64,000 bases of DNA, taken from the NCBI RefSeq assembly GCF_005893125.1, contig NZ_VCJS01000041.1:1-64000 (forward strand), given 5' to 3'. The notes below the pieces were generated by a model that saw nothing but the letters and a program-made list of their open reading frames with translations, was not told where the DNA came from and made no database searches. The translations under genes were made by a program, and so were the position numbers. Source of the DNA: Nonomuraea basaltis (GTDB taxonomy: Bacteria > Actinomycetota > Actinomycetes > Streptosporangiales > Streptosporangiaceae). Of the stretch, positions 1-64,000 are shown one piece after another (the stretch's first letter is position 1; each line of letters opens with the position of its first letter).

Positions 1-112
1 CCCCGAGACCGATTTCACGTTGACGGTGTACTTCTTTTTTTTTTTTCAAGCAGAAGACGGCATACGAGGTGTCTGAGGGTCTCGTGGGCTCGGAGATGTG
101 TATAAGAGTCAG
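1..112. other. Illumina P7/Nextera adapter artefact on contig end
   Basis: Positions 47-70 match the Illumina P7 flow-cell oligo with one mismatch (G at 69). Positions 71-78 look like an 8-base index. Positions 79-112 match the Nextera read-2/transposon-end adapter with one mismatch (T for A at 109). A run of 12 T (35-46) precedes the adapter, and 1-34 is of unclear origin. Read on the minus strand this stretch gives the peptide [10 protein letters not shown], a familiar translation of this adapter. The bases are a library or assembly artefact and should be trimmed before any gene call. Confidence 0.97.
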
Positions 113-530
113 CCACCGCCCCCAGCGCCACGGGCCGCTCGCGCTCGTCCCACAGGTCGCCGATGAGGGCCATCGTGATCGGCAGCAGCGCCCCGCCGGC
201 CACCCCCTGCACCGCACGCCCGGCGACCACCATCACCTCGCCCGCCGCCAGCGCCGTCAGCACCGAGCCGATCGCGAACGCCGCCAGGCAGGCGTGGATG
301 AGGGGCCGCCGCCCGTATCGGTCGGAGAGCTGGCCGAGCAGTGGCATCGCCGCGATGTAGCCGAGCAGGAACCCGGTGACGATCGGGGTGGCCCGCTCCA
401 GGTGGTTCAGCGGGACGCCGACGTCTTCGGCGATGTCGATGAGGACGGTCGCCACCACGTACGCGTCGAGCGCGGCCAGCAGCACCACCGCGCCGCCGGC
501 GCCGAGCACGACCCGGCGGGAGTGACTCAT
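113..530 (-). CDS. MFS efflux transporter, P55-like, N-terminal part only
   Basis: About 139 N-terminal residues of a major facilitator superfamily pump. An N-terminal hydrophobic helix is followed by the TM2-TM3 loop [11 protein letters not shown], the MFS motif-A signature, then further hydrophobic segments. The ATG overlaps the TGA of the upstream lipoprotein gene (ATGA at 527-530), so the two are translationally coupled. In mycobacteria lprG is followed by the MFS gene P55 (Rv1410c), and the pair moves lipids across the envelope; the same order here supports that role. The frame appears to continue to position 15, but everything beyond 113 is adapter translation. The real C-terminal two thirds lie off this contig. 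Confidence 0.85.
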
Positions 531-1177
531 CCGGCCGCGGGTGGTGTGATCGTGACCGGCGCGTCATAGTCGCTGAACGACACCGTCACCGTCCCGTCCT
601 GCAACGGCAGGCTGGCCTTGGTGAGCCTGCTCGTGGCCTGGTCGAGCCAGACCTTGCCGTTCACGCCCTGCGTGACGCCCGGGATGATCTGCCCCACCAC
701 CTGCCCGGGGAGCGTCGTGGCGACCCGGTAGGAGCCGCCCTCCACGCCCTCGACCTTGGATTCCGTGGCCGAGGAGAGCAGTTGCGCGATGCCCTTGGTC
801 GGCTCCAGGATCACCGACGGGTCGTAGAACTGCGCGAGCTGATCCCTGGTCATCTTCTGGAAGCCGCCCGTCGGCCCCTTGAAGTGGACGGTGTCCCCGA
901 CCAAGGCGAAGCTGACCTCCTGGAGAGAGCCGAGGATGTCGATCGTGATCGTCCCGTCCGCGTCCCCGGCGGCGGTGAGCCGGCCGTCGGCCTTCTTGAC
1001 CGGCACCTTCGGCTTGCCCTCGGTGGAGATCGAGAAGCCGGCCGACTTGACCGTCTTCATCGCCTCCGCGGCCTTCTTCATCAGATCGGGACCGGCGGGC
1101 AGCTCTTCCCCGCCGCTCCCGGACGAACATGCCGACGCCAGCGCGAGAACGGCCACGATCAGTAGCTTTCTGAGCAT
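527..1177 (-). CDS. LprG/LppX-family lipoprotein
   Basis: 216 residues with a signal peptide ending in a lipobox (LALASAC), so an envelope-anchored lipoprotein. The mature part is one LppX_LprAFG-type domain: the start ([20 protein letters not shown]) and the pattern of paired beta-strands ending in [17 protein letters not shown] match that family, which folds into a lipid-binding half-barrel. It is the first gene of a two-gene operon and is coupled by ATGA to the MFS pump downstream, the conserved lprG-P55 arrangement. The expected role is to hold triacylated or glycolipid cargo for the pump. Which lipid it binds cannot be read from the sequence. Confidence 0.85.
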
Positions 1178-1237
1178 GAGCGGATCGTAGCGACCGCCCG
1201 GGAACGTCGGTGAGGCGTCGCCGATATCGGTTGGGTG

Positions 1238-1696
1238 TCAGCGCAGCTTCTTCAGGTTCTCGACGATCGGCGCGTACGCCGCCTCCAGCGCGTTGAGCTG
1301 GTCGTCGGTGAGCCGGTCGACGAAGTGCTCCCGCACGCTCGCCACATGGAACGGCGCCACCCGCTGGATCGTCTCCCAGCCCTCGTCCGTCAGCACCGCG
1401 AACGTGCCCCGCCGGTCGTCGTGGCAGTCCTCCCTCGTCACCAGGCCCTTGGCCTCCATACGGGAGATCTGGTGCGACAGGCGGCTGCGCGACTGGATCG
1501 TCGCGTCCGCCAGGTCGCTCATCCGCATGCGCCGGTCCTGGCTCTCCGACAGGTTGACGAGGATCTCGTAGTCGTTCAACGAAAGTGCGTGCTCCTGAAG
1601 CTCCCGGTCGAGCCGGTGCATGAGCAGCTTATGCAGCGCCAGCTGCGTGCGCCAGGCACGCTGTTCGGCGGGAGAAAGCCAGCGAGGCGCGCTCAT
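1238..1696 (-). CDS. MarR-family transcriptional regulator
   Basis: 152 residues from ATG 1696; a TTG three codons upstream is a weaker alternative. The winged helix is clear: ALSLNDYEILVNLSES, then MSDLADATIQSRSRLSHQIS (helix-turn-helix) and MEAKGLVTREDCHDDRRGTF (wing), with dimerisation helices at both ends. The hexamer TAGATT lies about 8 bases before the ATG, so the transcript may be leaderless. MarR proteins are usually small-molecule-responsive repressors. The lprG-MFS operon just downstream on the same strand is the nearest candidate target, which is an inference from position only. Confidence 0.88.
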   Translation of the reverse strand: MSAPRWLSPAEQRAWRTQLALHKLLMHRLDRELQEHALSLNDYEILVNLSESQDRRMRMSDLADATIQSRSRLSHQISRMEAKGLVTREDCHDDRRGTFAVLTDEGWETIQRVAPFHVASVREHFVDRLTDDQLNALEAAYAPIVENLKKLR

Positions 1697-1780
1697 GATC
1701 CCCAATCTAGCGCACGCAGAACGAGCGGCGGGGCGGTACGCTGCCGCCGCTGCTCATCGACCCGATCCCACCCGCCGTTC

Positions 1781-1957
1781 CTAGGAGAACGCCATCACGA
1801 TCGCGACCCCGACGACGTGCATCAGCACGACTGCCACGATCAAGGAGATGAACACGAACTTGGCCGGCCCGTGCTCGAAGGTCTTGCCCTCCTCGAGCGG
1901 CCTGCGTTGGGCCATGCGGTCGGCGATTCGCTCCTCGACCGATTTGCGGTAAAACAT
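1781..1957 (-). CDS. small single-pass membrane protein (58 aa)
   Basis: 58 codons from ATG 1957 to TAG 1781. The N-terminal half is charged (KSVEERIADRMAQRRPLEEG), then FVFISLIVAVVLMHVVGVAI forms one strong transmembrane helix. Codon third positions are GC-rich as in the neighbouring genes. It starts 4 bases after the end of the phosphopantetheinyl transferase gene on the same strand, so it probably belongs to the end of the mce operon. I do not recognise the family. Such short tail-anchored proteins in actinobacteria are often conserved but uncharacterised. Confidence 0.6.
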   Translation of the reverse strand: MFYRKSVEERIADRMAQRRPLEEGKTFEHGPAKFVFISLIVAVVLMHVVGVAIVMAFS

Positions 1958-1961
1958 ACCC

Positions 1962-2576
1962 TCAGCTTAACCGCGGAATGGGCACCCTCCTGGCAGGGGC
2001 GTCCGTGACGACGGCCACTCTGATGTCCGGTTCGGCGCTCCATTCCAGCAGATGCCGGCCCGCCAGGTCGTCGCCGCCAGAGCCGAGCCCGTCGAGCGAC
2101 AGCTCGCCGCGCTTGATCAGCGCCTCCTTACGCGTCCAGTGCCTCATCAGCTCGTCGTTCCCGGTGACCAGCGCGCGCTCGCGCGGGGTGAGCACTCGAT
2201 CGGCCAGCAGCTCGTCCAGCGGGCCCGCACGCACGTGTTCGGCGTCCACGCCGATCTTGCCGGGACCGGCCGCCGCGCACACGTAGCCGCGCGTGTGGCT
2301 GAAGCTGAGGCCGAGCCCGGGTGCCTGCTCGATGTACGGCCTGCCGTGCCCGGGACCGTGCACGTCGCAGTGCTGCAGGAGCGTCAGCTCGGACGGCTCC
2401 GCGTCCAGCGCGGCGGCGGCGCAGAGCCGGGCGAGGAGGTGGGCGGCGACGAAGCAGACGCGGTCCGCCTCGAACCTGAACCGCCCGGCCCGATCCCGCT
2501 CCACCTCGGTGAGCCAGTCTTCGGGGGCGCGCACCTCGTCGGGGTGGCCGCCCATCGCCAGAGGGCCGATCGTCAT
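1962..2576 (-). CDS. 4'-phosphopantetheinyl transferase (Sfp type)
   Basis: 204 residues. Transfers the phosphopantetheine arm of coenzyme A to a serine of carrier proteins. Family signatures in order: GRPYIE and LSFSHTRGYVCAAA (substrate and CoA contact), IGVDAEHVRAG (Mg-binding Asp/Glu), and MRHWTRKEALIKRG, the W(T/S)xKEAxxK motif with the catalytic Glu and Lys. Length is near the short end for Sfp enzymes. Its ATG overlaps the stop of the Mce-associated gene (ATGA at 2573-2576), so it is the coupled last enzyme of the mce operon. No carrier-protein gene lies in the window, so its substrate must be elsewhere. Confidence 0.9.
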   Translation of the reverse strand: MTIGPLAMGGHPDEVRAPEDWLTEVERDRAGRFRFEADRVCFVAAHLLARLCAAAALDAEPSELTLLQHCDVHGPGHGRPYIEQAPGLGLSFSHTRGYVCAAAGPGKIGVDAEHVRAGPLDELLADRVLTPRERALVTGNDELMRHWTRKEALIKRGELSLDGLGSGGDDLAGRHLLEWSAEPDIRVAVVTDAPARRVPIPRLS

Positions 2577-3466
2577 TCCTTCTTCTTGTCGTCGCCGTCG
2601 AGGTTGTACTGGTCCTCGGAGGCCGCGCCGAGCACGGTCACGTCGTGCACCTTCCAGATGCCCTTCTCCTTCACAAGAGCGATCTTAAGGTGCGAATCCC
2701 TTACTGAGCGGATCGCTTCGGAGGTGTTCACCTGCTGGTCGACGACGACGATGGCGTGCGCGGTGGCCTCGTCCACGTCGGCCAGGTACACCTCGCGCAC
2801 CGTGGCCTGCGAGGTGGCCTTGAGCTTGACGATGACCTGCGCCATCGCGCCGCCGAACGCGGTGTCGTAGGTGGCCAGGAAGTCGCCGGTGGCCTGGGCG
2901 GAGAGGGTCGCGCGGGTGGCCTGGAGTTTCTGGTAGTCGTAGCTGAGCAGGGCCTTGCTGAAGGCGCTCGCCGCGCCCGACACCTCCAGGCGCAGGGCCC
3001 GCTCGGTCTCCATCTTGGTCCGCGCGTCGTCGGCCTGGGCGGCGGCGACCCACTGGAGCACGGCGGTCGCGGCGATCGCGGCCACCACCATCGCGGCCAC
3101 CGCCCCGGCCACCCGCGCCCGGATGAACCGGCCTTTGGCCCCGCGCGGCCGCTCGCCCTCAGAGGGCATGCCGGCGGCCGGTTGCTCGTCGGAGGACGCG
3201 TCCGCCGTGGATAGCTCGCCGCTCGGCGTAGTGCCGGTCGTCGAGTGATCGCCGTCGGACGTCGTGTCCGCCGTCGGCTGCAGGTCGTTCGGTGCTGTGC
3301 CCGTCGCCGGGGGCTCGCTGCCGGAGGTGGCGTCGGTGGTGTCACCAGGGCGGGGCCGGCCGTTGCGAGGCGCGGCTTCCTCGGTGCGGGGCTGGCCGGT
3401 GCGAGGCGCCTCCGTACGGGCCTCCTCGGTGCGGTTTTCGTCGGCGGGGTCCTGCTTGGAGATCAC
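2573..3466 (-). CDS. Mce-associated membrane protein
   Basis: 297 residues. Residues 1 to about 105 are a disordered Thr/Glu/Pro/Asp-rich cytoplasmic tail. One transmembrane helix (VAGAVAAMVVAAIAATAVLQ) follows, then an extracytoplasmic helical/NTF2-like domain containing SKALLSYDYQKLQATRATL, typical of Mas proteins encoded at the end of mce operons. The domain ends in a beta-rich segment (IRSVRDSHLKIALVKEKGIW). In mycobacteria such proteins stabilise or assist the Mce importer. Its ATG overlaps the stop of the MceF-like gene by 4 bases, so it is co-translated with the transporter. The long tail is of low complexity and probably lineage-specific. Confidence 0.85.
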   Translation of the reverse strand: MISKQDPADENRTEEARTEAPRTGQPRTEEAAPRNGRPRPGDTTDATSGSEPPATGTAPNDLQPTADTTSDGDHSTTGTTPSGELSTADASSDEQPAAGMPSEGERPRGAKGRFIRARVAGAVAAMVVAAIAATAVLQWVAAAQADDARTKMETERALRLEVSGAASAFSKALLSYDYQKLQATRATLSAQATGDFLATYDTAFGGAMAQVIVKLKATSQATVREVYLADVDEATAHAIVVVDQQVNTSEAIRSVRDSHLKIALVKEKGIWKVHDVTVLGAASEDQYNLDGDDKKKE

Positions 3467-4800
3467 GGTGACTCCTCACGGCGGCGGGCGGCCCGGCCCG
3501 CCGCGATCCAGCCCACGATGCCGCCACCTGCCACAACGGCGAGGAAGATCGCGACGATCAGCGGGACGGTGTTGGGTGGGGTACGGGACGACGTGGCGGC
3601 GGCGGCCACGCCGCTGGGCGATGTCTTGGCGACGGGCTTGGCGTCCTTGGGCTCCTCGGTCTTCTTCTCCGCGGGCCGAGGCGTCCCGGCGGCGTCCTGG
3701 CGGCGCTCGCGCCCACGAGCGTCATCGGCGTCTTCGGCGACATCGGCGGCGGGCGCACGGTCCGGGCAGGTGCGCAGGCGGGGCACCGCCGGCGGCCCGA
3801 CCGGGCCCGCGTACTCCTCGGCGGGTGTCGGCCCGCCCGGCACGCTGAACACGAACGCCGCCTTCCCGTACACGGTCCCGTCGCGCCGGTCGCTGATGTC
3901 GTCGGACAGGCTCAGCGCGGTCGGCACGATGCTCAGCAGGTGGTGCGCGTTCCGCTCGGTCTCCGCCGAGAACGCGGGCCGGTGCGGCAGCCCCGCCGCC
4001 GTCAGCAGGCACGAGAACCCCGGCCTGGACTCCCTGACGGCCGCGTCGAGCTGGGCGAACACCCCGGGACCGTGGTCGAGGAAGGCGTTCAGGTCGGTAC
4101 GGGACGCGCGCAGCGTGCCCGTCACCGTGCTCAGGTCCGTGATCCCGGAGGCCAGCTGGTCCTTCTTCCCGGCCAGCGTGTGGGTGAGCCGGGTGAGCTG
4201 CACCGACAGGTCGTCGAGCACGTCGGCGTTGTCGGCCAGCGTGCCGGTCAGGGAGTGGGCGTCGTCGATGAGGTTCCTGATCGACGGCGCCCGGCCGTCG
4301 AGCGCGACCGCCAGCTCATGCGTGATCGTCTTGGCGTCCTGGGGCGGGACGGCGTTCAGCAGCTTGCCGACGCCTTCGAAGAGCTTCTTGTAGTCCAGCG
4401 GCACCGACGTCTTGGTCAGCGGGATCGTGTCGCCGGCCGCCAGCGACGGCCCCGTGACGCCGGCGGCGGGCGGCGAGAGCTCCACGTACGGCTCTCCGAT
4501 GGCGGACCTGCGCCGCACCTCGGCCGTCACGCCCTTCGGCAGCCTGATCTCCTTCTCGATGTCCAGGCCCACGACGATCTTGCCGGGCGCCAGCCGCACG
4601 TCACCGATCTTGCCGATCCGGACCCCCAGGTAGGCCACGTCGAACCCGCGTATCAGCCCGGGAGAGGACACGAACTCGGCCGCCACCCGGTACGGCCGCT
4701 CGATCGCGTCGAGCCTGATGATCGTGCTGAACGCCCAGATGGTCATGACGATGCCCAGCGCCACGAAGAATCCCAGGTTCAGATAGATCCGGTTTCTCAT
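3463..4800 (-). CDS. Mce-family protein, sixth in operon (MceF-like)
   Basis: 445 residues from ATG 4800. N-terminal TM helix (LGFFVALGIVMTIWAFSTII), then the MlaD/Mce domain (RVAAEFVSSPGLIRGFDVAY, GVRIGKIGDVRLAPGKIVV) and the long helical Mce C-region that forms the periplasmic tunnel wall. Unusually the protein goes on: about residues 345-405 are Pro/Lys/Glu-rich, followed by a second TM helix (VPLIVAIFLAVVAGGGIVGW) and a basic end (AARRREESP). The frame is open far upstream, but that part is antisense-type reading through the preceding gene. The start is fixed by the 4-base overlap with the previous gene. Confidence 0.9.
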   Translation of the reverse strand: MRNRIYLNLGFFVALGIVMTIWAFSTIIRLDAIERPYRVAAEFVSSPGLIRGFDVAYLGVRIGKIGDVRLAPGKIVVGLDIEKEIRLPKGVTAEVRRRSAIGEPYVELSPPAAGVTGPSLAAGDTIPLTKTSVPLDYKKLFEGVGKLLNAVPPQDAKTITHELAVALDGRAPSIRNLIDDAHSLTGTLADNADVLDDLSVQLTRLTHTLAGKKDQLASGITDLSTVTGTLRASRTDLNAFLDHGPGVFAQLDAAVRESRPGFSCLLTAAGLPHRPAFSAETERNAHHLLSIVPTALSLSDDISDRRDGTVYGKAAFVFSVPGGPTPAEEYAGPVGPPAVPRLRTCPDRAPAADVAEDADDARGRERRQDAAGTPRPAEKKTEEPKDAKPVAKTSPSGVAAAATSSRTPPNTVPLIVAIFLAVVAGGGIVGWIAAGRAARRREESP

Positions 4801-5801
4801 CGCGGCGGCTCCAGCAGCAGGCGGAAGTCCTCGACCCGGTTCGGCCGCGGCCCGGCATCGGACTTTTGGGGCAGCAGCACGCCCTTCAGCCAGACGTAGA
4901 TCAGCACCTGCCCGTTGACGGTGACCGGCGGCGCGTCGATGAACTTCTGGATCTTGGCCACCAGCGCCTTCAGGTCGTCCTTGCCCCGCTGCATCGACGA
5001 CGAGATGGCCGCCAGCTCGCGCAGCAGCGTGCGCAGCCGGGCGGCGTGCCGCGGGTAGACGGTGAGGTTGGCCTCCCTGGCCAGGTTCGTCAGCGCGACG
5101 ATGGCCTTCTTGATGTGCTTGCGCCCGTGCGCGACGCGCGAGGTGGCCGAGGCGAGCGTCCCCGGCAGCCGGTCCAGCTCGGCGCTGCCCTTGGCGAGGT
5201 CGTCGCCGAGCTCGGCCAGAGCGTCGATGCTGGTGGCCAGGTCGGCGCGGGCCGCGGAGTAGGCGTCGGTGACCTCGGCCGTCTGCTTGATCAGCTTGTT
5301 GACGTCGTCGCCCTGCCCGGCGAACGCGGTCGAGGCGGCGTCCAGGATGGCGTTGACGTCCTGCGCGCCGAGCGCCTCGATGAGCGGCCCGGCCTTGGCG
5401 GTGACCTGCTCGATGTCCGGCTCGACCGACGTGTCGGAGATCGTGGCGCCACTGGCCAGGTACGGGCCCGTGGACAGGTCCTTGCCCTCCGGCGGGGTGA
5501 GCAGCACGTAGTTCTCGCCCAGGACCGACGTCTTCGCCACGGTGGCGGTGCTGCCCTGGGGCAACCGGTGCTCGGACTTGATCGACATCGTCACCCTGGC
5601 CCGGTAGCCCTGCAGCCGGATGCCGGTGACCGTGCCCACCCGCACGTCGGCGATCTGCACGCTGTGCCCGGCCACCAGGCTCTGCACGTCGTCGAAGACC
5701 GCGTGGAGGGTCAGGTCGCCGGTGGTCGCGCCGAGCGTCTGCAGCGAGCACGACGCGGTGACGGCCAGCGCGAGCGCCCCGGCGATGAGACGCCCCCTCA
5801 T
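4797..5801 (-). CDS. Mce-family lipoprotein, fifth in operon (MceE-like)
   Basis: 334 residues. The signal peptide ends at a lipobox-like AVTASC, so it is probably lipidated, as MceE (LprK-type) proteins are. The Mce domain is visible as LHAVFDDVQSLVAGHSVQIA, DVRVGTVTGIRLQGYRARVT and TSVLGENYVLLTPPEG, followed by a long helical region (TAEVTDAYSAARADLATSID). The start overlaps the stop of the preceding gene by 4 bases. One hexamer of MceA-F chains forms the lipid conduit through the periplasm, and this is one of its six subunits. Confidence 0.9.
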   Translation of the reverse strand: MRGRLIAGALALAVTASCSLQTLGATTGDLTLHAVFDDVQSLVAGHSVQIADVRVGTVTGIRLQGYRARVTMSIKSEHRLPQGSTATVAKTSVLGENYVLLTPPEGKDLSTGPYLASGATISDTSVEPDIEQVTAKAGPLIEALGAQDVNAILDAASTAFAGQGDDVNKLIKQTAEVTDAYSAARADLATSIDALAELGDDLAKGSAELDRLPGTLASATSRVAHGRKHIKKAIVALTNLAREANLTVYPRHAARLRTLLRELAAISSSMQRGKDDLKALVAKIQKFIDAPPVTVNGQVLIYVWLKGVLLPQKSDAGPRPNRVEDFRLLLEPPR

Positions 5802-6823
5802 CGCCGCCTCCCCTGCCGCTCGAAGGGGCAGTTGCTCAGCCCGCCGGACAGGCACGGCACCCGCCCCAGGTTCAGCGCCTCGAACAGCGGCGTCAGCCAC
5901 ACCCTGGTCATCGCGTTGAGCACGACGCGGATCTTCAGGACGTGGTTCTTCTTGTCCCACGCGTCGATCAGTACGTCGGCGAAGTCGGCCGCGCCCTTGA
6001 CGGCCTGTGCCATGGACTCGCTGTTCGCCCGGACCGTCAGCACCAGCTCGGCCAGCGTGCCCGTGGCCTGCGGCAGCCGTTCCGAGTACTGCTCGATGAT
6101 CACGTCGCCGCGCCGTACGAACTCGGCCATGTTGGAGACGAACCCGCGCAGCCGCCGCCGCTCATCGGCCAGGATCGCGCTGGCCTCGGAGAAGGAGTCG
6201 ATCGCGCCCGTCACCTGGCTCTCGCGGTCGTTGAGCGTGGTGGCCAGCCTGTTCAGCCCCTTGGCGAGGTCGATGAGCTGCTGGTCCTGCTTGGCCAGGG
6301 TGCCGGTGAGCTCGGCGGTGTCCGCGATCGCGTTGTTGATCGTCTTGCCGCGCCCCTTGACCCCGTCGGCCAGGTCGCCCGCGAAGTCGCCGAGCTTGTC
6401 GTCGTCGAGCGCGTCGGTCAGCTTGGTGAACGCGTCGAGCGCGTCGTCGATCTCCACCGGCAGGTCGGTCCGCTCCAGCGGGATGGTCGCCCCGGCCGCG
6501 ATCCGGCGGTCGCCGGGCTTCCACGGGGGATAGAGGACGACGTTCCGCTCGCCCAGGGTGTTCTGCGGCGCGACCACGGCCTTCACGTCTGCGGGGAGCG
6601 GCACGTCCCGGTCGACCCGTAGCCCTACGCGTACCCGGTCGCCGTCGATGCGGATGCTGTCCACGTACCCGGCGTCGAGGCCCATCACCTTGATCCGCGC
6701 CTCCTCGTACAGGGAGGGCGCCTTGCTGAAGATCGCCACCAGCCGGTACGGCTCCGCCCCCACCACGGAGCACCCGGACGTCAGGAACGCCCCGGCGATC
6801 AGGATCGCGAGAAGCCGTCTCAT
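5798..6823 (-). CDS. Mce-family lipoprotein, fourth in operon (MceD-like)
   Basis: 341 residues. The N-terminus carries a clear lipobox (AGAFLTSGC). The Mce domain begins YRLVAIFSKAPSLYEEARIK and includes GLDAGYVDSIRIDGDRVRVG and NTLGERNVVLYPP. The helical tunnel region follows and ends with two cysteines (RVPCLSGGLSNCPF) that could form a disulfide. In mycobacterial operons usually only MceE is a lipoprotein; here both the fourth and fifth subunits have lipoboxes. ATG 6823 overlaps the upstream stop by 4 bases. Confidence 0.88.
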   Translation of the reverse strand: MRRLLAILIAGAFLTSGCSVVGAEPYRLVAIFSKAPSLYEEARIKVMGLDAGYVDSIRIDGDRVRVGLRVDRDVPLPADVKAVVAPQNTLGERNVVLYPPWKPGDRRIAAGATIPLERTDLPVEIDDALDAFTKLTDALDDDKLGDFAGDLADGVKGRGKTINNAIADTAELTGTLAKQDQQLIDLAKGLNRLATTLNDRESQVTGAIDSFSEASAILADERRRLRGFVSNMAEFVRRGDVIIEQYSERLPQATGTLAELVLTVRANSESMAQAVKGAADFADVLIDAWDKKNHVLKIRVVLNAMTRVWLTPLFEALNLGRVPCLSGGLSNCPFERQGRRR

Positions 6824-7848
6824 CTGTCGCTCTTCCTGTCCTTGGCGATCGCGGCGAGCACCTCCGGGTTGACAGGGCCGAGGCCCGTGGCTATGGCCTC
6901 GAGCCACGGGCCCTGACCGCCCATCGTGGACAGCCCGGAGAACGTCGGGCCCGCCCATGCCAGGAGCGAATTGAGCTGCTCGTTGCTGCCGTCGAGCCGC
7001 GTGGTGATGGCCACGTTGTCGTCGAGGACCTGGACGAGCGACTTCTCGTGCTCGTTGATCAGCCGGGTGGTGCTCTGCACCAGGTCGCTGCCGTCGCCGA
7101 GCAGGGTGCGCAGTTCGTTCCTGCGCTTGCGCAGCTCGCTCAGCATGATCTCGATGCCGTCGATGAGCCGGACGAGCTGCTTGTCCTTCTTCTCCAGGAT
7201 GTCCATGATCTTGGTGCCGTTGTCGAGGAGCCGCTGGAGCTGCGGCTCGCTCTTGCTGATCGTGTCCGACAGGTCGCCGATGTTCTTCAGCAGCCGGGTG
7301 ATCCGGCCGCGCCGGGAGACGTCGATCTTGCCGAGCTCGGTGAGCAGGTCGTCCACGGCCTCGGTGTCCAGGCGCTGGACGAGGCGAGTCGCGTCGTTGA
7401 TGGCGTCGTTGATCAGGGTGGGCACGCCGGTCCGCTCCATGGGGATGCGGCGCTGCGCCTCGGGGAGCTGGTCGGCGTAGGGGGCCGACACGGCGCCGGT
7501 GAGCTTGAGGTAGCGGCCGCCGAGCAGGTTCGACAGGGCGACGTCGGCCCGGGGGGCGCGGCCGAGCCGGACGCCGTCGTCGACCCGCCAGGTGACGATG
7601 ACGTGACCCTGCGCGTAGTCGGGGCGTACCTCGGTGACCTCGCCGACGCGTACCCCGGCGACCCGGACGTCGTTGCCCGAGCGCAGCCCGCCGGAGTCGG
7701 CGAACACGCCCGACATGGTGTAGCCGCCCTCCAGGAGGCCGAGGTTGCCGACCAGGAAGGTGGCGACGAGGATCGTGGCGAGCGTGGCCACCGACACCAG
7801 GCCGACGGCGTGCTTGTTGCGGTCCCTAAAGGATTTGAGCGCCATCAC
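6820..7848 (-). CDS. Mce-family protein, third in operon (MceC-like)
   Basis: 342 residues. The start is GTG 7848 (overlapping the previous stop as GTGA) or ATG 7845. N-terminal TM helix after FRDRNKHAVG (LVSVATLATILVATFLVGNL), Mce domain (GVFADSGGLRSGNDVRVAGV, GEVTEVRPDYAQGHVIV, NLLGGRYLKLTG), then a coiled helical region with RKRRNELRTLLGDG. Shorter than many mycobacterial MceC proteins and without their proline-rich tail. It is one of six coupled tunnel subunits. Confidence 0.9.
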   Translation of the reverse strand: MMALKSFRDRNKHAVGLVSVATLATILVATFLVGNLGLLEGGYTMSGVFADSGGLRSGNDVRVAGVRVGEVTEVRPDYAQGHVIVTWRVDDGVRLGRAPRADVALSNLLGGRYLKLTGAVSAPYADQLPEAQRRIPMERTGVPTLINDAINDATRLVQRLDTEAVDDLLTELGKIDVSRRGRITRLLKNIGDLSDTISKSEPQLQRLLDNGTKIMDILEKKDKQLVRLIDGIEIMLSELRKRRNELRTLLGDGSDLVQSTTRLINEHEKSLVQVLDDNVAITTRLDGSNEQLNSLLAWAGPTFSGLSTMGGQGPWLEAIATGLGPVNPEVLAAIAKDRKSDR

Positions 7849-8900
7849 CGGCCCACCATGAGCTTCTGCAGGTCCTTCGTGCTCTGCACCCGGGTGTTGC
7901 GCAGCGGTGGCGGCGCCTGCATCCCGTACGGGCAGGGCGCCGGGCCCAGGGCGAGGCAGGGGACCGCGGTGATGAAGTAGTGGCCGCGGTTGACGGTGGA
8001 GTACGCGCGGGCGAACAGCGGCTGCAGCGTGCTGATCGTGGTGTCGATCCGGTTCACGTTCCGCCGGATGCCGCCGGTCAGCCCGGACAGGTTGTCGACG
8101 AGGGCGCCGAGTTCGCCGGCGTTCTTGCCGAGCACCTCGTTCTGGGTGTGGATCGTGGCCGACAGCTCCACCAGCGAGTCGTCGATCAGCTTCCGGTTGT
8201 CGGCGAACGCGTCCGACAGCGTGACGAGGTTGTCGACGAGCTGCTCGATCTGCTTGTCGCGCCGGGCGACCACGCCGGTGACCGTGGCGTAGTCCTCCAG
8301 CAGCTGCTCGATGGTCTTCCCGCGGTCGTTGACCGTGCTGGTGATGGCGTTGACGTTGTCGAGCAGCCGCGGGATGTTGCGCTGGTTGCCCTTGAGCGAC
8401 TTGGCGGCGGCGGTGAGCAGCTGGTTGATCTGCTCGGGGTCCAGGCTGCGGGTCAGCGGGCCGAGGTCGCTGACCAGCTCCCCGATGTCCACCACGGAGG
8501 AGGTGCGCGCGATGCGCCCGCCGGCCGGCAGCCGGTCAGGGGCGGTGCCGGGCAGCAGGTAGACCACGCGCTGGCCGACGGCGTCGCGCCAGCGGATGGC
8601 GGCCTCGGTGTCGGCGGGGACCCGGACCGCGTCCTGCACCTCCAGGGTCACCTCGGCTCTGCCGTCGACGACCCTGATGGCGTCCACCTGGCCCACCGGC
8701 GCCCCGGCGATCTTGACCTGGTCGCCTTCGGCCAGCCCGGACACGTCGTCGAACGTGGCGACGAGCCGGTAGCCGCCGCCCGCGCCGATCCGCTCGATCT
8801 GCACGCTGATCAGCACGATCAGCGACATGGTCACCCCGATGAACAGCGCGAACCGGAGGAAGGTCCAGCGGCGGCGGATGCGCTCCCCGGAGAAGGCCAT
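7845..8900 (-). CDS. Mce-family protein, second in operon (MceB-like)
   Basis: 351 residues. N-terminal TM helix (RFALFIGVTMSLIVLISVQI), then the Mce domain with YRLVATFDDVSGLAEGDQVK, IAGAPVGQVDAIRVVDGRAE and GQRVVYLLPGTAPD. Long amphipathic helices follow (ITSTVNDRGKTIEQLLEDYA), with a cysteine pair near the end (AVPCLALGPAPCPYG) as in other MceB/MceD-type chains. The ATG lies one base downstream of the MceA-like stop on the coding strand. Confidence 0.9.
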   Translation of the reverse strand: MAFSGERIRRRWTFLRFALFIGVTMSLIVLISVQIERIGAGGGYRLVATFDDVSGLAEGDQVKIAGAPVGQVDAIRVVDGRAEVTLEVQDAVRVPADTEAAIRWRDAVGQRVVYLLPGTAPDRLPAGGRIARTSSVVDIGELVSDLGPLTRSLDPEQINQLLTAAAKSLKGNQRNIPRLLDNVNAITSTVNDRGKTIEQLLEDYATVTGVVARRDKQIEQLVDNLVTLSDAFADNRKLIDDSLVELSATIHTQNEVLGKNAGELGALVDNLSGLTGGIRRNVNRIDTTISTLQPLFARAYSTVNRGHYFITAVPCLALGPAPCPYGMQAPPPLRNTRVQSTKDLQKLMVGR

Positions 8901-8901
8901 G

Positions 8902-9921
8902 TCAGTCCCTCCCGTCGGTGGGGCCGCAGGAGCCGACGATCAGCTCGCAAATGTCGGTCGCGACGAACGCCTCGACCTGGATCTGGCGGCTGTTGCCCGG
9001 TCCCTGGGCCTCGATCAGCTCGTTGAGCAGGTCGACGAGCCGGTTCAGCCCGCGTACGCCGTCGCCGGCCAGGCCGAGCTGGGCGTAGATGAGCGCGGCC
9101 ACCCGCTCGCCCGAGTGCACCCCCGCCCGCAGGTTCTGCCGGTGCTTGCCCAGGCCGTGCGCCGCCTGGCCGGAGACGGAGGTGACCTCCTGGAGCAGGA
9201 CGCGCACCTTATCGGCGCGTTTGAGCAGGTCCGGGGTGATGACGTTGACGTCGGACGAGATCGAGACGAGCTCGTCGCCCTTGTCCGACAGGGCCGTGCC
9301 GAGCGTGGCGGCGTCGCGCAGGAACTGCCGGGCCCGACCGCGCTGCCGGTGCGCGACGCCCACGACGGTGCCGGCGTCGCCGATCAGCTCGCGCAGGTGC
9401 TCGCCGTTGCCGTCGAGGCCCTTGGCCAGGGTGTGCACGATGACCGTGACCTCGCGCGGGTCGACGGCGTCCAGGCCGCGGTAGGCGTCGCCGAGTGTGT
9501 CGGACAGGTCCAGTGGCCCCTCGGTGTCGGTGATGACGGCGCCGCCGGCCAGGTAGGGGCCGGTGGTCTCGCCCGTGCCCGGGGTCAGGCTGACGAACTT
9601 GGGGCCGAACACCGACGTCGGCTCGATGGAGGCGACCGTGGACTCGGGCACCCTGACGCCGGGCTCGATGTGCATGGTCACCACGGCCCTGCCCTTGGCG
9701 TCGAGAGACACGCCCGTCACGTCCCCGACCGTGATGCCGCGGATCTTGACCGGCGAGTTGGTGTCCAGGCCCTGACCGGCGCGGGCGAACACGGCGTCGA
9801 TCCGCGTACCGCGCAGCTCGGTCGTCGTGCGCACCACGAACACCGTCGCCGCCGCCAGCACGGCGAGCACGGCGAACGCGACGCCGACGCGGGCGGCGAG
9901 GGAGAGTTCGAATCGGGTCAC
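8902..9921 (-). CDS. Mce-family protein, first in operon (MceA-like)
   Basis: 339 residues from GTG 9921, 4 bases after the permease stop. N-terminal TM helix (VGVAFAVLAVLAAATVFVV), then the Mce domain: TRIDAVFARAGQGLDTNSPV, KIRGITVGDVTGVSLDAKGR and TSVFGPKFVSLTPGTGE. A helical C-terminal region follows, ending with two cysteines (DICELIVGSCGP). It is the first of the six Mce chains after the two YrbE permeases, the canonical order in actinobacteria. The MceG-type ATPase that powers such systems is not in the window and is normally encoded at a distant locus. Confidence 0.9.
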   Translation of the reverse strand: MTRFELSLAARVGVAFAVLAVLAAATVFVVRTTTELRGTRIDAVFARAGQGLDTNSPVKIRGITVGDVTGVSLDAKGRAVVTMHIEPGVRVPESTVASIEPTSVFGPKFVSLTPGTGETTGPYLAGGAVITDTEGPLDLSDTLGDAYRGLDAVDPREVTVIVHTLAKGLDGNGEHLRELIGDAGTVVGVAHRQRGRARQFLRDAATLGTALSDKGDELVSISSDVNVITPDLLKRADKVRVLLQEVTSVSGQAAHGLGKHRQNLRAGVHSGERVAALIYAQLGLAGDGVRGLNRLVDLLNELIEAQGPGNSRQIQVEAFVATDICELIVGSCGPTDGRD

Positions 9922-9925
9922 CGGC

Positions 9926-10780
9926 TCACCCCGTCAGCGGTATGTTGCCGCCGCCGCCCCAGAACAGGTACGACAGCAGCAGGTTGAGCAGCACGATCGT
10001 GACGATCGACTGGCGGATGGCACGGCCCGCCGCCACCCCCACGCCGACCGGACCGCCGGTGGCGTAGAAGCCGTGGTAGCAGTGGATCACGACGACCGCG
10101 AACGCGAACACGCCCACCTTGGCGACGCTGAACAGGATGTCGCTGACCGGCAGGTACAGGTAGAAGTAGTAGTCGTAGACCCCGGGCGCCAGGCCGAACA
10201 GCACCGTGCACATCAGCCGCGTGGCGAAGAAGCTGGCGAACAGCGCGATCAGGTAGATCGGCATCAGCGCCAGCAGCGCCGCCACCACCCGGGTGCAGAT
10301 CAGGTAGGTGAAGGCGTTGATGCCCATCACCTCCAGCGCGTCGATCTCCTCCGAGATCCGCATCGCGCCCAGCTCCGCCGTGAAGGACGAGCCCACCTGC
10401 GCCGCCAGCGCCGTGGCCGCGATGATCGGGGTGATCTCCCGGACGTTGGCGAAGCTGCCGACCAGGCCCATGAACGACTCGGCGCCGATCGCCTGCAACC
10501 CCTGGTAGCCCTGCAGGCCGACGGTCGCGCCCACGACGAACGCCATCGTGAACACCACGAAGATCATGCCGCCGCCGATGACGGTCGCGCCGACGCCCAC
10601 CACGACGTCGCTGACCTGCCTGAGGACGACCTTGAAGTAACGCAGCCGGAGCACGACGTCGCGGACCGAGTAGAACAGCACCTTCCACACGAACAGCGGC
10701 CAGTCGGCCAGCGTCGCGAACCGCTCGGCGAGATCCCGCCCCCGGTAGGCGAGCTGAAGCCCGGCCGACCGTGTCAGCAT
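9926..10780 (-). CDS. MlaE/YrbE-family ABC permease (YrbEB-like)
   Basis: 284 residues with about six hydrophobic segments (VVVGVGATVIGGGMIFVVFT, ALLALMPIYLIALFASFFAT, VFAFAVVVIHCYHGFYATGG). The MlaE signature includes TALAAQVGSSFTAELGAMRI, ISEEIDALEVMGINAFTYLI and GPVGVGVAAGRAIRQS. It is the second of the two inner-membrane permeases that dimerise to receive lipid from the Mce tunnel. Ten bases separate it from the upstream permease. The C-terminus is short and glycine-rich (WGGGGNIPLTG). Confidence 0.93.
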   Translation of the reverse strand: MLTRSAGLQLAYRGRDLAERFATLADWPLFVWKVLFYSVRDVVLRLRYFKVVLRQVSDVVVGVGATVIGGGMIFVVFTMAFVVGATVGLQGYQGLQAIGAESFMGLVGSFANVREITPIIAATALAAQVGSSFTAELGAMRISEEIDALEVMGINAFTYLICTRVVAALLALMPIYLIALFASFFATRLMCTVLFGLAPGVYDYYFYLYLPVSDILFSVAKVGVFAFAVVVIHCYHGFYATGGPVGVGVAAGRAIRQSIVTIVLLNLLLSYLFWGGGGNIPLTG

Positions 10781-10790
10781 GGTGTCACCA

Positions 10791-11603
10791 TCACAGGGAC
10801 CTCGGCGGGTAGGCCAGGAAGTAGACCGCGGAGATCACGTAGTTGAACGTGAACACCAGCATGAACGTCACCACGGTCGACTGGTTGACCGCCCGGCCCA
10901 CGCCGACCGGGCTGGTCGCGCACGTCATGCCCTTGTAGCAGGCGACCGCCGCCGCGATGAACCCGAAGATCCACGCCTTGAACAGCGTGACGTACAGGTC
11001 GGAGGCGACGACCAGGGACAGCGCCCCGTCGAAGTACGCGCCCGGGGTGACGCCCTGCACCACCACGTTGAAGAAGTAGCCGCCGCTCGCCCCGGCCAGG
11101 ATCACCAGCGGGCACAGGCACACCGCGATCGTGCTGGCCGCCCACATGCGCGGCGTGACCAGGCGATGGATCGGATTGACCGACATGACCTCCATCGCGC
11201 TCAGCTCGTCGCGGATGTGGCGCGCGCCGATGTCGGAGGTCATCGCGCTGCCGCCGGCCCCGGCGATCAGCAGCGCGCTGGCCAGCGGTGCCACCTCGCG
11301 GATCAGGCCGACGAAGACCGCGCTGCCGGTGGCCGAGCCCGCGCCGAGCTGCCAGGCCAGCTCGCCCACCTGCAGCGCCACGGTCGCGCCCAGCGGCAGG
11401 GAGACGAGCAGGACGGGGACGCTGGTGACGCGGGCGAGGAACCAGCACTGGTCGACGAACTCCCACCACCAGCTCTTGATGTCCCAGCTGCGGCGCATCC
11501 CTTCCAGGGCGATGACGAACAGGTCACCGACCTGGCCGAGCGCGGAACCGGCCCGGCGCGCGACAAACCCGGACAGGGTCATGGGCCGCTCGCCCGCGCG
11601 CAT
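10791..11603 (-). CDS. MlaE/YrbE-family ABC permease (YrbEA-like), first gene of mce operon
   Basis: 270 residues; ATG 11603, with an in-frame ATG at 11582 as alternative. MlaE features: APLASALLIAGAGGSAMTSD, RHIRDELSAMEVMSVNPIHR (the EIDALxxMG-type loop) and GVGRAVNQSTVVTFMLVFTF. It pairs with the second permease as the membrane part of a lipid importer. As the promoter-proximal gene it sets the start of an operon that runs without gaps larger than 10 bases to the phosphopantetheinyl transferase. The 147 bases upstream show no certain operator. Confidence 0.93.
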   Translation of the reverse strand: MRAGERPMTLSGFVARRAGSALGQVGDLFVIALEGMRRSWDIKSWWWEFVDQCWFLARVTSVPVLLVSLPLGATVALQVGELAWQLGAGSATGSAVFVGLIREVAPLASALLIAGAGGSAMTSDIGARHIRDELSAMEVMSVNPIHRLVTPRMWAASTIAVCLCPLVILAGASGGYFFNVVVQGVTPGAYFDGALSLVVASDLYVTLFKAWIFGFIAAAVACYKGMTCATSPVGVGRAVNQSTVVTFMLVFTFNYVISAVYFLAYPPRSL

Positions 11604-11750
11604 GTTCCCGCCATGAGCACCTCCGCCGCCTACGGATGAGCCACCCTACTGACGGGTTGTCTAGTAGTCGACGCTTTCGCTGGAATTTGAGGAAAAGGTA
11701 TGAGACCCAGATCACACCTTGTCAGCCCAGCACGAAAGGTGACCGCTTCG

Positions 11751-13154
11751 TTACAAAAGGGCACCCATCCAGGACTCGATCTCGTCCGGGTGGCGCGGCA
11801 GCCCGGCGGACATCATGGCGGCGCCGTCGGCGGTGACGACCAGGTCGTCCTCAATGCGGATGCCCATGCCGCGCAGCTCCTCGGGCAGCGTCAGGTCGTC
11901 CGGCTGGAAGTAGAGCCCCGGCTCCACCGTGAGCACGTGGCCCTCCTCCAGGACGCCGTCCAGGTAGACCTCGGCCCGAGACTTCGCGCAGTCGTGCACG
12001 TCCAGGCCGAGCATGTGGCCGCTGCTGCACAGCGTGTACCGCCGGTACAGGCCCGTCTCCATGAGCGCGTCGGCCGAGCCCTTCAGCAGGCCCCAGTCGC
12101 GCAGGCCCTCGCAGATCACGCGCATGGCCGCCAGGTGGAAGTCGCGGAAGCGGGCGCCCGGCCGGAGCGCGGCGATGGCCGCCGTCTGCGCCTCGTACAC
12201 CAGCTCGTACGCCTGCCGCTGCACGGCGCTGAACCGCCCCGACAAGGGGAACGTCCGGGTCACGTCGGCCGTGTAGAGCGTGTCCGACTCGACCCCCGCG
12301 TCCAGCAGCAGCAGGTCACCGGCGTTCAGCGCGCCGTCGTTGCGGATCCAGTGCAGCACGCACGCGTGCGCCCCGGAGGCGACGATGCTCTCGTACCCGA
12401 CCGTGTTGCCCTCCAGCCGTGACCGCAGCCCGAACACACCCTCCAGGTACCGCTCACCCCGGGGGTGCCCGAGCGCCTGGGGCAGGGCGCGCACGACGTC
12501 CTCGAAGCCGCGCACGGTGGCGTCCACGGCCGACCGCAGCTCGCCGATCTCCCACTCGTCCTTGACCAGCCGCAGCTCCGACAGGAACGCCTCCAGCTCG
12601 GCGTCGCCGTCGCCGTGCGGCACCCGCGCGTCCACCGAGGCGTCCACCGAGGCGTCCACGCCGCGCAGCACCCGGGCGGGCCCGCTCAGGTCCAGGTCGC
12701 GGATGTGCGCGCACGCCACCTGGTACAGCTCGGCCGCCTCCGCCAGGTCCGGCCGGCGGCCGGCCCAGAACTCGCCATAGCGGCGGTCGCGGTAGAACTC
12801 CTGGCCCTGCGCGCGCGGTGAGCGCGGCCGCACGTACAGGACGCTCTCCCCGGACGGCTCGATCACGAGCACGTCGCCGGGCTCGCCCGCGCCTGTCAGA
12901 TATGAGTACGCGCTGTGCGGCCGGAACCGGTAGTCGCTGTCGTTGCTGCGGACCTTGAGCGTGCCCGCCGGGATCACCAGCCGCTCGCCGGGGAAGCGGC
13001 CGGCCAGCGCGGCGCGGCGCTTGGCCGCCCAGGGTGCGATCGGCAGCGCCGCCACATCGATGCGCCGGGTGTCCGCCCAGCCCGTCCGCATGAACGCGGC
13101 CAGTTCGTCGGTGACAGGCAGGTCATGGCTACCGATGTTCAGCGGCTCGGTCAT
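11751..13154 (-). CDS. pepP: Xaa-Pro aminopeptidase (aminopeptidase P, M24B)
   Basis: 467 residues. Cytoplasmic metallopeptidase that removes N-terminal residues ahead of proline. The N-terminal AMP_N domain (residues about 40-180, with RSNDSDYRFRPHSAYSYLTG) is followed by the pita-bread catalytic domain. Dinuclear metal ligands are visible: LLLDAGVESDTLYTADVTRT (two Asp), SSGHMLGLDVHD (His), LTVEPGLYF (Glu) and IRIEDDLVV (Glu). A short duplicated DASVDASVDARV insert lies between the two domains. It stands alone on the minus strand and is divergent from the CBS gene. Confidence 0.95.
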   Translation of the reverse strand: MTEPLNIGSHDLPVTDELAAFMRTGWADTRRIDVAALPIAPWAAKRRAALAGRFPGERLVIPAGTLKVRSNDSDYRFRPHSAYSYLTGAGEPGDVLVIEPSGESVLYVRPRSPRAQGQEFYRDRRYGEFWAGRRPDLAEAAELYQVACAHIRDLDLSGPARVLRGVDASVDASVDARVPHGDGDAELEAFLSELRLVKDEWEIGELRSAVDATVRGFEDVVRALPQALGHPRGERYLEGVFGLRSRLEGNTVGYESIVASGAHACVLHWIRNDGALNAGDLLLLDAGVESDTLYTADVTRTFPLSGRFSAVQRQAYELVYEAQTAAIAALRPGARFRDFHLAAMRVICEGLRDWGLLKGSADALMETGLYRRYTLCSSGHMLGLDVHDCAKSRAEVYLDGVLEEGHVLTVEPGLYFQPDDLTLPEELRGMGIRIEDDLVVTADGAAMMSAGLPRHPDEIESWMGALL

Positions 13155-13299
13155 CTAATAGCATCCCTGTTCAGGTGAGATTTCGGTCTTTGTACGGGAT
13201 TTAGTACGGCAAGCAGCCTATGTGACGGCTTGACTCCATACCCGTGGGGTTGTTTGCCTTGACCCAGGGTTTGGAACACTGAGGGCAGAGGTGGTGCAC

Positions 13300-13728
13300 A
13301 TGCTCATCGGGACGATCCTTCGCGGCAAGGGCAGCGACGTGACGACCGTGGTACCGGGGGCGTCCGTACGGGAGCTGCTCGCCAAGCTCGCCGAGCACAA
13401 CATCGGCGCCGTGGTGGTCTCCACTGACGGCACCACGATCGCGGGGATCGTCTCCGAACGCGACGTCGTGCGCCACCTGCACGACCGCGGGGCGGCGGTC
13501 CTGGAGGAGCCGGTGTCCGCGATCATGACGACGGACGTCCGCACGGTCGGCCCCGGCGAGAACGTCGACTCGCTGCGGCAGATCATGACCACGCAGCGGT
13601 TCCGGCACATGCCCGTGGTCGAGAACGGCCGGCTCGTCGGCATCGTCAGCATCGGCGACGTGGTGAAGAGCGCCATCGAGGAGCTGGAGACAGAGAAGGC
13701 GTCGCTCGTCGACTACCTCCACCGTTGA
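13300..13728 (+). CDS. CBS-pair domain protein
   Basis: 142 residues, two tandem CBS motifs and nothing else: the first spans roughly residues 1-65 (ELLAKLAEHNIGAVVVSTDG, GIVSERDVVRHLHDRG), the second 70-130 (VSAIMTTDVRTVGPGENVDS, RFRHMPVVENGRLVGIVSIG). CBS pairs bind adenine nucleotides and act as energy sensors; stand-alone versions are common in actinobacteria and their partners are mostly unknown. ATG 13300 has an AGAGG-type ribosome site 8 bases upstream; GTG 13291 is an alternative. Confidence 0.9.
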   Translation: MLIGTILRGKGSDVTTVVPGASVRELLAKLAEHNIGAVVVSTDGTTIAGIVSERDVVRHLHDRGAAVLEEPVSAIMTTDVRTVGPGENVDSLRQIMTTQRFRHMPVVENGRLVGIVSIGDVVKSAIEELETEKASLVDYLHR

Positions 13729-13752
13729 CAGTGATGGCACGCTTGGTCCGTG

Positions 13753-14388
13753 ATGTACGGACCTCCTGGATACCCGCCTGAGTACCCGCGGGCGACGAGC
13801 AGTCCGACGATCATCCTGCTCGTCTCCGGGCTCGCCGCACTGCTGGGCTTCCTGCTGGGCGTCTTCGTGGGCTTCGGCGCGGGGACGGTGCCGGAGTCGC
13901 CCGAGCCCAGGGTCACGGTGACGATCGAGGACACCGAGCCACCCCCCGGCCAGCAGACGACCGAGGCGCCACAGACCACGCCATCGGAGGCGGTCCCCAG
14001 CCAGCCGGGGAACACGCAGCAGCCGGGAGCCACCCAACCGGGAGCCACGCAGCCGGGAGCCACTCAGCCGGGAGCCACGCAGCCTGGCGCCACCCAGCCT
14101 GGCGCCACGCGAAGCGCCTCGCCTGGCGGAACGGCCACCAACCCCGCCGTCAACCAGGCCTCCCTGCGCACGCTGGTCGTCGGCAAGGACATACAGCCGG
14201 GCACCTACCGGACGGCCGGGCCGATGACCGGGTTCCCCATGTGCTTCTGGGCCCGGATGAAGAGCACGTCCGCCAACCCGGCCGACGTGATCACGTCAGG
14301 CACGCCGGCGGGCCCCGACACCGTCACCATCCAGGCCACCGACAAGGCGTTCCAGACCGGCGGATGCGCGGAGTGGACCCGAGCGTGA
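13753..14388 (+). CDS. membrane-anchored surface protein with QPGAT repeats
   Basis: 211 residues; GTG 13750 could also start it. Short Pro/Tyr-rich cytoplasmic start, one TM helix (TIILLVSGLAALLGFLLGVF), then a Thr/Pro-rich extracellular stalk with six copies of the QPGAT pentapeptide. The C-terminal domain (about residues 140-211) reads VGKDIQPGTYRTAG, CFWARMKSTS and TDKAFQTGGCAEWTRA. It has two cysteines and resembles a small secreted domain common in actinomycete hypothetical proteins. Function unknown. It likely projects a sensor or binding module from the membrane. Confidence 0.75.
   Translation: MYGPPGYPPEYPRATSSPTIILLVSGLAALLGFLLGVFVGFGAGTVPESPEPRVTVTIEDTEPPPGQQTTEAPQTTPSEAVPSQPGNTQQPGATQPGATQPGATQPGATQPGATQPGATRSASPGGTATNPAVNQASLRTLVVGKDIQPGTYRTAGPMTGFPMCFWARMKSTSANPADVITSGTPAGPDTVTIQATDKAFQTGGCAEWTRA
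14023..14112 (+). repeat. six 15-bp tandem repeats encoding a QPGAT stalk
   Basis: Six in-frame 15-base units starting CCGGGAGCCAC (last two CCTGGCGCCAC) encode the stalk of the surface protein. The unit length preserves the reading frame, so copy number can change by slippage without breaking the gene. The last two units share substitutions, which suggests a recent duplication within the array. Confidence 0.9.
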
Positions 14389-14597
14389 TTCTTTTGTGCC
14401 GCAAAGCCTGGACAACAGAGCAGGAACGCGCAATTCTATGCGGCAACAGAAGGGAGGCACGTCCGAGCGTGCTGGCGTGACGCCCTGCGGCTATGGGCCA
14501 CGCCACTCCGGCGTCCCCGGCACGGACGCGAAGCGGAGAGTGCGGAACAGCGCGCATCGCCACTTGTCGAGAACCCTTTCGTTCACGAGGAGTGTCC

Positions 14598-15461
14598 ATG
14601 CGCCTATCTGCGCTCGTATCCGCGGCCACGCTGGCCGTCACCGCTCTCGTCTCCACCCCCGCCGCCGCCCAGCCCCAGGCGGCCGCCCTGCCCGCGCCCG
14701 TCCCGTGTAACGGCTGCTGGCAGCCCGCGCTCAACACCAGCTGGCAGTGGCAGCTCTCCTCCCTGCCCGCGAAGCCGTTCCTCGACGTGCAGATGTACGA
14801 CATCGACGGGTTCATGGCGGCCAAGGACGGCGCGATCGTCAAGTCGCTCAAGGCGGACAAGCCCGGCCGCCGCGTCGTCTGCTACATCAGCGCCGGAACG
14901 TACGAGGACTGGCGCCCCGACGAGAGCCGGTTCCCCGAGGAGGTGCTCGGCGAGCCGCTGGAGGAGTGGCCGGGCGAGCGCTGGCTGGACATCCGCAAGT
15001 ACACCGGCGAGCTCGGCGAGATCATGAAGGCCCGGCTCGACATGTGCAAGGCCGCCGGGTTCGACGCCGTGGAGCCGGACAACGTCGACGGCTACAGCAA
15101 CGACAGCGGCTTCCCCCTCAAGGCCGCCGACCAGCTCGCCTACAACGCCTGGTTCGCCAACGAGGCGCACAAGCGGGGCCTGTCCGTCGCGCTCAAGAAC
15201 GACGTGGAGCAGATCCCCCGGCTGCTGCCGTACTTCGACTTCGCGGTCAACGAGGAGTGCTGGGAGCACTCCGAGTGCACCACCGCCCAGAACGGCGGCT
15301 ACGGCTACGACCAGTTCGTCAAGGCGGGCAAGGCCGTGTTCCAGGTGGAGTACAACCTGGCCACCTCGAAGTTCTGCGCCAAGTCCAACGCGCAGAACTT
15401 CAACTCGCTCAAGAAGAAGTACGACCTCGACGCCTACCGCGTGCCCTGCCGTGGCGCGTGA
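14598..15461 (+). CDS. secreted GH114-family endo-alpha-1,4-polygalactosaminidase-like enzyme
   Basis: 287 residues from ATG 14598, which follows an AGGAG ribosome site. Signal peptide (LAVTALVSTPAAAQ), then a single TIM-barrel domain of the GH114 type: WQWQLSS near the start, DVQMYDIDGF, RRVVCYISAGTYEDWRPD, EPDNVDGYSNDSGF with the acidic catalytic-site cluster, ALKNDVEQ and FAVNEECWEHSEC. GH114 enzymes cleave alpha-1,4-linked galactosamine polymers. It opens a coupled operon with a PfkB kinase, a GH4 glycosidase and a carbohydrate ABC importer, so it probably releases the oligosaccharides that the importer takes up. The exact polymer is an inference. Confidence 0.85.
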   Translation: MRLSALVSAATLAVTALVSTPAAAQPQAAALPAPVPCNGCWQPALNTSWQWQLSSLPAKPFLDVQMYDIDGFMAAKDGAIVKSLKADKPGRRVVCYISAGTYEDWRPDESRFPEEVLGEPLEEWPGERWLDIRKYTGELGEIMKARLDMCKAAGFDAVEPDNVDGYSNDSGFPLKAADQLAYNAWFANEAHKRGLSVALKNDVEQIPRLLPYFDFAVNEECWEHSECTTAQNGGYGYDQFVKAGKAVFQVEYNLATSKFCAKSNAQNFNSLKKKYDLDAYRVPCRGA

Positions 15462-16365
15462 ATTCGACCTGCTGGTCGTCGGTGACGCCAACCCCGACGT
15501 GGTGCTCTCCGGGGCGCCGCGGGAGCCGGCGTTCGGCCAGCGCGAGCAGCTCGTCTCCGGCGGCGACCTCGTCCTCGGCGGGTCCGGCGCGATCACCGCG
15601 TGCGGGGCGGCCAGGCTGGGCCTGCGCACCGCTTTCGCCGGGCGCGTGGGCGACGACGCGGCCGGGCGCTTCGTGCTGGGCGTCCTGGCCGAGCGCGGCG
15701 TGGACGTCTCGCACTGCGTGATCGGCTCCCGGCCGACGGCCATGACCGTGGTGCTCGCCGACGGGAGCGACCGGGCCATCCTCACTTCGCCGGGCTGCCT
15801 GCCGTACCTGACCGTGGAGGACGTGCCGCGCGGCCTGGCGAGCCACGTACACGTGTCGTCGTATTTCCTGCAACCGGCGCTGGCGGCCGGGCTCCCCGGT
15901 CTCCTGGCGGGGGAGCGGAGGGCGGGCGCCACCACATCCCTGGACACCAACGACGACCCCGCGGGCGCCTGGGACGGCCTCGCGGACGTGCTGCCCGAGG
16001 TGGACGTGTTCCTGCCCAACGCCGCCGAGGCCGCCGCCATCGCCGCCCGGCTGTTCGGCGCCGGCCACGAGTGCGTCGAGGCCGCGGCGGCCAGGCTGGG
16101 CGGGCTCGGCCCGGCCGTGATCGTCAAGGACGGCGGGAACGGCGCGCTGGCCTGGGAGTCCGGCCTGCTCACGCGAGCCGCCGCCGGGCCCGTCGAGCCG
16201 GTCGACACCGTCGGCGCCGGCGACAGCTTCAACGCCGGGTTCATCGCCGCCCGGCTGCGCGGGATGAGCCTGGGCGAATGCCTGCGCGTGGCCGTGACCT
16301 GCGGATCCCTCTCGACCCAGGCCCCCGGCGGCACCGCCGCCCAGCCCACGTGGAAGGACCTATGA
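15451..16365 (+). CDS. PfkB-family carbohydrate kinase
   Basis: 304 residues from GTG 15451, overlapping the GH114 gene by 11 bases. Ribokinase fold: LVVGDANPDVVLSG at the start, LVLGGSGAITACGAARLG (first PfkB signature), SLDTNDDPAG, FLPNAAEAAAIA and the anion-hole/catalytic-base motif DTVGAGDSFNAGF with the conserved Asp. It would phosphorylate a monosaccharide released by the adjacent GH4 enzyme. The sugar (amino sugar, hexose or ketose) cannot be chosen from the sequence. Confidence 0.9.
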   Translation: MAREFDLLVVGDANPDVVLSGAPREPAFGQREQLVSGGDLVLGGSGAITACGAARLGLRTAFAGRVGDDAAGRFVLGVLAERGVDVSHCVIGSRPTAMTVVLADGSDRAILTSPGCLPYLTVEDVPRGLASHVHVSSYFLQPALAAGLPGLLAGERRAGATTSLDTNDDPAGAWDGLADVLPEVDVFLPNAAEAAAIAARLFGAGHECVEAAAARLGGLGPAVIVKDGGNGALAWESGLLTRAAAGPVEPVDTVGAGDSFNAGFIAARLRGMSLGECLRVAVTCGSLSTQAPGGTAAQPTWKDL

Positions 16366-17651
16366 AGATCGTCTTCCTCGGCGCGGGAAGCGTCGAGTTC
16401 ACCCAGGGCCTGCTGGCGGACCTGGTCGCGCTCCCCGATCTGGGGGAGCTCGAGGTGGCGCTGCACGACATCCACCCCGAGCGGCTCGACACCGCCGAGG
16501 CCGCCGCCCGCGTCATCGCCGCGGACCGGAACGTCAAGATCTCCGCCCACCTCGACCTGCGGCGGGCGCTCGACGGGGCCGGCTTCGCGATCAACATGAT
16601 CCAGGTCGGCATGATCGACGCCACCCGGGTCGACTTCGAGCTGCCCGCCAGGTACGGGCTGCGCCAGACGATCGCCGACACCATCGGTGTGGGCGGCATC
16701 TTCCGCGCCCTGCGCACGTTCCCCGCCCTCGACCGCATCGGGCGGGCCATGGCCGAGGTGTGCCCGGACACGTGGCTGCTCAACTACACCAACCCGATGG
16801 CCATGAACGTCTGGTACCTGGCCGCCGCCACCCCCGTGCGGAACGTGGTCGGTCTCTGCCACTCCGTCTACTGGACCGCCCACGACCTCGCCGAGCTGGT
16901 CGGGGTGCCGTACGAGGAGGTGTCGTACCTCGCGGCGGGCGTCAACCACCAGTCCTGGATGCTGCGCTTCGAGTCCGGCGGCGAGGACCTGTACCCGCGG
17001 CTGGACGAGGCCATCGCCCGCGACCCCGGGCTGCTGCGGCGGGTGCGCGTGGACATGTACCGCAGGCTCGGCTTCTACCCGACCGAGACCAGCGAGCACT
17101 CGGCCGAGTACGTGCCCTGGTACCTGCACGACGAGGCCGAGGTCGAGCGCCTGCGGATCCCCGTCGGCGCCTACATCGGAATCAGCGAGGACAACGTGCG
17201 CCAGTACGAGGCCACCCGCGACGCGCTCAGAGCGGGCCGGCCGATCACCGTGGAGGGGACCATGGAATACGCCCCGCAGATCATTCACAGCATCGCCACC
17301 GGCACGAGCCGGGTCGTCTACGGGAACGTCCAGAACAGGGGCCTGGTCGCAAACCTGCCGGAGGGCTGCGTGGTGGAGGTGCCGTGCGTGGCCGACGCGC
17401 TCGGCGTCCGCCCGACGGCCGTCGGCGACCTGCCGGCGCAGTGCGCGGCGCTCAACCGCGCCTACGTCAACGTCAACGAGCTCACCGTGCGCGCCGTCAC
17501 CGAGGGCCGCCCCGAGCACGTGCGGCACGCCATGATGGCCGACCCGAACACGGCCGCCACCCTCACCGTGGACCAGATCGCGTCCCTGTGCGACGCGCTC
17601 CTCGACGCCCACGCCGACCTGCTGCCCGAGTCCCTCGGGAGGCGGTCATGA
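16362..17651 (+). CDS. GH4-family NAD-dependent glycoside hydrolase
   Basis: 429 residues from ATG 16362 (ATGA overlap with the kinase stop). Rossmann start KIVFLGAGSVEFTQGLLADL; DTIGVGGIFRALRTFP and LLNYTNPMAMNVW are GH4 hallmarks. The Mn-binding Cys and His are in GLCHSVYWT and AAGVNHQSWML. GH4 enzymes act intracellularly by oxidation-elimination using NAD and a divalent metal. The DTxGxGG loop is more like alpha-galactosidase (MelA-like) members than 6-phosphoglucosidases. It sits between a kinase and an ABC importer, so it should cleave imported oligosaccharide. Confidence 0.93.
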   Translation: MKIVFLGAGSVEFTQGLLADLVALPDLGELEVALHDIHPERLDTAEAAARVIAADRNVKISAHLDLRRALDGAGFAINMIQVGMIDATRVDFELPARYGLRQTIADTIGVGGIFRALRTFPALDRIGRAMAEVCPDTWLLNYTNPMAMNVWYLAAATPVRNVVGLCHSVYWTAHDLAELVGVPYEEVSYLAAGVNHQSWMLRFESGGEDLYPRLDEAIARDPGLLRRVRVDMYRRLGFYPTETSEHSAEYVPWYLHDEAEVERLRIPVGAYIGISEDNVRQYEATRDALRAGRPITVEGTMEYAPQIIHSIATGTSRVVYGNVQNRGLVANLPEGCVVEVPCVADALGVRPTAVGDLPAQCAALNRAYVNVNELTVRAVTEGRPEHVRHAMMADPNTAATLTVDQIASLCDALLDAHADLLPESLGRRS

Positions 17652-18907
17652 GAGCGGCGGCGCTCCTTCTGGTCGCGGCTCTGCTGACGGGCTGCTCGTC
17701 ATCCGAGAAGACCGATGGCTCGATCGAGATCACCTGGTGGCACGGCCAGGTCGAGACGCAGGCCAAGGTCATCGAGGAGCTGGCCGCCGAGTACGGCAAG
17801 GCGCACCCCGGCGTGAAGGTCGTCCCGGCGGTCGGCACCACGAACGTGGACGACATGCTGCAAAAGGTGCAGGCGGTGCTGGCGGGCGGCAAGGCGCCGG
17901 ACATCGCCTACATGTACGGCACATGGATGCCGCAACTGGCCAAGAACCCCAAGGTGTACGACCTGACCGCCACGGTGAAGGCGCCGGACTTCGGCTGGGA
18001 CGACTTCTGGCCGTCGGAGCGGGCCGTGTCCGAGGTGAACGGCAAGGTCGTCGGCATCCCCGCCGTGGTGGACAACCTGGCCGTCATCTACAACAAGAAG
18101 CTGTTCGACGCGGCCGGGGCGGCGTACCCGTCGAAGGACTGGACGTGGGACGACTTCCGGGCGGCGGCCAAGAAGCTCACGAAGGACGGTGTCTACGGCA
18201 CCGCTTATCCGGTCACCGGCACCGAGGACACCGTGTGGCGGTTCTGGCCGATGATCTGGCAGCAGGGCGGCAGCATCCTGACGCCCGACGGCAAGAAGTC
18301 GGCGTTCAACACGCCGCAGGCGGTGCGGGCGCTCGACCTGTGGAGCGCCATGGCCCGCCAGGACAAATCCGTGTACCTGGACCAGAACGGGGAGAAGTTC
18401 CTGCCCCTGTTCCAGAGCGGCAAGGTCGGGATGATCGTCGCGGGACCGTGGGCGCTGCTGGACATCATCGACCACAAGGTGCCGTACGGCGTGCAGGTGC
18501 TGCCCGGCTACAACGGCAACCACGAGACCATCGCCGGGCCGGACAACTGGGTCGTGTTCGACAACGGCTCGCGCCGCGCCAAGGCCGCCGCCGACTTCCT
18601 CACCTGGCTCACCCGGCCCGAGCAGGACGCCCGGTGGACGCTCGGCCTGGGCAACCTGCCGATCCGCAAGGCCACGACCGCGCTGCCGGCGTACCGGAAG
18701 TTCACCGAGGACTTTCCCGACATCGACGTCTTCACCGCCAACCTGGACAACGCCCGCCAGGCCCGGCCACACCTGCCCGCGTACCCCGAGCTGTCGGAGA
18801 AGGTCGGCAACGCCATCGGCCAGGCCCTGGTCGGCGGCACGCCCGCGCAGGAGGCCCTGGCCAAGGCCGCCACCGAGGCCGACACCGTGCTCGGGCGCGC
18901 CCGATGA
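17648..18907 (+). CDS. carbohydrate ABC transporter substrate-binding lipoprotein
   Basis: 419 residues from ATG 17648, overlapping the GH4 stop. Signal peptide with lipobox LLTGC and a Ser-rich linker, then a type-1 extracellular solute-binding fold: IEITWWHGQVETQAKVIEEL, DIAYMYGTWMPQL, GIPAVVDNLAVIYNKKLFD, SGKVGMIVAGPWAL and WLTRPEQDARWTLG. The tryptophan-rich start (WWHG) is typical of sugar-oligomer binders of the MalE/UgpB group. It feeds the two permeases downstream. The ATPase is missing from the cluster and is probably a shared MsiK-type protein. Confidence 0.93.
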   Translation: MRAAALLLVAALLTGCSSSEKTDGSIEITWWHGQVETQAKVIEELAAEYGKAHPGVKVVPAVGTTNVDDMLQKVQAVLAGGKAPDIAYMYGTWMPQLAKNPKVYDLTATVKAPDFGWDDFWPSERAVSEVNGKVVGIPAVVDNLAVIYNKKLFDAAGAAYPSKDWTWDDFRAAAKKLTKDGVYGTAYPVTGTEDTVWRFWPMIWQQGGSILTPDGKKSAFNTPQAVRALDLWSAMARQDKSVYLDQNGEKFLPLFQSGKVGMIVAGPWALLDIIDHKVPYGVQVLPGYNGNHETIAGPDNWVVFDNGSRRAKAAADFLTWLTRPEQDARWTLGLGNLPIRKATTALPAYRKFTEDFPDIDVFTANLDNARQARPHLPAYPELSEKVGNAIGQALVGGTPAQEALAKAATEADTVLGRAR

Positions 18908-19794
18908 CCACCGTCGCGGTGCGGGTGGGAGCCCGGCGGCGGCGCCGGGTCGTGCAGCTCACCGGGTGGGGCTTCGTCCTGCCCGCGACGCTCGTGATCG
19001 TCGGGCTCAGCCTCTTCCCCGCGGTGTGGGCGCTGCTGCTCTCGCTGCGCGACGGCGACCTGCTCAGCGGCGGCGACTACGTCGGCCTGCGGAACTACGG
19101 CGACATGCTCGGCGACGCGGAGCTGGCCGCGGCCGCCGGGCACACGCTGCTCTACACCGTGCTGTTCGTGCCGGGCTCGGTGGCGCTCGGGCTGCTCTTG
19201 GCACTGGCGCTGAACCTGCGGATCCGCCTCATCGGGTTCTACCGCACCTGCTTCTTCGTGCCGTACGTCGTCTCGGCCGCCGCCACGGGCATCCTCGCGA
19301 ACTTCGTGTTCGACCCCGATTTCGGCATCGTCAACGCCGGGCTCAAGGCGGTCGGCCTGCCCGCGATGGGGTTCCTGCAGGATCCCGGCCAGGCCATGCT
19401 CACGCTGGTCGCGATCTCCATCTGGGGCGGCGTGGGGATGCCCGCCGTGGTCTACCTCGCTGCCCTGCAGGACATCCCGCGCGAGCTGGTCGAGGCGGCC
19501 AGGGTGGACGGCGGCTCCGGCGGGCACGTGCTGCGCCACGTCGTGCTGCCGCAGCTGCGGCCCGCCACGGTGTTCCTGGTGATCTGGCAGACGATCACCG
19601 CGCTGCAGCTGTTCGACCTCGTCTACACCACCACCAAGGGCCAGCCGCTCGACTCCACCACCACGATCGTGTTCTACCTCTACCGGCAGGCGTTCCAGCT
19701 CTTCCACTCCGGCTACGGCACGGCCATCGCCTACGTCCTGTTCCTCGTGACGCTCGCCGTGTCGGGCGCGGTCCTGTGGAGGAGCGCCAAATGA
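18904..19794 (+). CDS. carbohydrate ABC permease, MalF-like
   Basis: 296 residues, six TM helices, start ATG 18904 overlapping the binding-protein gene by 4 bases. The cytoplasmic EAA loop that docks the ATPase is ELVEAARVDGGSGGHVLRHV followed by VLPQLRP. N-terminal arginine-rich segment (GARRRRR) before the first helix (VLPATLVIVGLSLFPAVWAL). It forms a heterodimer with the next gene product. Confidence 0.93.
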   Translation: MTTVAVRVGARRRRRVVQLTGWGFVLPATLVIVGLSLFPAVWALLLSLRDGDLLSGGDYVGLRNYGDMLGDAELAAAAGHTLLYTVLFVPGSVALGLLLALALNLRIRLIGFYRTCFFVPYVVSAAATGILANFVFDPDFGIVNAGLKAVGLPAMGFLQDPGQAMLTLVAISIWGGVGMPAVVYLAALQDIPRELVEAARVDGGSGGHVLRHVVLPQLRPATVFLVIWQTITALQLFDLVYTTTKGQPLDSTTTIVFYLYRQAFQLFHSGYGTAIAYVLFLVTLAVSGAVLWRSAK

Positions 19795-20603
19795 AGGGCC
19801 GCCACCTCGCCCACCTGGTCCTGATGCCCGCCGCGCTGCTGTTCGTGGCGCCGCTGGCCTGGATGGCGCTGACCGCGTTCATGCCGGACACCGACATCAA
19901 CACCTACCCGCCCAAGCTCTGGCCCGAGCGCTTCACCCTGGCCGGGTTCACCCGGATCTTCACCGAGGACGACTACCCCCGGTGGCTGGCCAACACGATG
20001 ATCGTGGCCGGGGCCGCCGTCCTGGGACACGTGGTGCTCTGCTCCCTGGCCGGGTACGGCTTCGCCAGATTGCGCTTCCGCGGCCGCGGGCTCGCGTTCG
20101 GCGCGCTCATGGCGACCATCATGGTGCCCACCCAGGTGCTGATGATCCCGACGTTCCTGCTGTTCAAGAACCTCGGCCTGATCGACACCCTCGGCGCGGC
20201 CATCGTGCCCTGGCTGGCCTCGGCGTTCGGTGTCTTCCTCATGCGGCAGTTCTTCCTGTCGCTGCCCAAGGAGCTGGAGGAGGCCGCCACCATCGACGGC
20301 TGCTCCCGGCTCGGGGTGTTCTTCCGGGTGGTGCTGCCGCTGGCCAGGCCCGCTCTGGCCACGCTCGTGGTGTTCACGCTGCTCGGCTCCTGGAACGACC
20401 TCATCTGGCCGCTCATCGCGATCTCCTCCGAGGAGAGCTACACACTGCAGCTCGGCCTCGCCACGTTCTCCGGCGCCCGGCACACCGAGTGGTCGGCGCT
20501 CATGGCCGGCAACCTCGTGGCCGTGCTGCCGCTCGTGGCCGCGTTCGTGCTGGCGCAGCGCCACTTCGTGGCCACGATGAGCTTCAGCGGGCTGAAGGGC
20601 TGA
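19791..20603 (+). CDS. carbohydrate ABC permease, MalG-like
   Basis: 270 residues from ATG 19791, 4-base overlap with the partner permease. Six TM helices; EAA loop ELEEAATIDGCSRLGVFFRV followed by VLPLARPAL, and the conserved helix region LLGSWNDLIWPLIAISSE. The frame stays open upstream, but the overlap and the usual MalG length fix this start. It is the last gene of the glycan operon, with a 63-base gap before the next gene. Confidence 0.93.
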   Translation: MKGRHLAHLVLMPAALLFVAPLAWMALTAFMPDTDINTYPPKLWPERFTLAGFTRIFTEDDYPRWLANTMIVAGAAVLGHVVLCSLAGYGFARLRFRGRGLAFGALMATIMVPTQVLMIPTFLLFKNLGLIDTLGAAIVPWLASAFGVFLMRQFFLSLPKELEEAATIDGCSRLGVFFRVVLPLARPALATLVVFTLLGSWNDLIWPLIAISSEESYTLQLGLATFSGARHTEWSALMAGNLVAVLPLVAAFVLAQRHFVATMSFSGLKG

Positions 20604-20666
20604 GGCGGTGTTTGCGCCGGTTACGCACGCATAGGAGGATGCGCTCAGCCAACCGAGGAGGATGCC

Positions 20667-21440
20667 ATGTCGGTGTTGCAGAGCTTCGTGGACAGCGTGC
20701 GGAGCGGCGCGATCGAGGTGATCGACCTGACCGCGCCCCTCTCGTCCGAGACGCCGATCCTCCAGCTACCTGAGCCGTTCAGCAACACGATCCCGTTCCG
20801 GCTGGAGGAGATCAGCCGGTACGACGACCGCGGCCCCGCCTGGTACTGGAACGACATCCACACCGGTGAGCACACGGGAACGCACTTCGACGCCCCCATC
20901 CACTGGATCACCGGCCGCGACGGCGAGGACGTCTCCCAGGTGCCCGCGGGCAAGCTGATCGCGCCCGCCGTCGTGCTCGACTTCTCCGCCGAGGCGTCCA
21001 AGGACCCCGACTTCCTCCTCCAGATCGACCACGTCAAGGAGTGGGAGCGCGCCAACGGGGCGCTGCCCGACGGCGGCTGGCTCCTCTACCGGACCGGCTG
21101 GGACACCCGCTCCGGCGACCAGGCCGCGTTCCTGAACGCCAGCGAGACCGGTCCCCACACGCCCGGCATCTCGGTGGAGTGCGCCTCGTGGCTGGCTTCC
21201 GAGGCGCCGATCATCGGGGTGGGCGTCGAGACCGTCGGCACCGACGCGGGCACCGCCCACTCCTTCGACCCCGCCTTCCCCTGCCACTCGTTCCTGCTCG
21301 GCGCGGGCAAGTACGGCCTGACCCAGCTCCGCAACCTGGACCGCCTGCCGGTGACCGGCGCCGTCGTGGTCGCTCCGCCGCTGCCGATCACGGGCGGCTC
21401 CGGCAGCCCCGTCCGCGTGCTCGCCCTGGTGGAACGTTGA
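20667..21440 (+). CDS. cyclase-family metal-dependent hydrolase (isatin hydrolase/kynurenine formamidase-like)
   Basis: 257 residues, preceded by a strong AGGAGG-like site at about 20655. The metal-binding motif is GEHTGTHFDAPIHWITG (HxGTHxDxPxH). The fold is otherwise typical of the cyclase family: EVIDLTAPLSSETPILQLPE at the start and HSFLLGAGKYGLTQLRNLDR near the end. These enzymes open amides or lactams (kynurenine formamidase, isatin hydrolase). It is coupled by TTGA to a ThDP enzyme, which suggests hydrolysis of a ring or amide to an alpha-keto acid that the partner decarboxylates. Substrate not determined. Confidence 0.85.
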   Translation: MSVLQSFVDSVRSGAIEVIDLTAPLSSETPILQLPEPFSNTIPFRLEEISRYDDRGPAWYWNDIHTGEHTGTHFDAPIHWITGRDGEDVSQVPAGKLIAPAVVLDFSAEASKDPDFLLQIDHVKEWERANGALPDGGWLLYRTGWDTRSGDQAAFLNASETGPHTPGISVECASWLASEAPIIGVGVETVGTDAGTAHSFDPAFPCHSFLLGAGKYGLTQLRNLDRLPVTGAVVVAPPLPITGGSGSPVRVLALVER

Positions 21441-23140
21441 TCGTAGCCGAGGCCGTCGGCCGGGCCCTCGCCAGGTGCGGCGCCGAGGTCGCCTTCGGCG
21501 TGGTCGGCAGCGGCAACTTCCACGTCACGAACGCCCTTGTGGCGAGCGGTGTCCGGTTCTTCGCCGCCCGGCACGAGGGCGGGGCCGCCACGATGGCCGA
21601 CGCGTACGCCCGGATGAGCGGCCGGGCCGGGATCGTCTCCGTCCATCAGGGGCCTGGGCTCACGAACGCGATGACCGGCATCGCGGAGGCGGCCAAGAGC
21701 CGTACGCCGTTGATCGTCCTCGCGGGGGAGGCCACCGACGCCCGCTCCAACTTCCACATCGACCAGGACGCCATGGTCGCGGCGGTGGGCGCGGTGCCCA
21801 TGCGGGTCACGACGGCGGAGGGCGCGTGGGAGCGGGCGGTGGAGGCGTACCGGGTGGCCACGGAGGAGCGCCGCACCGTCCTGCTGAACCTCCCGCTCGA
21901 CATCCAGTCCCTGCCCGTCACCCTCGGCGACGCCGCGCCGCTTCTCGAAAGCGGCGAGTCCGGCCGGGCTCCCGGCAGCGATGAGGCGGAGGAACTGGCG
22001 CGCCTGCTCAGGCGATCCCGGCGGCCCGTGTTCATCGCGGGGCGCGGTGCCCGGCACGCGCGGCGGGAGCTGGAGGCCCTGGCCGACCTCGCGGGCGCCC
22101 TGCTCGCCACGTCGGCCGTGGCCAAGGGGCTGTTCCGCGGCAGCCCGTGGGACCTGGACGTGAGCGGCGGCTTCGCCACCCCGCTCGCCGCCGAGCTGAT
22201 CCGCGGCGCCGACCTGGTCATCGGATGGGGGTGCGCGCTGAACATGTGGACCACCCGCCACGGCTCGCTGATCCCGCCGGGGGCGAAGGTGGCGCAGGTG
22301 GACCTCGACCGGGCGGCGCTCGGCACTCACGTGCCCGTCGACCTGGGCGTGGTGGGCGACGTGGGACTCGTCGCGACCGCCCTGGCCGCGCACCTCGGCG
22401 CGCCGCCCGCTGGGGCCGCTGAGCCGGGCGCCGGCACCGCCGGACCGGCCGGCATCAGGACCGGCGGACCAACCGGCACCATGGGGCACCGGTCGCCTGA
22501 GGTCGCGCGCCGCATTCAGGCCGAGGGCCGGTGGCGGGACGTCCCGTACGAGGACGAGAGCGGCGGCGGCAGGATCGACCCGAGGACGCTCTCCATCGGC
22601 CTGGACGATCTGCTGCCGATGGAACGGATCGTGGCCATCGACTCCGGAAATTTCATGGGTTATCCGTCGATGTTCATCGATGTCCCGGATGAGGGTGGAT
22701 TCTGCTTCACCCAGGCGTTCCAGTCGATCGGGCTGGGCCTGGCGACGGCGATCGGCGCCGCCGTGGCCCGCCCCGACCGGCTGCCGGTGGCCGCGCTCGG
22801 CGACGGCGGTGCCCTCATGGGCATCGCCGAGCTGGAGACCGTCGTCCGGCTGGGCCTGCCGATGGTGATCGTGGTCTACGACGACGAGGCGTACGGGGCC
22901 GAGGTACACCACTTCGGACCGCACGGCCACCCGCTGGACACGGTCACGTTCCCACCGGCCGACCTCGCCGCCATCGCCCGCGGACACGGCTTCACCGCCG
23001 TAACCGTCACCGAGGCGGCAGACCTGGCGGACGTCGCCGACTGGCTCAAAGGCCCACGAGACCGGCCGCTGCTGGTCCACGCCAAAGTCACGGGGGAGCA
23101 CGGCTCCTGGTGGCTGGAGGAGGCCTTCAAAGGCCACTGA
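21437..23140 (+). CDS. thiamine diphosphate-dependent enzyme (acetolactate synthase/decarboxylase superfamily)
   Basis: 567 residues from TTG 21437, which overlaps the cyclase stop (TTGA). PYR domain with the conserved glutamate (FFAARHEGGAATMADAYARM), central DHS domain (RPVFIAGRGARHARRELEAL), and PP domain with VAALGDGGALMGIAELETVV, where GDG starts the ThDP/Mg motif. It ends VVYDDEAYGAEVHHF instead of the usual NN pair. An Ala/Gly-rich spacer lies between the second and third domains. Likely a 2-oxo-acid decarboxylase or ligase. Pairing with a cyclase-fold hydrolase recalls isatin-to-anthranilate catabolism, a hypothesis only. Confidence 0.85.
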   Translation: MIVAEAVGRALARCGAEVAFGVVGSGNFHVTNALVASGVRFFAARHEGGAATMADAYARMSGRAGIVSVHQGPGLTNAMTGIAEAAKSRTPLIVLAGEATDARSNFHIDQDAMVAAVGAVPMRVTTAEGAWERAVEAYRVATEERRTVLLNLPLDIQSLPVTLGDAAPLLESGESGRAPGSDEAEELARLLRRSRRPVFIAGRGARHARRELEALADLAGALLATSAVAKGLFRGSPWDLDVSGGFATPLAAELIRGADLVIGWGCALNMWTTRHGSLIPPGAKVAQVDLDRAALGTHVPVDLGVVGDVGLVATALAAHLGAPPAGAAEPGAGTAGPAGIRTGGPTGTMGHRSPEVARRIQAEGRWRDVPYEDESGGGRIDPRTLSIGLDDLLPMERIVAIDSGNFMGYPSMFIDVPDEGGFCFTQAFQSIGLGLATAIGAAVARPDRLPVAALGDGGALMGIAELETVVRLGLPMVIVVYDDEAYGAEVHHFGPHGHPLDTVTFPPADLAAIARGHGFTAVTVTEAADLADVADWLKGPRDRPLLVHAKVTGEHGSWWLEEAFKGH

Positions 23141-23169
23141 CCCGCGGCGTGCGGGCGGTGCCCGGCCCG

Positions 23170-23544
23170 TCAGAGCTTGCGGAAGACACGGGACTCCTCG
23201 GCGCCGGCCAGTACGTCGGCCAGCGCCGCGCCCGCGCCCGCCGCCACCGCCGCCGCGATCGCGCCCTCCACGAACGGCACGTCCGCCACCACGACCCGCC
23301 CGGGCTCCTCCACCAGGCGAGCCGTCAGCACCGAGCTGCCCAGATCAGGGATGATCACCACGCCGTCCCCTTGATCGGCCTCACGCACCGCCGCCTCGAT
23401 CAGATCCAGACTGGTGCCCAGCCCGCCGTCATCCGTCCCACCGGCCGCCGCCACGGGCGTGCTGTCACCCGCGATGCTCCGGACCAGCGCCACCGCCTCC
23501 GCCGCCAGCCCCGCACTGTGCGATACCAGTACCAGCCCCACCAT
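23170..23544 (-). CDS. dhaM: PTS-type dihydroxyacetone kinase phosphotransfer subunit DhaM
   Basis: 124 residues from ATG 23544, with GGAGG 5 bases upstream. EIIA-mannose-type domain: GLVLVSHSAGLAAEAVALV places the phospho-accepting His early, and IIPDLGSSVLTARLV and VPFVEGAIAAAVAAGAG complete the signature. In the PTS version of dihydroxyacetone kinase DhaM passes phosphate from HPr to the ADP bound in DhaL. It has no fused HPr or EI domain, so general PTS proteins from elsewhere are needed. Third gene of dhaKLM. Confidence 0.92.
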   Translation of the reverse strand: MVGLVLVSHSAGLAAEAVALVRSIAGDSTPVAAAGGTDDGGLGTSLDLIEAAVREADQGDGVVIIPDLGSSVLTARLVEEPGRVVVADVPFVEGAIAAAVAAGAGAALADVLAGAEESRVFRKL

Positions 23545-23596
23545 CACACGGCCTCCGCCACCGCGCCCGTCCGGGGAACCCACGCGGGACGGGCCA

Positions 23597-24223
23597 TCAC
23601 GCCGCCACGGTGGCCAGCGCGGCCATGAACAGCGCCGCCGAGGCCGCGCCGGGGTCCTCATGCCCGATGCTGCGCTCACCCAGGTAGCTGGCCCGGCCCT
23701 TGCGGGCCTGCATCGGGATCGTGGCCTTCGCGCCCTCGGCCGCCGCGCGCGCCGCCTGCTCGAACGCCTCCTGTACCCCTGCCCCATCCCGTACGGCCAG
23801 CGCCAGCGCGCGGGACGCGGGAGCCAGCGCGTCCACCATGGTCTTGTCGCCCAGAGCCGCCTTGCCCAGCCGTTCGAGCGCCACGACCCCCGCCTCGAAC
23901 GCCACCGAGAACCTCGCCAGCGTCACCGGCGCCTCCAGGGCCTTGCCCATCTGGCGAAACACCGACCCGTACAGCGGCCCGGAGGCCCCGCCCACGCGCC
24001 GGATCAGCGTCGCCCCGGCCGAGGTCAGCACCTGCACCGGCGACTCCGGCGGCCGCTCGGCCAGCGCCTTGGCGACCTCGGTGAGCCCGCGGTCGAGGTT
24101 CGTGCCGTGGTCGGCGTCGCCGATCGCGGCGTCCAGCTCCGTCAGCCGGTCGCGGTCGCGCCGCACCAGCCGGGCCGCCTCCTCGAGCCACGCCACGAAG
24201 AAGCGCGTGTCCATGGTGTCCAT
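23597..24223 (-). CDS. dhaL: dihydroxyacetone kinase subunit DhaL
   Basis: 208 residues from ATG 24223, overlapping the DhaK stop by one base (TGATG). The nucleotide/Mg site is LDAAIGDADHGTNLDRG with the three Asp residues, then GGASGPLYGSVFRQMGKAL, LGDKTMVDALAPASRAL and RKGRASYLGERSIGHEDPGA. It holds ADP as a cofactor that is rephosphorylated by DhaM. Length matches stand-alone DhaL proteins. It is co-translated with DhaK. Confidence 0.95.
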   Translation of the reverse strand: MDTMDTRFFVAWLEEAARLVRRDRDRLTELDAAIGDADHGTNLDRGLTEVAKALAERPPESPVQVLTSAGATLIRRVGGASGPLYGSVFRQMGKALEAPVTLARFSVAFEAGVVALERLGKAALGDKTMVDALAPASRALALAVRDGAGVQEAFEQAARAAAEGAKATIPMQARKGRASYLGERSIGHEDPGAASAALFMAALATVAA

Positions 24224-25203
24224 CAGCGCCCCCAGCGCAGCCCCGGCGTCTCGACCGGCGCGTCCCACAGGCGGGTCAGCGCGTCGTCGAGCAGGCAGAC
24301 CGTCACGGAGAAGCCCTGCATGTCCAGGCTCGTCACGTAGTTGCCGACCAGCGACCGCGACACGCGCGCCCCCTTCCCCTTGACGAACGCCGCAACCTCC
24401 GCGAACACCACGTACAGCTCCATGAGCGGCGTCGCGCCCATGCCGTTCACCATGACCAGCAGCTCGCCGTGGAGCGGCATGTCTCCGTGGATCGCCTCCA
24501 CGGCCACCCCGGCCAGCTCGCGCGCCGGCACCATCGGCGCCCGCGTGCGCCCGGGCTCGCCGTGGATGCCGATCCCCAGCTCCACCTCCGTCTCCGGCAG
24601 GTCGAAGGTCGGCTTGCCCGCGTGCGGCGTCGTACACGAGGTCAGCGCGATCCCGAACGACCTGCTGCGCTCGTCCACCTCGCCCGCCACCCTGGCCACC
24701 TCGCCCAGCGGCGCGCCCTCCTCGGCCAGGGCCCCCGCGATCTTCTCCACGAACAGCGTGGCCCCGGTGCCGCGGCGGCCGGCCGTGTAGAGGGAGTCCT
24801 GCACGGCGACGTCGTCGTCGACCAGCACGCTCGCCACCTCGACGTCCTCGACCAGTTCGGCGGCCATCTCGAAGTTCAGCACGTCGCCGGTGTAGTTCTT
24901 GACGATGTGCAGCACGCCCGCGCCGCCGTCCACCGCCCTGGTCGCGTCGATGATCTGGTCGGGCACCGGCGAGGTGAAGATCTCGCCCGGGCAGGCCGCG
25001 TCGAGCATGCCGTACCCGACGAAACCGGCATGCAGCGGCTCGTGCCCGGAGCCGCCGCCCGAGACCAGGCCGACCTTCCCCGGGCGCGGACCCTCGGCCC
25101 GGTAGACCACCTGATCGCGGACCCGCAGCGAGGGGTGGGCCGCGGCCATGCCGTTCAGCGCGTCCTCAACGACGGTTTCTGCCGTGTTGATGAGCTTCTT
25201 CAT
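24223..25203 (-). CDS. dhaK: dihydroxyacetone kinase subunit DhaK
   Basis: 326 residues from ATG 25203; TTG 25209 is two codons upstream. Substrate-binding subunit: [40 protein letters not shown] and [12 protein letters not shown] with the His that binds dihydroxyacetone as a hemiaminal. [19 protein letters not shown] and [17 protein letters not shown] complete the fold. Together with dhaL and dhaM it converts dihydroxyacetone to its phosphate. It is divergent from the P450 gene with only 54 bases between, so the two promoters are back to back. Confidence 0.95.
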
Positions 25204-25221
25204 GCTCAAAACATGTGCCCG

Positions 25222-25250
25222 TTTTCACGAACGCGCAAGCGTCGTAGCGT
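25222..25250 (+). promoter_or_regulatory. candidate leaderless promoter of the P450 gene
   Basis: A TTTTCA -35-like hexamer at 25222-25227 and TAGCGT at 25245-25250 are 17 bases apart. Seven bases after TAGCGT comes GTG 25258, and no ribosome binding site is seen, so transcription probably starts at or next to the start codon. Confidence 0.45.
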
Positions 25251-25257
25251 GGACGGG

Positions 25258-26424
25258 GTGGATGTCTTCTACACCCCTTACGATCCGTCGATCAACGACG
25301 ACCCTTACCCGGTCTACGCGCGGTTACGCCGTGACGCGCCCATCTACCACAACCCCGGCCTCGACTTCTGGGCGCTGTCCCGGCACGCCGACGTCTCCGC
25401 CGCGTTCACCGACAGCGCCCGCTACTCCAGCGACCACGGCCCCATGCTCGACGCCGGCGCGTGGGGGCCGCAGGCGCGGACGTACCTGTCGTTCGTGGCC
25501 ATGGACCCGCCCGAGCACACCCGCATGCGGGCGATCGTCTCACGGGCCTTCACCCCGCGCCGGGTGGCCGCGCTCGAACCCCTGATCAGGAAGATCGCGC
25601 GGGACTACATCGAGCAGGGCCTCGAGCGCGGTACGTTCGACTTCGCCCGCGACCTGGCGGCCAAGCTGCCGCTCGACGTGATCTCCGAGCTGATGGGCGT
25701 GCCGCCGTCCGACCGGGCCGACGTACGCCGCAAATCCGACACCCTGGTCAGGTACGACCCGCAGGGCCAGATGGCGGACGCGGGGCTCAAGAGCATCCTG
25801 TCGCTCGGCGACTACTACACCTCGATCATCGCCGACCGCCAGGTCACGCTCCGCGACGACCTCGTCTCCGCGCTCGTCGGCGAGGGCGGGCTGACCGTCG
25901 AGGAGATCGTGGCGTTCATCTTCCTGCTGATCGGCGCGGGCTCCGAGACCACCACCCACCTGCTCAGCGCCGCCTGGTACTGGGCGTGGCGCAATTCGGA
26001 CCAGCGCGCCGCCGCCTTCGGCGGGGCGATCACGCCGTGGGTCGAGGAGTCGCTCCGGTACGACACCCCCGCGCACGGCATCGCCCGCCGCCTCACGGAG
26101 CCCACCGAACTGCACGGCACCCTCGTCCCCAAGGACGCCAAGATCTGGCTCCTCATCGGCGCCGCCAACCGGGACGAGTCGGTCTTCCCCGACGCCGACG
26201 TCTACGACCTGACCCGCGACACCTCCCGGGCCATCAGCTTCGGCGTCGGCCGCCACTACTGCCTCGGTGGCCCGCTGGCCAGACTGGAGGCCAGGGTGAC
26301 GCTGGAGGAGTTGACCAAGGCCGTCTCGCCCGGCTACGAGATCGACGTGGCGGGCATCAGGCGCACCGCGCACGGCAACGTACGGGGCATGGTCGGGCTC
26401 CCGACCACCGTGACACCCGCCTGA
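25258..26424 (+). CDS. cytochrome P450
   Basis: 388 residues from GTG 25258 (GTG 25249 also possible). Soluble class-I type. I-helix oxygen-activation region FIFLLIGAGSETTTHLLS, the K-helix ExxR in EESLRYD, and the haem loop FGVGRHYCLGGPLARLEA with the axial Cys at about residue 335. The start YTPYDPSINDDPYPVYARLR is typical of actinobacterial CYPs. No ferredoxin or reductase lies beside it and no biosynthetic cluster is evident, so the substrate is unknown. Confidence 0.95.
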   Translation: MDVFYTPYDPSINDDPYPVYARLRRDAPIYHNPGLDFWALSRHADVSAAFTDSARYSSDHGPMLDAGAWGPQARTYLSFVAMDPPEHTRMRAIVSRAFTPRRVAALEPLIRKIARDYIEQGLERGTFDFARDLAAKLPLDVISELMGVPPSDRADVRRKSDTLVRYDPQGQMADAGLKSILSLGDYYTSIIADRQVTLRDDLVSALVGEGGLTVEEIVAFIFLLIGAGSETTTHLLSAAWYWAWRNSDQRAAAFGGAITPWVEESLRYDTPAHGIARRLTEPTELHGTLVPKDAKIWLLIGAANRDESVFPDADVYDLTRDTSRAISFGVGRHYCLGGPLARLEARVTLEELTKAVSPGYEIDVAGIRRTAHGNVRGMVGLPTTVTPA

Positions 26425-26448
26425 GCGGCCTTACGGTACGTTCTGGTC

Positions 26449-27195
26449 ATGGCTGAGATTGTGTACCCGCCGGTGCTCGTCGCCGCGCGGACGTTGTTTC
26501 GCGCGCTCGACATCCGATTCCACACGGAGGGGACCGAGCACGTGCCGCGGTCCGGGGGAGCGGTGCTGGTGAGCAACCACATCAGCTACCTCGACTTCAT
26601 CTTCGCCGGATTCGCCGCGCTGCCGTCGAAGCGGCTGGTGCGCTTCATGGCCAAGGAGGACGTGTTCAAGCACCGGATCTCGGGGCCGCTGATGCGCGGG
26701 ATGCACCACATCCCGGTCGACCGGGGGGCGGGCGCCGGTTCGTACGCCACGGCGCTGCGGAGGTTGAAGGCCGGCGAGGTGGTCGGCGTTTTCGCGGAGG
26801 CCACGATCAGCCGCTCGTTCACCGTCAAGGAGATCAAGAACGGCGCGATCCGGATGGCGCAGGCCACCAGCACGCCGCTCATCCCCGTGGCGTTGTGGGG
26901 CAGCCAGCGGCTCTGGACCAAGGGCCGGCCGCGGAACCTGCTGCAGCGGCACGTGCCGCTCACCATTCTGGTAGGCGAGCCGATGTACCCCAAGCGGGGC
27001 GAGGACATCAACCAGCACACCGCTGACCTGCACGCGCGCATGTCGGAGCTGCTGGACCGGGCGCAGCGCACCTACCCGGAGGTGCCGCCGGGGGTGTGGT
27101 GGCAGCCCGCCCACCTGGGCGGCACCGCGCCGACCCCGGAGGAGGCGGCCGCCATGGACGCCGCCGAGGCGGAGGCGAGAGCGAACAAGTCGTAG
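26449..27195 (+). CDS. 1-acyl-sn-glycerol-3-phosphate acyltransferase-like protein (PlsC family)
   Basis: 248 residues. Acyltransferase motif I is VLVSNHISYLDFIFAG (HX4D) and motif III is VGVFAEATISRS. Here the usual EGTR is EATIS, so glycine and arginine are replaced. MRGMHHIPVDRG is motif II and TSTPLIPVALWG motif IV. Transfers an acyl group to lysophosphatidate or a related acceptor at the membrane face. The ATG is 24 bases after the P450 stop with no good ribosome site, so the transcript may be leaderless. The C-terminal tail is Ala/Glu-rich. Confidence 0.9.
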   Translation: MAEIVYPPVLVAARTLFRALDIRFHTEGTEHVPRSGGAVLVSNHISYLDFIFAGFAALPSKRLVRFMAKEDVFKHRISGPLMRGMHHIPVDRGAGAGSYATALRRLKAGEVVGVFAEATISRSFTVKEIKNGAIRMAQATSTPLIPVALWGSQRLWTKGRPRNLLQRHVPLTILVGEPMYPKRGEDINQHTADLHARMSELLDRAQRTYPEVPPGVWWQPAHLGGTAPTPEEAAAMDAAEAEARANKS

Positions 27196-27198
27196 GCC

Positions 27199-27239
27199 GC
27201 GACGCCACGCGTGACGCGTTGCACGCGTGGTGTCGTCGC
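27199..27239. terminator. bidirectional hairpin between convergent genes
   Basis: CCACGCGTG (27205-27213) pairs with CACGCGTGG (27222-27230), and GCGAC (27199-27203) with GTCGC (27235-27239), around an 8-base loop. It lies between the convergent acyltransferase and kinase genes. Confidence 0.6.
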
Positions 27240-27267
27240 GTGCGCGCCGCCCGCGGCCGTCGGACGG

Positions 27268-28074
27268 CTAGATGGCGGCCTGGTAGGAGCTGGCGCGCAT
27301 GCCTGCCAGCAGCCCCGCCGTCTGCTCCGGTGTGAAGCGGCGTACCGGATCGTGGTGCAGCAGCCCTTCGATCAGCGGCCGCATCACCCCGGCCCGCCGG
27401 GGCGGCGGGTAAGGGCCGCTTCTGGCCATGCCGAGCACCGTGGCGGCGTCCTGGCCCGGGTACGGAGGCTGGCCCTCGACGGCGCTGTAGAGCGTGGCGC
27501 CGAAGGACCACATGTCGGCCTCCTTGCTGGCCGGCCCGCCGTGGAGCCGCTCGGGCGCCATGAAGGCGGGCGTGCCCCGCAGCCGCCGCGACGTCGTCAT
27601 CCGGATGTCGCCCTCGGCCGTCGCTATGCCGAAGTCGGTCAGCACCACCCGGTCACCGGTCAGCATGACGTTGGCGGGCTTCACATCGCGGTGCAGCACG
27701 CCGGCCTGGTGGGCCGTGCGCAGCGCGGCGAGCAGGTGCTGCCCGATCGCGGCCACCGACTGCGCCGGCAGCGTGCCGACCTGGGAGAGCAACTGGTGCA
27801 ATGAGAGCCCGTCGAGGTATTCCATCACGATCCAGAGCTTGCCGCCCTCTTCGATCAGGTCGTGGACCGTGACGATGTTGGGGTGCGTCAGGCCGGCAGC
27901 CATCCTGGCCTCACGCAGCACCCGGCGGCGCACCATCTCGACCTCACCGGCCAAGGTCAGCTCCTTGAGCGCCACCGTACGGTGGAGGAGCTGATCGAAC
28001 GCACGCCAGACGACTCCCATACCCCCACGACCGGCCTCCTCGTTCAGGAGGTACCGTCCGCCGATCTCCCGCAT
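27268..28074 (-). CDS. Ser/Thr protein kinase, catalytic domain only
   Basis: 268 residues, a single Hanks-type kinase domain. Glycine loop GRGGMGVVWRA, VALKEL (ATP Lys), RREARM-region Glu as LREARMAAGL, catalytic loop VLHRDVKPANVML, DFGIAT, and TPAFMAPERLHGG (P+1). No TM helix, PASTA or other sensory part follows, unlike PknB, so this is a short soluble kinase. The activation loop (EGDIRMTTSRRLRG) has two Thr and a Ser for autophosphorylation. Ribosome site GAGGGG sits just before ATG 28074. The target is unknown. Confidence 0.93.
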   Translation of the reverse strand: MREIGGRYLLNEEAGRGGMGVVWRAFDQLLHRTVALKELTLAGEVEMVRRRVLREARMAAGLTHPNIVTVHDLIEEGGKLWIVMEYLDGLSLHQLLSQVGTLPAQSVAAIGQHLLAALRTAHQAGVLHRDVKPANVMLTGDRVVLTDFGIATAEGDIRMTTSRRLRGTPAFMAPERLHGGPASKEADMWSFGATLYSAVEGQPPYPGQDAATVLGMARSGPYPPPRRAGVMRPLIEGLLHHDPVRRFTPEQTAGLLAGMRASSYQAAI

Positions 28075-28206
28075 ACCATCCCCTCAAGCTCGGGGGATAA
28101 TCATGTCACTTCAGCGCATGCTGGTGGGTGACTAACGTCGTCTGGATATGTCGGAAAGTGTAGGTTCGCTGGTCAGCGGCCCAGAAATTCGCTCCGACAA
28201 CGCGCG

Positions 28207-29115
28207 TCACACCAGCCCGACGGCCACCAAACATACGCCTGTGGCGCCCATCAGGACGGCTCCGAGGCCTGCGAGCTCCGCCACCACGCCCCCGAGTGCC
28301 GCCCCAGGGGCATCCCGCCCATGCCGACGAGCCGGTACGCCGAGTTGACCCGCCCCAGCAGCTCCGCCGGGATCAGCCGCTGCCGCGTCGAGATGACCAG
28401 CACGTTTCCCGCGGCGCCCACCAGGCCCCACAGCACGGCGGTCGGGTAGAGCGTCCACGGGGACGGCGCGACCACCGGCACCAGGAGCAGCAGGCTGCTG
28501 GTCAGCCACGCGCCGACGAGTGTGCGGACCTCGCCGAAGATCCCCGCGGCCCGCCCGGACAACAGCGACCCGGCCACGGCGCCGGCCGCGAACGCCGTCA
28601 TCATCAGGCCGTATCCGCTCGGCTCCAGCCCGATCATCGACCCGTCGCCCACGGCCCACAGCACGAAGACGGCGAAGTAGGCGGCGTTGGCGAGGTTGAG
28701 CATCCCCGCTGTGATCGCCAGGCTTCGCAGCACCCGGTGGGACCACAGGTAGCGCAGGGCCTCGCCGATGTCCCGCCGCAGCGGGCGGCGGTCCGAGCGG
28801 GGGCCGGTCACCCGGTACGTGCCGCGCATGCCCAGCAGGAGCAGCCCGGCTGCGGCGTACAGCAGGGCCGGGGCGCCGAAGACGGCGGCGGGGAGCACTC
28901 CGACCAGGAGCCCGGCCAGCGCGGCGGCCGGCCCGGTCGGCGATCGCGCCCGCGTGCAGTGCCAGCAGCAGCCAGGGTGCCGTCGCGGCGGCCCCCACCA
29001 GGGAGACCAGGGTGGGGGAGCGGGTCATCGACACGGCCGGCAGCGGCGCGCCGATCTTGAGCACGCCGTCCGCGAGGTTCGACAGCGCGGTGGACGACCC
29101 GCGAGGCGGCGTCAC
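28207..29115 (-). pseudogene. decayed MFS transporter with internal deletion and frameshifts
   Basis: Remains of an MFS_3-type exporter split over two frames. GTG 29115 opens with ALSNLADGVLKIGAPLPAVS and ALHAGAIADRAGRR (TM1-2). Then the frame breaks and the homology resumes in another frame at AALAGLLVGVLPAAVFGAPA, which in intact relatives lies about 100 residues later near TM6. That second frame runs well through TM7-11 to MGGMPLG at about 28305, where one G of a G-run seems missing and the end (GGVVAELAGLGAVLMGATGV) is back in the first frame. The internal deletion cannot be a sequencing error; the G-run shift could be. Confidence 0.8.
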
Positions 29116-29129
29116 GGGCGCCGGAGGAG

Positions 29130-29338
29130 TGGGTGCGGGCCAGCGGGTTCGGACGGCGGTCGCTGCGGCTCACGGCGACGAAGACGGCCGAGATGAGGGA
29201 TGAGGTGCTGGAGGTGCTGGAGAGATATCGGACGCTGTCCGACCAGAGGGAAGGCGAGACCACGTCACCGGCTCCACCGGGCACGTGGTCGTCCACTTCG
29301 ACGTCCTGCCGCTGGGGGCCGCCGGCGAGCAGGAGTGA
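29130..29338 (+). pseudogene. C-terminal remnant of an ArsR-like regulator
   Basis: Plus-strand reading gives TAEMRDEVLEVLERYRTLSD in one frame and then, after a frameshift near 29253, HVVVHFDVLPLGAAGEQE in another, ending TGA 29338. This helical end plus beta-strand with a VLPLG motif is the usual tail of ArsR-type HTH proteins that sit beside MFS pumps. The DNA-binding N-terminal half is gone. The remnant abuts the head of the decayed MFS gene, so regulator N-terminus and shared promoter were lost together. Confidence 0.55.
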
Positions 29339-29343
29339 TCCGG

Positions 29344-29967
29344 TCAGGTGATGAGAGAGAGCGCCCGCTCCGCCACCCCCTCCGGAGCGGTCTTCGGCGA
29401 GCCGCAGTCGAACGGCGGCCGCGGGTCGTACTCGATCGCCAGCTGCACCGCCTGCGCCGTCTCCACATCGCTGGCCTGGGCCAGCAGCGTCAGCGCCATG
29501 TCGATGCCCGCCGACACCCCGGCCGCGGTCACGATCTTGCCTTCGACGACCACGCGCTCGCTCACCGGCTCGGCCCCGAACTGCGCGAGCATCTCCAGGA
29601 TGGCCCAGTGGGTGGTCGCCTTCACGCCGTCCAGCAGCCCGGCCGCCCCGAGCAGGAGGGAGCCGCTGCACACCGAGGTCGTCCACCGGGTGTGCGCATG
29701 GGCCCGGCGGATCCAGCCGATCAGGACCTCGTCGGACAGGGCTTCCAGGGTGCCGGGCCCGCCGGGTACGACGATGACGTCGGGATCGGGCAGGTCGGCG
29801 TACGAGGCCGTGGCGGTCAGGGCGAGCGTGCCCTGGTCGTCGGTCACCGGCCCCGGCTCGGCCGCGACGAACGTGACCGTGCAGTCAGGCGCGAAGGCCA
29901 TCACTGTGTACGGCCCGACCGCGTCCAGCGCGGTGAAACGAGGGTAGAGCGGGATGGCCACGCGCAT
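29344..29967 (-). CDS. DJ-1/PfpI-family protein
   Basis: 207 residues, a single DJ-1/PfpI glutamine-amidotransferase-like domain. VAIPLYPRFTALDAVGPYTV at the start, VIVVPGGPGTLE, and the nucleophile elbow TSVCSGSLLLGAAGLLDG with the catalytic Cys followed by KATTHW. Related proteins include isonitrile hydratases and uncharacterised stress proteins. The gene is one base downstream of a GlxA-type regulator that contains the same domain, so this looks like an effector/regulator pair derived from a common module. Confidence 0.9.
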   Translation of the reverse strand: MRVAIPLYPRFTALDAVGPYTVMAFAPDCTVTFVAAEPGPVTDDQGTLALTATASYADLPDPDVIVVPGGPGTLEALSDEVLIGWIRRAHAHTRWTTSVCSGSLLLGAAGLLDGVKATTHWAILEMLAQFGAEPVSERVVVEGKIVTAAGVSAGIDMALTLLAQASDVETAQAVQLAIEYDPRPPFDCGSPKTAPEGVAERALSLIT

Positions 29968-29968
29968 G

Positions 29969-30928
29969 TCACTTCTCCTTCGATCGGAACCCGCGGCGAT
30001 GATCGCCGGGTGAGATCCGCCAGTGGCGGCGGAAGACGCGGTAGAGCGTCTCTGCCGTGCCGAGCCCCGACTCCCTGGCCACCGTGTCCAGCGGATGATC
30101 GGTGACCTCCAGGAGCCGCCTGGCGGCGTCGGCCCGGCTGCGTTCGACGTACCGGCCGGGTGACAGGCCGGTCTGCTGGGTGAAGACGCGGGAGAAGTGG
30201 CGCTCGCTCATGCCCGCGCGCAGCGCGAGCCCGGGCACGCTCAGGTCGGCGGCCGGGTTCGCGTCGATGTACGCCTGCAGCTCCCTCAGCGGCTCGCTGC
30301 GCGGCGTCATCGCCCGCATCGGGGTGCTGAACTGGCTCTGCCCGCCCGGCCGGTGCAGGTACACCACGAGCCCGCGGGCGACGTCGCGGGCCAGCGCGTG
30401 GCCGTGGTCCCTGGCCACCAGCGCCAGCGCGAGGTCCACGCCGGACAGGACGCCCGCCGAGGTCCAGACGTTGCCGTCCTCGATGTAGAGGGGGTCGGCG
30501 TCCACCTCGACGCACGCGTACCGGGACTGGAGCTCGCCGGCGGCCAGCCAGTGCGTGGTGGCCCGCCGGTGGTCCAGCAGCCCGGCCTCGGCCAGCAGGA
30601 ACGCGCCGTTGCACACCGAGGCGACCCGCCCGGCGGCCCGCGCCAGCGCGGCGATGCCGCCGATCAGCTCCCCGTCCCCCAGGTGCTCGGGCACCGACGG
30701 CCCGCCCGCCACCATCAGCGTGTCGATCGGCCCCGTGACCTCGCCGAGCGCGCCCGCCGTCACCTCGACCCCGTTCCCGGCGGGTACGGCTCCCGCGCGC
30801 ACGGCGACGACTTCGACCCGGTAGCCGCCGGGCGCGAGCAGGCCCGCCGTGGCGAACACGTCGGCGGGCCCGGCCAGGTCGAGCAGTTGGAAACCGGGGA
30901 AGACGACGATCAGGATCCGTCGCTGCAT
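29969..30928 (-). CDS. GlxA-type AraC-family transcriptional regulator with DJ-1/PfpI domain
   Basis: 319 residues. Residues 1-190 form a DJ-1/PfpI sensor domain (ILIVVFPGFQLLDLAGPADV, ASVCNGAFLLAEAGLLDH). Residues about 215-310 are the AraC double HTH: SVPGLALRAGMSERHFSRVF, TGLSPGRYVERSRADAARRL and VARESGLGTAETLYRVFRRH. Such proteins activate adjacent catabolic genes in response to small molecules such as arginine or quaternary amines. Here the immediate downstream gene is a single-domain relative of its own sensor half. Confidence 0.93.
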   Translation of the reverse strand: MQRRILIVVFPGFQLLDLAGPADVFATAGLLAPGGYRVEVVAVRAGAVPAGNGVEVTAGALGEVTGPIDTLMVAGGPSVPEHLGDGELIGGIAALARAAGRVASVCNGAFLLAEAGLLDHRRATTHWLAAGELQSRYACVEVDADPLYIEDGNVWTSAGVLSGVDLALALVARDHGHALARDVARGLVVYLHRPGGQSQFSTPMRAMTPRSEPLRELQAYIDANPAADLSVPGLALRAGMSERHFSRVFTQQTGLSPGRYVERSRADAARRLLEVTDHPLDTVARESGLGTAETLYRVFRRHWRISPGDHRRGFRSKEK

Positions 30929-31022
30929 GTCTTCATGCTGGTCGCGGAGCGGTCATGGCGTCAACGACACGACCATTGCACATTACGCCACGACAGGCGG
31001 GACGGCCTGGCCGCCGCGGGTG

Positions 31023-31829
31023 TCAGCGCCCGCGCACCGCGGGCGCCACGGTGACGCCGACGCCCTTGCGCCGCAGCCGCTCCACGTGCTCCGCCGGCGT
31101 CCGCCAGTCCACGATGACGTGGTCGAATTCGGTCAGCGGCGCGAGGGCGTGCAGGGCCCGGCGTTCGAACTTGGTGTGGTCCACGATCAGCAGGCGGGTG
31201 GCCGCCGCGTCGAACATGGCGCGTTTGGTGTCGACCGTTTCCTCGGTCTGGTGGAAGCAGATGTCGTCGGTGATGGCGGAGGTGGACATGACGACGATGT
31301 CGGCGCGCACCTCGCGGATCGCCGCGACGGTCATGTGCCCCATGAACGAGTTCGCCCAGGGGTGGAACCGGCCGCCGAGCGCGATGAGAGTGATGTCCGG
31401 CTCGCCGGTCAGATCATCGATGACGGGCAGGAAGTTCGTGATCACCGTCAGGGGCGCCTTGTCACCGAGCATCGGCACGAGGTTCAAGGTGGTGGTGGAG
31501 TCGTCGAGGATGACGGCGTGGCCCGGCTCGATCCACGCGCAGGCGGCTCGGGCGAGCGCCGCCTTCTCGCCCTGCTGCCGGCCGCGGCGGAACAGGTCGC
31601 TGGCCTCGACGAGGCTGGACGGCAGGGCGGTGACCACGCCCCGGCTCTTGCGGACGATCCCCCGGGCGACGAGCGCGTCGAGGTCGCGGTGGGCGGTCAT
31701 CAGGCTGATGCGATATTTCTCCACGAGAGCCTCGATGCGGACCGAGCCATCGGCCAGCACGTCCTCGGCGATCGCGCGCTGGCGCGCGCGCTGCCGTTCA
31801 AGGCGGCCCTCCGCGGGCGACTCCTTCAT
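31023..31829 (-). CDS. DeoR/GlpR-family transcriptional regulator (first copy)
   Basis: 268 residues. N-terminal DeoR HTH (RQRAIAEDVLADGSVRIEAL, ISLMTAHRDLDALVARGIVR), then the sugar-phosphate-sensing DeoRC domain with VILDDSTTTLNLVPML, TVITNFLPVIDDL and VMSTSAITDDICFHQTEETV. It is the last gene of the leftward operon glpD-like, FGGY kinase, TIM-like, deoR. DeoR proteins are usually repressors released by a phosphorylated intermediate of the pathway they control. A second paralogue is at 42309-43115, and the shared divergent promoter region at 35.8-36.0 kb is the likely target of one or both. Confidence 0.93.
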   Translation of the reverse strand: MKESPAEGRLERQRARQRAIAEDVLADGSVRIEALVEKYRISLMTAHRDLDALVARGIVRKSRGVVTALPSSLVEASDLFRRGRQQGEKAALARAACAWIEPGHAVILDDSTTTLNLVPMLGDKAPLTVITNFLPVIDDLTGEPDITLIALGGRFHPWANSFMGHMTVAAIREVRADIVVMSTSAITDDICFHQTEETVDTKRAMFDAAATRLLIVDHTKFERRALHALAPLTEFDHVIVDWRTPAEHVERLRRKGVGVTVAPAVRGR

Positions 31830-31856
31830 CGCACCTCCCAGCGTCTCAGCCTCCGA

Positions 31857-32636
31857 CTATCCCGCATTCCGCCATCCCGCGTGACGGGCACGGGCCGCGA
31901 TGCGCACCAGTTCGACGAATCCGGCGACGTCCCACGCGGCCCGGCCGACGAACAGGCCGTCGGTCCCGGGCACGCCGAGCAGCGCCGCCGCGTTGAGCCG
32001 GTTGACGCTTCCCCCGTAGAGAACGGCCGCGACCCCGTCGTGCGCGTCCGGTCCGAAGCGGGCGGCCAGCATCCCCATCACGGGGGCGATCTCATGCGGC
32101 AGCGGTTCACGGCCGCGGTCGCCGATCGCCCAGACGGGCTCGTAGGCGACGACGACCTTGTGCAGGTCGTGCGGGGGGAGCCTGGAGAGTCCCCGGCTCG
32201 CCTGCCCGGCGACCCAGCCGATCTCCCCTCCGGCGGCGCGTACCCCGGCCGGTTCGCCGACGCACAGCAGCGGCGTGAGGCCCGTCGCGACGGCGGCCGC
32301 GACCTTGAGCGCGACGGTGTCGTCGGTCTCGCCGAAGTGCTGCCTGCGTTCGGAGTGGCCGATCTCGACGAGCGTCGCGCCCGCATCGGCGATCATCCCC
32401 ATCGACACCTCGCCGGTGTAGGCCCCGGCGGGCTCCCAGTGCGCGTTCTGGGCCCCGATGAGGACGGGGAGGTCGGACGGCAGGCGCTCGCGTACGGCGG
32501 CGATCGCGGTGTGCGCCGGGATGACGAAGGCCCGGACGCCGTCCAGCGCGCTCCGGGCGGCGACGAGCCCGTCGGCGAACGCCCGCGCCTCGGCCAGCGT
32601 CTTGTTCATCTTCCAGCTGGTGCCGATCCACGTCAC
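31857..32636 (-). CDS. triosephosphate-isomerase-family enzyme (possible tetrulose-phosphate isomerase)
   Basis: 259 residues from GTG 32636 (GTGA overlap with the kinase stop). TIM signatures are complete: GTSWKMNKT (active-site Asn, Lys), VEIGHSERRQHFGETDD (His electrophile), VVAYEPVWAIGDRG (catalytic Glu) and AVLYGGSVNRLN (phosphate loop). A housekeeping TpiA is normally encoded with gap-pgk; this copy lies in a polyol operon beside a FGGY kinase and GlpD-like dehydrogenase. TIM-fold EryH in Brucella and LerI in M. smegmatis isomerise tetrulose phosphates, and that role fits here by context. Confidence 0.88.
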   Translation of the reverse strand: MTWIGTSWKMNKTLAEARAFADGLVAARSALDGVRAFVIPAHTAIAAVRERLPSDLPVLIGAQNAHWEPAGAYTGEVSMGMIADAGATLVEIGHSERRQHFGETDDTVALKVAAAVATGLTPLLCVGEPAGVRAAGGEIGWVAGQASRGLSRLPPHDLHKVVVAYEPVWAIGDRGREPLPHEIAPVMGMLAARFGPDAHDGVAAVLYGGSVNRLNAAALLGVPGTDGLFVGRAAWDVAGFVELVRIAARARHAGWRNAG

Positions 32637-34144
32637 GGGTGCTCCCCGAGCTCGGCCCATACGGCCGTCATCCTCTCCACGACGCGCTGGTAGCGCCGGT
32701 AGTTCTCCTCCTGCCGCGCCACGCCGCCGGGCGTGGGCTCGCAGACCACGGGGGCCGTGCCGACCGCCGCGGCGGCCTCCGGCAGGTCGGCGTAGACGCC
32801 CGCCGCGATGCCGGCGAGCATGGCGGAGCCGAGCGCCCCCGCCTCCCGCACGGTGCTCACTCCCACCGGCGCGGCCAGGGTGTCGGCGAACATCCGCACC
32901 CAGCGGACGCTGTTGGCGGCTCCGCCGGTGAGCCGGATGTCGGTGACGTCGAACCCGTCCCGCAGCGCGTCGACGTGGTGGCGGTGGTTGAAGACCACCC
33001 CTTCCATCACCGCGCGGAGCAGATGGCCGCGCTCGTGCCAGCCGCGCAGCCCGACGAAGGCCGCGCTCGCGTCCACCGGGTAGGGGGAGCCGTAGAGGAA
33101 GGGCAGGTAGACCAGGTCGGAGGGGCTCGACTCGACCGCCCCGAGATCCTCCTCCACGAAGCCGAACGGCCGGCCGGCGGCGCTGCCCGCCCGCATGTCG
33201 GTGGCGGCCAGCCGGGTGGCGAACCACTCGAGATTGGCCGCGCTCGACGGGGAGAGCGCCATGTTCATCCACTGGCCGGGAACGACGAACGCGCGGGCGT
33301 TCCACCGCTCGTCCACCCGGGCCGCGTCGGAGATGACCTCGTTGATGCTGAAGGTGCCCGCGATGATCGCGAGTTGGCCGGGGAGCACCGTGCCCATGCC
33401 GATGGCCCCGCAGTCGACGTCGTGCGCGCCCGACGCGACCGGGGTGCCCGGGGCGAGGCCGCATCGCTCCGCCGCCGCGCCGGTGACCTCGCCGGCGACC
33501 TCATCGGACCGGATCACCTCGGGCAGCAGGCGGTACAGCCGCTCGACGCCGAAGACACGCAGCGTCTCGCGGTCGTACTCCTGCGAGTGCACATTGGTGA
33601 ACGACAGGCTCGACTCCGTCGGGTCGGTGGAGAAGACGCCGGTCAGCCGCTGCTTGATGACGTCCTTGCCCGGCAGCGCGTAGGCCGTCCGGTCCATGAC
33701 GTCCGGTTCGTTGCGCAGCAGCCAGGCCAGCACCGAGACCGGCGAGCCCGGCCAGGGCTTCTGCCCGCTGAGCGGGAGGACGGCGGCGCTGCGCCCGGTG
33801 CGCTGCCAGTCCGCGACCAGGTCCGCGGCGCGGGTGTCGAGTGAGAGGATCCCCGGCCGGGTCGGCCTGCCCCGCTCGTCGACGAGGTAGATGCCGTCAC
33901 CGTGGGAGGTGACCGCGACGCCCGCGACCTCCGCCGGCCGGATGCCGGTCGTGGCGACGACCTCCCGGATGACCGAGCAGGTCACCTCCCACAGCTCGTC
34001 CTGGTCGCGCTCGACGTGGTGGGGCAGCGGGTAGCTGTGCGGCACCCGCCGCGCGGCCTGGCCGAGCTCACGGCCGGTCGCGTCGAAGAGCACGGCCTTG
34101 GTGACCGTGGATCCGGCGTCGACGCCGAGGAGGTAGCGTCCCAT
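32633..34144 (-). CDS. FGGY-family carbohydrate/polyol kinase (first copy)
   Basis: 503 residues. FGGY actin-like fold: GVDAGSTVTKAVLFDATGRE (phosphate 1), VAVTSHGDGIYLVDERGRPT, GAHDVDCGAIGMGTVLPGQL, AIIAGTFSINE (adenosine site) and LTGGAANSVRWVRMFADTLA near the C-terminus. The ATG follows the GlpD-like TAG with no gap. Phosphorylation of an alcohol followed by FAD oxidation is the logic of glycerol (GlpK/GlpD) and erythritol (EryA/EryB) use. The active-site loop SLDTRAAD differs from glycerol kinases, so glycerol itself is less likely. The substrate is not resolved. Confidence 0.9.
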   Translation of the reverse strand: MGRYLLGVDAGSTVTKAVLFDATGRELGQAARRVPHSYPLPHHVERDQDELWEVTCSVIREVVATTGIRPAEVAGVAVTSHGDGIYLVDERGRPTRPGILSLDTRAADLVADWQRTGRSAAVLPLSGQKPWPGSPVSVLAWLLRNEPDVMDRTAYALPGKDVIKQRLTGVFSTDPTESSLSFTNVHSQEYDRETLRVFGVERLYRLLPEVIRSDEVAGEVTGAAAERCGLAPGTPVASGAHDVDCGAIGMGTVLPGQLAIIAGTFSINEVISDAARVDERWNARAFVVPGQWMNMALSPSSAANLEWFATRLAATDMRAGSAAGRPFGFVEEDLGAVESSPSDLVYLPFLYGSPYPVDASAAFVGLRGWHERGHLLRAVMEGVVFNHRHHVDALRDGFDVTDIRLTGGAANSVRWVRMFADTLAAPVGVSTVREAGALGSAMLAGIAAGVYADLPEAAAAVGTAPVVCEPTPGGVARQEENYRRYQRVVERMTAVWAELGEHP

Positions 34145-35776
34145 CTAAACCGCCGGCCTCGGTTCGAGTTCGCCGAACCGCCGGAGATAGGCCAGGTAGG
34201 CGGCCTTCTGCCGGGCGGTCTCCGCGTCGTCCCAGTCGAGCTCGGCGGCGCAGACGGCGGCGACCGCGTCCATGGCTCCCTGGCCGAGGTCGGGCTCCAG
34301 GCCGATCATGGTGCGACGGGCGAGCACGTCGGCGAGGCCGGCGGCCTCCTCTTCCCTGATCGCGAAGACGACCTCGCCGGCCCGGAGCGAGGGGGCGAGG
34401 GTCCGGGAGAGTGCCTCGGACGAGGCGATCAGGGCGGCGACCTGGCGGGCTCGGGCGCCGTAGACGCGCGCCAGCCGGCGCGCCTCGGCGGCCGGGAGCC
34501 CGCTCTCCCGCTCGAACGCGCGCCTGAACTCCCCGGGCCCCTCGGGTGGGCTGCCGGGCAGGCCGAGCCCGCGCGTCCGCGACGACGTCTTCCTGCCCAG
34601 CCGCTCGCCCACCTGGTCGACGGCGTGCTCGGCGAGCGTGCGGAACGTGGTCAGCTTGCCGCCGACGACCGAGAGCAGCCCGTCGAGCCGGGGGCGGTGG
34701 TCGTGCAGGATGTGCCTGCGCGTGATGTCTCCGGGGTCGCCGCTCGGCGAGAACGGAAGGGGTCTGACCCCGGTGTAGGTGTACAGGATGCTGTCCTCGC
34801 TCAGGTTCGCGGCGGGGAACAGGCGGTTGGTCTCGGCGAGGATGTAGTCGATCTCCTCCTGGCCGGCCGCGGCCGCGCCGGGGTCGCCCTCGAACCGCTC
34901 GTCCGTGCTGCCGATGAGGTATCTGCCGAGCCAGGGGATCACCATGAGGGGGCGGCCGTCGCTGAGCGCCTCGTAGTACATCGCGCAGTGGGGCGAGCCC
35001 GGGAACGGCTCCACGACGAGGTGCGTGCCCTTGGTGCCGCCGATCAGCCGCTCGTCCGCCAGCGGCGAACCGGTGAGCACGGAGTCGGCCCACGGCCCCG
35101 CCACGTTGACGGTGAAACGCGCCGCGACCTCGTGGACCGTTCCGGTGAGCATGTCGCGGACCGACGCCCCGACGACGCGGCCCCGCTCGACCCGCAGCCG
35201 GGTGGACTCGGCGTGGTTGAGCGTGGTGGCCCCGGCCGCGCGGGCGGCGAGCATGATCTCGACGGAGAGCCGCTCGGCGTACTCCACCTGCGCGTCGTAG
35301 TAGACCGCCGAGCCCTGGAGCCCGTCCGGGGACAGGCCGGGCAGCAGGGCGGCGGTCTTCCGCCGCCCGTAGGTGCGGTGGACCGGCAGAGACTTGTCGA
35401 ACGAGAGCACGTCGTAGAGCACCATCCCCGCGCGCAACGCGAACCGGTGGTGCGAGTTGTTCCGGTAGAACGGGAGCGCGAACCGGAGCGGCGCGACCAG
35501 GTGCGGCGCGCGGCGCAGCAGCCACTCCCGGTCCCGCAGCGACTCGCGGACGAGTCCCACCTCGAGCTTGTCCAGATACTTGAGCCCGCCGTGGATCATG
35601 CGAGACGACCACGACGACGTGCCGCTGCCCCAGTCTCCCTTGTCGATCACGAGCACCGACAGGCCGCGGTCGGCCGCGTCCCACGCTATGCCGAGCCCGT
35701 TGACGCCGCCGCCGATGACGAGCAGGTCGAAATCGAGCTGAAGACGCTGGAGGGAGCGGTTCCGGTAGCTGCTCAT
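34145..35776 (-). CDS. GlpD-like FAD-dependent polyol-phosphate dehydrogenase (first copy)
   Basis: 543 residues, first gene of the leftward operon, preceded by a CAGGA ribosome site. Dinucleotide fold LLVIGGGVNGLGIAWDAADR, the GlpD signature SRMIHGGLKYLDKLEVGLVR, substrate and FAD loops NVAGPWADSV and IGSTDERFEGDP, then GGKLTTFRTLAEHAVDQ and a C-terminal DAO_C domain. Members oxidise sn-glycerol 3-phosphate or related polyol phosphates at the membrane and pass electrons to quinone. In Brucella EryB has this fold and acts on erythritol phosphate. It is followed directly by its presumed kinase. Confidence 0.9.
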   Translation of the reverse strand: MSSYRNRSLQRLQLDFDLLVIGGGVNGLGIAWDAADRGLSVLVIDKGDWGSGTSSWSSRMIHGGLKYLDKLEVGLVRESLRDREWLLRRAPHLVAPLRFALPFYRNNSHHRFALRAGMVLYDVLSFDKSLPVHRTYGRRKTAALLPGLSPDGLQGSAVYYDAQVEYAERLSVEIMLAARAAGATTLNHAESTRLRVERGRVVGASVRDMLTGTVHEVAARFTVNVAGPWADSVLTGSPLADERLIGGTKGTHLVVEPFPGSPHCAMYYEALSDGRPLMVIPWLGRYLIGSTDERFEGDPGAAAAGQEEIDYILAETNRLFPAANLSEDSILYTYTGVRPLPFSPSGDPGDITRRHILHDHRPRLDGLLSVVGGKLTTFRTLAEHAVDQVGERLGRKTSSRTRGLGLPGSPPEGPGEFRRAFERESGLPAAEARRLARVYGARARQVAALIASSEALSRTLAPSLRAGEVVFAIREEEAAGLADVLARRTMIGLEPDLGQGAMDAVAAVCAAELDWDDAETARQKAAYLAYLRRFGELEPRPAV

Positions 35777-35793
35777 CGCGTTCCTGAGTGATC

Positions 35794-35813
35794 ATCTCAT
35801 GTTTAGATGAGAT
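35794..35813. promoter_or_regulatory. inverted repeat at the leftward glpD-like promoter
   Basis: Perfect repeat ATCTCAT-(6)-ATGAGAT, 18 bases upstream of the leftward start codon. On the minus strand TTGCCG and TAACAC, 16 bases apart, lie just upstream and could be the -35/-10, which would put the repeat at or just after the transcription start. Candidate operator. Confidence 0.45.
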
Positions 35814-35921
35814 CTACGGTGTTATTTCTAACGTGAACTACGGCAACGCTATCGTGACCTGCGTGATTAATCTAGACAGTAGTGGGATGGGTCACAGATA
35901 CTGAATACCCGTCGGCGTACC

Positions 35922-35963
35922 TAACAGAAGAACCTTGAAAGATAACGGAATCTTCTGTTACGT
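35922..35963 (+). promoter_or_regulatory. forward promoter of the polyol operon with overlapping 10-bp operator
   Basis: TTGAAA at 35935-35940 and TTACGT at 35958-35963 are spaced 17 bases apart, a good SigA-type promoter. A perfect inverted repeat, TAACAGAAGA (35922-35931) and TCTTCTGTTA (35951-35960), has one arm just upstream of the -35 and the other in the spacer running into the -10. A protein bound here would block RNA polymerase. The two DeoR-family proteins of the locus are the obvious candidates. Confidence 0.65.
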
Positions 35964-36047
35964 TCCCGTGAACACGTGATAAGTCCGCGCATCTCGCCGC
36001 CGGACCCCCGTTGCCAGCCGGTCGCTGGAAAGGAGCCCCCGAGTCCG

Positions 36048-36704
36048 ATGAGCACCGCAGCCGCCGCCGACCCGCCCCGCATGCTCACGCGCCTCGTCTG
36101 GCCCGTCGTGATCGTCGCCCTCCTGGTCGCCATGGGCCTGGACACCAGGTTCCTGTCCAGAGAAGAGGTCACCGCGCTCAACCCCGCGGAGTTCAGCGCC
36201 AAGGACTTCGCCGCCGCCGAATACCCCAAGATCGTGGGGGCCATCGAGGCGAAGGCCGTGGATCTCAAGGAGGTCGCCACCGCGGTCGTCGCCGACCCCT
36301 CGGCCGCCGGCCAGAAGTACGGCAACGTCGCGGGCACCGACAAGTACGCGGTCCCGGTGCGCTTCACCGGCAAGGTCGCCGAGACCGACGCGGGCCTGCT
36401 CACCATCGACGTGGCGGGACTGCCCAAAGGCAGCGTGGTCCGCGTCGCCATCGGCCAGGCCGCCAACGGCACCGCTCTGCGCGACGCCCCCGGCACCCTC
36501 AAGTTCAAGGACTTCCAGAACCAGACCGACTACCAGCAGGTGGCCAACGAACTGAAGGCCAGGATGCTCGCGGAGGTCGCCCGCAAGGCCGGCGCCGCCG
36601 CGGTGCGCGGCGCGAACGTGTCGGTGGCCGGCGTCTACGTCACCAACACCGGCCCGGACGACAGCTACCTCGTCACGCCGGTCAAGGTCGAGGTGGCGGG
36701 CTGA
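36048..36704 (+). CDS. DUF2291-family periplasmic protein
   Basis: 218 residues. GAAAGGAG lies 12 bases before ATG 36048. One N-terminal TM or uncleaved signal segment (LVWPVVIVALLVAMGLDTRF), then a soluble domain containing GQKYGNVAGTDKYAVPVRFT, TIDVAGLPKGSVVRVAIGQA and FQNQTDYQQVANELKARM. This pattern fits DUF2291 proteins, which are often encoded next to ribose-type ABC importers but have no assigned reaction. It leads the forward operon and overlaps the ATPase gene by one base, so it is probably an accessory of the importer. Confidence 0.75.
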   Translation: MSTAAAADPPRMLTRLVWPVVIVALLVAMGLDTRFLSREEVTALNPAEFSAKDFAAAEYPKIVGAIEAKAVDLKEVATAVVADPSAAGQKYGNVAGTDKYAVPVRFTGKVAETDAGLLTIDVAGLPKGSVVRVAIGQAANGTALRDAPGTLKFKDFQNQTDYQQVANELKARMLAEVARKAGAAAVRGANVSVAGVYVTNTGPDDSYLVTPVKVEVAG

Positions 36705-38287
36705 TGTCCCGGGAAGCCGCGAGTCCCGCCCGGTCCGGCGTCGTCCTGCGGGCGATCGACATCACCAAGCACTACGGCGCGACGCAGGCCCTCAAGGGCG
36801 TCAACTTCGAGGTCCACCGGGGCAAGGTCACCGTCCTGTTCGGCGAGAACGGGGCCGGCAAGTCGACGCTGATGAAGATCATCGCCGGCGTCGAGTCCCC
36901 GACCTCCGGACACCTCGAGCTCGATGGGAAGCCGATCGAGCTGCACTCGCCCAACCAGGCGGCCGAGCATGGGATCTCGATCATCCACCAGGAGCTCAAC
37001 CTCTGCCCGAACATGAGCGTGCGCGACAACATCTTCATCGGCCGCGAGCGCACCAGGATGTTCGGCACGGTGGACTACCGCGCTGAGAGCAAGGTCGTGC
37101 AGCGGCTCATGGAGCGGCTCGAGGAGGACATCGACCCGAACACCCTCGTCGCCGACCTCCGCATCGGGCAGCAGCAGATCGTCGAGATCGCCCGCGCCCT
37201 GGCGCTGGACGCCCGCATCCTGATCATGGACGAGCCCACCTCGGCGCTCAGCGCCCCGGAGGTCGAGGTCCTCTTCAAGGTCATCAAGGACCTCACCGCC
37301 AACGGGGTCGCGATCGTGTACATCTCCCATCATCTGGAGGAGGCGATCGAGATCTCCGACCACGCGGTCGTGTTCCGCGACGGCGAGCTGGTGGCAACCG
37401 CGGAGGCGGCCGGCATCGACCTGTCCTGGGTTGTCGGCAAGATGGTCGGACGGGCCGCCGAGTACGACTTCCGCGACGCGGAGCGCGACCCCGGCGACGT
37501 CGCGCTGAGCATCCGCAACCTCAAGGTCGTCGATGCCGCGGGGGAAGGCCGCCTCGCGGTCAACGACGTCTCGCTCGACGTCAGGTACGGCGAGATCGTC
37601 TGCCTGTACGGGCTCATGGGCGCCGGCCGGACCGAGCTGGTCGAGGCGCTGGCCGGCCGCGGCTCGATCGCCTCCGGCCGGGTGGAGATCGGCGGCAGGA
37701 ACCTCGCGGGCACGTCCATCGCGGAGCGGATCGCGCTCGGCATCGGTCTCGTCCCCGAGGACCGGCAGCGTGACGGGCTGGTCCAGTCGATGTCCGTCGG
37801 CCAGAACCTGTCCCTGTCGAGCCTGCTGGAGATGACGAGGTCGTTCGCCGTCTCCCGCCTGATCTCCCGCAGGCGTGAGACCGGCCGGGTCCAGGAGGGG
37901 ATCTCCGAGGTCCGGGTGAAGACCACCGGCCCCGGCGCGCCGATCACGTCGCTGAGCGGCGGGAACCAGCAGAAAGTGGTGATCGGCAAGGTGCTGCTCA
38001 CCAGCCCGAAGGTGCTCCTTCTCGACGAGCCGACCCGCGGCATCGACGTAGGGGCCAAGGGCGAGATCTTCTCACTGCTCTTCCGCGAGGCGCGGAAGGG
38101 GCTCGCGGTCCTCTACGTGACCAGTGAGATCGGCGAGGCCATCACGGCATCGCACCGCATCGTCGTCATGTCCAAGGGCCGCGTCGTCCGGGAGTTCGAC
38201 CCGCGCACGGCCTCACGCGAAGAGATCATGGCCGCCTCCGGGGAGTCCGAGGTCGGCATCCACCCGATGGGAACCGCCAGTGAGTGA
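36704..38287 (+). CDS. RbsA/MglA-type sugar ABC transporter ATPase (two domains)
   Basis: 527 residues from ATG 36704 (TGATG overlap). Two ABC domains in one chain. Domain 1: Walker A FGENGAGKSTLMK, signature VADLRIGQQQIVEIARAL, Walker B RILIMDEPTSALS. Domain 2 has the usual degenerate Walker A LYGLMGAGRTELVEAL, signature SLSGGNQQKVVIGKVL, and LLLDEPTRGIDVGAKGEI. This architecture energises importers of pentoses, galactose, polyols or autoinducer-2. It belongs with the permease and binding protein downstream. Confidence 0.95.
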   Translation: MSREAASPARSGVVLRAIDITKHYGATQALKGVNFEVHRGKVTVLFGENGAGKSTLMKIIAGVESPTSGHLELDGKPIELHSPNQAAEHGISIIHQELNLCPNMSVRDNIFIGRERTRMFGTVDYRAESKVVQRLMERLEEDIDPNTLVADLRIGQQQIVEIARALALDARILIMDEPTSALSAPEVEVLFKVIKDLTANGVAIVYISHHLEEAIEISDHAVVFRDGELVATAEAAGIDLSWVVGKMVGRAAEYDFRDAERDPGDVALSIRNLKVVDAAGEGRLAVNDVSLDVRYGEIVCLYGLMGAGRTELVEALAGRGSIASGRVEIGGRNLAGTSIAERIALGIGLVPEDRQRDGLVQSMSVGQNLSLSSLLEMTRSFAVSRLISRRRETGRVQEGISEVRVKTTGPGAPITSLSGGNQQKVVIGKVLLTSPKVLLLDEPTRGIDVGAKGEIFSLLFREARKGLAVLYVTSEIGEAITASHRIVVMSKGRVVREFDPRTASREEIMAASGESEVGIHPMGTASE

Positions 38288-39386
38288 GCTGAGCCAGCCC
38301 GCCGTCAAGGCGACGGCGCCGCGCCTCCTCCGCAAGATCAACACCAGAGCCCTGATGATCGAAGGACGCGCGCTGCTCGCGCTTCTCCTCATCGTGGTCG
38401 TCTTCTCGCTGCTGTCCCCCAACTTCCTCAGCACCGACAACCTCATCGTCATGACCCGGCACGTCGCGATGAACGCCATCCTGGCGATCGGGATGCTGCT
38501 GGTGATCCTCAACGGCGGCATCGACCTGTCGGTCGGCTCGATCGTCGGCCTGTCCGGCGTCGTCGCCGGCCTGCTGATCGAAGGACTCGAGATCAACGGC
38601 CTCGACCTCTTCCTCTACCCCGCCGCCTGGGTGGTGATCGTCGTCTCCCTCGGCGTCGGCACCCTCGCCGGATGGGTGAACGGGGTGGTGGTGGCCAGAC
38701 TCAACGTCGCCCCGTTCATCGCGACGCTCGGCATGCTCTACGTCGCCCGGGGCATCGCGCTGCTGATCACGAACGGCACCCCGTTCTCCAAGCTCGGCGG
38801 GGAGGCGACGCTGGGCAACACCGGCTTCCTCACCTTCCTCAAGAGCGCGCCGCTCGGGCTGCCCATGCCGGTCTGGGCGATGGTCCTCTTCGCCGCGGTG
38901 TTCGCGGTGGTGCTCAGCAAGAGCCCGTTCGGCCGATGGCTCTACGCCACCGGCGGGAACGAGCGCGCGGCCGAGCTGTCCGGCGTGCCGGTCAAGAAGG
39001 TGAAGACCCGCATCTACGTCCTCTCCGGTCTGTGCGCGGCGGCGGTCGGCCTGCTCCTGACGGCGGACCTGTCCTCGGCCACCCCGGCGGCCGGTGAGTT
39101 CTTCGAGCTCAACGCCATCGCCGCCGTGGTGATCGGCGGCGCCGCGCTCTCGGGCGGCCGCGGCACGATCCGCGGCACCCTCATCGGCGCCTTCGTCATC
39201 GGCTTCCTCGTGGACGGCCTCGTCCTCGTGGGGGTCTCCCAGTTCTGGCAGCAGATCATCAAGGGCGCCGTGATCATCATCGCCGTCGCGCTGGACCAGC
39301 TCCAGCAGACCCTCCAGAAGCGCCGGTCCGCGAAGGCCGCGCTGACACCCCCCAAGCCGTCGGAGCACGTGCCGGCCTCGGTGTGA
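38280..39386 (+). CDS. RbsC-type sugar ABC transporter permease
   Basis: 368 residues from GTG 38280, overlapping the ATPase gene by 8 bases. About ten TM helices. Family features: AILAIGMLLVILNGGIDLSV followed by GSIVGLSGVVAG, VARLNVAPFIATLGMLYVAR, YATGGNERAAELSGVPVKKV and VVIGGAALSGGRGTIRGTLI. The N-terminal cytoplasmic part is longer than in RbsC. It is the membrane part of the polyol importer. Confidence 0.93.
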   Translation: MSELSQPAVKATAPRLLRKINTRALMIEGRALLALLLIVVVFSLLSPNFLSTDNLIVMTRHVAMNAILAIGMLLVILNGGIDLSVGSIVGLSGVVAGLLIEGLEINGLDLFLYPAAWVVIVVSLGVGTLAGWVNGVVVARLNVAPFIATLGMLYVARGIALLITNGTPFSKLGGEATLGNTGFLTFLKSAPLGLPMPVWAMVLFAAVFAVVLSKSPFGRWLYATGGNERAAELSGVPVKKVKTRIYVLSGLCAAAVGLLLTADLSSATPAAGEFFELNAIAAVVIGGAALSGGRGTIRGTLIGAFVIGFLVDGLVLVGVSQFWQQIIKGAVIIIAVALDQLQQTLQKRRSAKAALTPPKPSEHVPASV

Positions 39387-39450
39387 CCCGACGTACCCGG
39401 ACGGCCCGCCGTTGGCCGTCTGCACTACCAGTGTTCGCGAAAGGCTCCAC

Positions 39451-40458
39451 ATGTTCCGAAAGATCGCCACTATCGCAGCGACAGGCGTGATGGCACTCGG
39501 CCTCGCCTCCTGCGGCTCGTCAGGCTCCGACTCCACCACGAGCGCCGCCCCGAGCGCGGCTCCCGCCTCGGCCGGCGGCACCCAGGGCGGGACCATCGCC
39601 GTCATCACGGTGGACCTGGCCAACTCGTACTGGCAGGCGGAGGCGAACACCGCCAAGGCCGAGATCGAGAAGGCCGGCTTCCAGGCCACGGTCAACGCCC
39701 ACGGCGCCGACCCCGACAAGCAGAACCAGCTGATCGACACCGCGATCAGCAACAAGGTCAAGGCCATCATTCTCGACCCGGCGGGCGCCGACGAATCCGT
39801 TGCCGCCGTGCAGAAGGCGACCGACGCCGGCATCCCGGTGCTCCTGGTGAACGCCGAGATCGCCAAGCAGGGCGTCGCCAAGTCGCAGATCATCTCCAAC
39901 AACGCCCAGGGCGCCACGATCGGCGCCGAAGCCTGGGTGAAGTCGATGGACGGCAAGGGCACGTACGTCGAGCTGTTCGGCAACCCGACCGACAACAACG
40001 CCCAGGTGCGCTCCGACGGCTACGCCGCCGTCATCTCCGCCTACCCCGACCTCAAGAAGGTCGGCCAGGAGACGGCGAACTGGGACCGCGTCCAGGGCAA
40101 GGAGAAGATGGAGGGCCTCCTGGCCGCCCACCCCGACATCGACGGCATCATCGCCGGCAACGACGAGATGGCCCTCGGCGCGATCGAGGCGCTCACCGAC
40201 GCCAAGAAGATCGATAAGGTGAAGGTGCTCGGTTTCGACGGGAACGCCGACGCGGTCGAGGCGGTGCGCGCCGGGACCATGGTGGCCACGGTGCTCCAGC
40301 CGATCGTCCAGGGCACGACGAACGCCGTCGCCCAGGCCGTCGAATACCTCAAGAGCGGCAAGACCGGTGTCGCCGACGAGAAGCAGAGCATCGACTGCGT
40401 GCTCATCACCAAGGAGAACGCCGACAAGTACAAGGCGCCGTTCGTCATGGACAAGTGA
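39451..40458 (+). CDS. sugar ABC transporter substrate-binding lipoprotein (RbsB type)
   Basis: 335 residues from ATG 39451, with GAAAGG upstream. Lipobox LASC, Ser/Ala-rich linker, then a periplasmic-binding-protein type-1 domain: IAVITVDLANSYWQAEANTA, DKQNQLIDTAISNKVKAIIL, GIIAGNDEMALGAIEAL and VKVLGFDGNADAVEAVRAG. The ligand site residues (Asn, Trp, Asp, Arg in SDGYAAV region) fit a small polar sugar or polyol. Unusually it comes after the ATPase and permease, followed by a strong hairpin. Confidence 0.93.
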   Translation: MFRKIATIAATGVMALGLASCGSSGSDSTTSAAPSAAPASAGGTQGGTIAVITVDLANSYWQAEANTAKAEIEKAGFQATVNAHGADPDKQNQLIDTAISNKVKAIILDPAGADESVAAVQKATDAGIPVLLVNAEIAKQGVAKSQIISNNAQGATIGAEAWVKSMDGKGTYVELFGNPTDNNAQVRSDGYAAVISAYPDLKKVGQETANWDRVQGKEKMEGLLAAHPDIDGIIAGNDEMALGAIEALTDAKKIDKVKVLGFDGNADAVEAVRAGTMVATVLQPIVQGTTNAVAQAVEYLKSGKTGVADEKQSIDCVLITKENADKYKAPFVMDK

Positions 40459-40473
40459 GCGCCATCCCAAGCT

Positions 40474-40528
40474 GGGGTGGGCGCTGACCTGCCAGGTGCC
40501 GTCGCTCGCGACGGCCGGCGCCCACCCC
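40474..40528 (+). terminator. intra-operon hairpin after the binding-protein gene
   Basis: GGGGTGGGCGC (40474-40484) pairs with GCGCCCACCCC (40518-40528), and a smaller CGTCGC/GCGACG hairpin sits inside. No T-run follows, so it probably stabilises the upstream message or gives partial termination, keeping binding-protein levels higher than those of the enzymes downstream. Confidence 0.5.
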
Positions 40529-40593
40529 CCGGCACCCCTGAAGAGTCCCGAGTCCAGCGTCCCTGCCATCTGCCAGAAAGGGCCCGATAGCGA

Positions 40594-42312
40594 ATGCCGA
40601 ACGGCCAGCTCAGCCCGGCGAGCCGCGTGGAAGCGCTGGAGCGGCTCGCCCGTACGGAATACGACGTCCTCGTCATCGGCGGCGGCGTCACCGGAGCCGG
40701 GGCCGCACTGGACGCGGCCACCCGCGGGCTGGCCGTCGCCCTCGTCGAAATGCGCGACTACGCGGCCGGCACGTCCAGCCGGTCGGGCAAGCTCATCCAC
40801 GGAGGTCTGCGCTATCTCGAGCGGTTCGACTTCGGCCTCGTCCGCGAGTCGCTGCGCGAGCGCAGGCTGCTGCTGAAGGAGCTCGCGCCGCACCTCGTCA
40901 AGCCCATCCGCTTCCTCTATCCGCTGCGCCGGCGGCTCTGGGAGCGCGCCTACGTGGGCGCCGGCCTGCTGCTCTACGACACCCTCGGCGGCGCCGGCGC
41001 GGTTCCCCGCCACCGCCACCTGTCCCTCGGCGCGGTGCGCCGGCTCGCACCCGGCGTCGAGCAGCGCGGGCTGGTCGGCGCGATCACGTTCTACGACACC
41101 CAGGTCGACGACTCGCGCCACACCCTGGAACTCGTGCGCACCGCGGCGGCTCACGGCGCGGAGGTCGCCTCCGCGGTCAAGGTCGTCGGGCTGGAAACCT
41201 CCGGCGGCGCCGTCCGCGGCGCGCAGGTGCAGGACCTGGAGAGCGGAGAGACGTTCACCATCCGCGCCAGGCACGTGGTCAACGCCACCGGCGTCTGGAC
41301 GGACGGACTGAGCAGCCTCGCGGGAGGCAGGCAGGGCTTCAGCGTGAAAGCGTCCAAAGGCGTCCACATCATGGTGCCGCGGGAGCGGATCCGGAGCGAG
41401 GTCTCGCTCTTCGTCCGCGCCGAGGACAGCGTCCTGTTCGTACGGAGCTGGGGCCGCCACTGGCTGATCGGCACCACGGACACGGCCTGGACGGCTGGGC
41501 TCGACCATCCGGCCGCGACCTCGACCGACATCGACTACCTGCTGCGCAACGTGAACGCCGCGCTGGAGACCGAGCTCACCCGGGACGACATCGACGGGGT
41601 CTTCGCCGGGCTCCGCCCGCTCATCCGCGGCCCGGCGACGACGGGGGCCGGCACGACCAGCCGGCTCAGCCGGGAGCACGCGGTGGAGACGCCCGTCCCC
41701 GGGTTCACCACGGTCGCGGGCGGCAAGTACACCACCTACCGGATCATGGCCAAAGACACGATCGACGAGGCGGTGAAGGGACTCGGCCGCGCGGCGCCCC
41801 CGTCGCGCACCCAGAGCGTCCCCCTGATCGGCGCCGTCGGCTACGCCGAGGCCAGGGCGCGCACGGCCGCGTCCGGCGTGCTCACCCCGGACCAGGCCGA
41901 GCACCTCCTCGGCCGTTACGGCTCGTTGACCGAGGACCTGATCGCCATGATCGCCGAGCGCCCGGAGCTCGGGCGGCCCATCGACGGCGCGCCGGACTAC
42001 CTGCTAGCCGAGGCGGTGTACGCCGTCACGCACGAAGGCGCGCTCCACCTCGACGACGTGCTGACCCGGCGTACCCACATCGCGATCGAGACGCGCGACC
42101 GCGGCGCCGCCGCCGCGCGCGCGATCGCCCCGCTGATCGGCGCGGAGCTCGGGTGGGACGCCGAGCGCGGGCGGAAGGAGCTCGACTTCTACCTCGCCAG
42201 GATCGAGGCGGAACTGGCCGCCCAGCGCCTTCCCGACGACGCGTCCGCGGTGGCGGCCCGCGACGCCGCTAGGGACGTCCGGCTCCGAGTCGCGGACGGC
42301 GAGCGGCTGTGA
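40594..42312 (+). CDS. GlpD-like FAD-dependent polyol-phosphate dehydrogenase (second copy)
   Basis: 572 residues. FAD fold VLVIGGGVTGAGAALDAATR, GlpD motif SRSGKLIHGGLRYLERFDFG, loops NATGVWTDGLSSLA and IGTTDTAWTAGLDHP, GGKYTTYRIMAKDTIDEAV, and a C-terminal helical domain. It is closer to classical GlpD than the first copy (KLIHGGLRYLE instead of RMIHGGLKYLD), so the two probably oxidise different polyol phosphates or enantiomers. The gene follows a 135-base gap with the hairpin and is coupled to the deoR gene by GTGA. Confidence 0.9.
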   Translation: MPNGQLSPASRVEALERLARTEYDVLVIGGGVTGAGAALDAATRGLAVALVEMRDYAAGTSSRSGKLIHGGLRYLERFDFGLVRESLRERRLLLKELAPHLVKPIRFLYPLRRRLWERAYVGAGLLLYDTLGGAGAVPRHRHLSLGAVRRLAPGVEQRGLVGAITFYDTQVDDSRHTLELVRTAAAHGAEVASAVKVVGLETSGGAVRGAQVQDLESGETFTIRARHVVNATGVWTDGLSSLAGGRQGFSVKASKGVHIMVPRERIRSEVSLFVRAEDSVLFVRSWGRHWLIGTTDTAWTAGLDHPAATSTDIDYLLRNVNAALETELTRDDIDGVFAGLRPLIRGPATTGAGTTSRLSREHAVETPVPGFTTVAGGKYTTYRIMAKDTIDEAVKGLGRAAPPSRTQSVPLIGAVGYAEARARTAASGVLTPDQAEHLLGRYGSLTEDLIAMIAERPELGRPIDGAPDYLLAEAVYAVTHEGALHLDDVLTRRTHIAIETRDRGAAAARAIAPLIGAELGWDAERGRKELDFYLARIEAELAAQRLPDDASAVAARDAARDVRLRVADGERL

Positions 42313-43115
42313 CGAATTCCCAGAGTGCCCCCGACGTCGAAAGAGTGCCCGTGCGGAAGAACAAGGCTCGTCAGAGCCAGATCGCCGACCTCATCCTGGA
42401 GCAGGGGTCGCTGACGGCGCAGGAGCTCGCGGAGATGTTCGGCGTCAGCGTCATGACGATCCACCGCGACCTCGACGAGCTCGAGCGGCAGGGCGTCCTG
42501 CGCAAGGCCCGCGGCGGCGCGACCGCCCAGCCGAGCGGGGTCTTCGAGGCCCGCGTGGCGTTCCGGCACGCGGCGGCCGTCGACCAGAAGCGCCGGATCG
42601 CCCAGGCGGCGCTGCGCCACGTCGAACCCGGCATGTCCGTGATGCTCGACGACTCGACGACCGTCCTGCACATGGTCCCCGGCCTCGCCGAGCTCGCGCC
42701 GCTGCACGTCGCCACGAACTTCCTCGCCGCGCTCAGGGAGCTGACCGCCCTGCCGGACATCCGCGTCATCGGGATCGGCGGCGACTACGACCCGCTGCAC
42801 GACTCCTTCCAGGGCATGCACGCCATCGAGACCATCAAGGCCATCCACGCCGACGTGCTGTTCATGTCCACCTCCGCCGTCGCGGCCGGCCACGCCTACC
42901 ACCAGGAGGAGCGCATCGTGGCGTTCAAGCGCGCGATGATCGAGTCCGCCTCCGCACGCTACCTGCTGGTGGACAGCAGCAAGCTGGACAGAACCGCGCT
43001 GCACCGGCTGACCTCCCTGCCCGTCTTCGACCTGGTGATCACCGACTCCGAGGCGAGCCCACAGGCGCTCGGCGCCCTCGAGGCGGCCGGAGCGACCGTG
43101 GAGGTGGCCTCATGA
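42309..43115 (+). CDS. DeoR/GlpR-family transcriptional regulator (second copy)
   Basis: 268 residues from GTG 42309. HTH: SQIADLILEQGSLTAQELAE, FGVSVMTIHRDLDELERQGV. Sensor domain: VMLDDSTTVLHMVPGL, HVATNFLAALRELTAL, VLFMSTSAVAAGHAYHQEER and LLVDSSKLDRTALHRL. Clearly paralogous to the regulator at 31023-31829 and of the same length; each sits in one of the two divergent operons. Two related repressors over one shared control region suggest cross-regulation or two inducers. Confidence 0.93.
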   Translation: MTNSQSAPDVERVPVRKNKARQSQIADLILEQGSLTAQELAEMFGVSVMTIHRDLDELERQGVLRKARGGATAQPSGVFEARVAFRHAAAVDQKRRIAQAALRHVEPGMSVMLDDSTTVLHMVPGLAELAPLHVATNFLAALRELTALPDIRVIGIGGDYDPLHDSFQGMHAIETIKAIHADVLFMSTSAVAAGHAYHQEERIVAFKRAMIESASARYLLVDSSKLDRTALHRLTSLPVFDLVITDSEASPQALGALEAAGATVEVAS

Positions 43116-43798
43116 CCAGTGCCCAGAGCATCGAGGGGGTCGTCTTCGACCTGGACGGTGTGATCATCGAGAGCGAGCACCTCTGGGAGGAGGTCTGGCG
43201 CGACTTCTCCGAGTCCCGAGGGCGCCCGTGGGAGCTGTCCGACACCCTGGCCGTCCAGGGCATGAGCTCGATCGAGTGGGCCGGCTACCTCGCCGGCCAC
43301 GTCGGCGCCCCCGGCGACGCGGACGTGGCCCGCGACCACTGCGTGAACGGGCTGGTCGGCCGCATCCGGCGTGGTGAGGCCGAGCTCCTCCCCGGCGCGC
43401 GGGAGCTGGTCACCAGCGTGAGCGCCAGGGTGCCCATCGCGCTGGCGTCGTCGGCCGCCCGCGGGGCCATCGACGCGGTGCTCCGCCATCACGGCCTGGC
43501 CGGGCTGTTCACCACGACCGTGTCCAGCGAGGAGGTGCCGCGCGGCAAGCCGAGCCCCGACGTCTACCTCGAGGCCGTCGCCCGGCTCGGGATCAGCCCC
43601 GGCAACGGCCTGGCCGTGGAGGACTCCAGCAACGGCATCCGCGCCGCGTACGCCGCGGGCCTGCTCGTCGTCGGGATCCCGAACGCCACCTACCCGCCAG
43701 AACCGGACGCGGCGGCGCTGGCGGACCACCTCGCGGCCGACCACGTCGACGCGCGCGAGTTCATCCTCGCGCAGCTCCCCGAGGGAGTACGCCAGTGA
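43112..43798 (+). CDS. HAD-superfamily hydrolase (beta-phosphoglucomutase/phosphatase-like)
   Basis: 228 residues from ATG 43112 (ATGA overlap). HAD motif I GVVFDLDGVIIESEHLW with the nucleophile Asp and the general-acid Asp two residues on, motif II ALASSAARGA, Lys of motif III in RGKPSPDVYLEAVARLG, and motif IV VEDSSNGIRAAYAAGL. The cap is the small helical C1 type. In a sugar operon it may dephosphorylate a dead-end or toxic sugar phosphate, or act as a mutase. The specific role is not predictable. Confidence 0.88.
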   Translation: MTSAQSIEGVVFDLDGVIIESEHLWEEVWRDFSESRGRPWELSDTLAVQGMSSIEWAGYLAGHVGAPGDADVARDHCVNGLVGRIRRGEAELLPGARELVTSVSARVPIALASSAARGAIDAVLRHHGLAGLFTTTVSSEEVPRGKPSPDVYLEAVARLGISPGNGLAVEDSSNGIRAAYAAGLLVVGIPNATYPPEPDAAALADHLAADHVDAREFILAQLPEGVRQ

Positions 43799-45528
43799 CC
43801 AAGATCTACAACGACCCCGCAGAGTTCAAGAACGAGGTCCTCGACGGGTTCGCCCTGGCCTACCCGGACTACGTCCGGCGAGTGCCCGGCGCGTCCGGTT
43901 TCATCCGGTCCGGCGGCCCGCGCGCGGGCAAGGTCAGCCTGGTCATCGGCGGCGGATCGGGTCACTACCCGTCCTACTCGGGGGTGACCGGCGCCGGGTT
44001 CGCCGACGGCGCCGTGCTCGGCGACGTCTTCACCTCGCCCTCGGCCGAGCAGGTCTACCGGGTCGCGCGCGCCGCGCACGGCGGCGCCGGCCTGGTCCTG
44101 GCCTTCGGCAACTACGCCGGTGACCGGCTGAACTTCGCCGCCGCCGCGGACCGCCTGCGCGCGGAGGGCATCGACGTCCGCATCGTGTACGTGACCGACG
44201 ACATCGCCTCCGCCCCCGCCGCCGAGTCCGGCAAGCGGCGCGGGATCGCCGGCACGTTCACCGTGTACAAGGTCGCCGGCGCCGCCGCGGAGCGTGGCGA
44301 CGACCTCGACGCGGTGGAGCGGATCATGCGTGCGGCCAACGCCCGCACGTTCTCGTTCGGCGTCGCCTTCGCCGGCTGCACCTTCCCGGGGCAGTCCCGC
44401 CCGCTGTTCGCCGTGGCCGAGCGGACGATGGACTTCGGGCTGGGCATCCACGGCGAGCCGGGTGTGCGATCCGACGCCTGGATGCCCGCGGCCAAGATCG
44501 CCTCGGCGCTGGTGGAGCCGCTGCTCGCCGAACGCCCGGAGGGCGCGCAGCGCGCCGCCGTGCTCCTCAACGGCCTCGGCGCCACCAAATACGAGGAGCT
44601 GTTCCTGCTCTGGAACAACGTGCGGCCGCTGCTGGCCGGCGCCGGCGTCGAGCCGGTCATGCCGGAGGTCGGCGAGCTCGTCACGAGCCTGGACATGGCG
44701 GGCTGCTCGCTCTCGATCACCTGGCTGGACGACGAGCTGGACGAGCTCTGGCGGGCCCCGGCGCACACGCCCGCCTTCCGCCGGGGCAGCGTCCACACCG
44801 CGGCCGCCGGACACCACGCCGCCCCGGAACACCACGTCGTTCCGGAGGAGGCCGTCGCGGCGGACGTCGCCGAGCAGGCCGGCCCCGAATCGGAGCGCGC
44901 CGCCGCCGTCGTCAGGGACGCGCTGCGCGCGATGACCGCCGTCGTGGCCGAGCACGAGGACGAGCTGGCGCGGATCGACGCGGTCGCCGGCGACGGCGAC
45001 CACGGCTCCGGCATGGTACGCGGGCTACGCGCCGCACTGTCGGCGGCCGAGGCGACCCGGGGAGGCGCCGAGACCGTGCTCACCGCCGCGGCGAGCGCCT
45101 TCGGCGACCGGGCCGGCGGCACCTCCGGGGTGCTGTGGAGCCTGTTCCTGCGCACCATCGGAGAGTCCCTCGGCAACCACGAGCCCGTAGAACCGGCGCG
45201 GCTCGCGCGGGCCGTGCGGCGGGGCGCGGAGGCCATGAAGGACTTCGGCGGAGCCGAACTCGGCGACAAGACCATGCTCGACGCGGTCTTCCCCTTCGCC
45301 GACGCCCTCGACGCGAACCTCGCCGCGGGCTCCGCGCTCGCCGCCTCATGGGCCGCGGCGGCTCGGTCAGCGGTCGAGGCCGCCGCCGCCACCGCTCAAC
45401 TCGTGCCCAAGGTGGGCCGGGCACGCCCCCTGGCCGAGCGCAGCGTCGGGTCCCCGGACGCCGGCGCGACCTCCATGGGTCTCATCCTCACCGCCGTCGG
45501 CGACGTGCTCGCCGTGCAGTGCGGCTGA
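43795..45528 (+). CDS. fused DhaK-DhaL kinase (dihydroxyacetone/tetrulose kinase family)
   Basis: 577 residues from GTG 43795. DhaK domain 1-325 with GGGSGHYP at 52-59 (classical DhaK has HEP) and GIHGEPG with the substrate-binding His 219. A His/Ala-rich linker spans about 330-365. The DhaL domain carries the Mg/ATP site DAVAGDGDHG at 395-404 and LGDKTMLDAVF. A single-chain enzyme with no PTS subunit uses ATP directly. In M. smegmatis L- and D-erythrulose kinases (LerK, DerK) belong to this family, and the polyol neighbours make a ketotetrose or dihydroxyacetone the likely substrate. Confidence 0.88.
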   Translation: MTKIYNDPAEFKNEVLDGFALAYPDYVRRVPGASGFIRSGGPRAGKVSLVIGGGSGHYPSYSGVTGAGFADGAVLGDVFTSPSAEQVYRVARAAHGGAGLVLAFGNYAGDRLNFAAAADRLRAEGIDVRIVYVTDDIASAPAAESGKRRGIAGTFTVYKVAGAAAERGDDLDAVERIMRAANARTFSFGVAFAGCTFPGQSRPLFAVAERTMDFGLGIHGEPGVRSDAWMPAAKIASALVEPLLAERPEGAQRAAVLLNGLGATKYEELFLLWNNVRPLLAGAGVEPVMPEVGELVTSLDMAGCSLSITWLDDELDELWRAPAHTPAFRRGSVHTAAAGHHAAPEHHVVPEEAVAADVAEQAGPESERAAAVVRDALRAMTAVVAEHEDELARIDAVAGDGDHGSGMVRGLRAALSAAEATRGGAETVLTAAASAFGDRAGGTSGVLWSLFLRTIGESLGNHEPVEPARLARAVRRGAEAMKDFGGAELGDKTMLDAVFPFADALDANLAAGSALAASWAAAARSAVEAAAATAQLVPKVGRARPLAERSVGSPDAGATSMGLILTAVGDVLAVQCG

Positions 45529-45560
45529 TCTGCTGAAAGAACGTACGAAGGAGACTGTCC

Positions 45561-46040
45561 ATGGTGTCCAAGCGCTGGCGTATGGCGATCGGCTGCGACG
45601 CCGCCGGACTCGCGTACAAGGAGCTGATCCTGGCGGATCTGCAGGCCGACGACCGCGTGCAGTCGGTCCGCGACCTCGGCGTCCCCGCGTCCGATCCGGA
45701 GAGTGAGTCCTACGGGGAGGTCGGCATCAGGCTCGCCGAGCTCGTCGCGGCGGGGGAGATCGACCGGGGTGTCCTGATCTGCGGCACCGGCATCGGCATG
45801 GCCATCAGCGCCAACAAGGTGCCGGGGGTGCGCGCCACCGTCGCCCACGACTCCTTCAGCGCCGAGCGGTCTATCCTGTCCAACAACTGCCAGGTGCTCA
45901 CGCTCGGCCAGCGCGTGATCGGGCCCGAGCTGGCCCGCCGCCTGGTCAAGGAGTGGCTCGGCTACGAGTTCGACAGCTCCTCCCCATCGAACGAGAAGGT
46001 CGTCGTCATCACCCGCTACGAGGACCGGAGCGCCAGCTAG
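45561..46040 (+). CDS. RpiB-family sugar-phosphate isomerase (EryI/DerI-like)
   Basis: 159 residues, preceded by AAGGAGA. RpiB/LacAB fold: MAIGCDAAGLAYKELI at the start, ILICGTGIGMAISANKVPG-like segment with the active-site Cys (VLICGTGIGMAISAN), VRATVAHDSFSAERSILSNN and QVLTLGQRVIGPELARRL. RpiB proteins interconvert aldose and ketose 5- or 4-carbon phosphates. In Brucella EryI and in M. smegmatis DerI, RpiB-type enzymes make D-erythrose 4-phosphate from tetrulose 4-phosphate, which would connect this locus to the pentose phosphate pathway. Confidence 0.9.
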   Translation: MVSKRWRMAIGCDAAGLAYKELILADLQADDRVQSVRDLGVPASDPESESYGEVGIRLAELVAAGEIDRGVLICGTGIGMAISANKVPGVRATVAHDSFSAERSILSNNCQVLTLGQRVIGPELARRLVKEWLGYEFDSSSPSNEKVVVITRYEDRSAS

Positions 46041-46066
46041 GAACCCCCGTCGAAGGAGCGAGAAAC

Positions 46067-47608
46067 ATGGCCGTCTTGTGCGTCGACGCGGGCACCACCA
46101 TGGTCAAGGCCGTGATGTTCGATGACGAGGGGAGCGAGCTGCGGGTCGTCCGCCAGGAGACGCAGGTGCGGCGACGCGCCCCGGGCTTCAGCGAGCAGGA
46201 CATGTACGGCGTCTGGGACGCGGTCGTGTACACCGTCCGGTCCATCGTCCACGCTTCCCCCGAGCCGGTGCGGATGCTCGCGTTCACCGGGCAAGGGGAC
46301 GGATGCTGGCTGGTGGGGCCCGACGGCCGTCCCACGGGGCCCGCCATTCTGTGGAACGACGGGCGGGCCGCCGACGTCATCGACCGCTGGGAGGCCGGCG
46401 GGGTGCTCGACGACGTCTTCAGGATCAATGGGAACTACGGCTTCGCCGGCACGTCCGGCGCCATCCTGGCGTGGCTGCGGGACAACGACCGGGAGCGGCT
46501 CGACGCCTCCCACAAGGCGCTCTACTGCGGCGGCTGGCTGTTCCTGCGGCTCACCGGCGAGTACGCGGCCGAGGAGTCCGACGCCGCCTCGCCGTTCCTG
46601 GACATCCGCACGCACGCCTACTCGCCGGAGATCCTCGACCTCCTCGGCCTGCCCTGGGCCGAACGCCTCCTGCCCGGCGTCCGCGGCGACGGCGACCGGA
46701 TCGGCCAGCTGCAGCCCCTCGCGGCGGCGGAGCTGCGGCTCCCGGCCGGGCTCCCGGTGGTCATGGCGCCCTTCGACATCCCGGCCACGGCGCTCGGCAT
46801 CGGGGCGGTCGCCCCGGGACAGGCCTGCACGATCCTCGGGACCACCCTGTCCACCGGGATCCCCGTCGCCGAGGTGGACACCTCCGGCCCACCGGCCGGG
46901 ATGACCCTGCCCTCCGGCGTGCCCGGGGGATACCTGCGCTCCCTCGCCGCCATGGCCGGAGTCGAGGCCATCGGCTGGGGCATGAAGCTGATCGGCCTGG
47001 ACAAACCCAACTGGATCTCCGACCTCGCGCAGACCACCGATCCCGGCGCGGGCGGCCTCTTCTTCCATCCCTATCTCAGCCCGGCGGGCGAGCGCGCCCC
47101 GTTCCGGGACGCCCGCGCCCGCGGCTCGATGAGCGGGCTCACCTTCGAGCACACCAGGTCGCACATCGCCCGCGCCATGCTGGAAGGGATGAGCTACGTC
47201 GTCCGCGAGTGCCTGGAGTTCTCCGGCACCCGCCCCACGGAGCTGCGGATCACGGGCGGCGGCGCGAACAGCGACTTCTGGTGCCGGCTGCTCGCCGACA
47301 TCACCGGCGTGCCCACGTCACGGTCCGCCGACTCCGAGATCGGGGCCAAGGGGGCGTTCATCACCGCGCTCGTCGCCTCCGGCGCCGAGCCCTCCGTGCA
47401 GGCCGCGGTGAAACGGCACGTGGTGCCGCGCGACGTCTTCGAACCCGACGAGCAGCGCTCCGCGCTGTACGACGAGCTGTACGGCGACTTCCTGGCCCTC
47501 CGTGACGGGGCCAGGAACGACTGGGGCCGCCTGGCCGTGTCCCGGGCACGCCACCGGCCGCCCGGCCCGGTCGCCGAGGAGGACCCCGGCTCAGCCGTTC
47601 TCGCCTGA
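46067..47608 (+). CDS. FGGY-family carbohydrate/polyol kinase (second copy)
   Basis: 513 residues from ATG 46067, with GAAGGAG upstream. LCVDAGTTMVKAVMFDDEGS (phosphate 1), AFTGQGDGCWLVGPDGRPTG, APFDIPATALGIGAVAPGQA and TILGTTLSTGIPVAE (adenosine site), ITGGGANSDFWCRLLADITG and EIGAKGAFITALVASG. Only distantly like the first FGGY kinase (ILWNDGRAAD against SLDTRAAD in the substrate loop), so the two likely act on different substrates. Last gene of the forward operon, ended by a strong terminator. Confidence 0.9.
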   Translation: MAVLCVDAGTTMVKAVMFDDEGSELRVVRQETQVRRRAPGFSEQDMYGVWDAVVYTVRSIVHASPEPVRMLAFTGQGDGCWLVGPDGRPTGPAILWNDGRAADVIDRWEAGGVLDDVFRINGNYGFAGTSGAILAWLRDNDRERLDASHKALYCGGWLFLRLTGEYAAEESDAASPFLDIRTHAYSPEILDLLGLPWAERLLPGVRGDGDRIGQLQPLAAAELRLPAGLPVVMAPFDIPATALGIGAVAPGQACTILGTTLSTGIPVAEVDTSGPPAGMTLPSGVPGGYLRSLAAMAGVEAIGWGMKLIGLDKPNWISDLAQTTDPGAGGLFFHPYLSPAGERAPFRDARARGSMSGLTFEHTRSHIARAMLEGMSYVVRECLEFSGTRPTELRITGGGANSDFWCRLLADITGVPTSRSADSEIGAKGAFITALVASGAEPSVQAAVKRHVVPRDVFEPDEQRSALYDELYGDFLALRDGARNDWGRLAVSRARHRPPGPVAEEDPGSAVLA

Positions 47609-47632
47609 CCGCAGGACCGCGGCGCATCATGC

Positions 47633-47669
47633 CGCGAGCCCCGATCCACCGGGGGGATCGGGGCTCGCG
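47633..47669. terminator. bidirectional terminator
   Basis: A perfect 15-bp stem, CGCGAGCCCCGATCC (47633-47647) and its complement (47655-47669), with a 7-base loop. It lies between the convergent second FGGY kinase and pruA-like genes. Confidence 0.85.
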
Positions 47670-47679
47670 TCATGAGAGG

Positions 47680-49305
47680 TCAGCCCATGTGCGGGTAGCG
47701 GTGGTCGGTCGGCGGGACGAACGTCTCCTTGATCGTGCGGGCGTTCACCCAGCGGATCAGGTTGAAGATCGAGCCGGCCTTGTCGTTGGTGCCCGAGGAG
47801 CGGGCGCCGCCGAACGGTTGCTGGCCCACGACCGCCCCGGTCGGCTTGTCGTTGACGTAGAAGTTGCCCGCCGCGAAGCGGAGCCGCTCCGACGCCGCGG
47901 CGATGGCGTACCGGTCCTGGGCGATGATCGACCCGGTCAGCGCGTACGGGGCGATGCCCTCCATCTGGTCGAGGACCTGGTCGTAGTCGCGGTCCTCGTA
48001 GACGTGCACGCCGAGGATCGGCCCGAAGTACTCCTTGACGAAGATCTCGTCCGTGGGGTCGGCGCACTCCAGGATGGTCGGCTTCACGAAATATCCGACG
48101 GAGTCGTCGTACGAGCCGGTGAGCACGTCGATGTTCGAGACCGCCCGCGCCCGGTCGATGGCCGCCTTGTGCTTGGCGAACGCCCGGTCGTCGATGACCG
48201 CGCCCATGAACGTCGACAGGTCGCCGGCCACGTCGCCCATGGTCAGCGACTCGGCGGTGGCGACGAAGTCGTCACGCATCAGGTTCCAGACCGAGCGCGG
48301 CACGTACGCCCGCGAGGCCGCCGAGCACTTCTGCCCCTGGTACTCGAACGCGCCCCTGATCAGCGCCGTCGCGAGCACGCCCGGGTCGGCGGACGGGTGG
48401 GCGAGCACGAAGTCCTTGCCGCCGGTCTCGCCGACGAGGCGCGGGTAGGCGTGATACGAGGCGATGTTCGCGCCGACCGTGCTCCACAGGTGCTGGAACG
48501 TCGCGGTGGAGCCGGTGAAGTGGATGCCGGCCAGCGCGGGGTGCGCGAGGGCCACCTCGGAGACGGCCTGGCCGTTCCCGGTGACCATGTTGATCACACC
48601 GGGCGGCAGACCGGCCGCCTCCAGCAGCCGCATCGTGAAGTGCGCGGCGAACTGCTGGGTGGGCGACGGCTTCCAGACGACGACGTTCCCCATCAGGGCC
48701 GGCGCGGTCGGCAGGTTCCCGGCGATGGCGGTGAAGTTGAACGGCGTGATCGCGAGCACGAACCCCTCGAGCGGCCGGTACTCCATCCTGTTCCACACGC
48801 CGGGCGAAGAGAACGGCTGGTCGGCGTAGAGCTGCCGGGCGAAGGTCACGTTGAACCGGAGGAAGTCGATCAGCTCGCAGGCGGCGTCGATCTCCGCCTG
48901 GTACGCCGACTTCGACTGGCCCAGCACCGTGGCCGCGTTCAGCGTCGCCCTCCACGGCCCGGCCAGCAGATCGGCCGCCTTCAGGAAGATCGCAGCCCGC
49001 TCGTCGAACGACAGCGCCCGCCAGGCGGGCGCCGCCCGCAGCGCGCTGTCGACGGCGCCCCGCACGTCCTGTGCCGTGGCGTCGTGGGCACGGCCCAGCA
49101 CGGCACTGCGGTTGTGCGGCTGCACCACGTCGATGGGCGCGCCGCCGCCGAGCCGCTGCTCGCCGTCGATGGTCATGGTGAGGTCGATTGACGCCCCGGC
49201 CAGCTCCTTGATGCGGTCCTCCAGCGCGGCCCGCTCGGCGCTGCCGGGCGCGTAGCCGTACACCGGCTCATTGGCGGGAACGGGGACATTGCTGATGGCA
49301 TCCAT
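47680..49305 (-). CDS. pruA: L-glutamate gamma-semialdehyde (P5C) dehydrogenase
   Basis: 541 residues, full-length aldehyde dehydrogenase of the monofunctional P5CDH type. ITPFNFTAIAGNLPTAPALM and GNVVVWKPSP (NAD site), HFTGSTATFQHLW, PRLVGETGGKDFVLAH (general base Glu), YQGQKCSAASRAYVPRSVW (catalytic Cys) and VNDKPTGAVVGQQPFGGARS. It oxidises glutamate semialdehyde to glutamate as the second step of proline breakdown. It follows the proline dehydrogenase gene directly (stop 49306, start 49305), so the two are one operon. Confidence 0.96.
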   Translation of the reverse strand: MDAISNVPVPANEPVYGYAPGSAERAALEDRIKELAGASIDLTMTIDGEQRLGGGAPIDVVQPHNRSAVLGRAHDATAQDVRGAVDSALRAAPAWRALSFDERAAIFLKAADLLAGPWRATLNAATVLGQSKSAYQAEIDAACELIDFLRFNVTFARQLYADQPFSSPGVWNRMEYRPLEGFVLAITPFNFTAIAGNLPTAPALMGNVVVWKPSPTQQFAAHFTMRLLEAAGLPPGVINMVTGNGQAVSEVALAHPALAGIHFTGSTATFQHLWSTVGANIASYHAYPRLVGETGGKDFVLAHPSADPGVLATALIRGAFEYQGQKCSAASRAYVPRSVWNLMRDDFVATAESLTMGDVAGDLSTFMGAVIDDRAFAKHKAAIDRARAVSNIDVLTGSYDDSVGYFVKPTILECADPTDEIFVKEYFGPILGVHVYEDRDYDQVLDQMEGIAPYALTGSIIAQDRYAIAAASERLRFAAGNFYVNDKPTGAVVGQQPFGGARSSGTNDKAGSIFNLIRWVNARTIKETFVPPTDHRYPHMG

Positions 49306-50223
49306 TTACTTACCCCCAAGGGCACGAAGGAAGAAGGCGACGTTGGCCGGGCGCTCCGCGAGGCGGCGCATGAAATAGCCGTACCAGTCGTCGCCGTACG
49401 GGACGTAGACGCGGACCGTGTGACCGGCCCCGGCCAGGGCCTCCTGCCTGTCGGTCCGGATTCCGTAGAGCATCTGGAACTCGTGGTCGCCGATCGCCCG
49501 CCCGTACCGGTCGGCGAGCAGCTCCGTGATCGTGATCATGCGATCGTCGTGCGTCGCCACCATGGGGTATCCCTTCCCCGCCATGAGGATCCGCAGGCAT
49601 CGAACGTACGCCTTGTCCACGGCGGCCTTCCCCTGGTGCGCGACCGAGGGGGGCTCGCGGTAGGCGCCCTTGACCAGCCGCACCCTGGAGCCCTCCGCCG
49701 CCAGGTCGCGGCAGTCCTCCTCGCTGCGGAACAGGTACGCCTGGATCGCCACGCCCGTCGACGGGTGATCCTCGCGCAGCTTGCGCAGGATGCCCAGCGT
49801 CGAGTCGACGGTGGTGTGGTCCTCCATGTCCAGCGTGACGGTCGAGCCGTTCGCGGCGGCCGCGGCGCAGATCTCGCGGGCGTGCTCCAGCGCCATCGCG
49901 TCGTCGAGCCGCTGCCCGACGGCCGACAGCTTCACCGACACCTCGCCCCGGCCGCCCAGCTCCTGTGGCCGCAGCGCCTCGAGCAGCGTGATGTAGGCGT
50001 TCGCGGTGGCCTCGGCGGCCCGCGCGTCTCGCGTCTCCTCGCCGAGGTGGTCGATGGTGACGGCGAGGTTCGCATCACGCAGCCGTTCGACGGCGTCGCG
50101 GGCCTCCTGGACGCTTTCACCCGCGACGAAGCGCTCGACCACTCTCCTGGTGAGCGGGAGGCCCGACACGGAGCGACGTACGACACCGCTCCTGGAAGCG
50201 GCAAGCAGCAGTTGACCCAGCAT
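49306..50223 (-). CDS. proline dehydrogenase
   Basis: 305 residues from ATG 50223; an upstream in-frame start at 50295 would add 24 residues that do not resemble the family. FAD-dependent TIM barrel: LGGRGEVSVKLSAVGQRLDD, VTLDMEDHTTVDSTLGIL, GVAIQAYLFRSEEDCRDL, SRVRLVKGAYREP, VATHDDRM, EFQMLYGIR and VYVPYGDDWYGYFMRRLAER. The last segment with its paired Arg is the proline-binding helix. Oxidises proline to pyrroline-5-carboxylate at the membrane. Divergent from the PucR regulator. Confidence 0.95.
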   Translation of the reverse strand: MLGQLLLAASRSGVVRRSVSGLPLTRRVVERFVAGESVQEARDAVERLRDANLAVTIDHLGEETRDARAAEATANAYITLLEALRPQELGGRGEVSVKLSAVGQRLDDAMALEHAREICAAAAANGSTVTLDMEDHTTVDSTLGILRKLREDHPSTGVAIQAYLFRSEEDCRDLAAEGSRVRLVKGAYREPPSVAHQGKAAVDKAYVRCLRILMAGKGYPMVATHDDRMITITELLADRYGRAIGDHEFQMLYGIRTDRQEALAGAGHTVRVYVPYGDDWYGYFMRRLAERPANVAFFLRALGGK

Positions 50224-50299
50224 GCGGCCAAGTCTAAAAACGCAGCTCAGAGGGGGCCATCGACGCGCGTAACGCCGCGTGTGGCAGGCTGTCATACAA

Positions 50300-51367
50300 A
50301 TGTACGACTCGGCTGACCTACAAGAGATCGTCGACGAGATCGCCGCCCGGCTGGGGGCTTCCGCGACGCTGGAGGACCGTTCGTTCCGGCTGCTGGCCTA
50401 CGGCGCGCAGCACGGCGCCATCGACACGGTCCGCCAGGAGTCCATCCTGCGCAGGCGCGCCACCGGCGAGGTGCGCGACTACTTCGAACGCTACGGCATC
50501 GCCAGGGCCGAGGGCCCGGTCAGGATCCCCGGCGACGCCGAGCTCGAGGTCCTGGCCCGGGTGTGCTGGCCGCTGCGGCACGGCGACGTCGTCTACGGCT
50601 ACCTGTGGCTGCTCGACTCGGGCGCGCTCTCCGCCGAGCGGCTCCGCTCCGCCGAGCCGCTCGTGGCCAGGGCCGCCGCCGCGCTCGCCCAGGAGGCCAG
50701 GAGCCGCCGCGACCTCGGCCACGGCCTGCTCGCCCTCTTCTCGGCCGACCCAGAGGAACGCGCCGGCGCCTCCATCGAGGTGCCCGGGCCGGTCGCGGCC
50801 GTCGCCGTGCGCGAGTCGCAGGAACGCGTCGCCGCCCTCTGGACACTCCCGCGCGGAGTGCTGGCCCGCACGGGCTCGCCGGTCGCCCTGCTCGCCCCCG
50901 CCCACCTGGCCGGCGAGGTGGCGCAGACGGTCCAGAGCGCGTACGGCACCGCCGCCGGCGTCGGCGCCCCCAGGGCCGACCCGGCCGACGCCTGGCTGAG
51001 CTGGCGCGAGGCCCGCCAGGCACTGCGCATCGCCGAGCACTTCCCCCGGTACGCCCCCGTCGCCCGCTGGGCGGACCTGGGCGTGCACCGCCTGCTGGCC
51101 CGGCTCGGCCAGCAGGATCTGCGCGAGCTGGCGGCCGAGACCGCCGCGCTGGACACCGAGCTGGCCCACACCGTGGAGATCTACCTCGACCTCGGCGGCC
51201 ACGCCCAGAAGACGGCCGCCGAGCTGGGCATCCACCGGCAGACGCTCTACTACCGGCTGGGCAAGGCCGAGCGCCTCACGCACCGCGACCTGTCGGACGG
51301 CGACGACCGCCTGGCCGTGCACCTGGGACTCAAGGCGGCCAGGCTGCGCACTCAGGACGCCTTGTAG
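50300..51367 (+). CDS. PucR-family transcriptional regulator of proline catabolism
   Basis: 355 residues from ATG 50300; GTG 50279 would add seven. N-terminal sensory region with the segment ASATLEDRSFRLLAYGAQHG, a GGDEF-like central part (SAYGTAAGVGAPRADPADAW, WREARQALRIAEHFPR), and the C-terminal PucR HTH: LAHTVEIYLDLGGHAQKTAA, ELGIHRQTLYYRLGKAERLT. Such regulators next to proline dehydrogenase genes are common in Streptomyces-type actinomycetes and activate them with proline. The 76-base divergent gap must hold both promoters. Confidence 0.88.
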   Translation: MYDSADLQEIVDEIAARLGASATLEDRSFRLLAYGAQHGAIDTVRQESILRRRATGEVRDYFERYGIARAEGPVRIPGDAELEVLARVCWPLRHGDVVYGYLWLLDSGALSAERLRSAEPLVARAAAALAQEARSRRDLGHGLLALFSADPEERAGASIEVPGPVAAVAVRESQERVAALWTLPRGVLARTGSPVALLAPAHLAGEVAQTVQSAYGTAAGVGAPRADPADAWLSWREARQALRIAEHFPRYAPVARWADLGVHRLLARLGQQDLRELAAETAALDTELAHTVEIYLDLGGHAQKTAAELGIHRQTLYYRLGKAERLTHRDLSDGDDRLAVHLGLKAARLRTQDAL

Positions 51368-51379
51368 ACCTTCATGGCG

Positions 51380-51407
51380 CCGGCAGGTGGCTGTTGCCAC
51401 CTGCCGG
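51380..51407. terminator. bidirectional terminator
   Basis: An 11-bp perfect stem CCGGCAGGTGG/CCACCTGCCGG with loop CTGTTG lies between the convergent PucR and glycosyltransferase genes. T-containing sequence follows on the plus strand. Confidence 0.8.
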
Positions 51408-51425
51408 AGTTCGTTTCGGGGGGGT

Positions 51426-52529
51426 TCAGGCGCAGGCCGACTCGTAGACCCGGACCAGCTCCTGGCTGACGCGCTCCCAGGAGTAGCGCGAGCGGGCCCG
51501 GTCGGCGCCCGCGTATCCGAGGGCGGTGCGCAGGGTCGGGTCCCACAGCAGCTCGCGGGCCAGCCGCGCGGTACGCGCCGGCCGGTCCGGCGGCACCAGC
51601 AGCCCGGTGACGCCGTCGATGACCGAGTCCAGGTGCGCGCCGACGGCCGAGGCGATCACCGGCACGCCGCAGGCCATGGCCTCCAGCGCGACGATCCCGG
51701 TCACGGCCTCGCGCGGCACCGACACCACGGCGTCCGCGCTGCGCATCAGCTTCGGCACCGCCGCTCGCTTCACCTGGCCCAGCAGCGTCACCCGGTCGGC
51801 CAGGCCGAGCTGGTCGGCCAGCGCGCGCAGGCGGCGCGCGTCCCGGTCGGCGTCGAGGTTCTCGGGCTCGGGCCCGCCGACGATGACGAGCTCGACGTCG
51901 GAGAGCCCCTGCAGCGCCCGGACGATGGTGTGCGCGCCGCGGTCCGGCGTGAGCGGGCCGACGTGCAGCAGCCGCTTGCGCGAGCCGCGCGTAGCCACCG
52001 GGCCGCGCCGCTGGAAGCGCTCGGTGTCGACGCCGTACGGCACGACCGCGATGTTGCCGCGCGGCACCCCGAGCCGGATCAGCGCCGACTCCTCGTCGCC
52101 CGAGCCGGCGATGACCGCGTCCGCCCGGCGGCCGAGCGCCAGCTCCAGCTCCTTGTGCAGGGCGTCGACCGTGTGGAACGTCTGCGTGACCGGCACCGAC
52201 AGCCCCTTGGCGCCCGCCACGGCGGCCAGGCCCCAGGTCCACGTGTGGGCGTGGATCACGTCGGGCCGCTCATGGCTCCAGCGCCGCATGAGGTGGTCGC
52301 CCAGGTCGTTGAGGTACGGCAGGACGTCGTCCGCCTGCAGGTCCTTGGCCGGGCCCACGTCGAGCTGCTCCAGCGTGACCCCCGGGGCCACCCGCGTCTT
52401 GGGCTTGCCCTCGGCGTTGTCACGGCGGGAGTAGATGGTGACGTGGTGTTCGCGCCCCAGCTCGCGTGCGACGGCGAGCAGGCGGTGACGCTGGTTACCC
52501 CCGGCGGATGCGACGATCGCGATATTCAT
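51426..52529 (-). CDS. glycosyltransferase family 4
   Basis: 367 residues from ATG 52529, GAGGTG upstream. GT-B fold: GGNQRHRLLAVARELGREHH, PDVIHAHTWTWGLAAVAGAK, AVIAGSGDEESALIRLGVPR, VPYGVDTERFQRRG (donor loop), LLHVGPLTPDRGAHTIVRAL and the retaining-GT EX7E region REAVTGIVALEAMACGVPVI. Members use NDP-sugars to build glycolipids or wall sugars. It stands alone between a regulator and a stress-signalling gene, so the acceptor is unknown. Confidence 0.92.
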   Translation of the reverse strand: MNIAIVASAGGNQRHRLLAVARELGREHHVTIYSRRDNAEGKPKTRVAPGVTLEQLDVGPAKDLQADDVLPYLNDLGDHLMRRWSHERPDVIHAHTWTWGLAAVAGAKGLSVPVTQTFHTVDALHKELELALGRRADAVIAGSGDEESALIRLGVPRGNIAVVPYGVDTERFQRRGPVATRGSRKRLLHVGPLTPDRGAHTIVRALQGLSDVELVIVGGPEPENLDADRDARRLRALADQLGLADRVTLLGQVKRAAVPKLMRSADAVVSVPREAVTGIVALEAMACGVPVIASAVGAHLDSVIDGVTGLLVPPDRPARTARLARELLWDPTLRTALGYAGADRARSRYSWERVSQELVRVYESACA

Positions 52530-52637
52530 GGCACACCTCAGCAGCGTGGAATGCGTTAAGGTGTGCCTGCGTCTTAGGCACGTATGTCTACAATCCCGAC
52601 GATACCCAGGTTTGCGCCGATCGCAAACCCCCACAGA

Positions 52638-54470
52638 TCAGACACCTCGCAACGCGAACACCACGATCTCGTCCCAGACCTGGCCGCCCGAGAACGCATG
52701 CCGGTCCGCCTCCACCGCTTTGACCACGGTGGACGGCGACTGGCCCGCGCACCGGCCGAGCACGTCGGCCAGGCGCTCCTCGCCGTACGGCTCGCCCCGG
52801 TCGTTCCTGGAGGAGATCAGCCCCTCCGAATACAGCACCAGCGTCTGCCCCGTGCAGACCGTCAGTGTCTCCACCCCGGTCTCCGCCTCGGGAGCGATGC
52901 CCAGTGGCACGCCACCGCCCGCAGCGTAGCGCACGCTGCCGTCCGGCTGCAGCAGCACCGCGGGGTGGTGGCCGGCCGACGCCATCCTGATCTCGCGGCC
53001 CCGTACGAACCCCGCCACTGCCATCACGAACATGCCGGTGCCCTGTGCGACCAGGGCCTCGTTGACCTTGCGCATCACCAGGTCGGGATCGGACTCCCAA
53101 ACGCTCAGCACCCGCAGGCCGCCGCGCACCATGGCGCTGACCGACGCCGCCTCCTCGCCCTTGCCCGCCGCGCCGCCGAGCGCGAACCCCCACGAGCCCG
53201 AGACCGGGAACACGTCGTAGAACTCGGCGCCCACCGACGACCCCGGATGGTAGACGGCGGCCGCCTCGTAGCCGGGCACGTCGGGCAGGTTGCGCGGCGC
53301 GACGCTCGCCGACAGCGCGTCCGCCGCCCGCGAGCGGCTCTGAAAGCTGCTCTGCGCGCGTACCGCCAGCCCGAGCTGCATTCCCACCTCCTGCATCACG
53401 GCCAGGTCCGCCAGCGTGAACGGCGGCCTGTCGTGCGTCCGCACCAGCGTCAGCGCGCCGTCGCCGGATCCGATCGGCACGCACACCATCGAGCCCGCGC
53501 CCATCACCGTCAGCAGCGGCCCGTCGGGGCAGAAGCCCAGCAGGGTCTCGTCGTCCACCATCTCGTGCACCAGGCCGGAGCCCCGCTCCAGCACCTGCAG
53601 CACCACATGGCTGCTCGCCGGATCGGCCGACTCGACCTGCCGGACGAGCTCGCCGACCGGATGGTCCTTCGGCCCCACCACCACGGACCGGCGCGGCAGC
53701 CCGTTGCGCACCAGATCCGCGATCACCCAGTCGGCCCACTCGGCCGCCAGCAGCCGGGTCGCCCGCGGCACCGCGACGGGCCGCAGCAGCGCCTGCTCGT
53801 CGAGCAGCAGCCCGGCCATCCTGACCAGCAGGTCCTGCCGCTTGGCCGCCGCGATCAGCAGCGCGCCGTCGGACTGCTCCGGCCGCCGCGCGCCCGGCTC
53901 GGGCAGCTGCACCTCGGTCGGCAGCGCCACGACCGCCACCATCTGCTGCGGCTCACCCGGCATCGTCACCCTGGTCAGCGCGACCTGCACCGTGTGCGTG
54001 CGCCCCTGGTGCGCCAGCCGGGTCTCGAACGCCGACGGCTGCCCGGTCTGCAGCACCGACGTCAGATGCGACCGGAACGCCGCCCGCCGCGACACGTCCA
54101 CGAGCAGCGGGAACGAGCGGCCGACCAGGTAGCCGTCGGGGCTGCCGAGCATCCGGGAGGTCTCGGGATTGATCCGCCTGACCACGCCGCCGCCGTCGAG
54201 CACGATGACCGGCACCGGAAACGCCCTCAACATCTGGCGCAGCAGCTTCAGCTCCCGCTGCGTGCCGTCCTTCTTGCCCCCGCCCCGCTTGGGCGCCTTG
54301 CGCAGCTGCTCATGGGCCTCGGCCAGCAGTTCGACCGCGGTGTCGAGCTCGGCCAGCGCGGCGTCGAGCGTGGGCGCCAGGTCGGCGGGATAGGCGGTCC
54401 TCGCCTCGCGCAACGACGAGACGCGCTGGGTCAGCGCGTCCAGCGCGTGTTCGAGGTCCGGCATGGTCAC
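52638..54470 (-). CDS. PAS-GAF-SpoIIE-type protein with altered phosphatase site
   Basis: 610 residues: N-terminal helices, PAS (about 80-190, VPVIVLDGGGVVRRINPETS), GAF (about 205-385, VCVPIGSGDGALTLV) and a C-terminal SpoIIE/PP2C-like domain (414-610). The usual metal-site acidic pattern is changed: GGDFYD is GAEFYD (414-419), GDVSGKG is GGAAGKG (432-438), YTDG is YSEG (547-550), DDI is DEI (600-602). One Asp is lost outright and two are Glu. It may be a weak or pseudo-phosphatase. Its neighbours (STAS protein, sigma factor, RsbW-like kinase) make it the likely input of that partner-switching module. Confidence 0.85.
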   Translation of the reverse strand: MTMPDLEHALDALTQRVSSLREARTAYPADLAPTLDAALAELDTAVELLAEAHEQLRKAPKRGGGKKDGTQRELKLLRQMLRAFPVPVIVLDGGGVVRRINPETSRMLGSPDGYLVGRSFPLLVDVSRRAAFRSHLTSVLQTGQPSAFETRLAHQGRTHTVQVALTRVTMPGEPQQMVAVVALPTEVQLPEPGARRPEQSDGALLIAAAKRQDLLVRMAGLLLDEQALLRPVAVPRATRLLAAEWADWVIADLVRNGLPRRSVVVGPKDHPVGELVRQVESADPASSHVVLQVLERGSGLVHEMVDDETLLGFCPDGPLLTVMGAGSMVCVPIGSGDGALTLVRTHDRPPFTLADLAVMQEVGMQLGLAVRAQSSFQSRSRAADALSASVAPRNLPDVPGYEAAAVYHPGSSVGAEFYDVFPVSGSWGFALGGAAGKGEEAASVSAMVRGGLRVLSVWESDPDLVMRKVNEALVAQGTGMFVMAVAGFVRGREIRMASAGHHPAVLLQPDGSVRYAAGGGVPLGIAPEAETGVETLTVCTGQTLVLYSEGLISSRNDRGEPYGEERLADVLGRCAGQSPSTVVKAVEADRHAFSGGQVWDEIVVFALRGV

Positions 54471-54493
54471 CCTCTGACGCTACGCCACCCGGG

Positions 54494-54524
54494 ATAAGGG
54501 GTGCCATAAGGGGTAGAGCCTTAT
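54494..54524 (+). promoter_or_regulatory. direct repeat ahead of the ANTAR gene
   Basis: ATAAGGGGT occurs twice 12 bases apart (54494-54502, 54506-54514), and CCTTAT (54519-54524) is an inverted copy of ATAAGG. It lies in the 58-base gap between divergent genes and could be a regulator site for either. Confidence 0.35.
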
Positions 54525-54528
54525 CGCT

Positions 54529-55245
54529 ATGGAATCCACCGCGATGATCACCCCCGGTCTCGCCCGTGACCTCGCCACCTTGGGAAGGCTGGGCGAGGAC
54601 ACGTCGATGGAGAGCGTGCTGCGCGGGCTGACGACCGCGCTGGCCGCGGGCGTGCCCGGCTGTTCCGGCTCCTCCGCCGAGCACTGGCGCGACCACCGCG
54701 TCCTGGTCTCCGGCTCGCACAGCGAGCTCATCATGCTCGTCGAGGGCGAGCGCGAGCTCGGCGAGGGCCCGTCCATCGAGGCCAGGAAGAGCGGCGCCCG
54801 CGCCTCCGTGTCGGACGTGCTGAGCGACACCCGCTGGCCCCGCTACGACGCGCTGGCCACGCGCTGGGGCGTGCGCTCGGCGCTCATCGTCCCCATCGAC
54901 GCGTCGCCCGCGCAACTCGTCGTCGGCCTCTACTCCGTACGCCCCGGCGCGTTCTCCCCGCAGGGCGCCCACTCGCTCGCCGACATGCTCACCGAGCAGC
55001 TCGGCGTGGCCATGGCGAACCTGTGGGACTTCGAGGAGGTGCGCACCGACGCCGCCCAGCTCCAGGAGGCGCTCGCCGGCCGCTCCGTGATCGACCAGGC
55101 CAAGGGCATCATCATGCAGACCAGCGGATGCACCGCCGAGGCCGCCTTCGAGGAGCTGCGCAGGATCTCGCAGCACCACCAGGTCAAGGTGGCCGACCTT
55201 GCCAGGCTCCTGGTCGACGAGCACCAGCGCAAGTCGCGGCACTGA
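54529..55245 (+). CDS. GAF-ANTAR transcription antiterminator-type regulator
   Basis: 238 residues. GAF domain (about 20-165: SSAEHWRDHRVLVSGSHSEL, WGVRSALIVPIDASPAQLVV) and C-terminal ANTAR three-helix bundle (about 180-232: LQEALAGRSVIDQAKGIIM, CTAEAAFEELRRISQHHQVK). ANTAR domains bind paired RNA hairpins and prevent transcription termination when the sensor is active. The GAF ligand is unknown. It is divergent from the SpoIIE-like protein, which also has a GAF domain. Confidence 0.93.
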   Translation: MESTAMITPGLARDLATLGRLGEDTSMESVLRGLTTALAAGVPGCSGSSAEHWRDHRVLVSGSHSELIMLVEGERELGEGPSIEARKSGARASVSDVLSDTRWPRYDALATRWGVRSALIVPIDASPAQLVVGLYSVRPGAFSPQGAHSLADMLTEQLGVAMANLWDFEEVRTDAAQLQEALAGRSVIDQAKGIIMQTSGCTAEAAFEELRRISQHHQVKVADLARLLVDEHQRKSRH

Positions 55246-55247
55246 CC

Positions 55248-55610
55248 TCAGCCGATGGCGGCAAGGGCGTCGTCGAGCGTGTCGTAGAGAGGCAGCCGCT
55301 GCGCGAGCCCGGTGATCCACATCACCTTGGACTTCGAATATTCCACCCCCACCAGGGCGAACCTGGAGCCCGAGGCCAGACTCGTCTGCCAGTGGTGGAC
55401 GATCAGGCCCAGCGCGCGCGAGTCCATGAACGTTACCCCGGCCAGGTCGAGGATCACATCGGAACCCGCCATCGACAGGTAATCGGCGAACTGCTCGCGC
55501 GTGGTCGCGTCGAGCACGCCGTCGACTCGGATCACAGTGATCCCGTCGACGATCGACGACGTCAGGCTCAGGGCGGCCGAGGGCCCGTCGCCGTTTTCCG
55601 GCATTGTCAC
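55248..55610 (-). CDS. STAS-domain anti-anti-sigma factor
   Basis: 120 residues from GTG 55610 (ATG 55604 possible). One STAS domain: ITVIRVDGVLDATTREQFAD, then VILDLAGVTFMDSRALGLIV with the phospho-accepting Ser at about residue 64. In the partner-switch scheme the RsbW-type kinase phosphorylates this Ser and a PP2C phosphatase removes it; the free form captures the kinase and frees the sigma factor. It is divergent from the sigma factor gene, which completes the module. Confidence 0.93.
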   Translation of the reverse strand: MTMPENGDGPSAALSLTSSIVDGITVIRVDGVLDATTREQFADYLSMAGSDVILDLAGVTFMDSRALGLIVHHWQTSLASGSRFALVGVEYSKSKVMWITGLAQRLPLYDTLDDALAAIG

Positions 55611-55780
55611 GCAGCAACCCTACTGTTACCGCACGAGGGAGGAATACTTCTGGCGTCACGGGGGACACTGGATCCGAAGTCCAGCAGCGGGCTTTCGTCT
55701 CGAGAGTAGAGCGAGGCGTGCCTCTGCGCGGACTTTTCTGCTGAGCAGAGGCCGCCTGCGAATCCATATGAGGAGCAGCG

Positions 55781-56551
55781 ATGGCTGTGCAGGAATACGT
55801 CCTCGAGGAGATGACAGCAGAAGAGCTCCTGGCCGAAATGGCCAAGGAAGAGACCTCCGACAGCCACAGGGAGCGGCTGCGCGAACGCATCGTCGAGATG
55901 CACCGGCCGCTCGCCATGGAGATCGCCAGACGATACCGCTACCGGGGCGAACCTTTGGAGGATCTCCTCCAAGCCGCGTATGTTGGCCTGATGAAGGCCG
56001 TCAACGGCTTCGACCCGAGCCTCGGGCACGCGTTCAGAGGCTACGCGGTCGTCACGATGACAGGGGAGGTGAAGCGCCACTTCCGCGACCGCACCTGGGC
56101 CATCCGGGTCCCCCGCCTCTACCAGGAGCGGCGCTCCGAGCTCAACAGGCTCGTCGCCGACCTCAGCCAGGACCTCGGCCGGTCGCCGACGGTGGCCGAG
56201 CTGGCGGCCAAGATGAACATCAGCGAGGAGGACGTCCTGCTGACGCTCGACGCCTCCGCCGCCTACAGCACGCTGTCGCTGGACGCGCCGCTCGGCACCG
56301 ATGACGACGCCGCCTCGCTCGGCGACGTCATCCCCGAAGACGACGACACGCTGAGCACCATGGTCGACAGGGAGGCGGTCAAGCCGCTCATCGACGCGCT
56401 CCCCTCGCGCGAGAAGCACATCCTGCTGCTGCGGTTCTTCGGCAACATGACGCAGGCCGAGATCGCGGCGGAGTTCGGGATCTCCCAGATGCACGTCTCG
56501 CGCATCCTCCGCAAGGTTCTCGACCAGCTGCGCACCGAGCTGGTCGGTTGA
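55781..56551 (+). CDS. SigB/SigF-type alternative sigma factor
   Basis: 256 residues, AGGAG upstream. Region 2: EMHRPLAMEIARRYRYRGEP, LEDLLQAAYVGLMKAVNGFD, GEVKRHFRDRTWAIRVPRLY. Region 3: LSQDLGRSPTVAELAAKMNI. Region 4: LPSREKHILLLRFFGNMTQA, EIAAEFGISQMHVSRILRKV. This is the group-3 type that directs general-stress or sporulation genes. The RsbW-like kinase gene starts 16 bases after it. Confidence 0.95.
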   Translation: MAVQEYVLEEMTAEELLAEMAKEETSDSHRERLRERIVEMHRPLAMEIARRYRYRGEPLEDLLQAAYVGLMKAVNGFDPSLGHAFRGYAVVTMTGEVKRHFRDRTWAIRVPRLYQERRSELNRLVADLSQDLGRSPTVAELAAKMNISEEDVLLTLDASAAYSTLSLDAPLGTDDDAASLGDVIPEDDDTLSTMVDREAVKPLIDALPSREKHILLLRFFGNMTQAEIAAEFGISQMHVSRILRKVLDQLRTELVG

Positions 56552-56566
56552 GAAGAAGGTCGCCGG

Positions 56567-56980
56567 GTGAACGAGGACGTAGAGCCTCAGTCGGGCTACA
56601 CGAGCCCGCCACCCGGCGCGCCCGTGAGACGGCTCCGTTTCCGACTGCCGGATCTGCCACAGGTCCGGCAGTTCGCTGAGGACGGGGCCCGCGACGCCGG
56701 CATGCCCGAGGAGTCCATCGGCGACTTCGTCATCGCCGTCAACGAGGTGGCGACCAACGCCGTCACCCACGGGGCCGACCGCGCCACCCTGCGCACCTGG
56801 GCGGCGAGCGGGGACCTGATCGTCGAGGTGCACGACGAGGGCACCTGGAAGCCCGGGCCGATGCCGGGCGCCGTGGGCGGCATGGGCCTGTGGGTGGCCC
56901 GCCTGCTGTCGTCGGACCTGACCCTGCGCGTGGGCAGCGACGGCAGCACAGTGATCATGCGTTTCCCCGGCAAGGGGTGA
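56567..56980 (+). CDS. RsbW-like anti-sigma factor / ATP-binding kinase
   Basis: 137 residues from GTG 56567. HATPase_c fold of the anti-sigma type: N-box DFVIAVNEVATNAVTHGAD, G1 VEVHDEGTWKPG, G2 GGMGLWVARLLSS. Binds the sigma factor just upstream and phosphorylates the STAS partner. Length is normal for the family. Confidence 0.93.
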   Translation: MNEDVEPQSGYTSPPPGAPVRRLRFRLPDLPQVRQFAEDGARDAGMPEESIGDFVIAVNEVATNAVTHGADRATLRTWAASGDLIVEVHDEGTWKPGPMPGAVGGMGLWVARLLSSDLTLRVGSDGSTVIMRFPGKG

Positions 56981-56983
56981 GCG

Positions 56984-57106
56984 TTCCTGCCGGAGGCCGC
57001 GGCGGGCAACCTCCAACCCCGGCACGTCGTCGTGCCGCTGCGCCGGGTCCTGCCGCGCTGCACCGTGCTCAACGGCTGGGCCACCAAGATAGACCCGGCG
57101 GAGCGC
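56984..57106 (+). pseudogene. fragment of a type II NADH dehydrogenase-like flavoprotein
   Basis: In frame, 56984-57106 reads LPEAAAGNLQPRHVVVPLR then RVLPRCTVLNGWATKIDPAE, which resembles the segment after the first FAD loop of Ndh-type NAD(P)H dehydrogenases. No start, no FAD motif and no continuation are present, and the reading frame runs on into unrelated sequence. It is probably a leftover of a deleted gene. The rest of 56981-57204 is non-coding. Confidence 0.5.
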
Positions 57107-57204
57107 CGAACCGATTCCCTCATGACGTCCGCCGCCGGCGACCGGGGTACGGCCGCCGGCGGCGGATGGTTTTGGCTAGATTTGACTGTTTTGTCTGGAT
57201 TTGG

Positions 57205-57402
57205 CTAGCGGCGGGCGCGGGCACGCCAGTTGCTGTATCCGGTGCGGATGCCGGCCGTGCCGACGCCTGCCTGGTGCAGGGCCAGCAGGCACAGCCCCAG
57301 CAGTGCGAACGTCATGCCCGAGAACCCACCGGGGATCCTCGCGCCGACCAGGTCGAGCAGGAAGCCCAGCCCGAAGATGATCGCTGCCACTATCGCGAGC
57401 AT
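57205..57402 (-). CDS. small membrane protein (65 aa)
   Basis: 65 residues, GAGGTG ribosome site 8 bases before ATG 57402. Two hydrophobic segments, LAIVAAIIFGLGFLLDLVGA and GMTFALLGLCLLALHQAGVG, then a basic tail (NWRARARR). It follows the acidic protein gene by 6 bases and so is the end of the 58.8-57.2 kb operon. Similar two-helix proteins are common in actinomycetes and have no known role. Confidence 0.7.
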   Translation of the reverse strand: MLAIVAAIIFGLGFLLDLVGARIPGGFSGMTFALLGLCLLALHQAGVGTAGIRTGYSNWRARARR

Positions 57403-57408
57403 GTCATG

Positions 57409-58212
57409 TCACCTCGTTCCCTCGGTCTCGTGGCTGGACAGGGCGAGCAGCCGCTCCAGGACGTTGCGGTAGTCGCGCAGCGCCTGGCGCAGCTGCTCGG
57501 TGTCGGCGGTCTCGGCGTCCTTCCAGCGGCCGCGCAGGGCGTTCGTGCGGCTGGTGAGGCTGCTGGTGAGCGACTCCACCACCTCGCCCACCAGGCCGTC
57601 GGCGCGCTGCACGGCCTCGCTGGGGTCGTCGACGAAGGATGACTGCAGGTCGCGCCAGCGGGCCTGCACCTGGGTGGGATCCTGGTCGAACAGGACGACG
57701 TCCTCCGGGGCGGCGTGCGCCGGCGTCTCGTCGGACACGCCGGGAGTGTGGACGGGATCGGGATGGGGCGCGGGCTCTGGTTCGGGCTCGGCCAGCATGT
57801 CGCCACCGGTCGTGGCGTACGGATCCCGGTAGGGGGCCTCCTCGTCCCCGGGCGCGGTGCCGGGCACGGGGGTGACCACGGCACCCGGGACGGCCGCCGC
57901 GTACTCGTCGTCGACCCGAGGGCTCCGGGCCCTCAGCTCGTCGTCATCGTCGTCCGGCTGATCGGGGGCGGCGGTGTGCTCGCTGCGGGCGTATTCCTCG
58001 TCATCTTCCTCGTCATCGGCGAGATCGCCGCGAGGGTGTTGCCCGCCCGGCTCATCATCGTGCGGCTGCCCGCCGGGCTCCTCGTCGTACGGGCGCCGAT
58101 CGGGCTCGTCGTCGCGAGCGAACCCGGCGGCCTCATCGCCACGGGAACGCTCGTGCGTCTCAGGAACCTCATCAGCACGCTGCGACGGCACTCTCAGCTC
58201 GTCGCTGCTCAT
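57409..58212 (-). CDS. acidic protein with disordered N-terminus and conserved helical C-domain
   Basis: 267 residues. Residues 1 to about 170 are highly acidic, disordered and repetitive (DDEPDRRPYDEEPGG, DDEPGGQHPRG). Residues about 180-262 form a helical domain, RWRDLQSSFVDDPSEAVQRA, VGEVVESLTSSLTSRTNALR, TADTEQLRQALRDYRNVLER. The protein upstream ends in the same pattern (RWTEVQERFVDAPGFAVTEA, ASTEELRQAMVHYRALFEEL), so the two share a domain. The function is unknown. Confidence 0.75.
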   Translation of the reverse strand: MSSDELRVPSQRADEVPETHERSRGDEAAGFARDDEPDRRPYDEEPGGQPHDDEPGGQHPRGDLADDEEDDEEYARSEHTAAPDQPDDDDDELRARSPRVDDEYAAAVPGAVVTPVPGTAPGDEEAPYRDPYATTGGDMLAEPEPEPAPHPDPVHTPGVSDETPAHAAPEDVVLFDQDPTQVQARWRDLQSSFVDDPSEAVQRADGLVGEVVESLTSSLTSRTNALRGRWKDAETADTEQLRQALRDYRNVLERLLALSSHETEGTR

Positions 58213-58218
58213 ATCGTC

Positions 58219-58767
58219 TCACCGTCCTCGGGTGGTCTCGTGAAGCAGCTCCTCGAACAGCGCGCGGTAGTGCACCATGGCCTGCCGGAGTTCCTCCGTG
58301 GAGGCCTCCTTCCTGGCCGCGCGCCCGCTGATCTCGTGAGCCGCCCTGTAGTGATCGAGAGTCGCCGCATGCCCCACCGACAGGTCGGACAGCCGCTGCT
58401 CGAAGTCCTCCGTCGGGTAGCCCCGCTCCGCCATGACCGCCGTGACCAGCTGATCGGCCTCGGTCACCGCGAACCCCGGCGCGTCCACGAAGCGCTCCTG
58501 CACCTCGGTCCACCGGTTCGCGTAGGCCTCGCGGGCTTCTTCAGGGAGATGACGGATGTCGAGCTCGGAATGGCGCTGCTCGCGGGCGAGCAGCTCCTGC
58601 TCCGCCTCCCGCCGGTTCTCGCGCTCGGCGACTGTACGTTCGTACTCGGGGCCGAAACGTTCACGGAGATGGTTGCGACGCTTCTGCCGCTGAAGCACGA
58701 CATATACCACTGCGGCGACCGCCACCACCGCGACCACGACGACGGCCACCCAAGCGTAGGTGGTCAT
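58219..58767 (-). CDS. membrane protein sharing a C-terminal helical domain with its neighbour
   Basis: 182 residues from ATG 58767, with GGAGG 7 bases upstream. One N-terminal TM helix (VAVVVVAVVAVAAVVYVVLQ), a charged coiled segment (RTVAERENRREAEQELLARE), then the conserved domain RWTEVQERFVDAPGFAVTEA to TEELRQAMVHYRALFEELL. First gene of a three-gene operon with the acidic protein and the 65-residue membrane protein. A plausible arrangement is a membrane-bound and a soluble partner interacting through the shared domain. No known function. Confidence 0.8.
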   Translation of the reverse strand: MTTYAWVAVVVVAVVAVAAVVYVVLQRQKRRNHLRERFGPEYERTVAERENRREAEQELLAREQRHSELDIRHLPEEAREAYANRWTEVQERFVDAPGFAVTEADQLVTAVMAERGYPTEDFEQRLSDLSVGHAATLDHYRAAHEISGRAARKEASTEELRQAMVHYRALFEELLHETTRGR

Positions 58768-58857
58768 GATGTTCGCCTCCGGTCTTTTGTTGAGGCCCAG
58801 CGACTGCCCTCGAACAGGCATGTCGAAACTCACCGGGCCAAACCGGAAGGGCCGTGT

Positions 58858-59283
58858 TCAGCGGGTTTCGAGCCCCTTCCGGGCGGCGCCGAGCACGGCT
58901 GCGACATGTGAGCCCGATGGGGGAGCGGGGACCTCGCTGAACCCCTCGTCGGCGTCGTACCGGACGTCCAGTCCCGCGTCGACGAGCCGCTGCGCCCACC
59001 GCAGCGCCGTGTTCAACCGCTCGGCCGCCGGCGGCTTCCCCTGCGCGGCCGCCGACAGGTTGCGCAGATTGGTCGCGGGCCCGGACTGGGCGTGCGCGCG
59101 GGCCAGCTTCCACGGCACGGCGCCGCTGTGGTCCAGCATCGGCTTGGCCAGCCCGGCGGCCCGCTTGGCCTGCAGCACCCCGGACTCGCTGACCCCGAAA
59201 TGAGCGGCCAGCTCCTGCACGCTCATCCCCTGGGCGACCAGCCTGGCCAGTTGTTCGCGATCGATGGTCGGCTTGCGACCCAC
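58858..59283 (-). CDS. helix-turn-helix protein
   Basis: 141 residues from GTG 59283. The N-terminal 45 residues form a resolvase/Hin-like HTH (LARLVAQGMSVQELAAHFGV, SESGVLQAKRAAG). The rest is helical (LRNLSAAAQGKPPAAERLNT, ALRWAQRLVDAGLDVRYDAD) with no recognisable domain. Probably a DNA-binding regulator. It is not clearly linked to neighbouring genes. Confidence 0.7.
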   Translation of the reverse strand: MGRKPTIDREQLARLVAQGMSVQELAAHFGVSESGVLQAKRAAGLAKPMLDHSGAVPWKLARAHAQSGPATNLRNLSAAAQGKPPAAERLNTALRWAQRLVDAGLDVRYDADEGFSEVPAPPSGSHVAAVLGAARKGLETR

Positions 59284-59339
59284 CTGCCTGCCTCCGCTCC
59301 GGTTTCCGGTGCGCGTCTACCTCGGATATGCGCTAAGGC

Positions 59340-59570
59340 TATGACGATCTGATCCGGGTCCTGTGCAAGGACGCATACGCGCGCGGCATCAACCTCGGCC
59401 CGTTTCCCGACGCGATCGAGGAGGCGAACAGCTAGAAGGTCTGGGACGACGGCGAGATCCACCGCGACGAGGCCCAGCAAGGTGATCAAGCCGCCTTCTT
59501 GAGGAGCATCGTAGTGCCGGCCGAGCGCAGCGCAGAGGCCCCGACCGGAATCAGAGCCTCTGCCGACTAG
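59340..59570 (+). pseudogene. degenerate coding relic with in-frame stop
   Basis: Continuous in one frame, YDDLIRVLCKDAYARGINLG, PFPDAIEEANS, stop TAG at 59433, then KVWDDGEIHRDEAQQGDQAA and on to TAG 59570. No start codon with ribosome site precedes it. The composition looks protein-like on both sides of the stop. I do not recognise the family. It is most likely a decayed gene fragment. Confidence 0.35.
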
Positions 59571-59572
59571 CG

Positions 59573-60814
59573 CTATTCGATCAGACTTCTGGCGGAGCCC
59601 ACGCAGTACCGTCGGTACTTGCGCAACGAGATGCGCAGTCTTCCCTCGACTGCAGCTATCGGGATCAGGTAGATCGCGAGGTCCCCGTCAAGGATGAAGA
59701 ACTGATCGACATCGGAGGCCCTGTAGGGGACCAGTGCACCTTTGGTGGTTCCGGCCAGACGGTAGGCGATCGTCACGTCGCCCGAGCCGGCCATGCACGT
59801 CTTGACTTGTACACGGTGTACGGGGCCTCTCATATCGACGAGCAGATCGTATGGCCGGGTGTCTAACGGGATGGATGGAGCGAAGCCACGGAGCGTGAAC
59901 CAGGAGGCGGCGATGGTGAGTGCAGCTTCGCGAAGATGTTGGAGATGGGCGGGCTCCGGCCGTGGTGCTTCCTCCATGGGGTCCAGGTGATCGGTCGTGA
60001 TCCCGAGCTTGTCCGCGTGGCGGCGAATCGTCGTGCGGTTCTGGCTGATGTTGGCCACGCCGAGAGATTTGGTCACCGCATCCCAGGTGCCGGAGTGCTC
60101 GATGGCTTGGTCGAGTTGCCTCCGGGGCCAGCGTCTGGTTCCAGTGAAGTGGCTTACGTCCAGCCTGAGTTCCTCGACACGCTGCTTGAGGATGCGAAGC
60201 TGCCGTCCACCGGTCGCTGCAAGACCAAGGTCACGTGCCACACCACGCCACGAGGTGGCGGACGCCACTGCCGTGACGAGTTCGTCGTCGGTCCAGGTCT
60301 TGTGGAAGTGGGCCGTGGACAAGCCTAGGTCCTGCGCCCTTGCGCGTGCCTGGGCGATGACCTTCTCCGAGCGGCGGCTGTACCCGAGATGGTCGAGGAC
60401 TCCGACCCAGGACGCCGAGATGCTGATGATTTCGGCAAACCTCTCATCGGATGCGATGGCCAGTCGAGGCCGCCGGCTGCGGCCTGCTTCAGGCTTGTCG
60501 CAATCTGGACGCGGTTCGGTCACCAGTTCTTCCTGGGGCGCGCTGATCGACGCTGAGATGCTCCGCGGGGGAGCGGTCACGAGGGCGCAAGATTTGCGCG
60601 GACGACCGGGCTGTGCCTTGAAGTGGGTAGTGTCGATCTTCAGGTCAGCGGCGCGGGCTTGCATGATCTGCCGAGATGCCGTTGCCGTCGGGTGATATCC
60701 GAGAGACCGAGCCACACCCGCCCAACTGGCGGACTGGGCGATGGCGTTCCGCAGATCTTGATCCGTCCAACGGATTGCGTCTTTACGGGTGTGCTTGGAT
60801 GTGAGAGTTGGCAC
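59573..60814 (-). CDS. repeat-HTH PD-(D/E)XK endonuclease-like protein beside tRNA-Pro
   Basis: 413 residues from GTG 60814. Four degenerate repeats of about 50 residues each hold an HTH-like unit: TDQDLRNAIAQSASWAGVAR, ERFAEIISISASWVGVLDHL, TDDELVTAVASATSWRGVAR and RRQLDQAIEHSGTWDAVTKS, each ending near HF or HL. The C-terminal domain (about 285-413) has AALTIAASWFTLRGFAPSIP, then D323 in PYDLLVDMRG and Q336-V-K338 in HRVQVKTC, the D...(E/Q)xK core seen in the I-Ssp6803I-type PD-(D/E)XK family. It looks like a DNA endonuclease with its own recognition array. GC content is lower than in the rest of the window. Confidence 0.7.
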   Translation of the reverse strand: MPTLTSKHTRKDAIRWTDQDLRNAIAQSASWAGVARSLGYHPTATASRQIMQARAADLKIDTTHFKAQPGRPRKSCALVTAPPRSISASISAPQEELVTEPRPDCDKPEAGRSRRPRLAIASDERFAEIISISASWVGVLDHLGYSRRSEKVIAQARARAQDLGLSTAHFHKTWTDDELVTAVASATSWRGVARDLGLAATGGRQLRILKQRVEELRLDVSHFTGTRRWPRRQLDQAIEHSGTWDAVTKSLGVANISQNRTTIRRHADKLGITTDHLDPMEEAPRPEPAHLQHLREAALTIAASWFTLRGFAPSIPLDTRPYDLLVDMRGPVHRVQVKTCMAGSGDVTIAYRLAGTTKGALVPYRASDVDQFFILDGDLAIYLIPIAAVEGRLRISLRKYRRYCVGSARSLIE

Positions 60815-60821
60815 TGTCGCA

Positions 60822-60861
60822 GAATAATAAAAACCCGATCATCCAGTCTTGATGATCGGGT
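60822..60861 (-). terminator. terminator of tRNA-Pro
   Basis: On the minus strand an 11-bp stem (ACCCGATCATC / GATGATCGGGT, 60833-60861) with a 7-base loop is followed by TTTTTATTATT, a classic intrinsic terminator about 16 bases after the tRNA. Confidence 0.9.
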
Positions 60862-60876
60862 GTTATATCCAAAATG

Positions 60877-60950
60877 TCGGGACGACAGGATTTGAACCTG
60901 CGACCCCCTGACCCCCAGTCAGGTGCGCTACCAAGCTGCGCTACGTCCCG
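60877..60950 (-). tRNA. tRNA-Pro (anticodon GGG)
   Basis: 74 bases. Acceptor stem CGGGACG/CGTCCCG, anticodon stem CCTGA/TCAGG around loop CTGGGGG giving anticodon GGG, and T-arm loop GTTCAAATC. CCA is not encoded (the discriminator A is followed by CAT). It reads proline codons CCC/CCU. Confidence 0.97.
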
Positions 60951-61022
60951 TCAAGCCCTGCGACGGAACTCTTTGGTCTTTGTTCCGCTCGGCCTTGCGT
61001 GGAAAACACTATCACGTGCGAC

Positions 61023-61063
61023 GGACCCCTCCGTGCCAACTCTCACGAAGGCTGGAGGGGTCC
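61023..61063. repeat. 10-bp inverted repeat, possible terminator
   Basis: GGACCCCTCC (61023-61032) and GGAGGGGTCC (61054-61063) pair perfectly around a 21-base loop that contains one arm of the 14-bp repeat. It could terminate leftward transcription entering the tRNA region. Confidence 0.55.
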
Positions 61064-61082
61064 ATCAGGGTGACTCTAGCCG

Positions 61083-61220
61083 TCAGGCGGCGGATGCGAA
61101 GCCGTCTCCGAAATCGATGTCCAGATCATCGACCACTGCCTTGTCGGGCCCGATCCGCACCACGCAACAGTGCTTGAGGAGGGCGTCCTTGCGGTGGCCG
61201 AACCGCTGGGCGACGCGCAT
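61083..61220 (-). CDS. short uncharacterised frame (45 aa), possibly a gene remnant
   Basis: ATG 61220 to TGA 61083 encodes MRVAQRFGHRKDALLKHCC then VVRIGPDKAVVDDLDIDFGD and FASAA. The composition looks protein-like and the stop is followed by the 61023-61063 hairpin. There is no ribosome site, so this may be the 3' end of a decayed gene instead of a whole one. Family not recognised. Confidence 0.25.
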   Translation of the reverse strand: MRVAQRFGHRKDALLKHCCVVRIGPDKAVVDDLDIDFGDGFASAA

Positions 61221-61269
61221 GTCTGACCACGCCGGGCGGCGTCATGGCCGAGTCCGCGACGTACAGCAG

Positions 61270-61455
61270 CGACTCGTCGGGGAGAAGTTCAGACCCGTCA
61301 GGGCGGGTCGGTTGGTGGATTCCACTTCCCAGTGTTCGTGGTAAGAGCCTGACCAACTCGAAAGCGGGATGGCGGCGATGATCGAGCAGGGTGGTGGCCA
61401 GGCGGTAGCTGCCGGTGTGGCGGCCAGGGGTGGTGGCGATGGTGATCTCACACGG
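61270..61455 (-). pseudogene. relic of an IS4-family transposase
   Basis: In one frame the minus strand reads GSYRLATTLLDHRRHPAFEL, and after a one-base shift at about 61344 it continues YHEHWEVES. That is the C-terminal Y...R/H-W-E-(V/I)-E block around the third catalytic residue of IS4-type DDE transposases. No upstream catalytic motifs and no terminal repeats were found, so the element is dead. Just downstream, GLNFSP and DESLLYVADSA in two frames recall a gluconolactonase-type protein, a second possible relic. Confidence 0.55.
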
Positions 61456-61955
61456 TCTCGATCAGCCGAGCGAGGTGATCGGTCCGCCTAAGAAACGGAC
61501 GGTCTTAGGACGCTTGCATTGCCAGGCGGGCACAGGTTGGGCATGCGCGAGTTGCCTCGGGCGAGAATGGTATCGACCGGCCGCAGACCGGTAGTGGATG
61601 TGCCGGCCTGCCGCGGCCATGCCGCACGGGATGTGCTCACACACCGCAGCCACCCTCTGGCGGATGTGTTTGATGCGCACCGTCAGGTGCTGACGGACCT
61701 GGTGGCGTCCTCGGGCCTCGGGGCTGGCGAACTGCCGGCACCGCTGCTCGACACGCTGACGTGCTCGGCGAAGACCGCTAGTGAGGTGTTGAACGCAGTC
61801 CTGCGACTACAACGGCCGCACCCATGAGATGCGCGCCTCGATGTGCGGTCGCCATCCCCTGAAAGTCGAGCCGAGCCTGCTGTGTTGCCTGGCGCTGGCT
61901 GTTCCTGTCGTTGTGGTCATACCTGGAGATATCAAAAGGAGGGCATGCGCAGCTC
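61456..61955. other. stretch without a convincing gene
   Basis: About 500 bases between the IS4 relic and the MFS relic. There is an imperfect stem CCTAAGA/TCTTAGG at 61487-61509. A plus-strand frame at 61519-61827 (ending in TASEVLNAVLRLQRPHP) lacks a ribosome site and any recognised domain. I see no supported gene. Confidence 0.5.
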
Positions 61956-62147
61956 ATGATGCTCCAACGCCTGTCGGCTCCCGTAGAGCTCCTGCGGACC
62001 AACGGCGGCTATCGCCGCTACGCGCTGGCGAGAATCTCCTCGACCATCGGGTCCACCGTGGCAGCGCTTGAACTGGCGTTCGCCATCGTCGAGCCCGGCG
62101 GCGGGGCCTCCATGGCCGCCCTGCTCGCCGCCGTATGTTTCGCGTAG
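61956..62147 (+). pseudogene. N-terminal stub of an MFS transporter
   Basis: From ATG 61956, 63 residues: LLRTNGGYRRYALARISSTI, GSTVAALELAFAIVEPGGGA, MAALLAAVCFA, then TAG. This is the first transmembrane hairpin of an MFS_3-type exporter and stops where TM2 should follow. AGGAGG is 13 bases upstream. It is a truncated remnant and unlikely to be functional. Confidence 0.5.
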
Positions 62148-62229
62148 TCACGCGCGAAATCGGCGTCCGGCTTCCGTATGGATGAGCGCCAAAAGCACCG
62201 CCTCGGGCCACCATGAGGAGCAAATCCCC

Positions 62230-62676
62230 GTGGAGGAGCATTTCGTGCCCAGCATCATCACCCGTGCAACCATCCCACATTGGCACCGGCTCGAACCGCG
62301 CACCATCATGGCCATGATCGCGGTCATGGCCGGCATCGCTGCCGGCGTCCTGGCCACCGTCGCGATGACCGACGCGATCAGTGCCTATCACACCACTCAT
62401 CGCCAGGTCGTCGCCCAGGTGGTCGAGGAGGGATCCATCGTTGCCGAGGTGAGCTGGAAGGACGAGACAGGAATGCAGCGCAGCGGACGGGTGCGCGCGC
62501 CGCTGGACCACATATCCGACACGCGCGCCCGGATCTGGCTCGACGCGCAGGGGCGGTCGGCGCCACGCCCGTTCGGGCCGGTGGAGGCGGTCTTCTGCTT
62601 CCTGCTTGCCGGCGCCTCGGCGGGCGGGGTGACGTGGCTGGCGTTGTGGCGGGCTCGCCTGGTGGGGCACTGGTAG
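62230..62676 (+). CDS. two-helix membrane protein, Rv1733c-like
   Basis: 148 residues from GTG 62230 (AGGAG 10 bases upstream); GTG 62245 with GGAGGAG before it is equally plausible. TM helix MAMIAVMAGIAAGVLATVAM, an extracytoplasmic domain of about 75 residues (VVAQVVEEGSIVAEVSWKDE, HISDTRARIWLDAQGRSAPR), and a second TM helix AVFCFLLAGASAGGVTWLAL. The layout is that of the actinobacterial Rv1733c family, whose function is unknown. Confidence 0.65.
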   Translation: MEEHFVPSIITRATIPHWHRLEPRTIMAMIAVMAGIAAGVLATVAMTDAISAYHTTHRQVVAQVVEEGSIVAEVSWKDETGMQRSGRVRAPLDHISDTRARIWLDAQGRSAPRPFGPVEAVFCFLLAGASAGGVTWLALWRARLVGHW

Positions 62677-62747
62677 GTGGCCCGGAAGGCCATCAGCGAG
62701 CTGGACGGACGGCGGCGCGACTACGCGCCCAACGGGTGACCCGGTTA

Positions 62748-62876
62748 CCGACCTAAATCCTGACTCTCCGGACACAGGGAGAGAAACCAAGATTCAGTAA
62801 CTGCGGAACCCGGACCCCGGCCCGGTCGTTCAAGCGGACGAGGGGCTCAATCCTTTTGATGCCGGGAGAACGACCG
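62748..62876 (+). promoter_or_regulatory. structured leader of the spo0M-like gene
   Basis: CGGTCGTTC (62823-62831) pairs perfectly with GAACGACCG (62868-62876), which covers the end of the ribosome site and the first base of the GTG start. GGTCG of the same strand can instead pair with CGACC (62749-62753). A CTCTCC/GGAGAG hairpin (62764-62782) lies between. This would allow a switch between open and blocked translation. Confidence 0.4.
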
Positions 62877-63677
62877 TGGTCTTCAAGCGGATGCTCAGTG
62901 CCTTTGGCGTAGATGGGCCCTCGTTAGGTACTTTCCTGGCCACGCACCGGACGCAGCCCGGCGGCACGCTGTGCGGTGAAGTACGGATGATGAGTGGCCA
63001 GTTCGACGCTGAGATCGACCAGATCGGTCTCGGGTTGCTCGCCCGAGTCGGAGCAGCGCAGAGTGGCGAACAGACCGGGCTCACGGAGTTCGCGAATGCT
63101 CAGATCTCAGGCCCGTCAGTCCTTCGTCAGGGCGAGGAACGGACGATTGAGTTCCAGGTCGCCGTGCCATGGGAGACCCCGATCAGCGAGATCGGCGGCA
63201 GGCATCTGGCCGACATGATGCTGGGCGTGCGTACCGAAGTGACCGTCGCCATGGCGGTCGACAAGGGCAGCCCGGACATGATCGCTGTCACACCTGTACC
63301 CGTCGCAGCTCCGCGTCCTGCAGGCGTTCGCGCAACTCGGCTTCTTCTTCAAGTCCGCTTCCCTGCGAGCCGGTCGACTGAACGGCGTACATCAGGACCT
63401 GCCGTTCTACCAGGGGGTCGAGTTCTATCCCCCCGCGCATCTCGCCGGAGCCGTCCACGAGGTCGAGTTGGCTTTCGTCCTGAGCTCGTCCCGATTGAAC
63501 GTGGTCTTGGAGGCCGACAAACATGCGGGCCGCCATTCCTCCGGCGATGCCACTGGACGTTTCCAGATGAGTCATGAGGAAGCCCTGCATACCGACTGGT
63601 CCAGTGAGATCGACCGATGGCTGGCCGGCCTGGCTCATCACGCCCGTGGCGGGAAGCGCGGGCACCACCAAAGCTAG
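62876..63677 (+). pseudogene. Spo0M-family gene interrupted by a frameshift
   Basis: GTG 62876 opens the arrestin-like Spo0M fold: VFKRMLSAFGVDGPSLGTFL, RTQPGGTLCGEVRMMSGQFD, VPWETPISEIGGRHLADMML, AMAVDKGSPDMIAVTPVPVA. At about 63308 the frame shifts (one extra or two missing bases), and the rest continues in the next frame: LRVLQAFAQLGFFFKSASLR, LPFYQGVEFYPPAHLAGAVH, VVLEADKHAGRHSSGDATGR, SSEIDRWLAGLAHHARGG, ending 63677. Both halves are well conserved, so the lesion is recent or a sequence error. Spo0M proteins influence sporulation and cell division. Confidence 0.85.
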
Positions 63678-63825
63678 TGCGATCACGGGTGCGCCCTGCG
63701 CAGAGAGCCGTCTCGGACGGCTACGGATACATACGTTTTCTTGACGCCCCCTTCTCGCCAATCGCCCTTCTGACCTGGGTAAAGTGCGGTGCGACTTCGC
63801 GCCGTTTTGATGAAGGGTGACCCAA

Positions 63826-64000
63826 ATGGTGCTGGCGAAACGGCCGGCCGCCACGGAAGGAACGCTGCGTTCCTGGCTGCTCCAGGGCCTGCAGACCGAC
63901 CGTAAACAGATCGAGCACGGTCCCCACGTCAAGCACCCGTGGTGGCGGGTGATGTGCCTGACCGGCGTGGACTACTTCTCCACACTGGGCTACCAGCCGG
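63826..64000 (+). CDS. APC-family permease, N-terminal part (runs off window)
   Basis: 58 codons from ATG 63826, ending at the window edge: [19 protein letters not shown], then [20 protein letters not shown] and QP. This start matches large actinobacterial APC permeases related to KimA-type potassium importers. Too little is present to fix the substrate. The 148 bases upstream (63678-63825) show no certain regulatory element beyond a short CCGTCTCGGACGG hairpin. Confidence 0.7.

Follow-up and report, generated by a model that had tools for sequence, protein, structure and literature searches.

The window, as we call the whole stretch of 64,000 nucleotides analysed here, contains a nuclease gene (59573..60814, minus strand) that lies next to a gene for tRNA-Pro(GGG), which raises the question of why these two genes stand side by side and what such a nuclease may cut.

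A nuclease with an array of HTH repeats

The open reading frame starts with GTG and runs for 413 codons without interruption. In an AlphaFold2 model of the protein (21-sequence alignment, mean pLDDT 80.4, pTM 0.40), four three-helix units precede an alpha/beta domain at residues 288-412. The units cover residues 18-57 (60644..60763), 123-162 (60329..60448), 176-215 (60170..60289) and 231-269 (60008..60124), and the domain, with D323 and Q336-x-K338, corresponds to 59579..59953, all on the minus strand. PHROG 10822, a family annotated as HNH endonuclease, matched four stretches of the protein (1.4e-33 overall), the best of which is in the repeat part (residues 172-227, at the third unit; profile positions 6-60 of 245). 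No HNH domain was detected by Pfam, and the best match to PHROG 10822 covers the repeats. Concerning the catalytic part, a profile check set beforehand gave a match of PDDEXK_5 (PF11645) to residues 302-390 (1.5e-8, 35.2 bits against a curated cut-off of 26.1), and D323, Q336 and K338 are invariant in all 21 aligned nuclease sequences. The closest solved structure is the homing endonuclease I-Ssp6803I (PDB 2ost), found at 0.41 with the single sequence and at 0.0011 with a profile; Foldseek matched the model to 2ost at 4.4e-5, and VIA-align, mainly over residues 286-412, gave Z 12.9 and an rmsd of 3.4 over 120 aligned residues, the next entry reaching 10.2. Pfam, PHROGs, fold and conservation thus support what an earlier note had read from the letters, namely four HTH-like repeats, a nuclease core around D323 and the QxK motif at 336-338, and a site-specific endonuclease with a modular binding array. 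Neither outcome that the note had named as refuting it, absence of any nuclease profile match and D...QxK residues lost in homologues, was observed.

The window protein has no match in NCBIfam, no PADLOC-DB 2.0.0 family matches it at E 1, and the HTH units gave no strong Foldseek match. The same note had remarked on the gene's lower GC; its GC content is 63.0% against 70.5% for the window, and only 5 of 314 sliding windows are equally GC-poor, the gene's own included. Values of dN/dS lie between 0.11 and 0.22 in 27 of 28 pairs (the remaining pair is saturated) and are rough because synonymous sites are far diverged; judged from these comparisons, the nuclease is under purifying selection.

The linked tRNA-Pro(GGG) and its anticodon stem

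The note had also placed the gene beside a tRNA-Pro, and indeed tRNA-Pro(GGG) (60876..60950, minus strand) lies 61 bp upstream of the start codon. Between the two there is a terminator-like hairpin (60833..60861, minus strand), at whose far edge homology with the nuclease-free relatives G730 and G739 ends, and the 5' flank of the tRNA (60951..61063, minus strand) is conserved with the carrier congener G723 (81%). We collected relatives from 150 family, 396 phylum and 297 order genomes, from 148 genomes of the Mycobacterium-containing genus g71, and from genome_contigs (16 loci) and viral_contigs (1 locus). Duplicate removal gave 29 loci, each with a protein or a clear piece of the PD-(D/E)XK (PD) nuclease; left out were the relics in G614, G673 and G028 (all beside tRNA-Pro(GGG)), L040, which is a second piece of G014, and G224. 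We found that 28 of the 29 adjoin tRNA-Pro(GGG), 27 of them with the nuclease immediately 3' on the same strand. The exceptions are G001, where the nuclease is 5' of tRNA-Pro(GGG) and divergent, and where an assembly break sits at the locus, because the contig overlaps another by exactly 127 bases, and G145, which shows no tRNA and whose contig ends 48 bases upstream of the reading frame. Named carriers include Promicromonospora, Krasilnikoviella, Ornithinimicrobium, Nocardioides, Arthrobacter and Mycobacterium, and one carrier (G185) lies outside the class. Single-protein scans of genome_contigs, viral_contigs and plasmids gave no close relatives of the window protein. Among phages, seven from Klebsiella match the window protein in the nuclease domain alone, and an uncultured phage matches it in the repeats alone; the one Klebsiella phage context that was examined lists no tRNA. 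Two side observations concern gene architecture: the PDDEXK_5 protein of G224 (L035) lacks repeats and is encoded right next to a tRNA-Tyr/Thr/Met cluster, and tandem or fused nucleases occur at L028 (G145) and L027 (G136), as a 596-aa protein with two repeat+PD units and as two adjacent genes.

In all 28 PD loci with a visible tRNA, the anticodon stem flanking the loop CTGGGGG differs from CTTGA/TCAAG; the recoded stems are CCTGA/TCAGG (the window and others), CTTCA/TGAAG, CTACA/TGTAG or another. We compared carriers and non-carriers within the window's family and genus g71. The 30 family genomes without nuclease have TCAAG in 24 cases, TCAGG in four, TCGAG in one and TGTTG in one, as typed by a pattern that holds the 3' half of the stem only (the full tRNA was seen in 25 of the 30 fetched loci). 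None of the nine typed family carriers has TCAAG, nor any of eleven when G827 and G732 are counted. Nuclease traces are absent from all 30 non-carrier loci, including G009, G730, G739 and G760, which have the window's stem and make up four of the six non-carriers without TCAAG. The g71 pattern matched 142 of the 148 genomes; in the 95 listed, from which our counts come, TCAAG is present in 84 of 89 non-carriers, and all six carriers among the matches listed (four intact, two decayed) are recoded. Fisher tests of recoding against nuclease presence, with relatedness ignored, give 5e-7 for g71 and 2e-5 for the family, values that are not independent tests because carriers are related. Adding four further g71 genomes, namely G614 (a relic only, with the native stem), G628 and G565 (recoded, without the gene) and G583 (native), brings the g71 value to 1e-5, again with relatedness ignored. 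Seven g71 genomes without nuclease have a recoded allele; G673 alone has a relic, of 34 codons, and for the other six nuclease loss is assumed, because no relic is present there. The g71 tRNA pattern was also used to fetch 28 loci; none has a trace of the nuclease, and those with a readable tRNA are native.

The recoding is narrow. Among g71 tRNAs, anticodon-stem pairs and base 44 are the only positions that consistently separate recoded from native, while one D-loop base varies inside both groups; the window tRNA is identical to that of its native congeners at 73 of 75 bases, the difference being one compensated base pair. As duplex DNA, the anticodon arm of the native gene is an inverted repeat, CTTGA-CTGGGGG-TCAAG. 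The window's genome also contains attachment-site-like 3' pieces of tRNA-Pro (G000:C159:8120, C281:80494 and C149:9253; L064, L066, L067), two of which start exactly at the anticodon loop and have the native TCAAG stem half; no integrase was found among the reading frames checked beside the first two (C159:8120, C281:80494). Since native 3' halves starting at the loop persist in a carrier, any target must include sequence 5' of the loop, or the enzyme is inactive. Their persistence suggests that the 5' half of the stem would be needed.

Apparent replacement, probable mobility and decay

At the window's locus the native tRNA gene appears to have been replaced, not mutated, as judged from colinearity with relatives. 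An HTH-domain gene (58858..59283, minus strand), which lies outside the unit and is present in carriers and non-carriers, serves as locus marker; it adjoins tRNA-Pro(GGG) in many family genomes. Four congeners with the native tRNA (G141, G100, G003 and G069) align colinearly with the window as far as 59346, that is, 63 bp past the start codon of the marker, and their native tRNA starts about 30 nt beyond the colinear stretch. In the window this 63-bp flank (59284..59346, plus strand), a putative promoter region and probable fossil of the lost native gene, is kept and the native tRNA is missing; there follow 226 bp up to the nuclease stop codon (59347..59572) that match none of the four congeners, then, on the opposite strand, the nuclease, the hairpin and the recoded tRNA. 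In all 12 native-allele family loci that show the marker, the tRNA is oriented away from it. Six of the nine recoded-allele loci with the marker are flipped, namely the window, G723, G732 and the nuclease-free G730, G739 and G009, and three (G827, G133 and G760) are unflipped. G730 and G739 keep the hairpin and the recoded tRNA and have no nuclease, an arrangement as expected if the nuclease had been lost. No full tRNA-Pro(GGG) other than the recoded one was found in the window's genome, whose assembly, in 670 contigs and with 8% contamination, could lack a native copy.

Concerning mobility, the units of Nocardioides and M. kyorinense align at 78.8% from the first tRNA base to +828, and a conserved stretch of the same locus, found on opposite sides of the unit in the two, is 69.4% identical. 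In the protein tree, the Nocardioides sequence clusters with seven others, all from Mycobacterium or g71 (support 85/92 for this group of eight, whose inner order the tree does not settle), and transfer of the unit between genera is likely on this evidence. The PD nuclease is sporadic in g71 (7 of 148 genomes, relics included), and in syntenic loci without it the missing segment is the nuclease gene with no other recognised gene. Frameshifted or fragmentary copies are common: the nuclease of G555 is split into two frames, G585 and G614 have relics, the latter a nuclease fragment only next to a native stem, and the stem beside the relic of G673 is recoded. The nuclease-free g71 sites of G628, G510 and G565 were considered as virgin empty sites and set aside, since their recoded tRNA makes nuclease loss as likely.

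These data bear on the two kinds of gene that the earlier note had proposed. That of an island-borne defence nuclease finds no support, given that PADLOC gave no match and that the segment missing in relatives is the nuclease gene alone. That of a free-standing homing endonuclease is favoured by the sporadic presence, the gene-free syntenic loci, the likely transfer and the decayed copies, with the amendment that the tRNA appears to be part of the unit. Moreover, the window nuclease lies 3' of the tRNA terminator and does not interrupt its presumed target, unlike a classical homing insertion, so that protection, if any, seems to come from recoding.

We consider it fairly probable that the recoded tRNA-Pro(GGG) and the homing-type PD-(D/E)XK endonuclease form a mobile two-gene unit aimed at the native tRNA gene, in which cleavage, immunity and homing are the parts that we infer. 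The HTH array and the nuclease domain would recognise the region around the anticodon stem-loop of the native tRNA-Pro(GGG) gene and cut this gene, the inverted repeat CTTGA-N7-TCAAG offering what could be a natural site for an oligomeric nuclease. The break would be repaired from a copy carrying the unit, or the native gene would be lost. The linked tRNA, having other stem pairs, would stay uncut and supply the tRNA function; it should still fold because the changed stem pairs are compensated. The unit would thereby spread and become hard to lose and, once the native gene is gone, the nuclease could decay while the recoded tRNA stays. That different lineages have recoded different stem pairs is what immunity would require.

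The alternative that survives best is a plain homing endonuclease, free-standing 3' of tRNA-Pro(GGG), with the tRNA changes reflecting hitch-hiking or lineage drift rather than immunity. A lone gene of such sporadic distribution, the syntenic sites without nuclease and the recoded alleles in some gene-free genomes would all fit, and hitch-hiking of the donor allele would also link allele to gene. We nevertheless regard it as unlikely, since carrier lineages change different stem pairs in a tRNA that otherwise hardly varies across the native g71 loci read, and since at the window's locus the native tRNA is missing and its flank remains, which insertion behind a native tRNA would not bring about. 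Alternatively, the protein might act on the tRNA-Pro(GGG) molecule as a tRNA-cutting toxin, with the linked recoded tRNA as its immune partner. Some PD-(D/E)XK toxins cut tRNA, and recoding at the anticodon arm with stem pairing kept would suit such a target; however, four HTH units together with a homing-endonuclease fold point to duplex DNA, and HNH nucleases use the same repeats, so that we find this explanation improbable, and more so than the preceding one. A last explanation, that the nuclease guards the tRNA gene by cutting invading elements with attachment sites that mimic the 3' half of the native tRNA, is highly improbable. Native-type tRNA-Pro(GGG) 3' halves do occur elsewhere in the window's genome, and more than one native-type match was seen in several other genomes; yet these fragments are still there in a genome that carries the nuclease, few genomes carry it, and PADLOC gave no match.

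HNH relatives and known tRNA-linked nucleases

The same repeats occur in a second set of nucleases. L044, an HNH protein by Pfam, matched 38 of 246 class genomes, in many cases over the HNH end only. The loci fetched for 30 of these 38 lie beside tRNA-Leu(UAG) in 27 cases (ARAGORN) and beside tRNA-Thr(UGU) in three, and a repeat-unit profile made from the PD proteins detected repeats in 26 of the 30, the four without being L171 and the three tRNA-Thr loci. In these last (L172, L173 and L174) the HNH gene is 3' of the tRNA, co-directional, and matches over the HNH end only, so that the repeats alone do not account for the linkage to tRNA genes. Eight further loci obtained with PD queries, all eight with repeats, adjoin tRNA-Leu (six UAG, one CAA and one UAA); here the nuclease gene is 3' and convergent in five and 5' and co-directional in three, while at the 27 HNH loci beside tRNA-Leu(UAG) it is 5' and co-directional in 26 and 3' and convergent in one. 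The placement of the gene thus differs among loci that have the same tRNA partner.

In 15 of the 27 cases the HNH-linked UAG tRNA is only 74-78 nt long, which leaves no room for the customary long variable arm. In 27 of 29 HNH carriers the linked UAG tRNA matched the search pattern, as the sole match in 23 and with one other match in four, and it may have replaced the standard tRNA-Leu(UAG). As a caution, the short form is also present in G069 and G141, two congeners of the window that are not known HNH carriers. As further observations, the HNH-linked UAG tRNAs at L146-L171 are very diverse, and the window's genome has an HNH relative with the same repeats beside tRNA-Leu(UAG) (G000:C603:14509-15474; L042, L145), whose gene contains one in-frame TGA and is perhaps decayed.

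Several known systems resemble parts of this picture. I-Ssp6803I reportedly is a PD-(D/E)XK homing endonuclease from the tRNA-fMet group I intron of Synechocystis, said to target the anticodon part of that tRNA gene. It shares its catalytic fold with the window nuclease, and its target, in another tRNA gene, would parallel the one proposed here, given that the anticodon stem is recoded in the carriers. It differs in being encoded in a group I intron, whereas the window nuclease is intron-free: Rfam detected no group I intron in eight loci, and a gathering search of the contig from window position 55000 on (L041) found tRNA only. The window protein differs further in its extra four-unit HTH array and in having as partner a tRNA-Pro(GGG) that is recoded instead of intron-split. 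Engineered cleave-and-rescue drives link a nuclease to a recoded, functional copy of its own target. The corresponding feature is present here, in that no full copy besides the linked recoded tRNA was found and the native one is absent at the locus; however, the unit is natural, bacterial and protein-guided, and cutting is presumed.

SegB of T-even phages is a GIY-YIG homing endonuclease. According to the available part of its description, it is free-standing and tRNA-linked and cuts inside tRNA genes (PMC13096335). It thus resembles the window's nuclease in being free-standing and linked to tRNA genes, and differs in its nuclease fold and in belonging to phage tRNA arrays of many isotypes, where that part of the source describes no recoded single-tRNA partner (PMC13096335). 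HNH endonuclease genes likewise adjoin tRNA genes in mycobacterial and phage tRNA arrays, as stated in the available parts of PMC5966550 and PMC6582537, the latter of which also mentions a tRNA-Leu(TAG) with a short variable loop in a mycobacterial tRNA cluster of presumed phage origin. Those arrays differ in being large and, in the same excerpts, thought to be horizontally acquired, and these mention neither a one-to-one pairing, nor recoding of an anticodon stem, nor a sole chromosomal tRNA being replaced (PMC5966550, PMC6582537). Free-standing homing endonucleases in general are treated in PMC3943268 and PMC3984707, of which parts were available. A search of open-licence PMC texts gave, among the matches listed, no report of a one-to-one tRNA-nuclease unit with a recoded tRNA, which is not proof of absence.

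Taken together with the HNH loci, the two-gene unit might belong to a class of natural cleave-and-rescue elements widespread in Actinobacteria, a broader proposal that we advance tentatively and that could well prove wrong. One HTH array, fused to a PD-(D/E)XK or an HNH domain, would be aimed at a chosen chromosomal tRNA gene (Pro-GGG, Leu-UAG) and be accompanied by a tRNA, recoded or phage-like, to which the decoding of that codon passes; part of the bacteria's genetic code would then hinge on a selfish element. Native and recoded alleles are one or two base pairs apart, which makes specificity directly testable, and the repeats, with their known tRNA partners, would yield a natural code for a modular DNA-binding array. 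If the reading as a two-gene unit is right, bacterial chromosomes would harbour a natural gene-drive-like element that cuts an important single-copy tRNA gene and supplies a recoded one, and the odd tRNA alleles and replaced tRNA genes of Actinobacteria would be explained.
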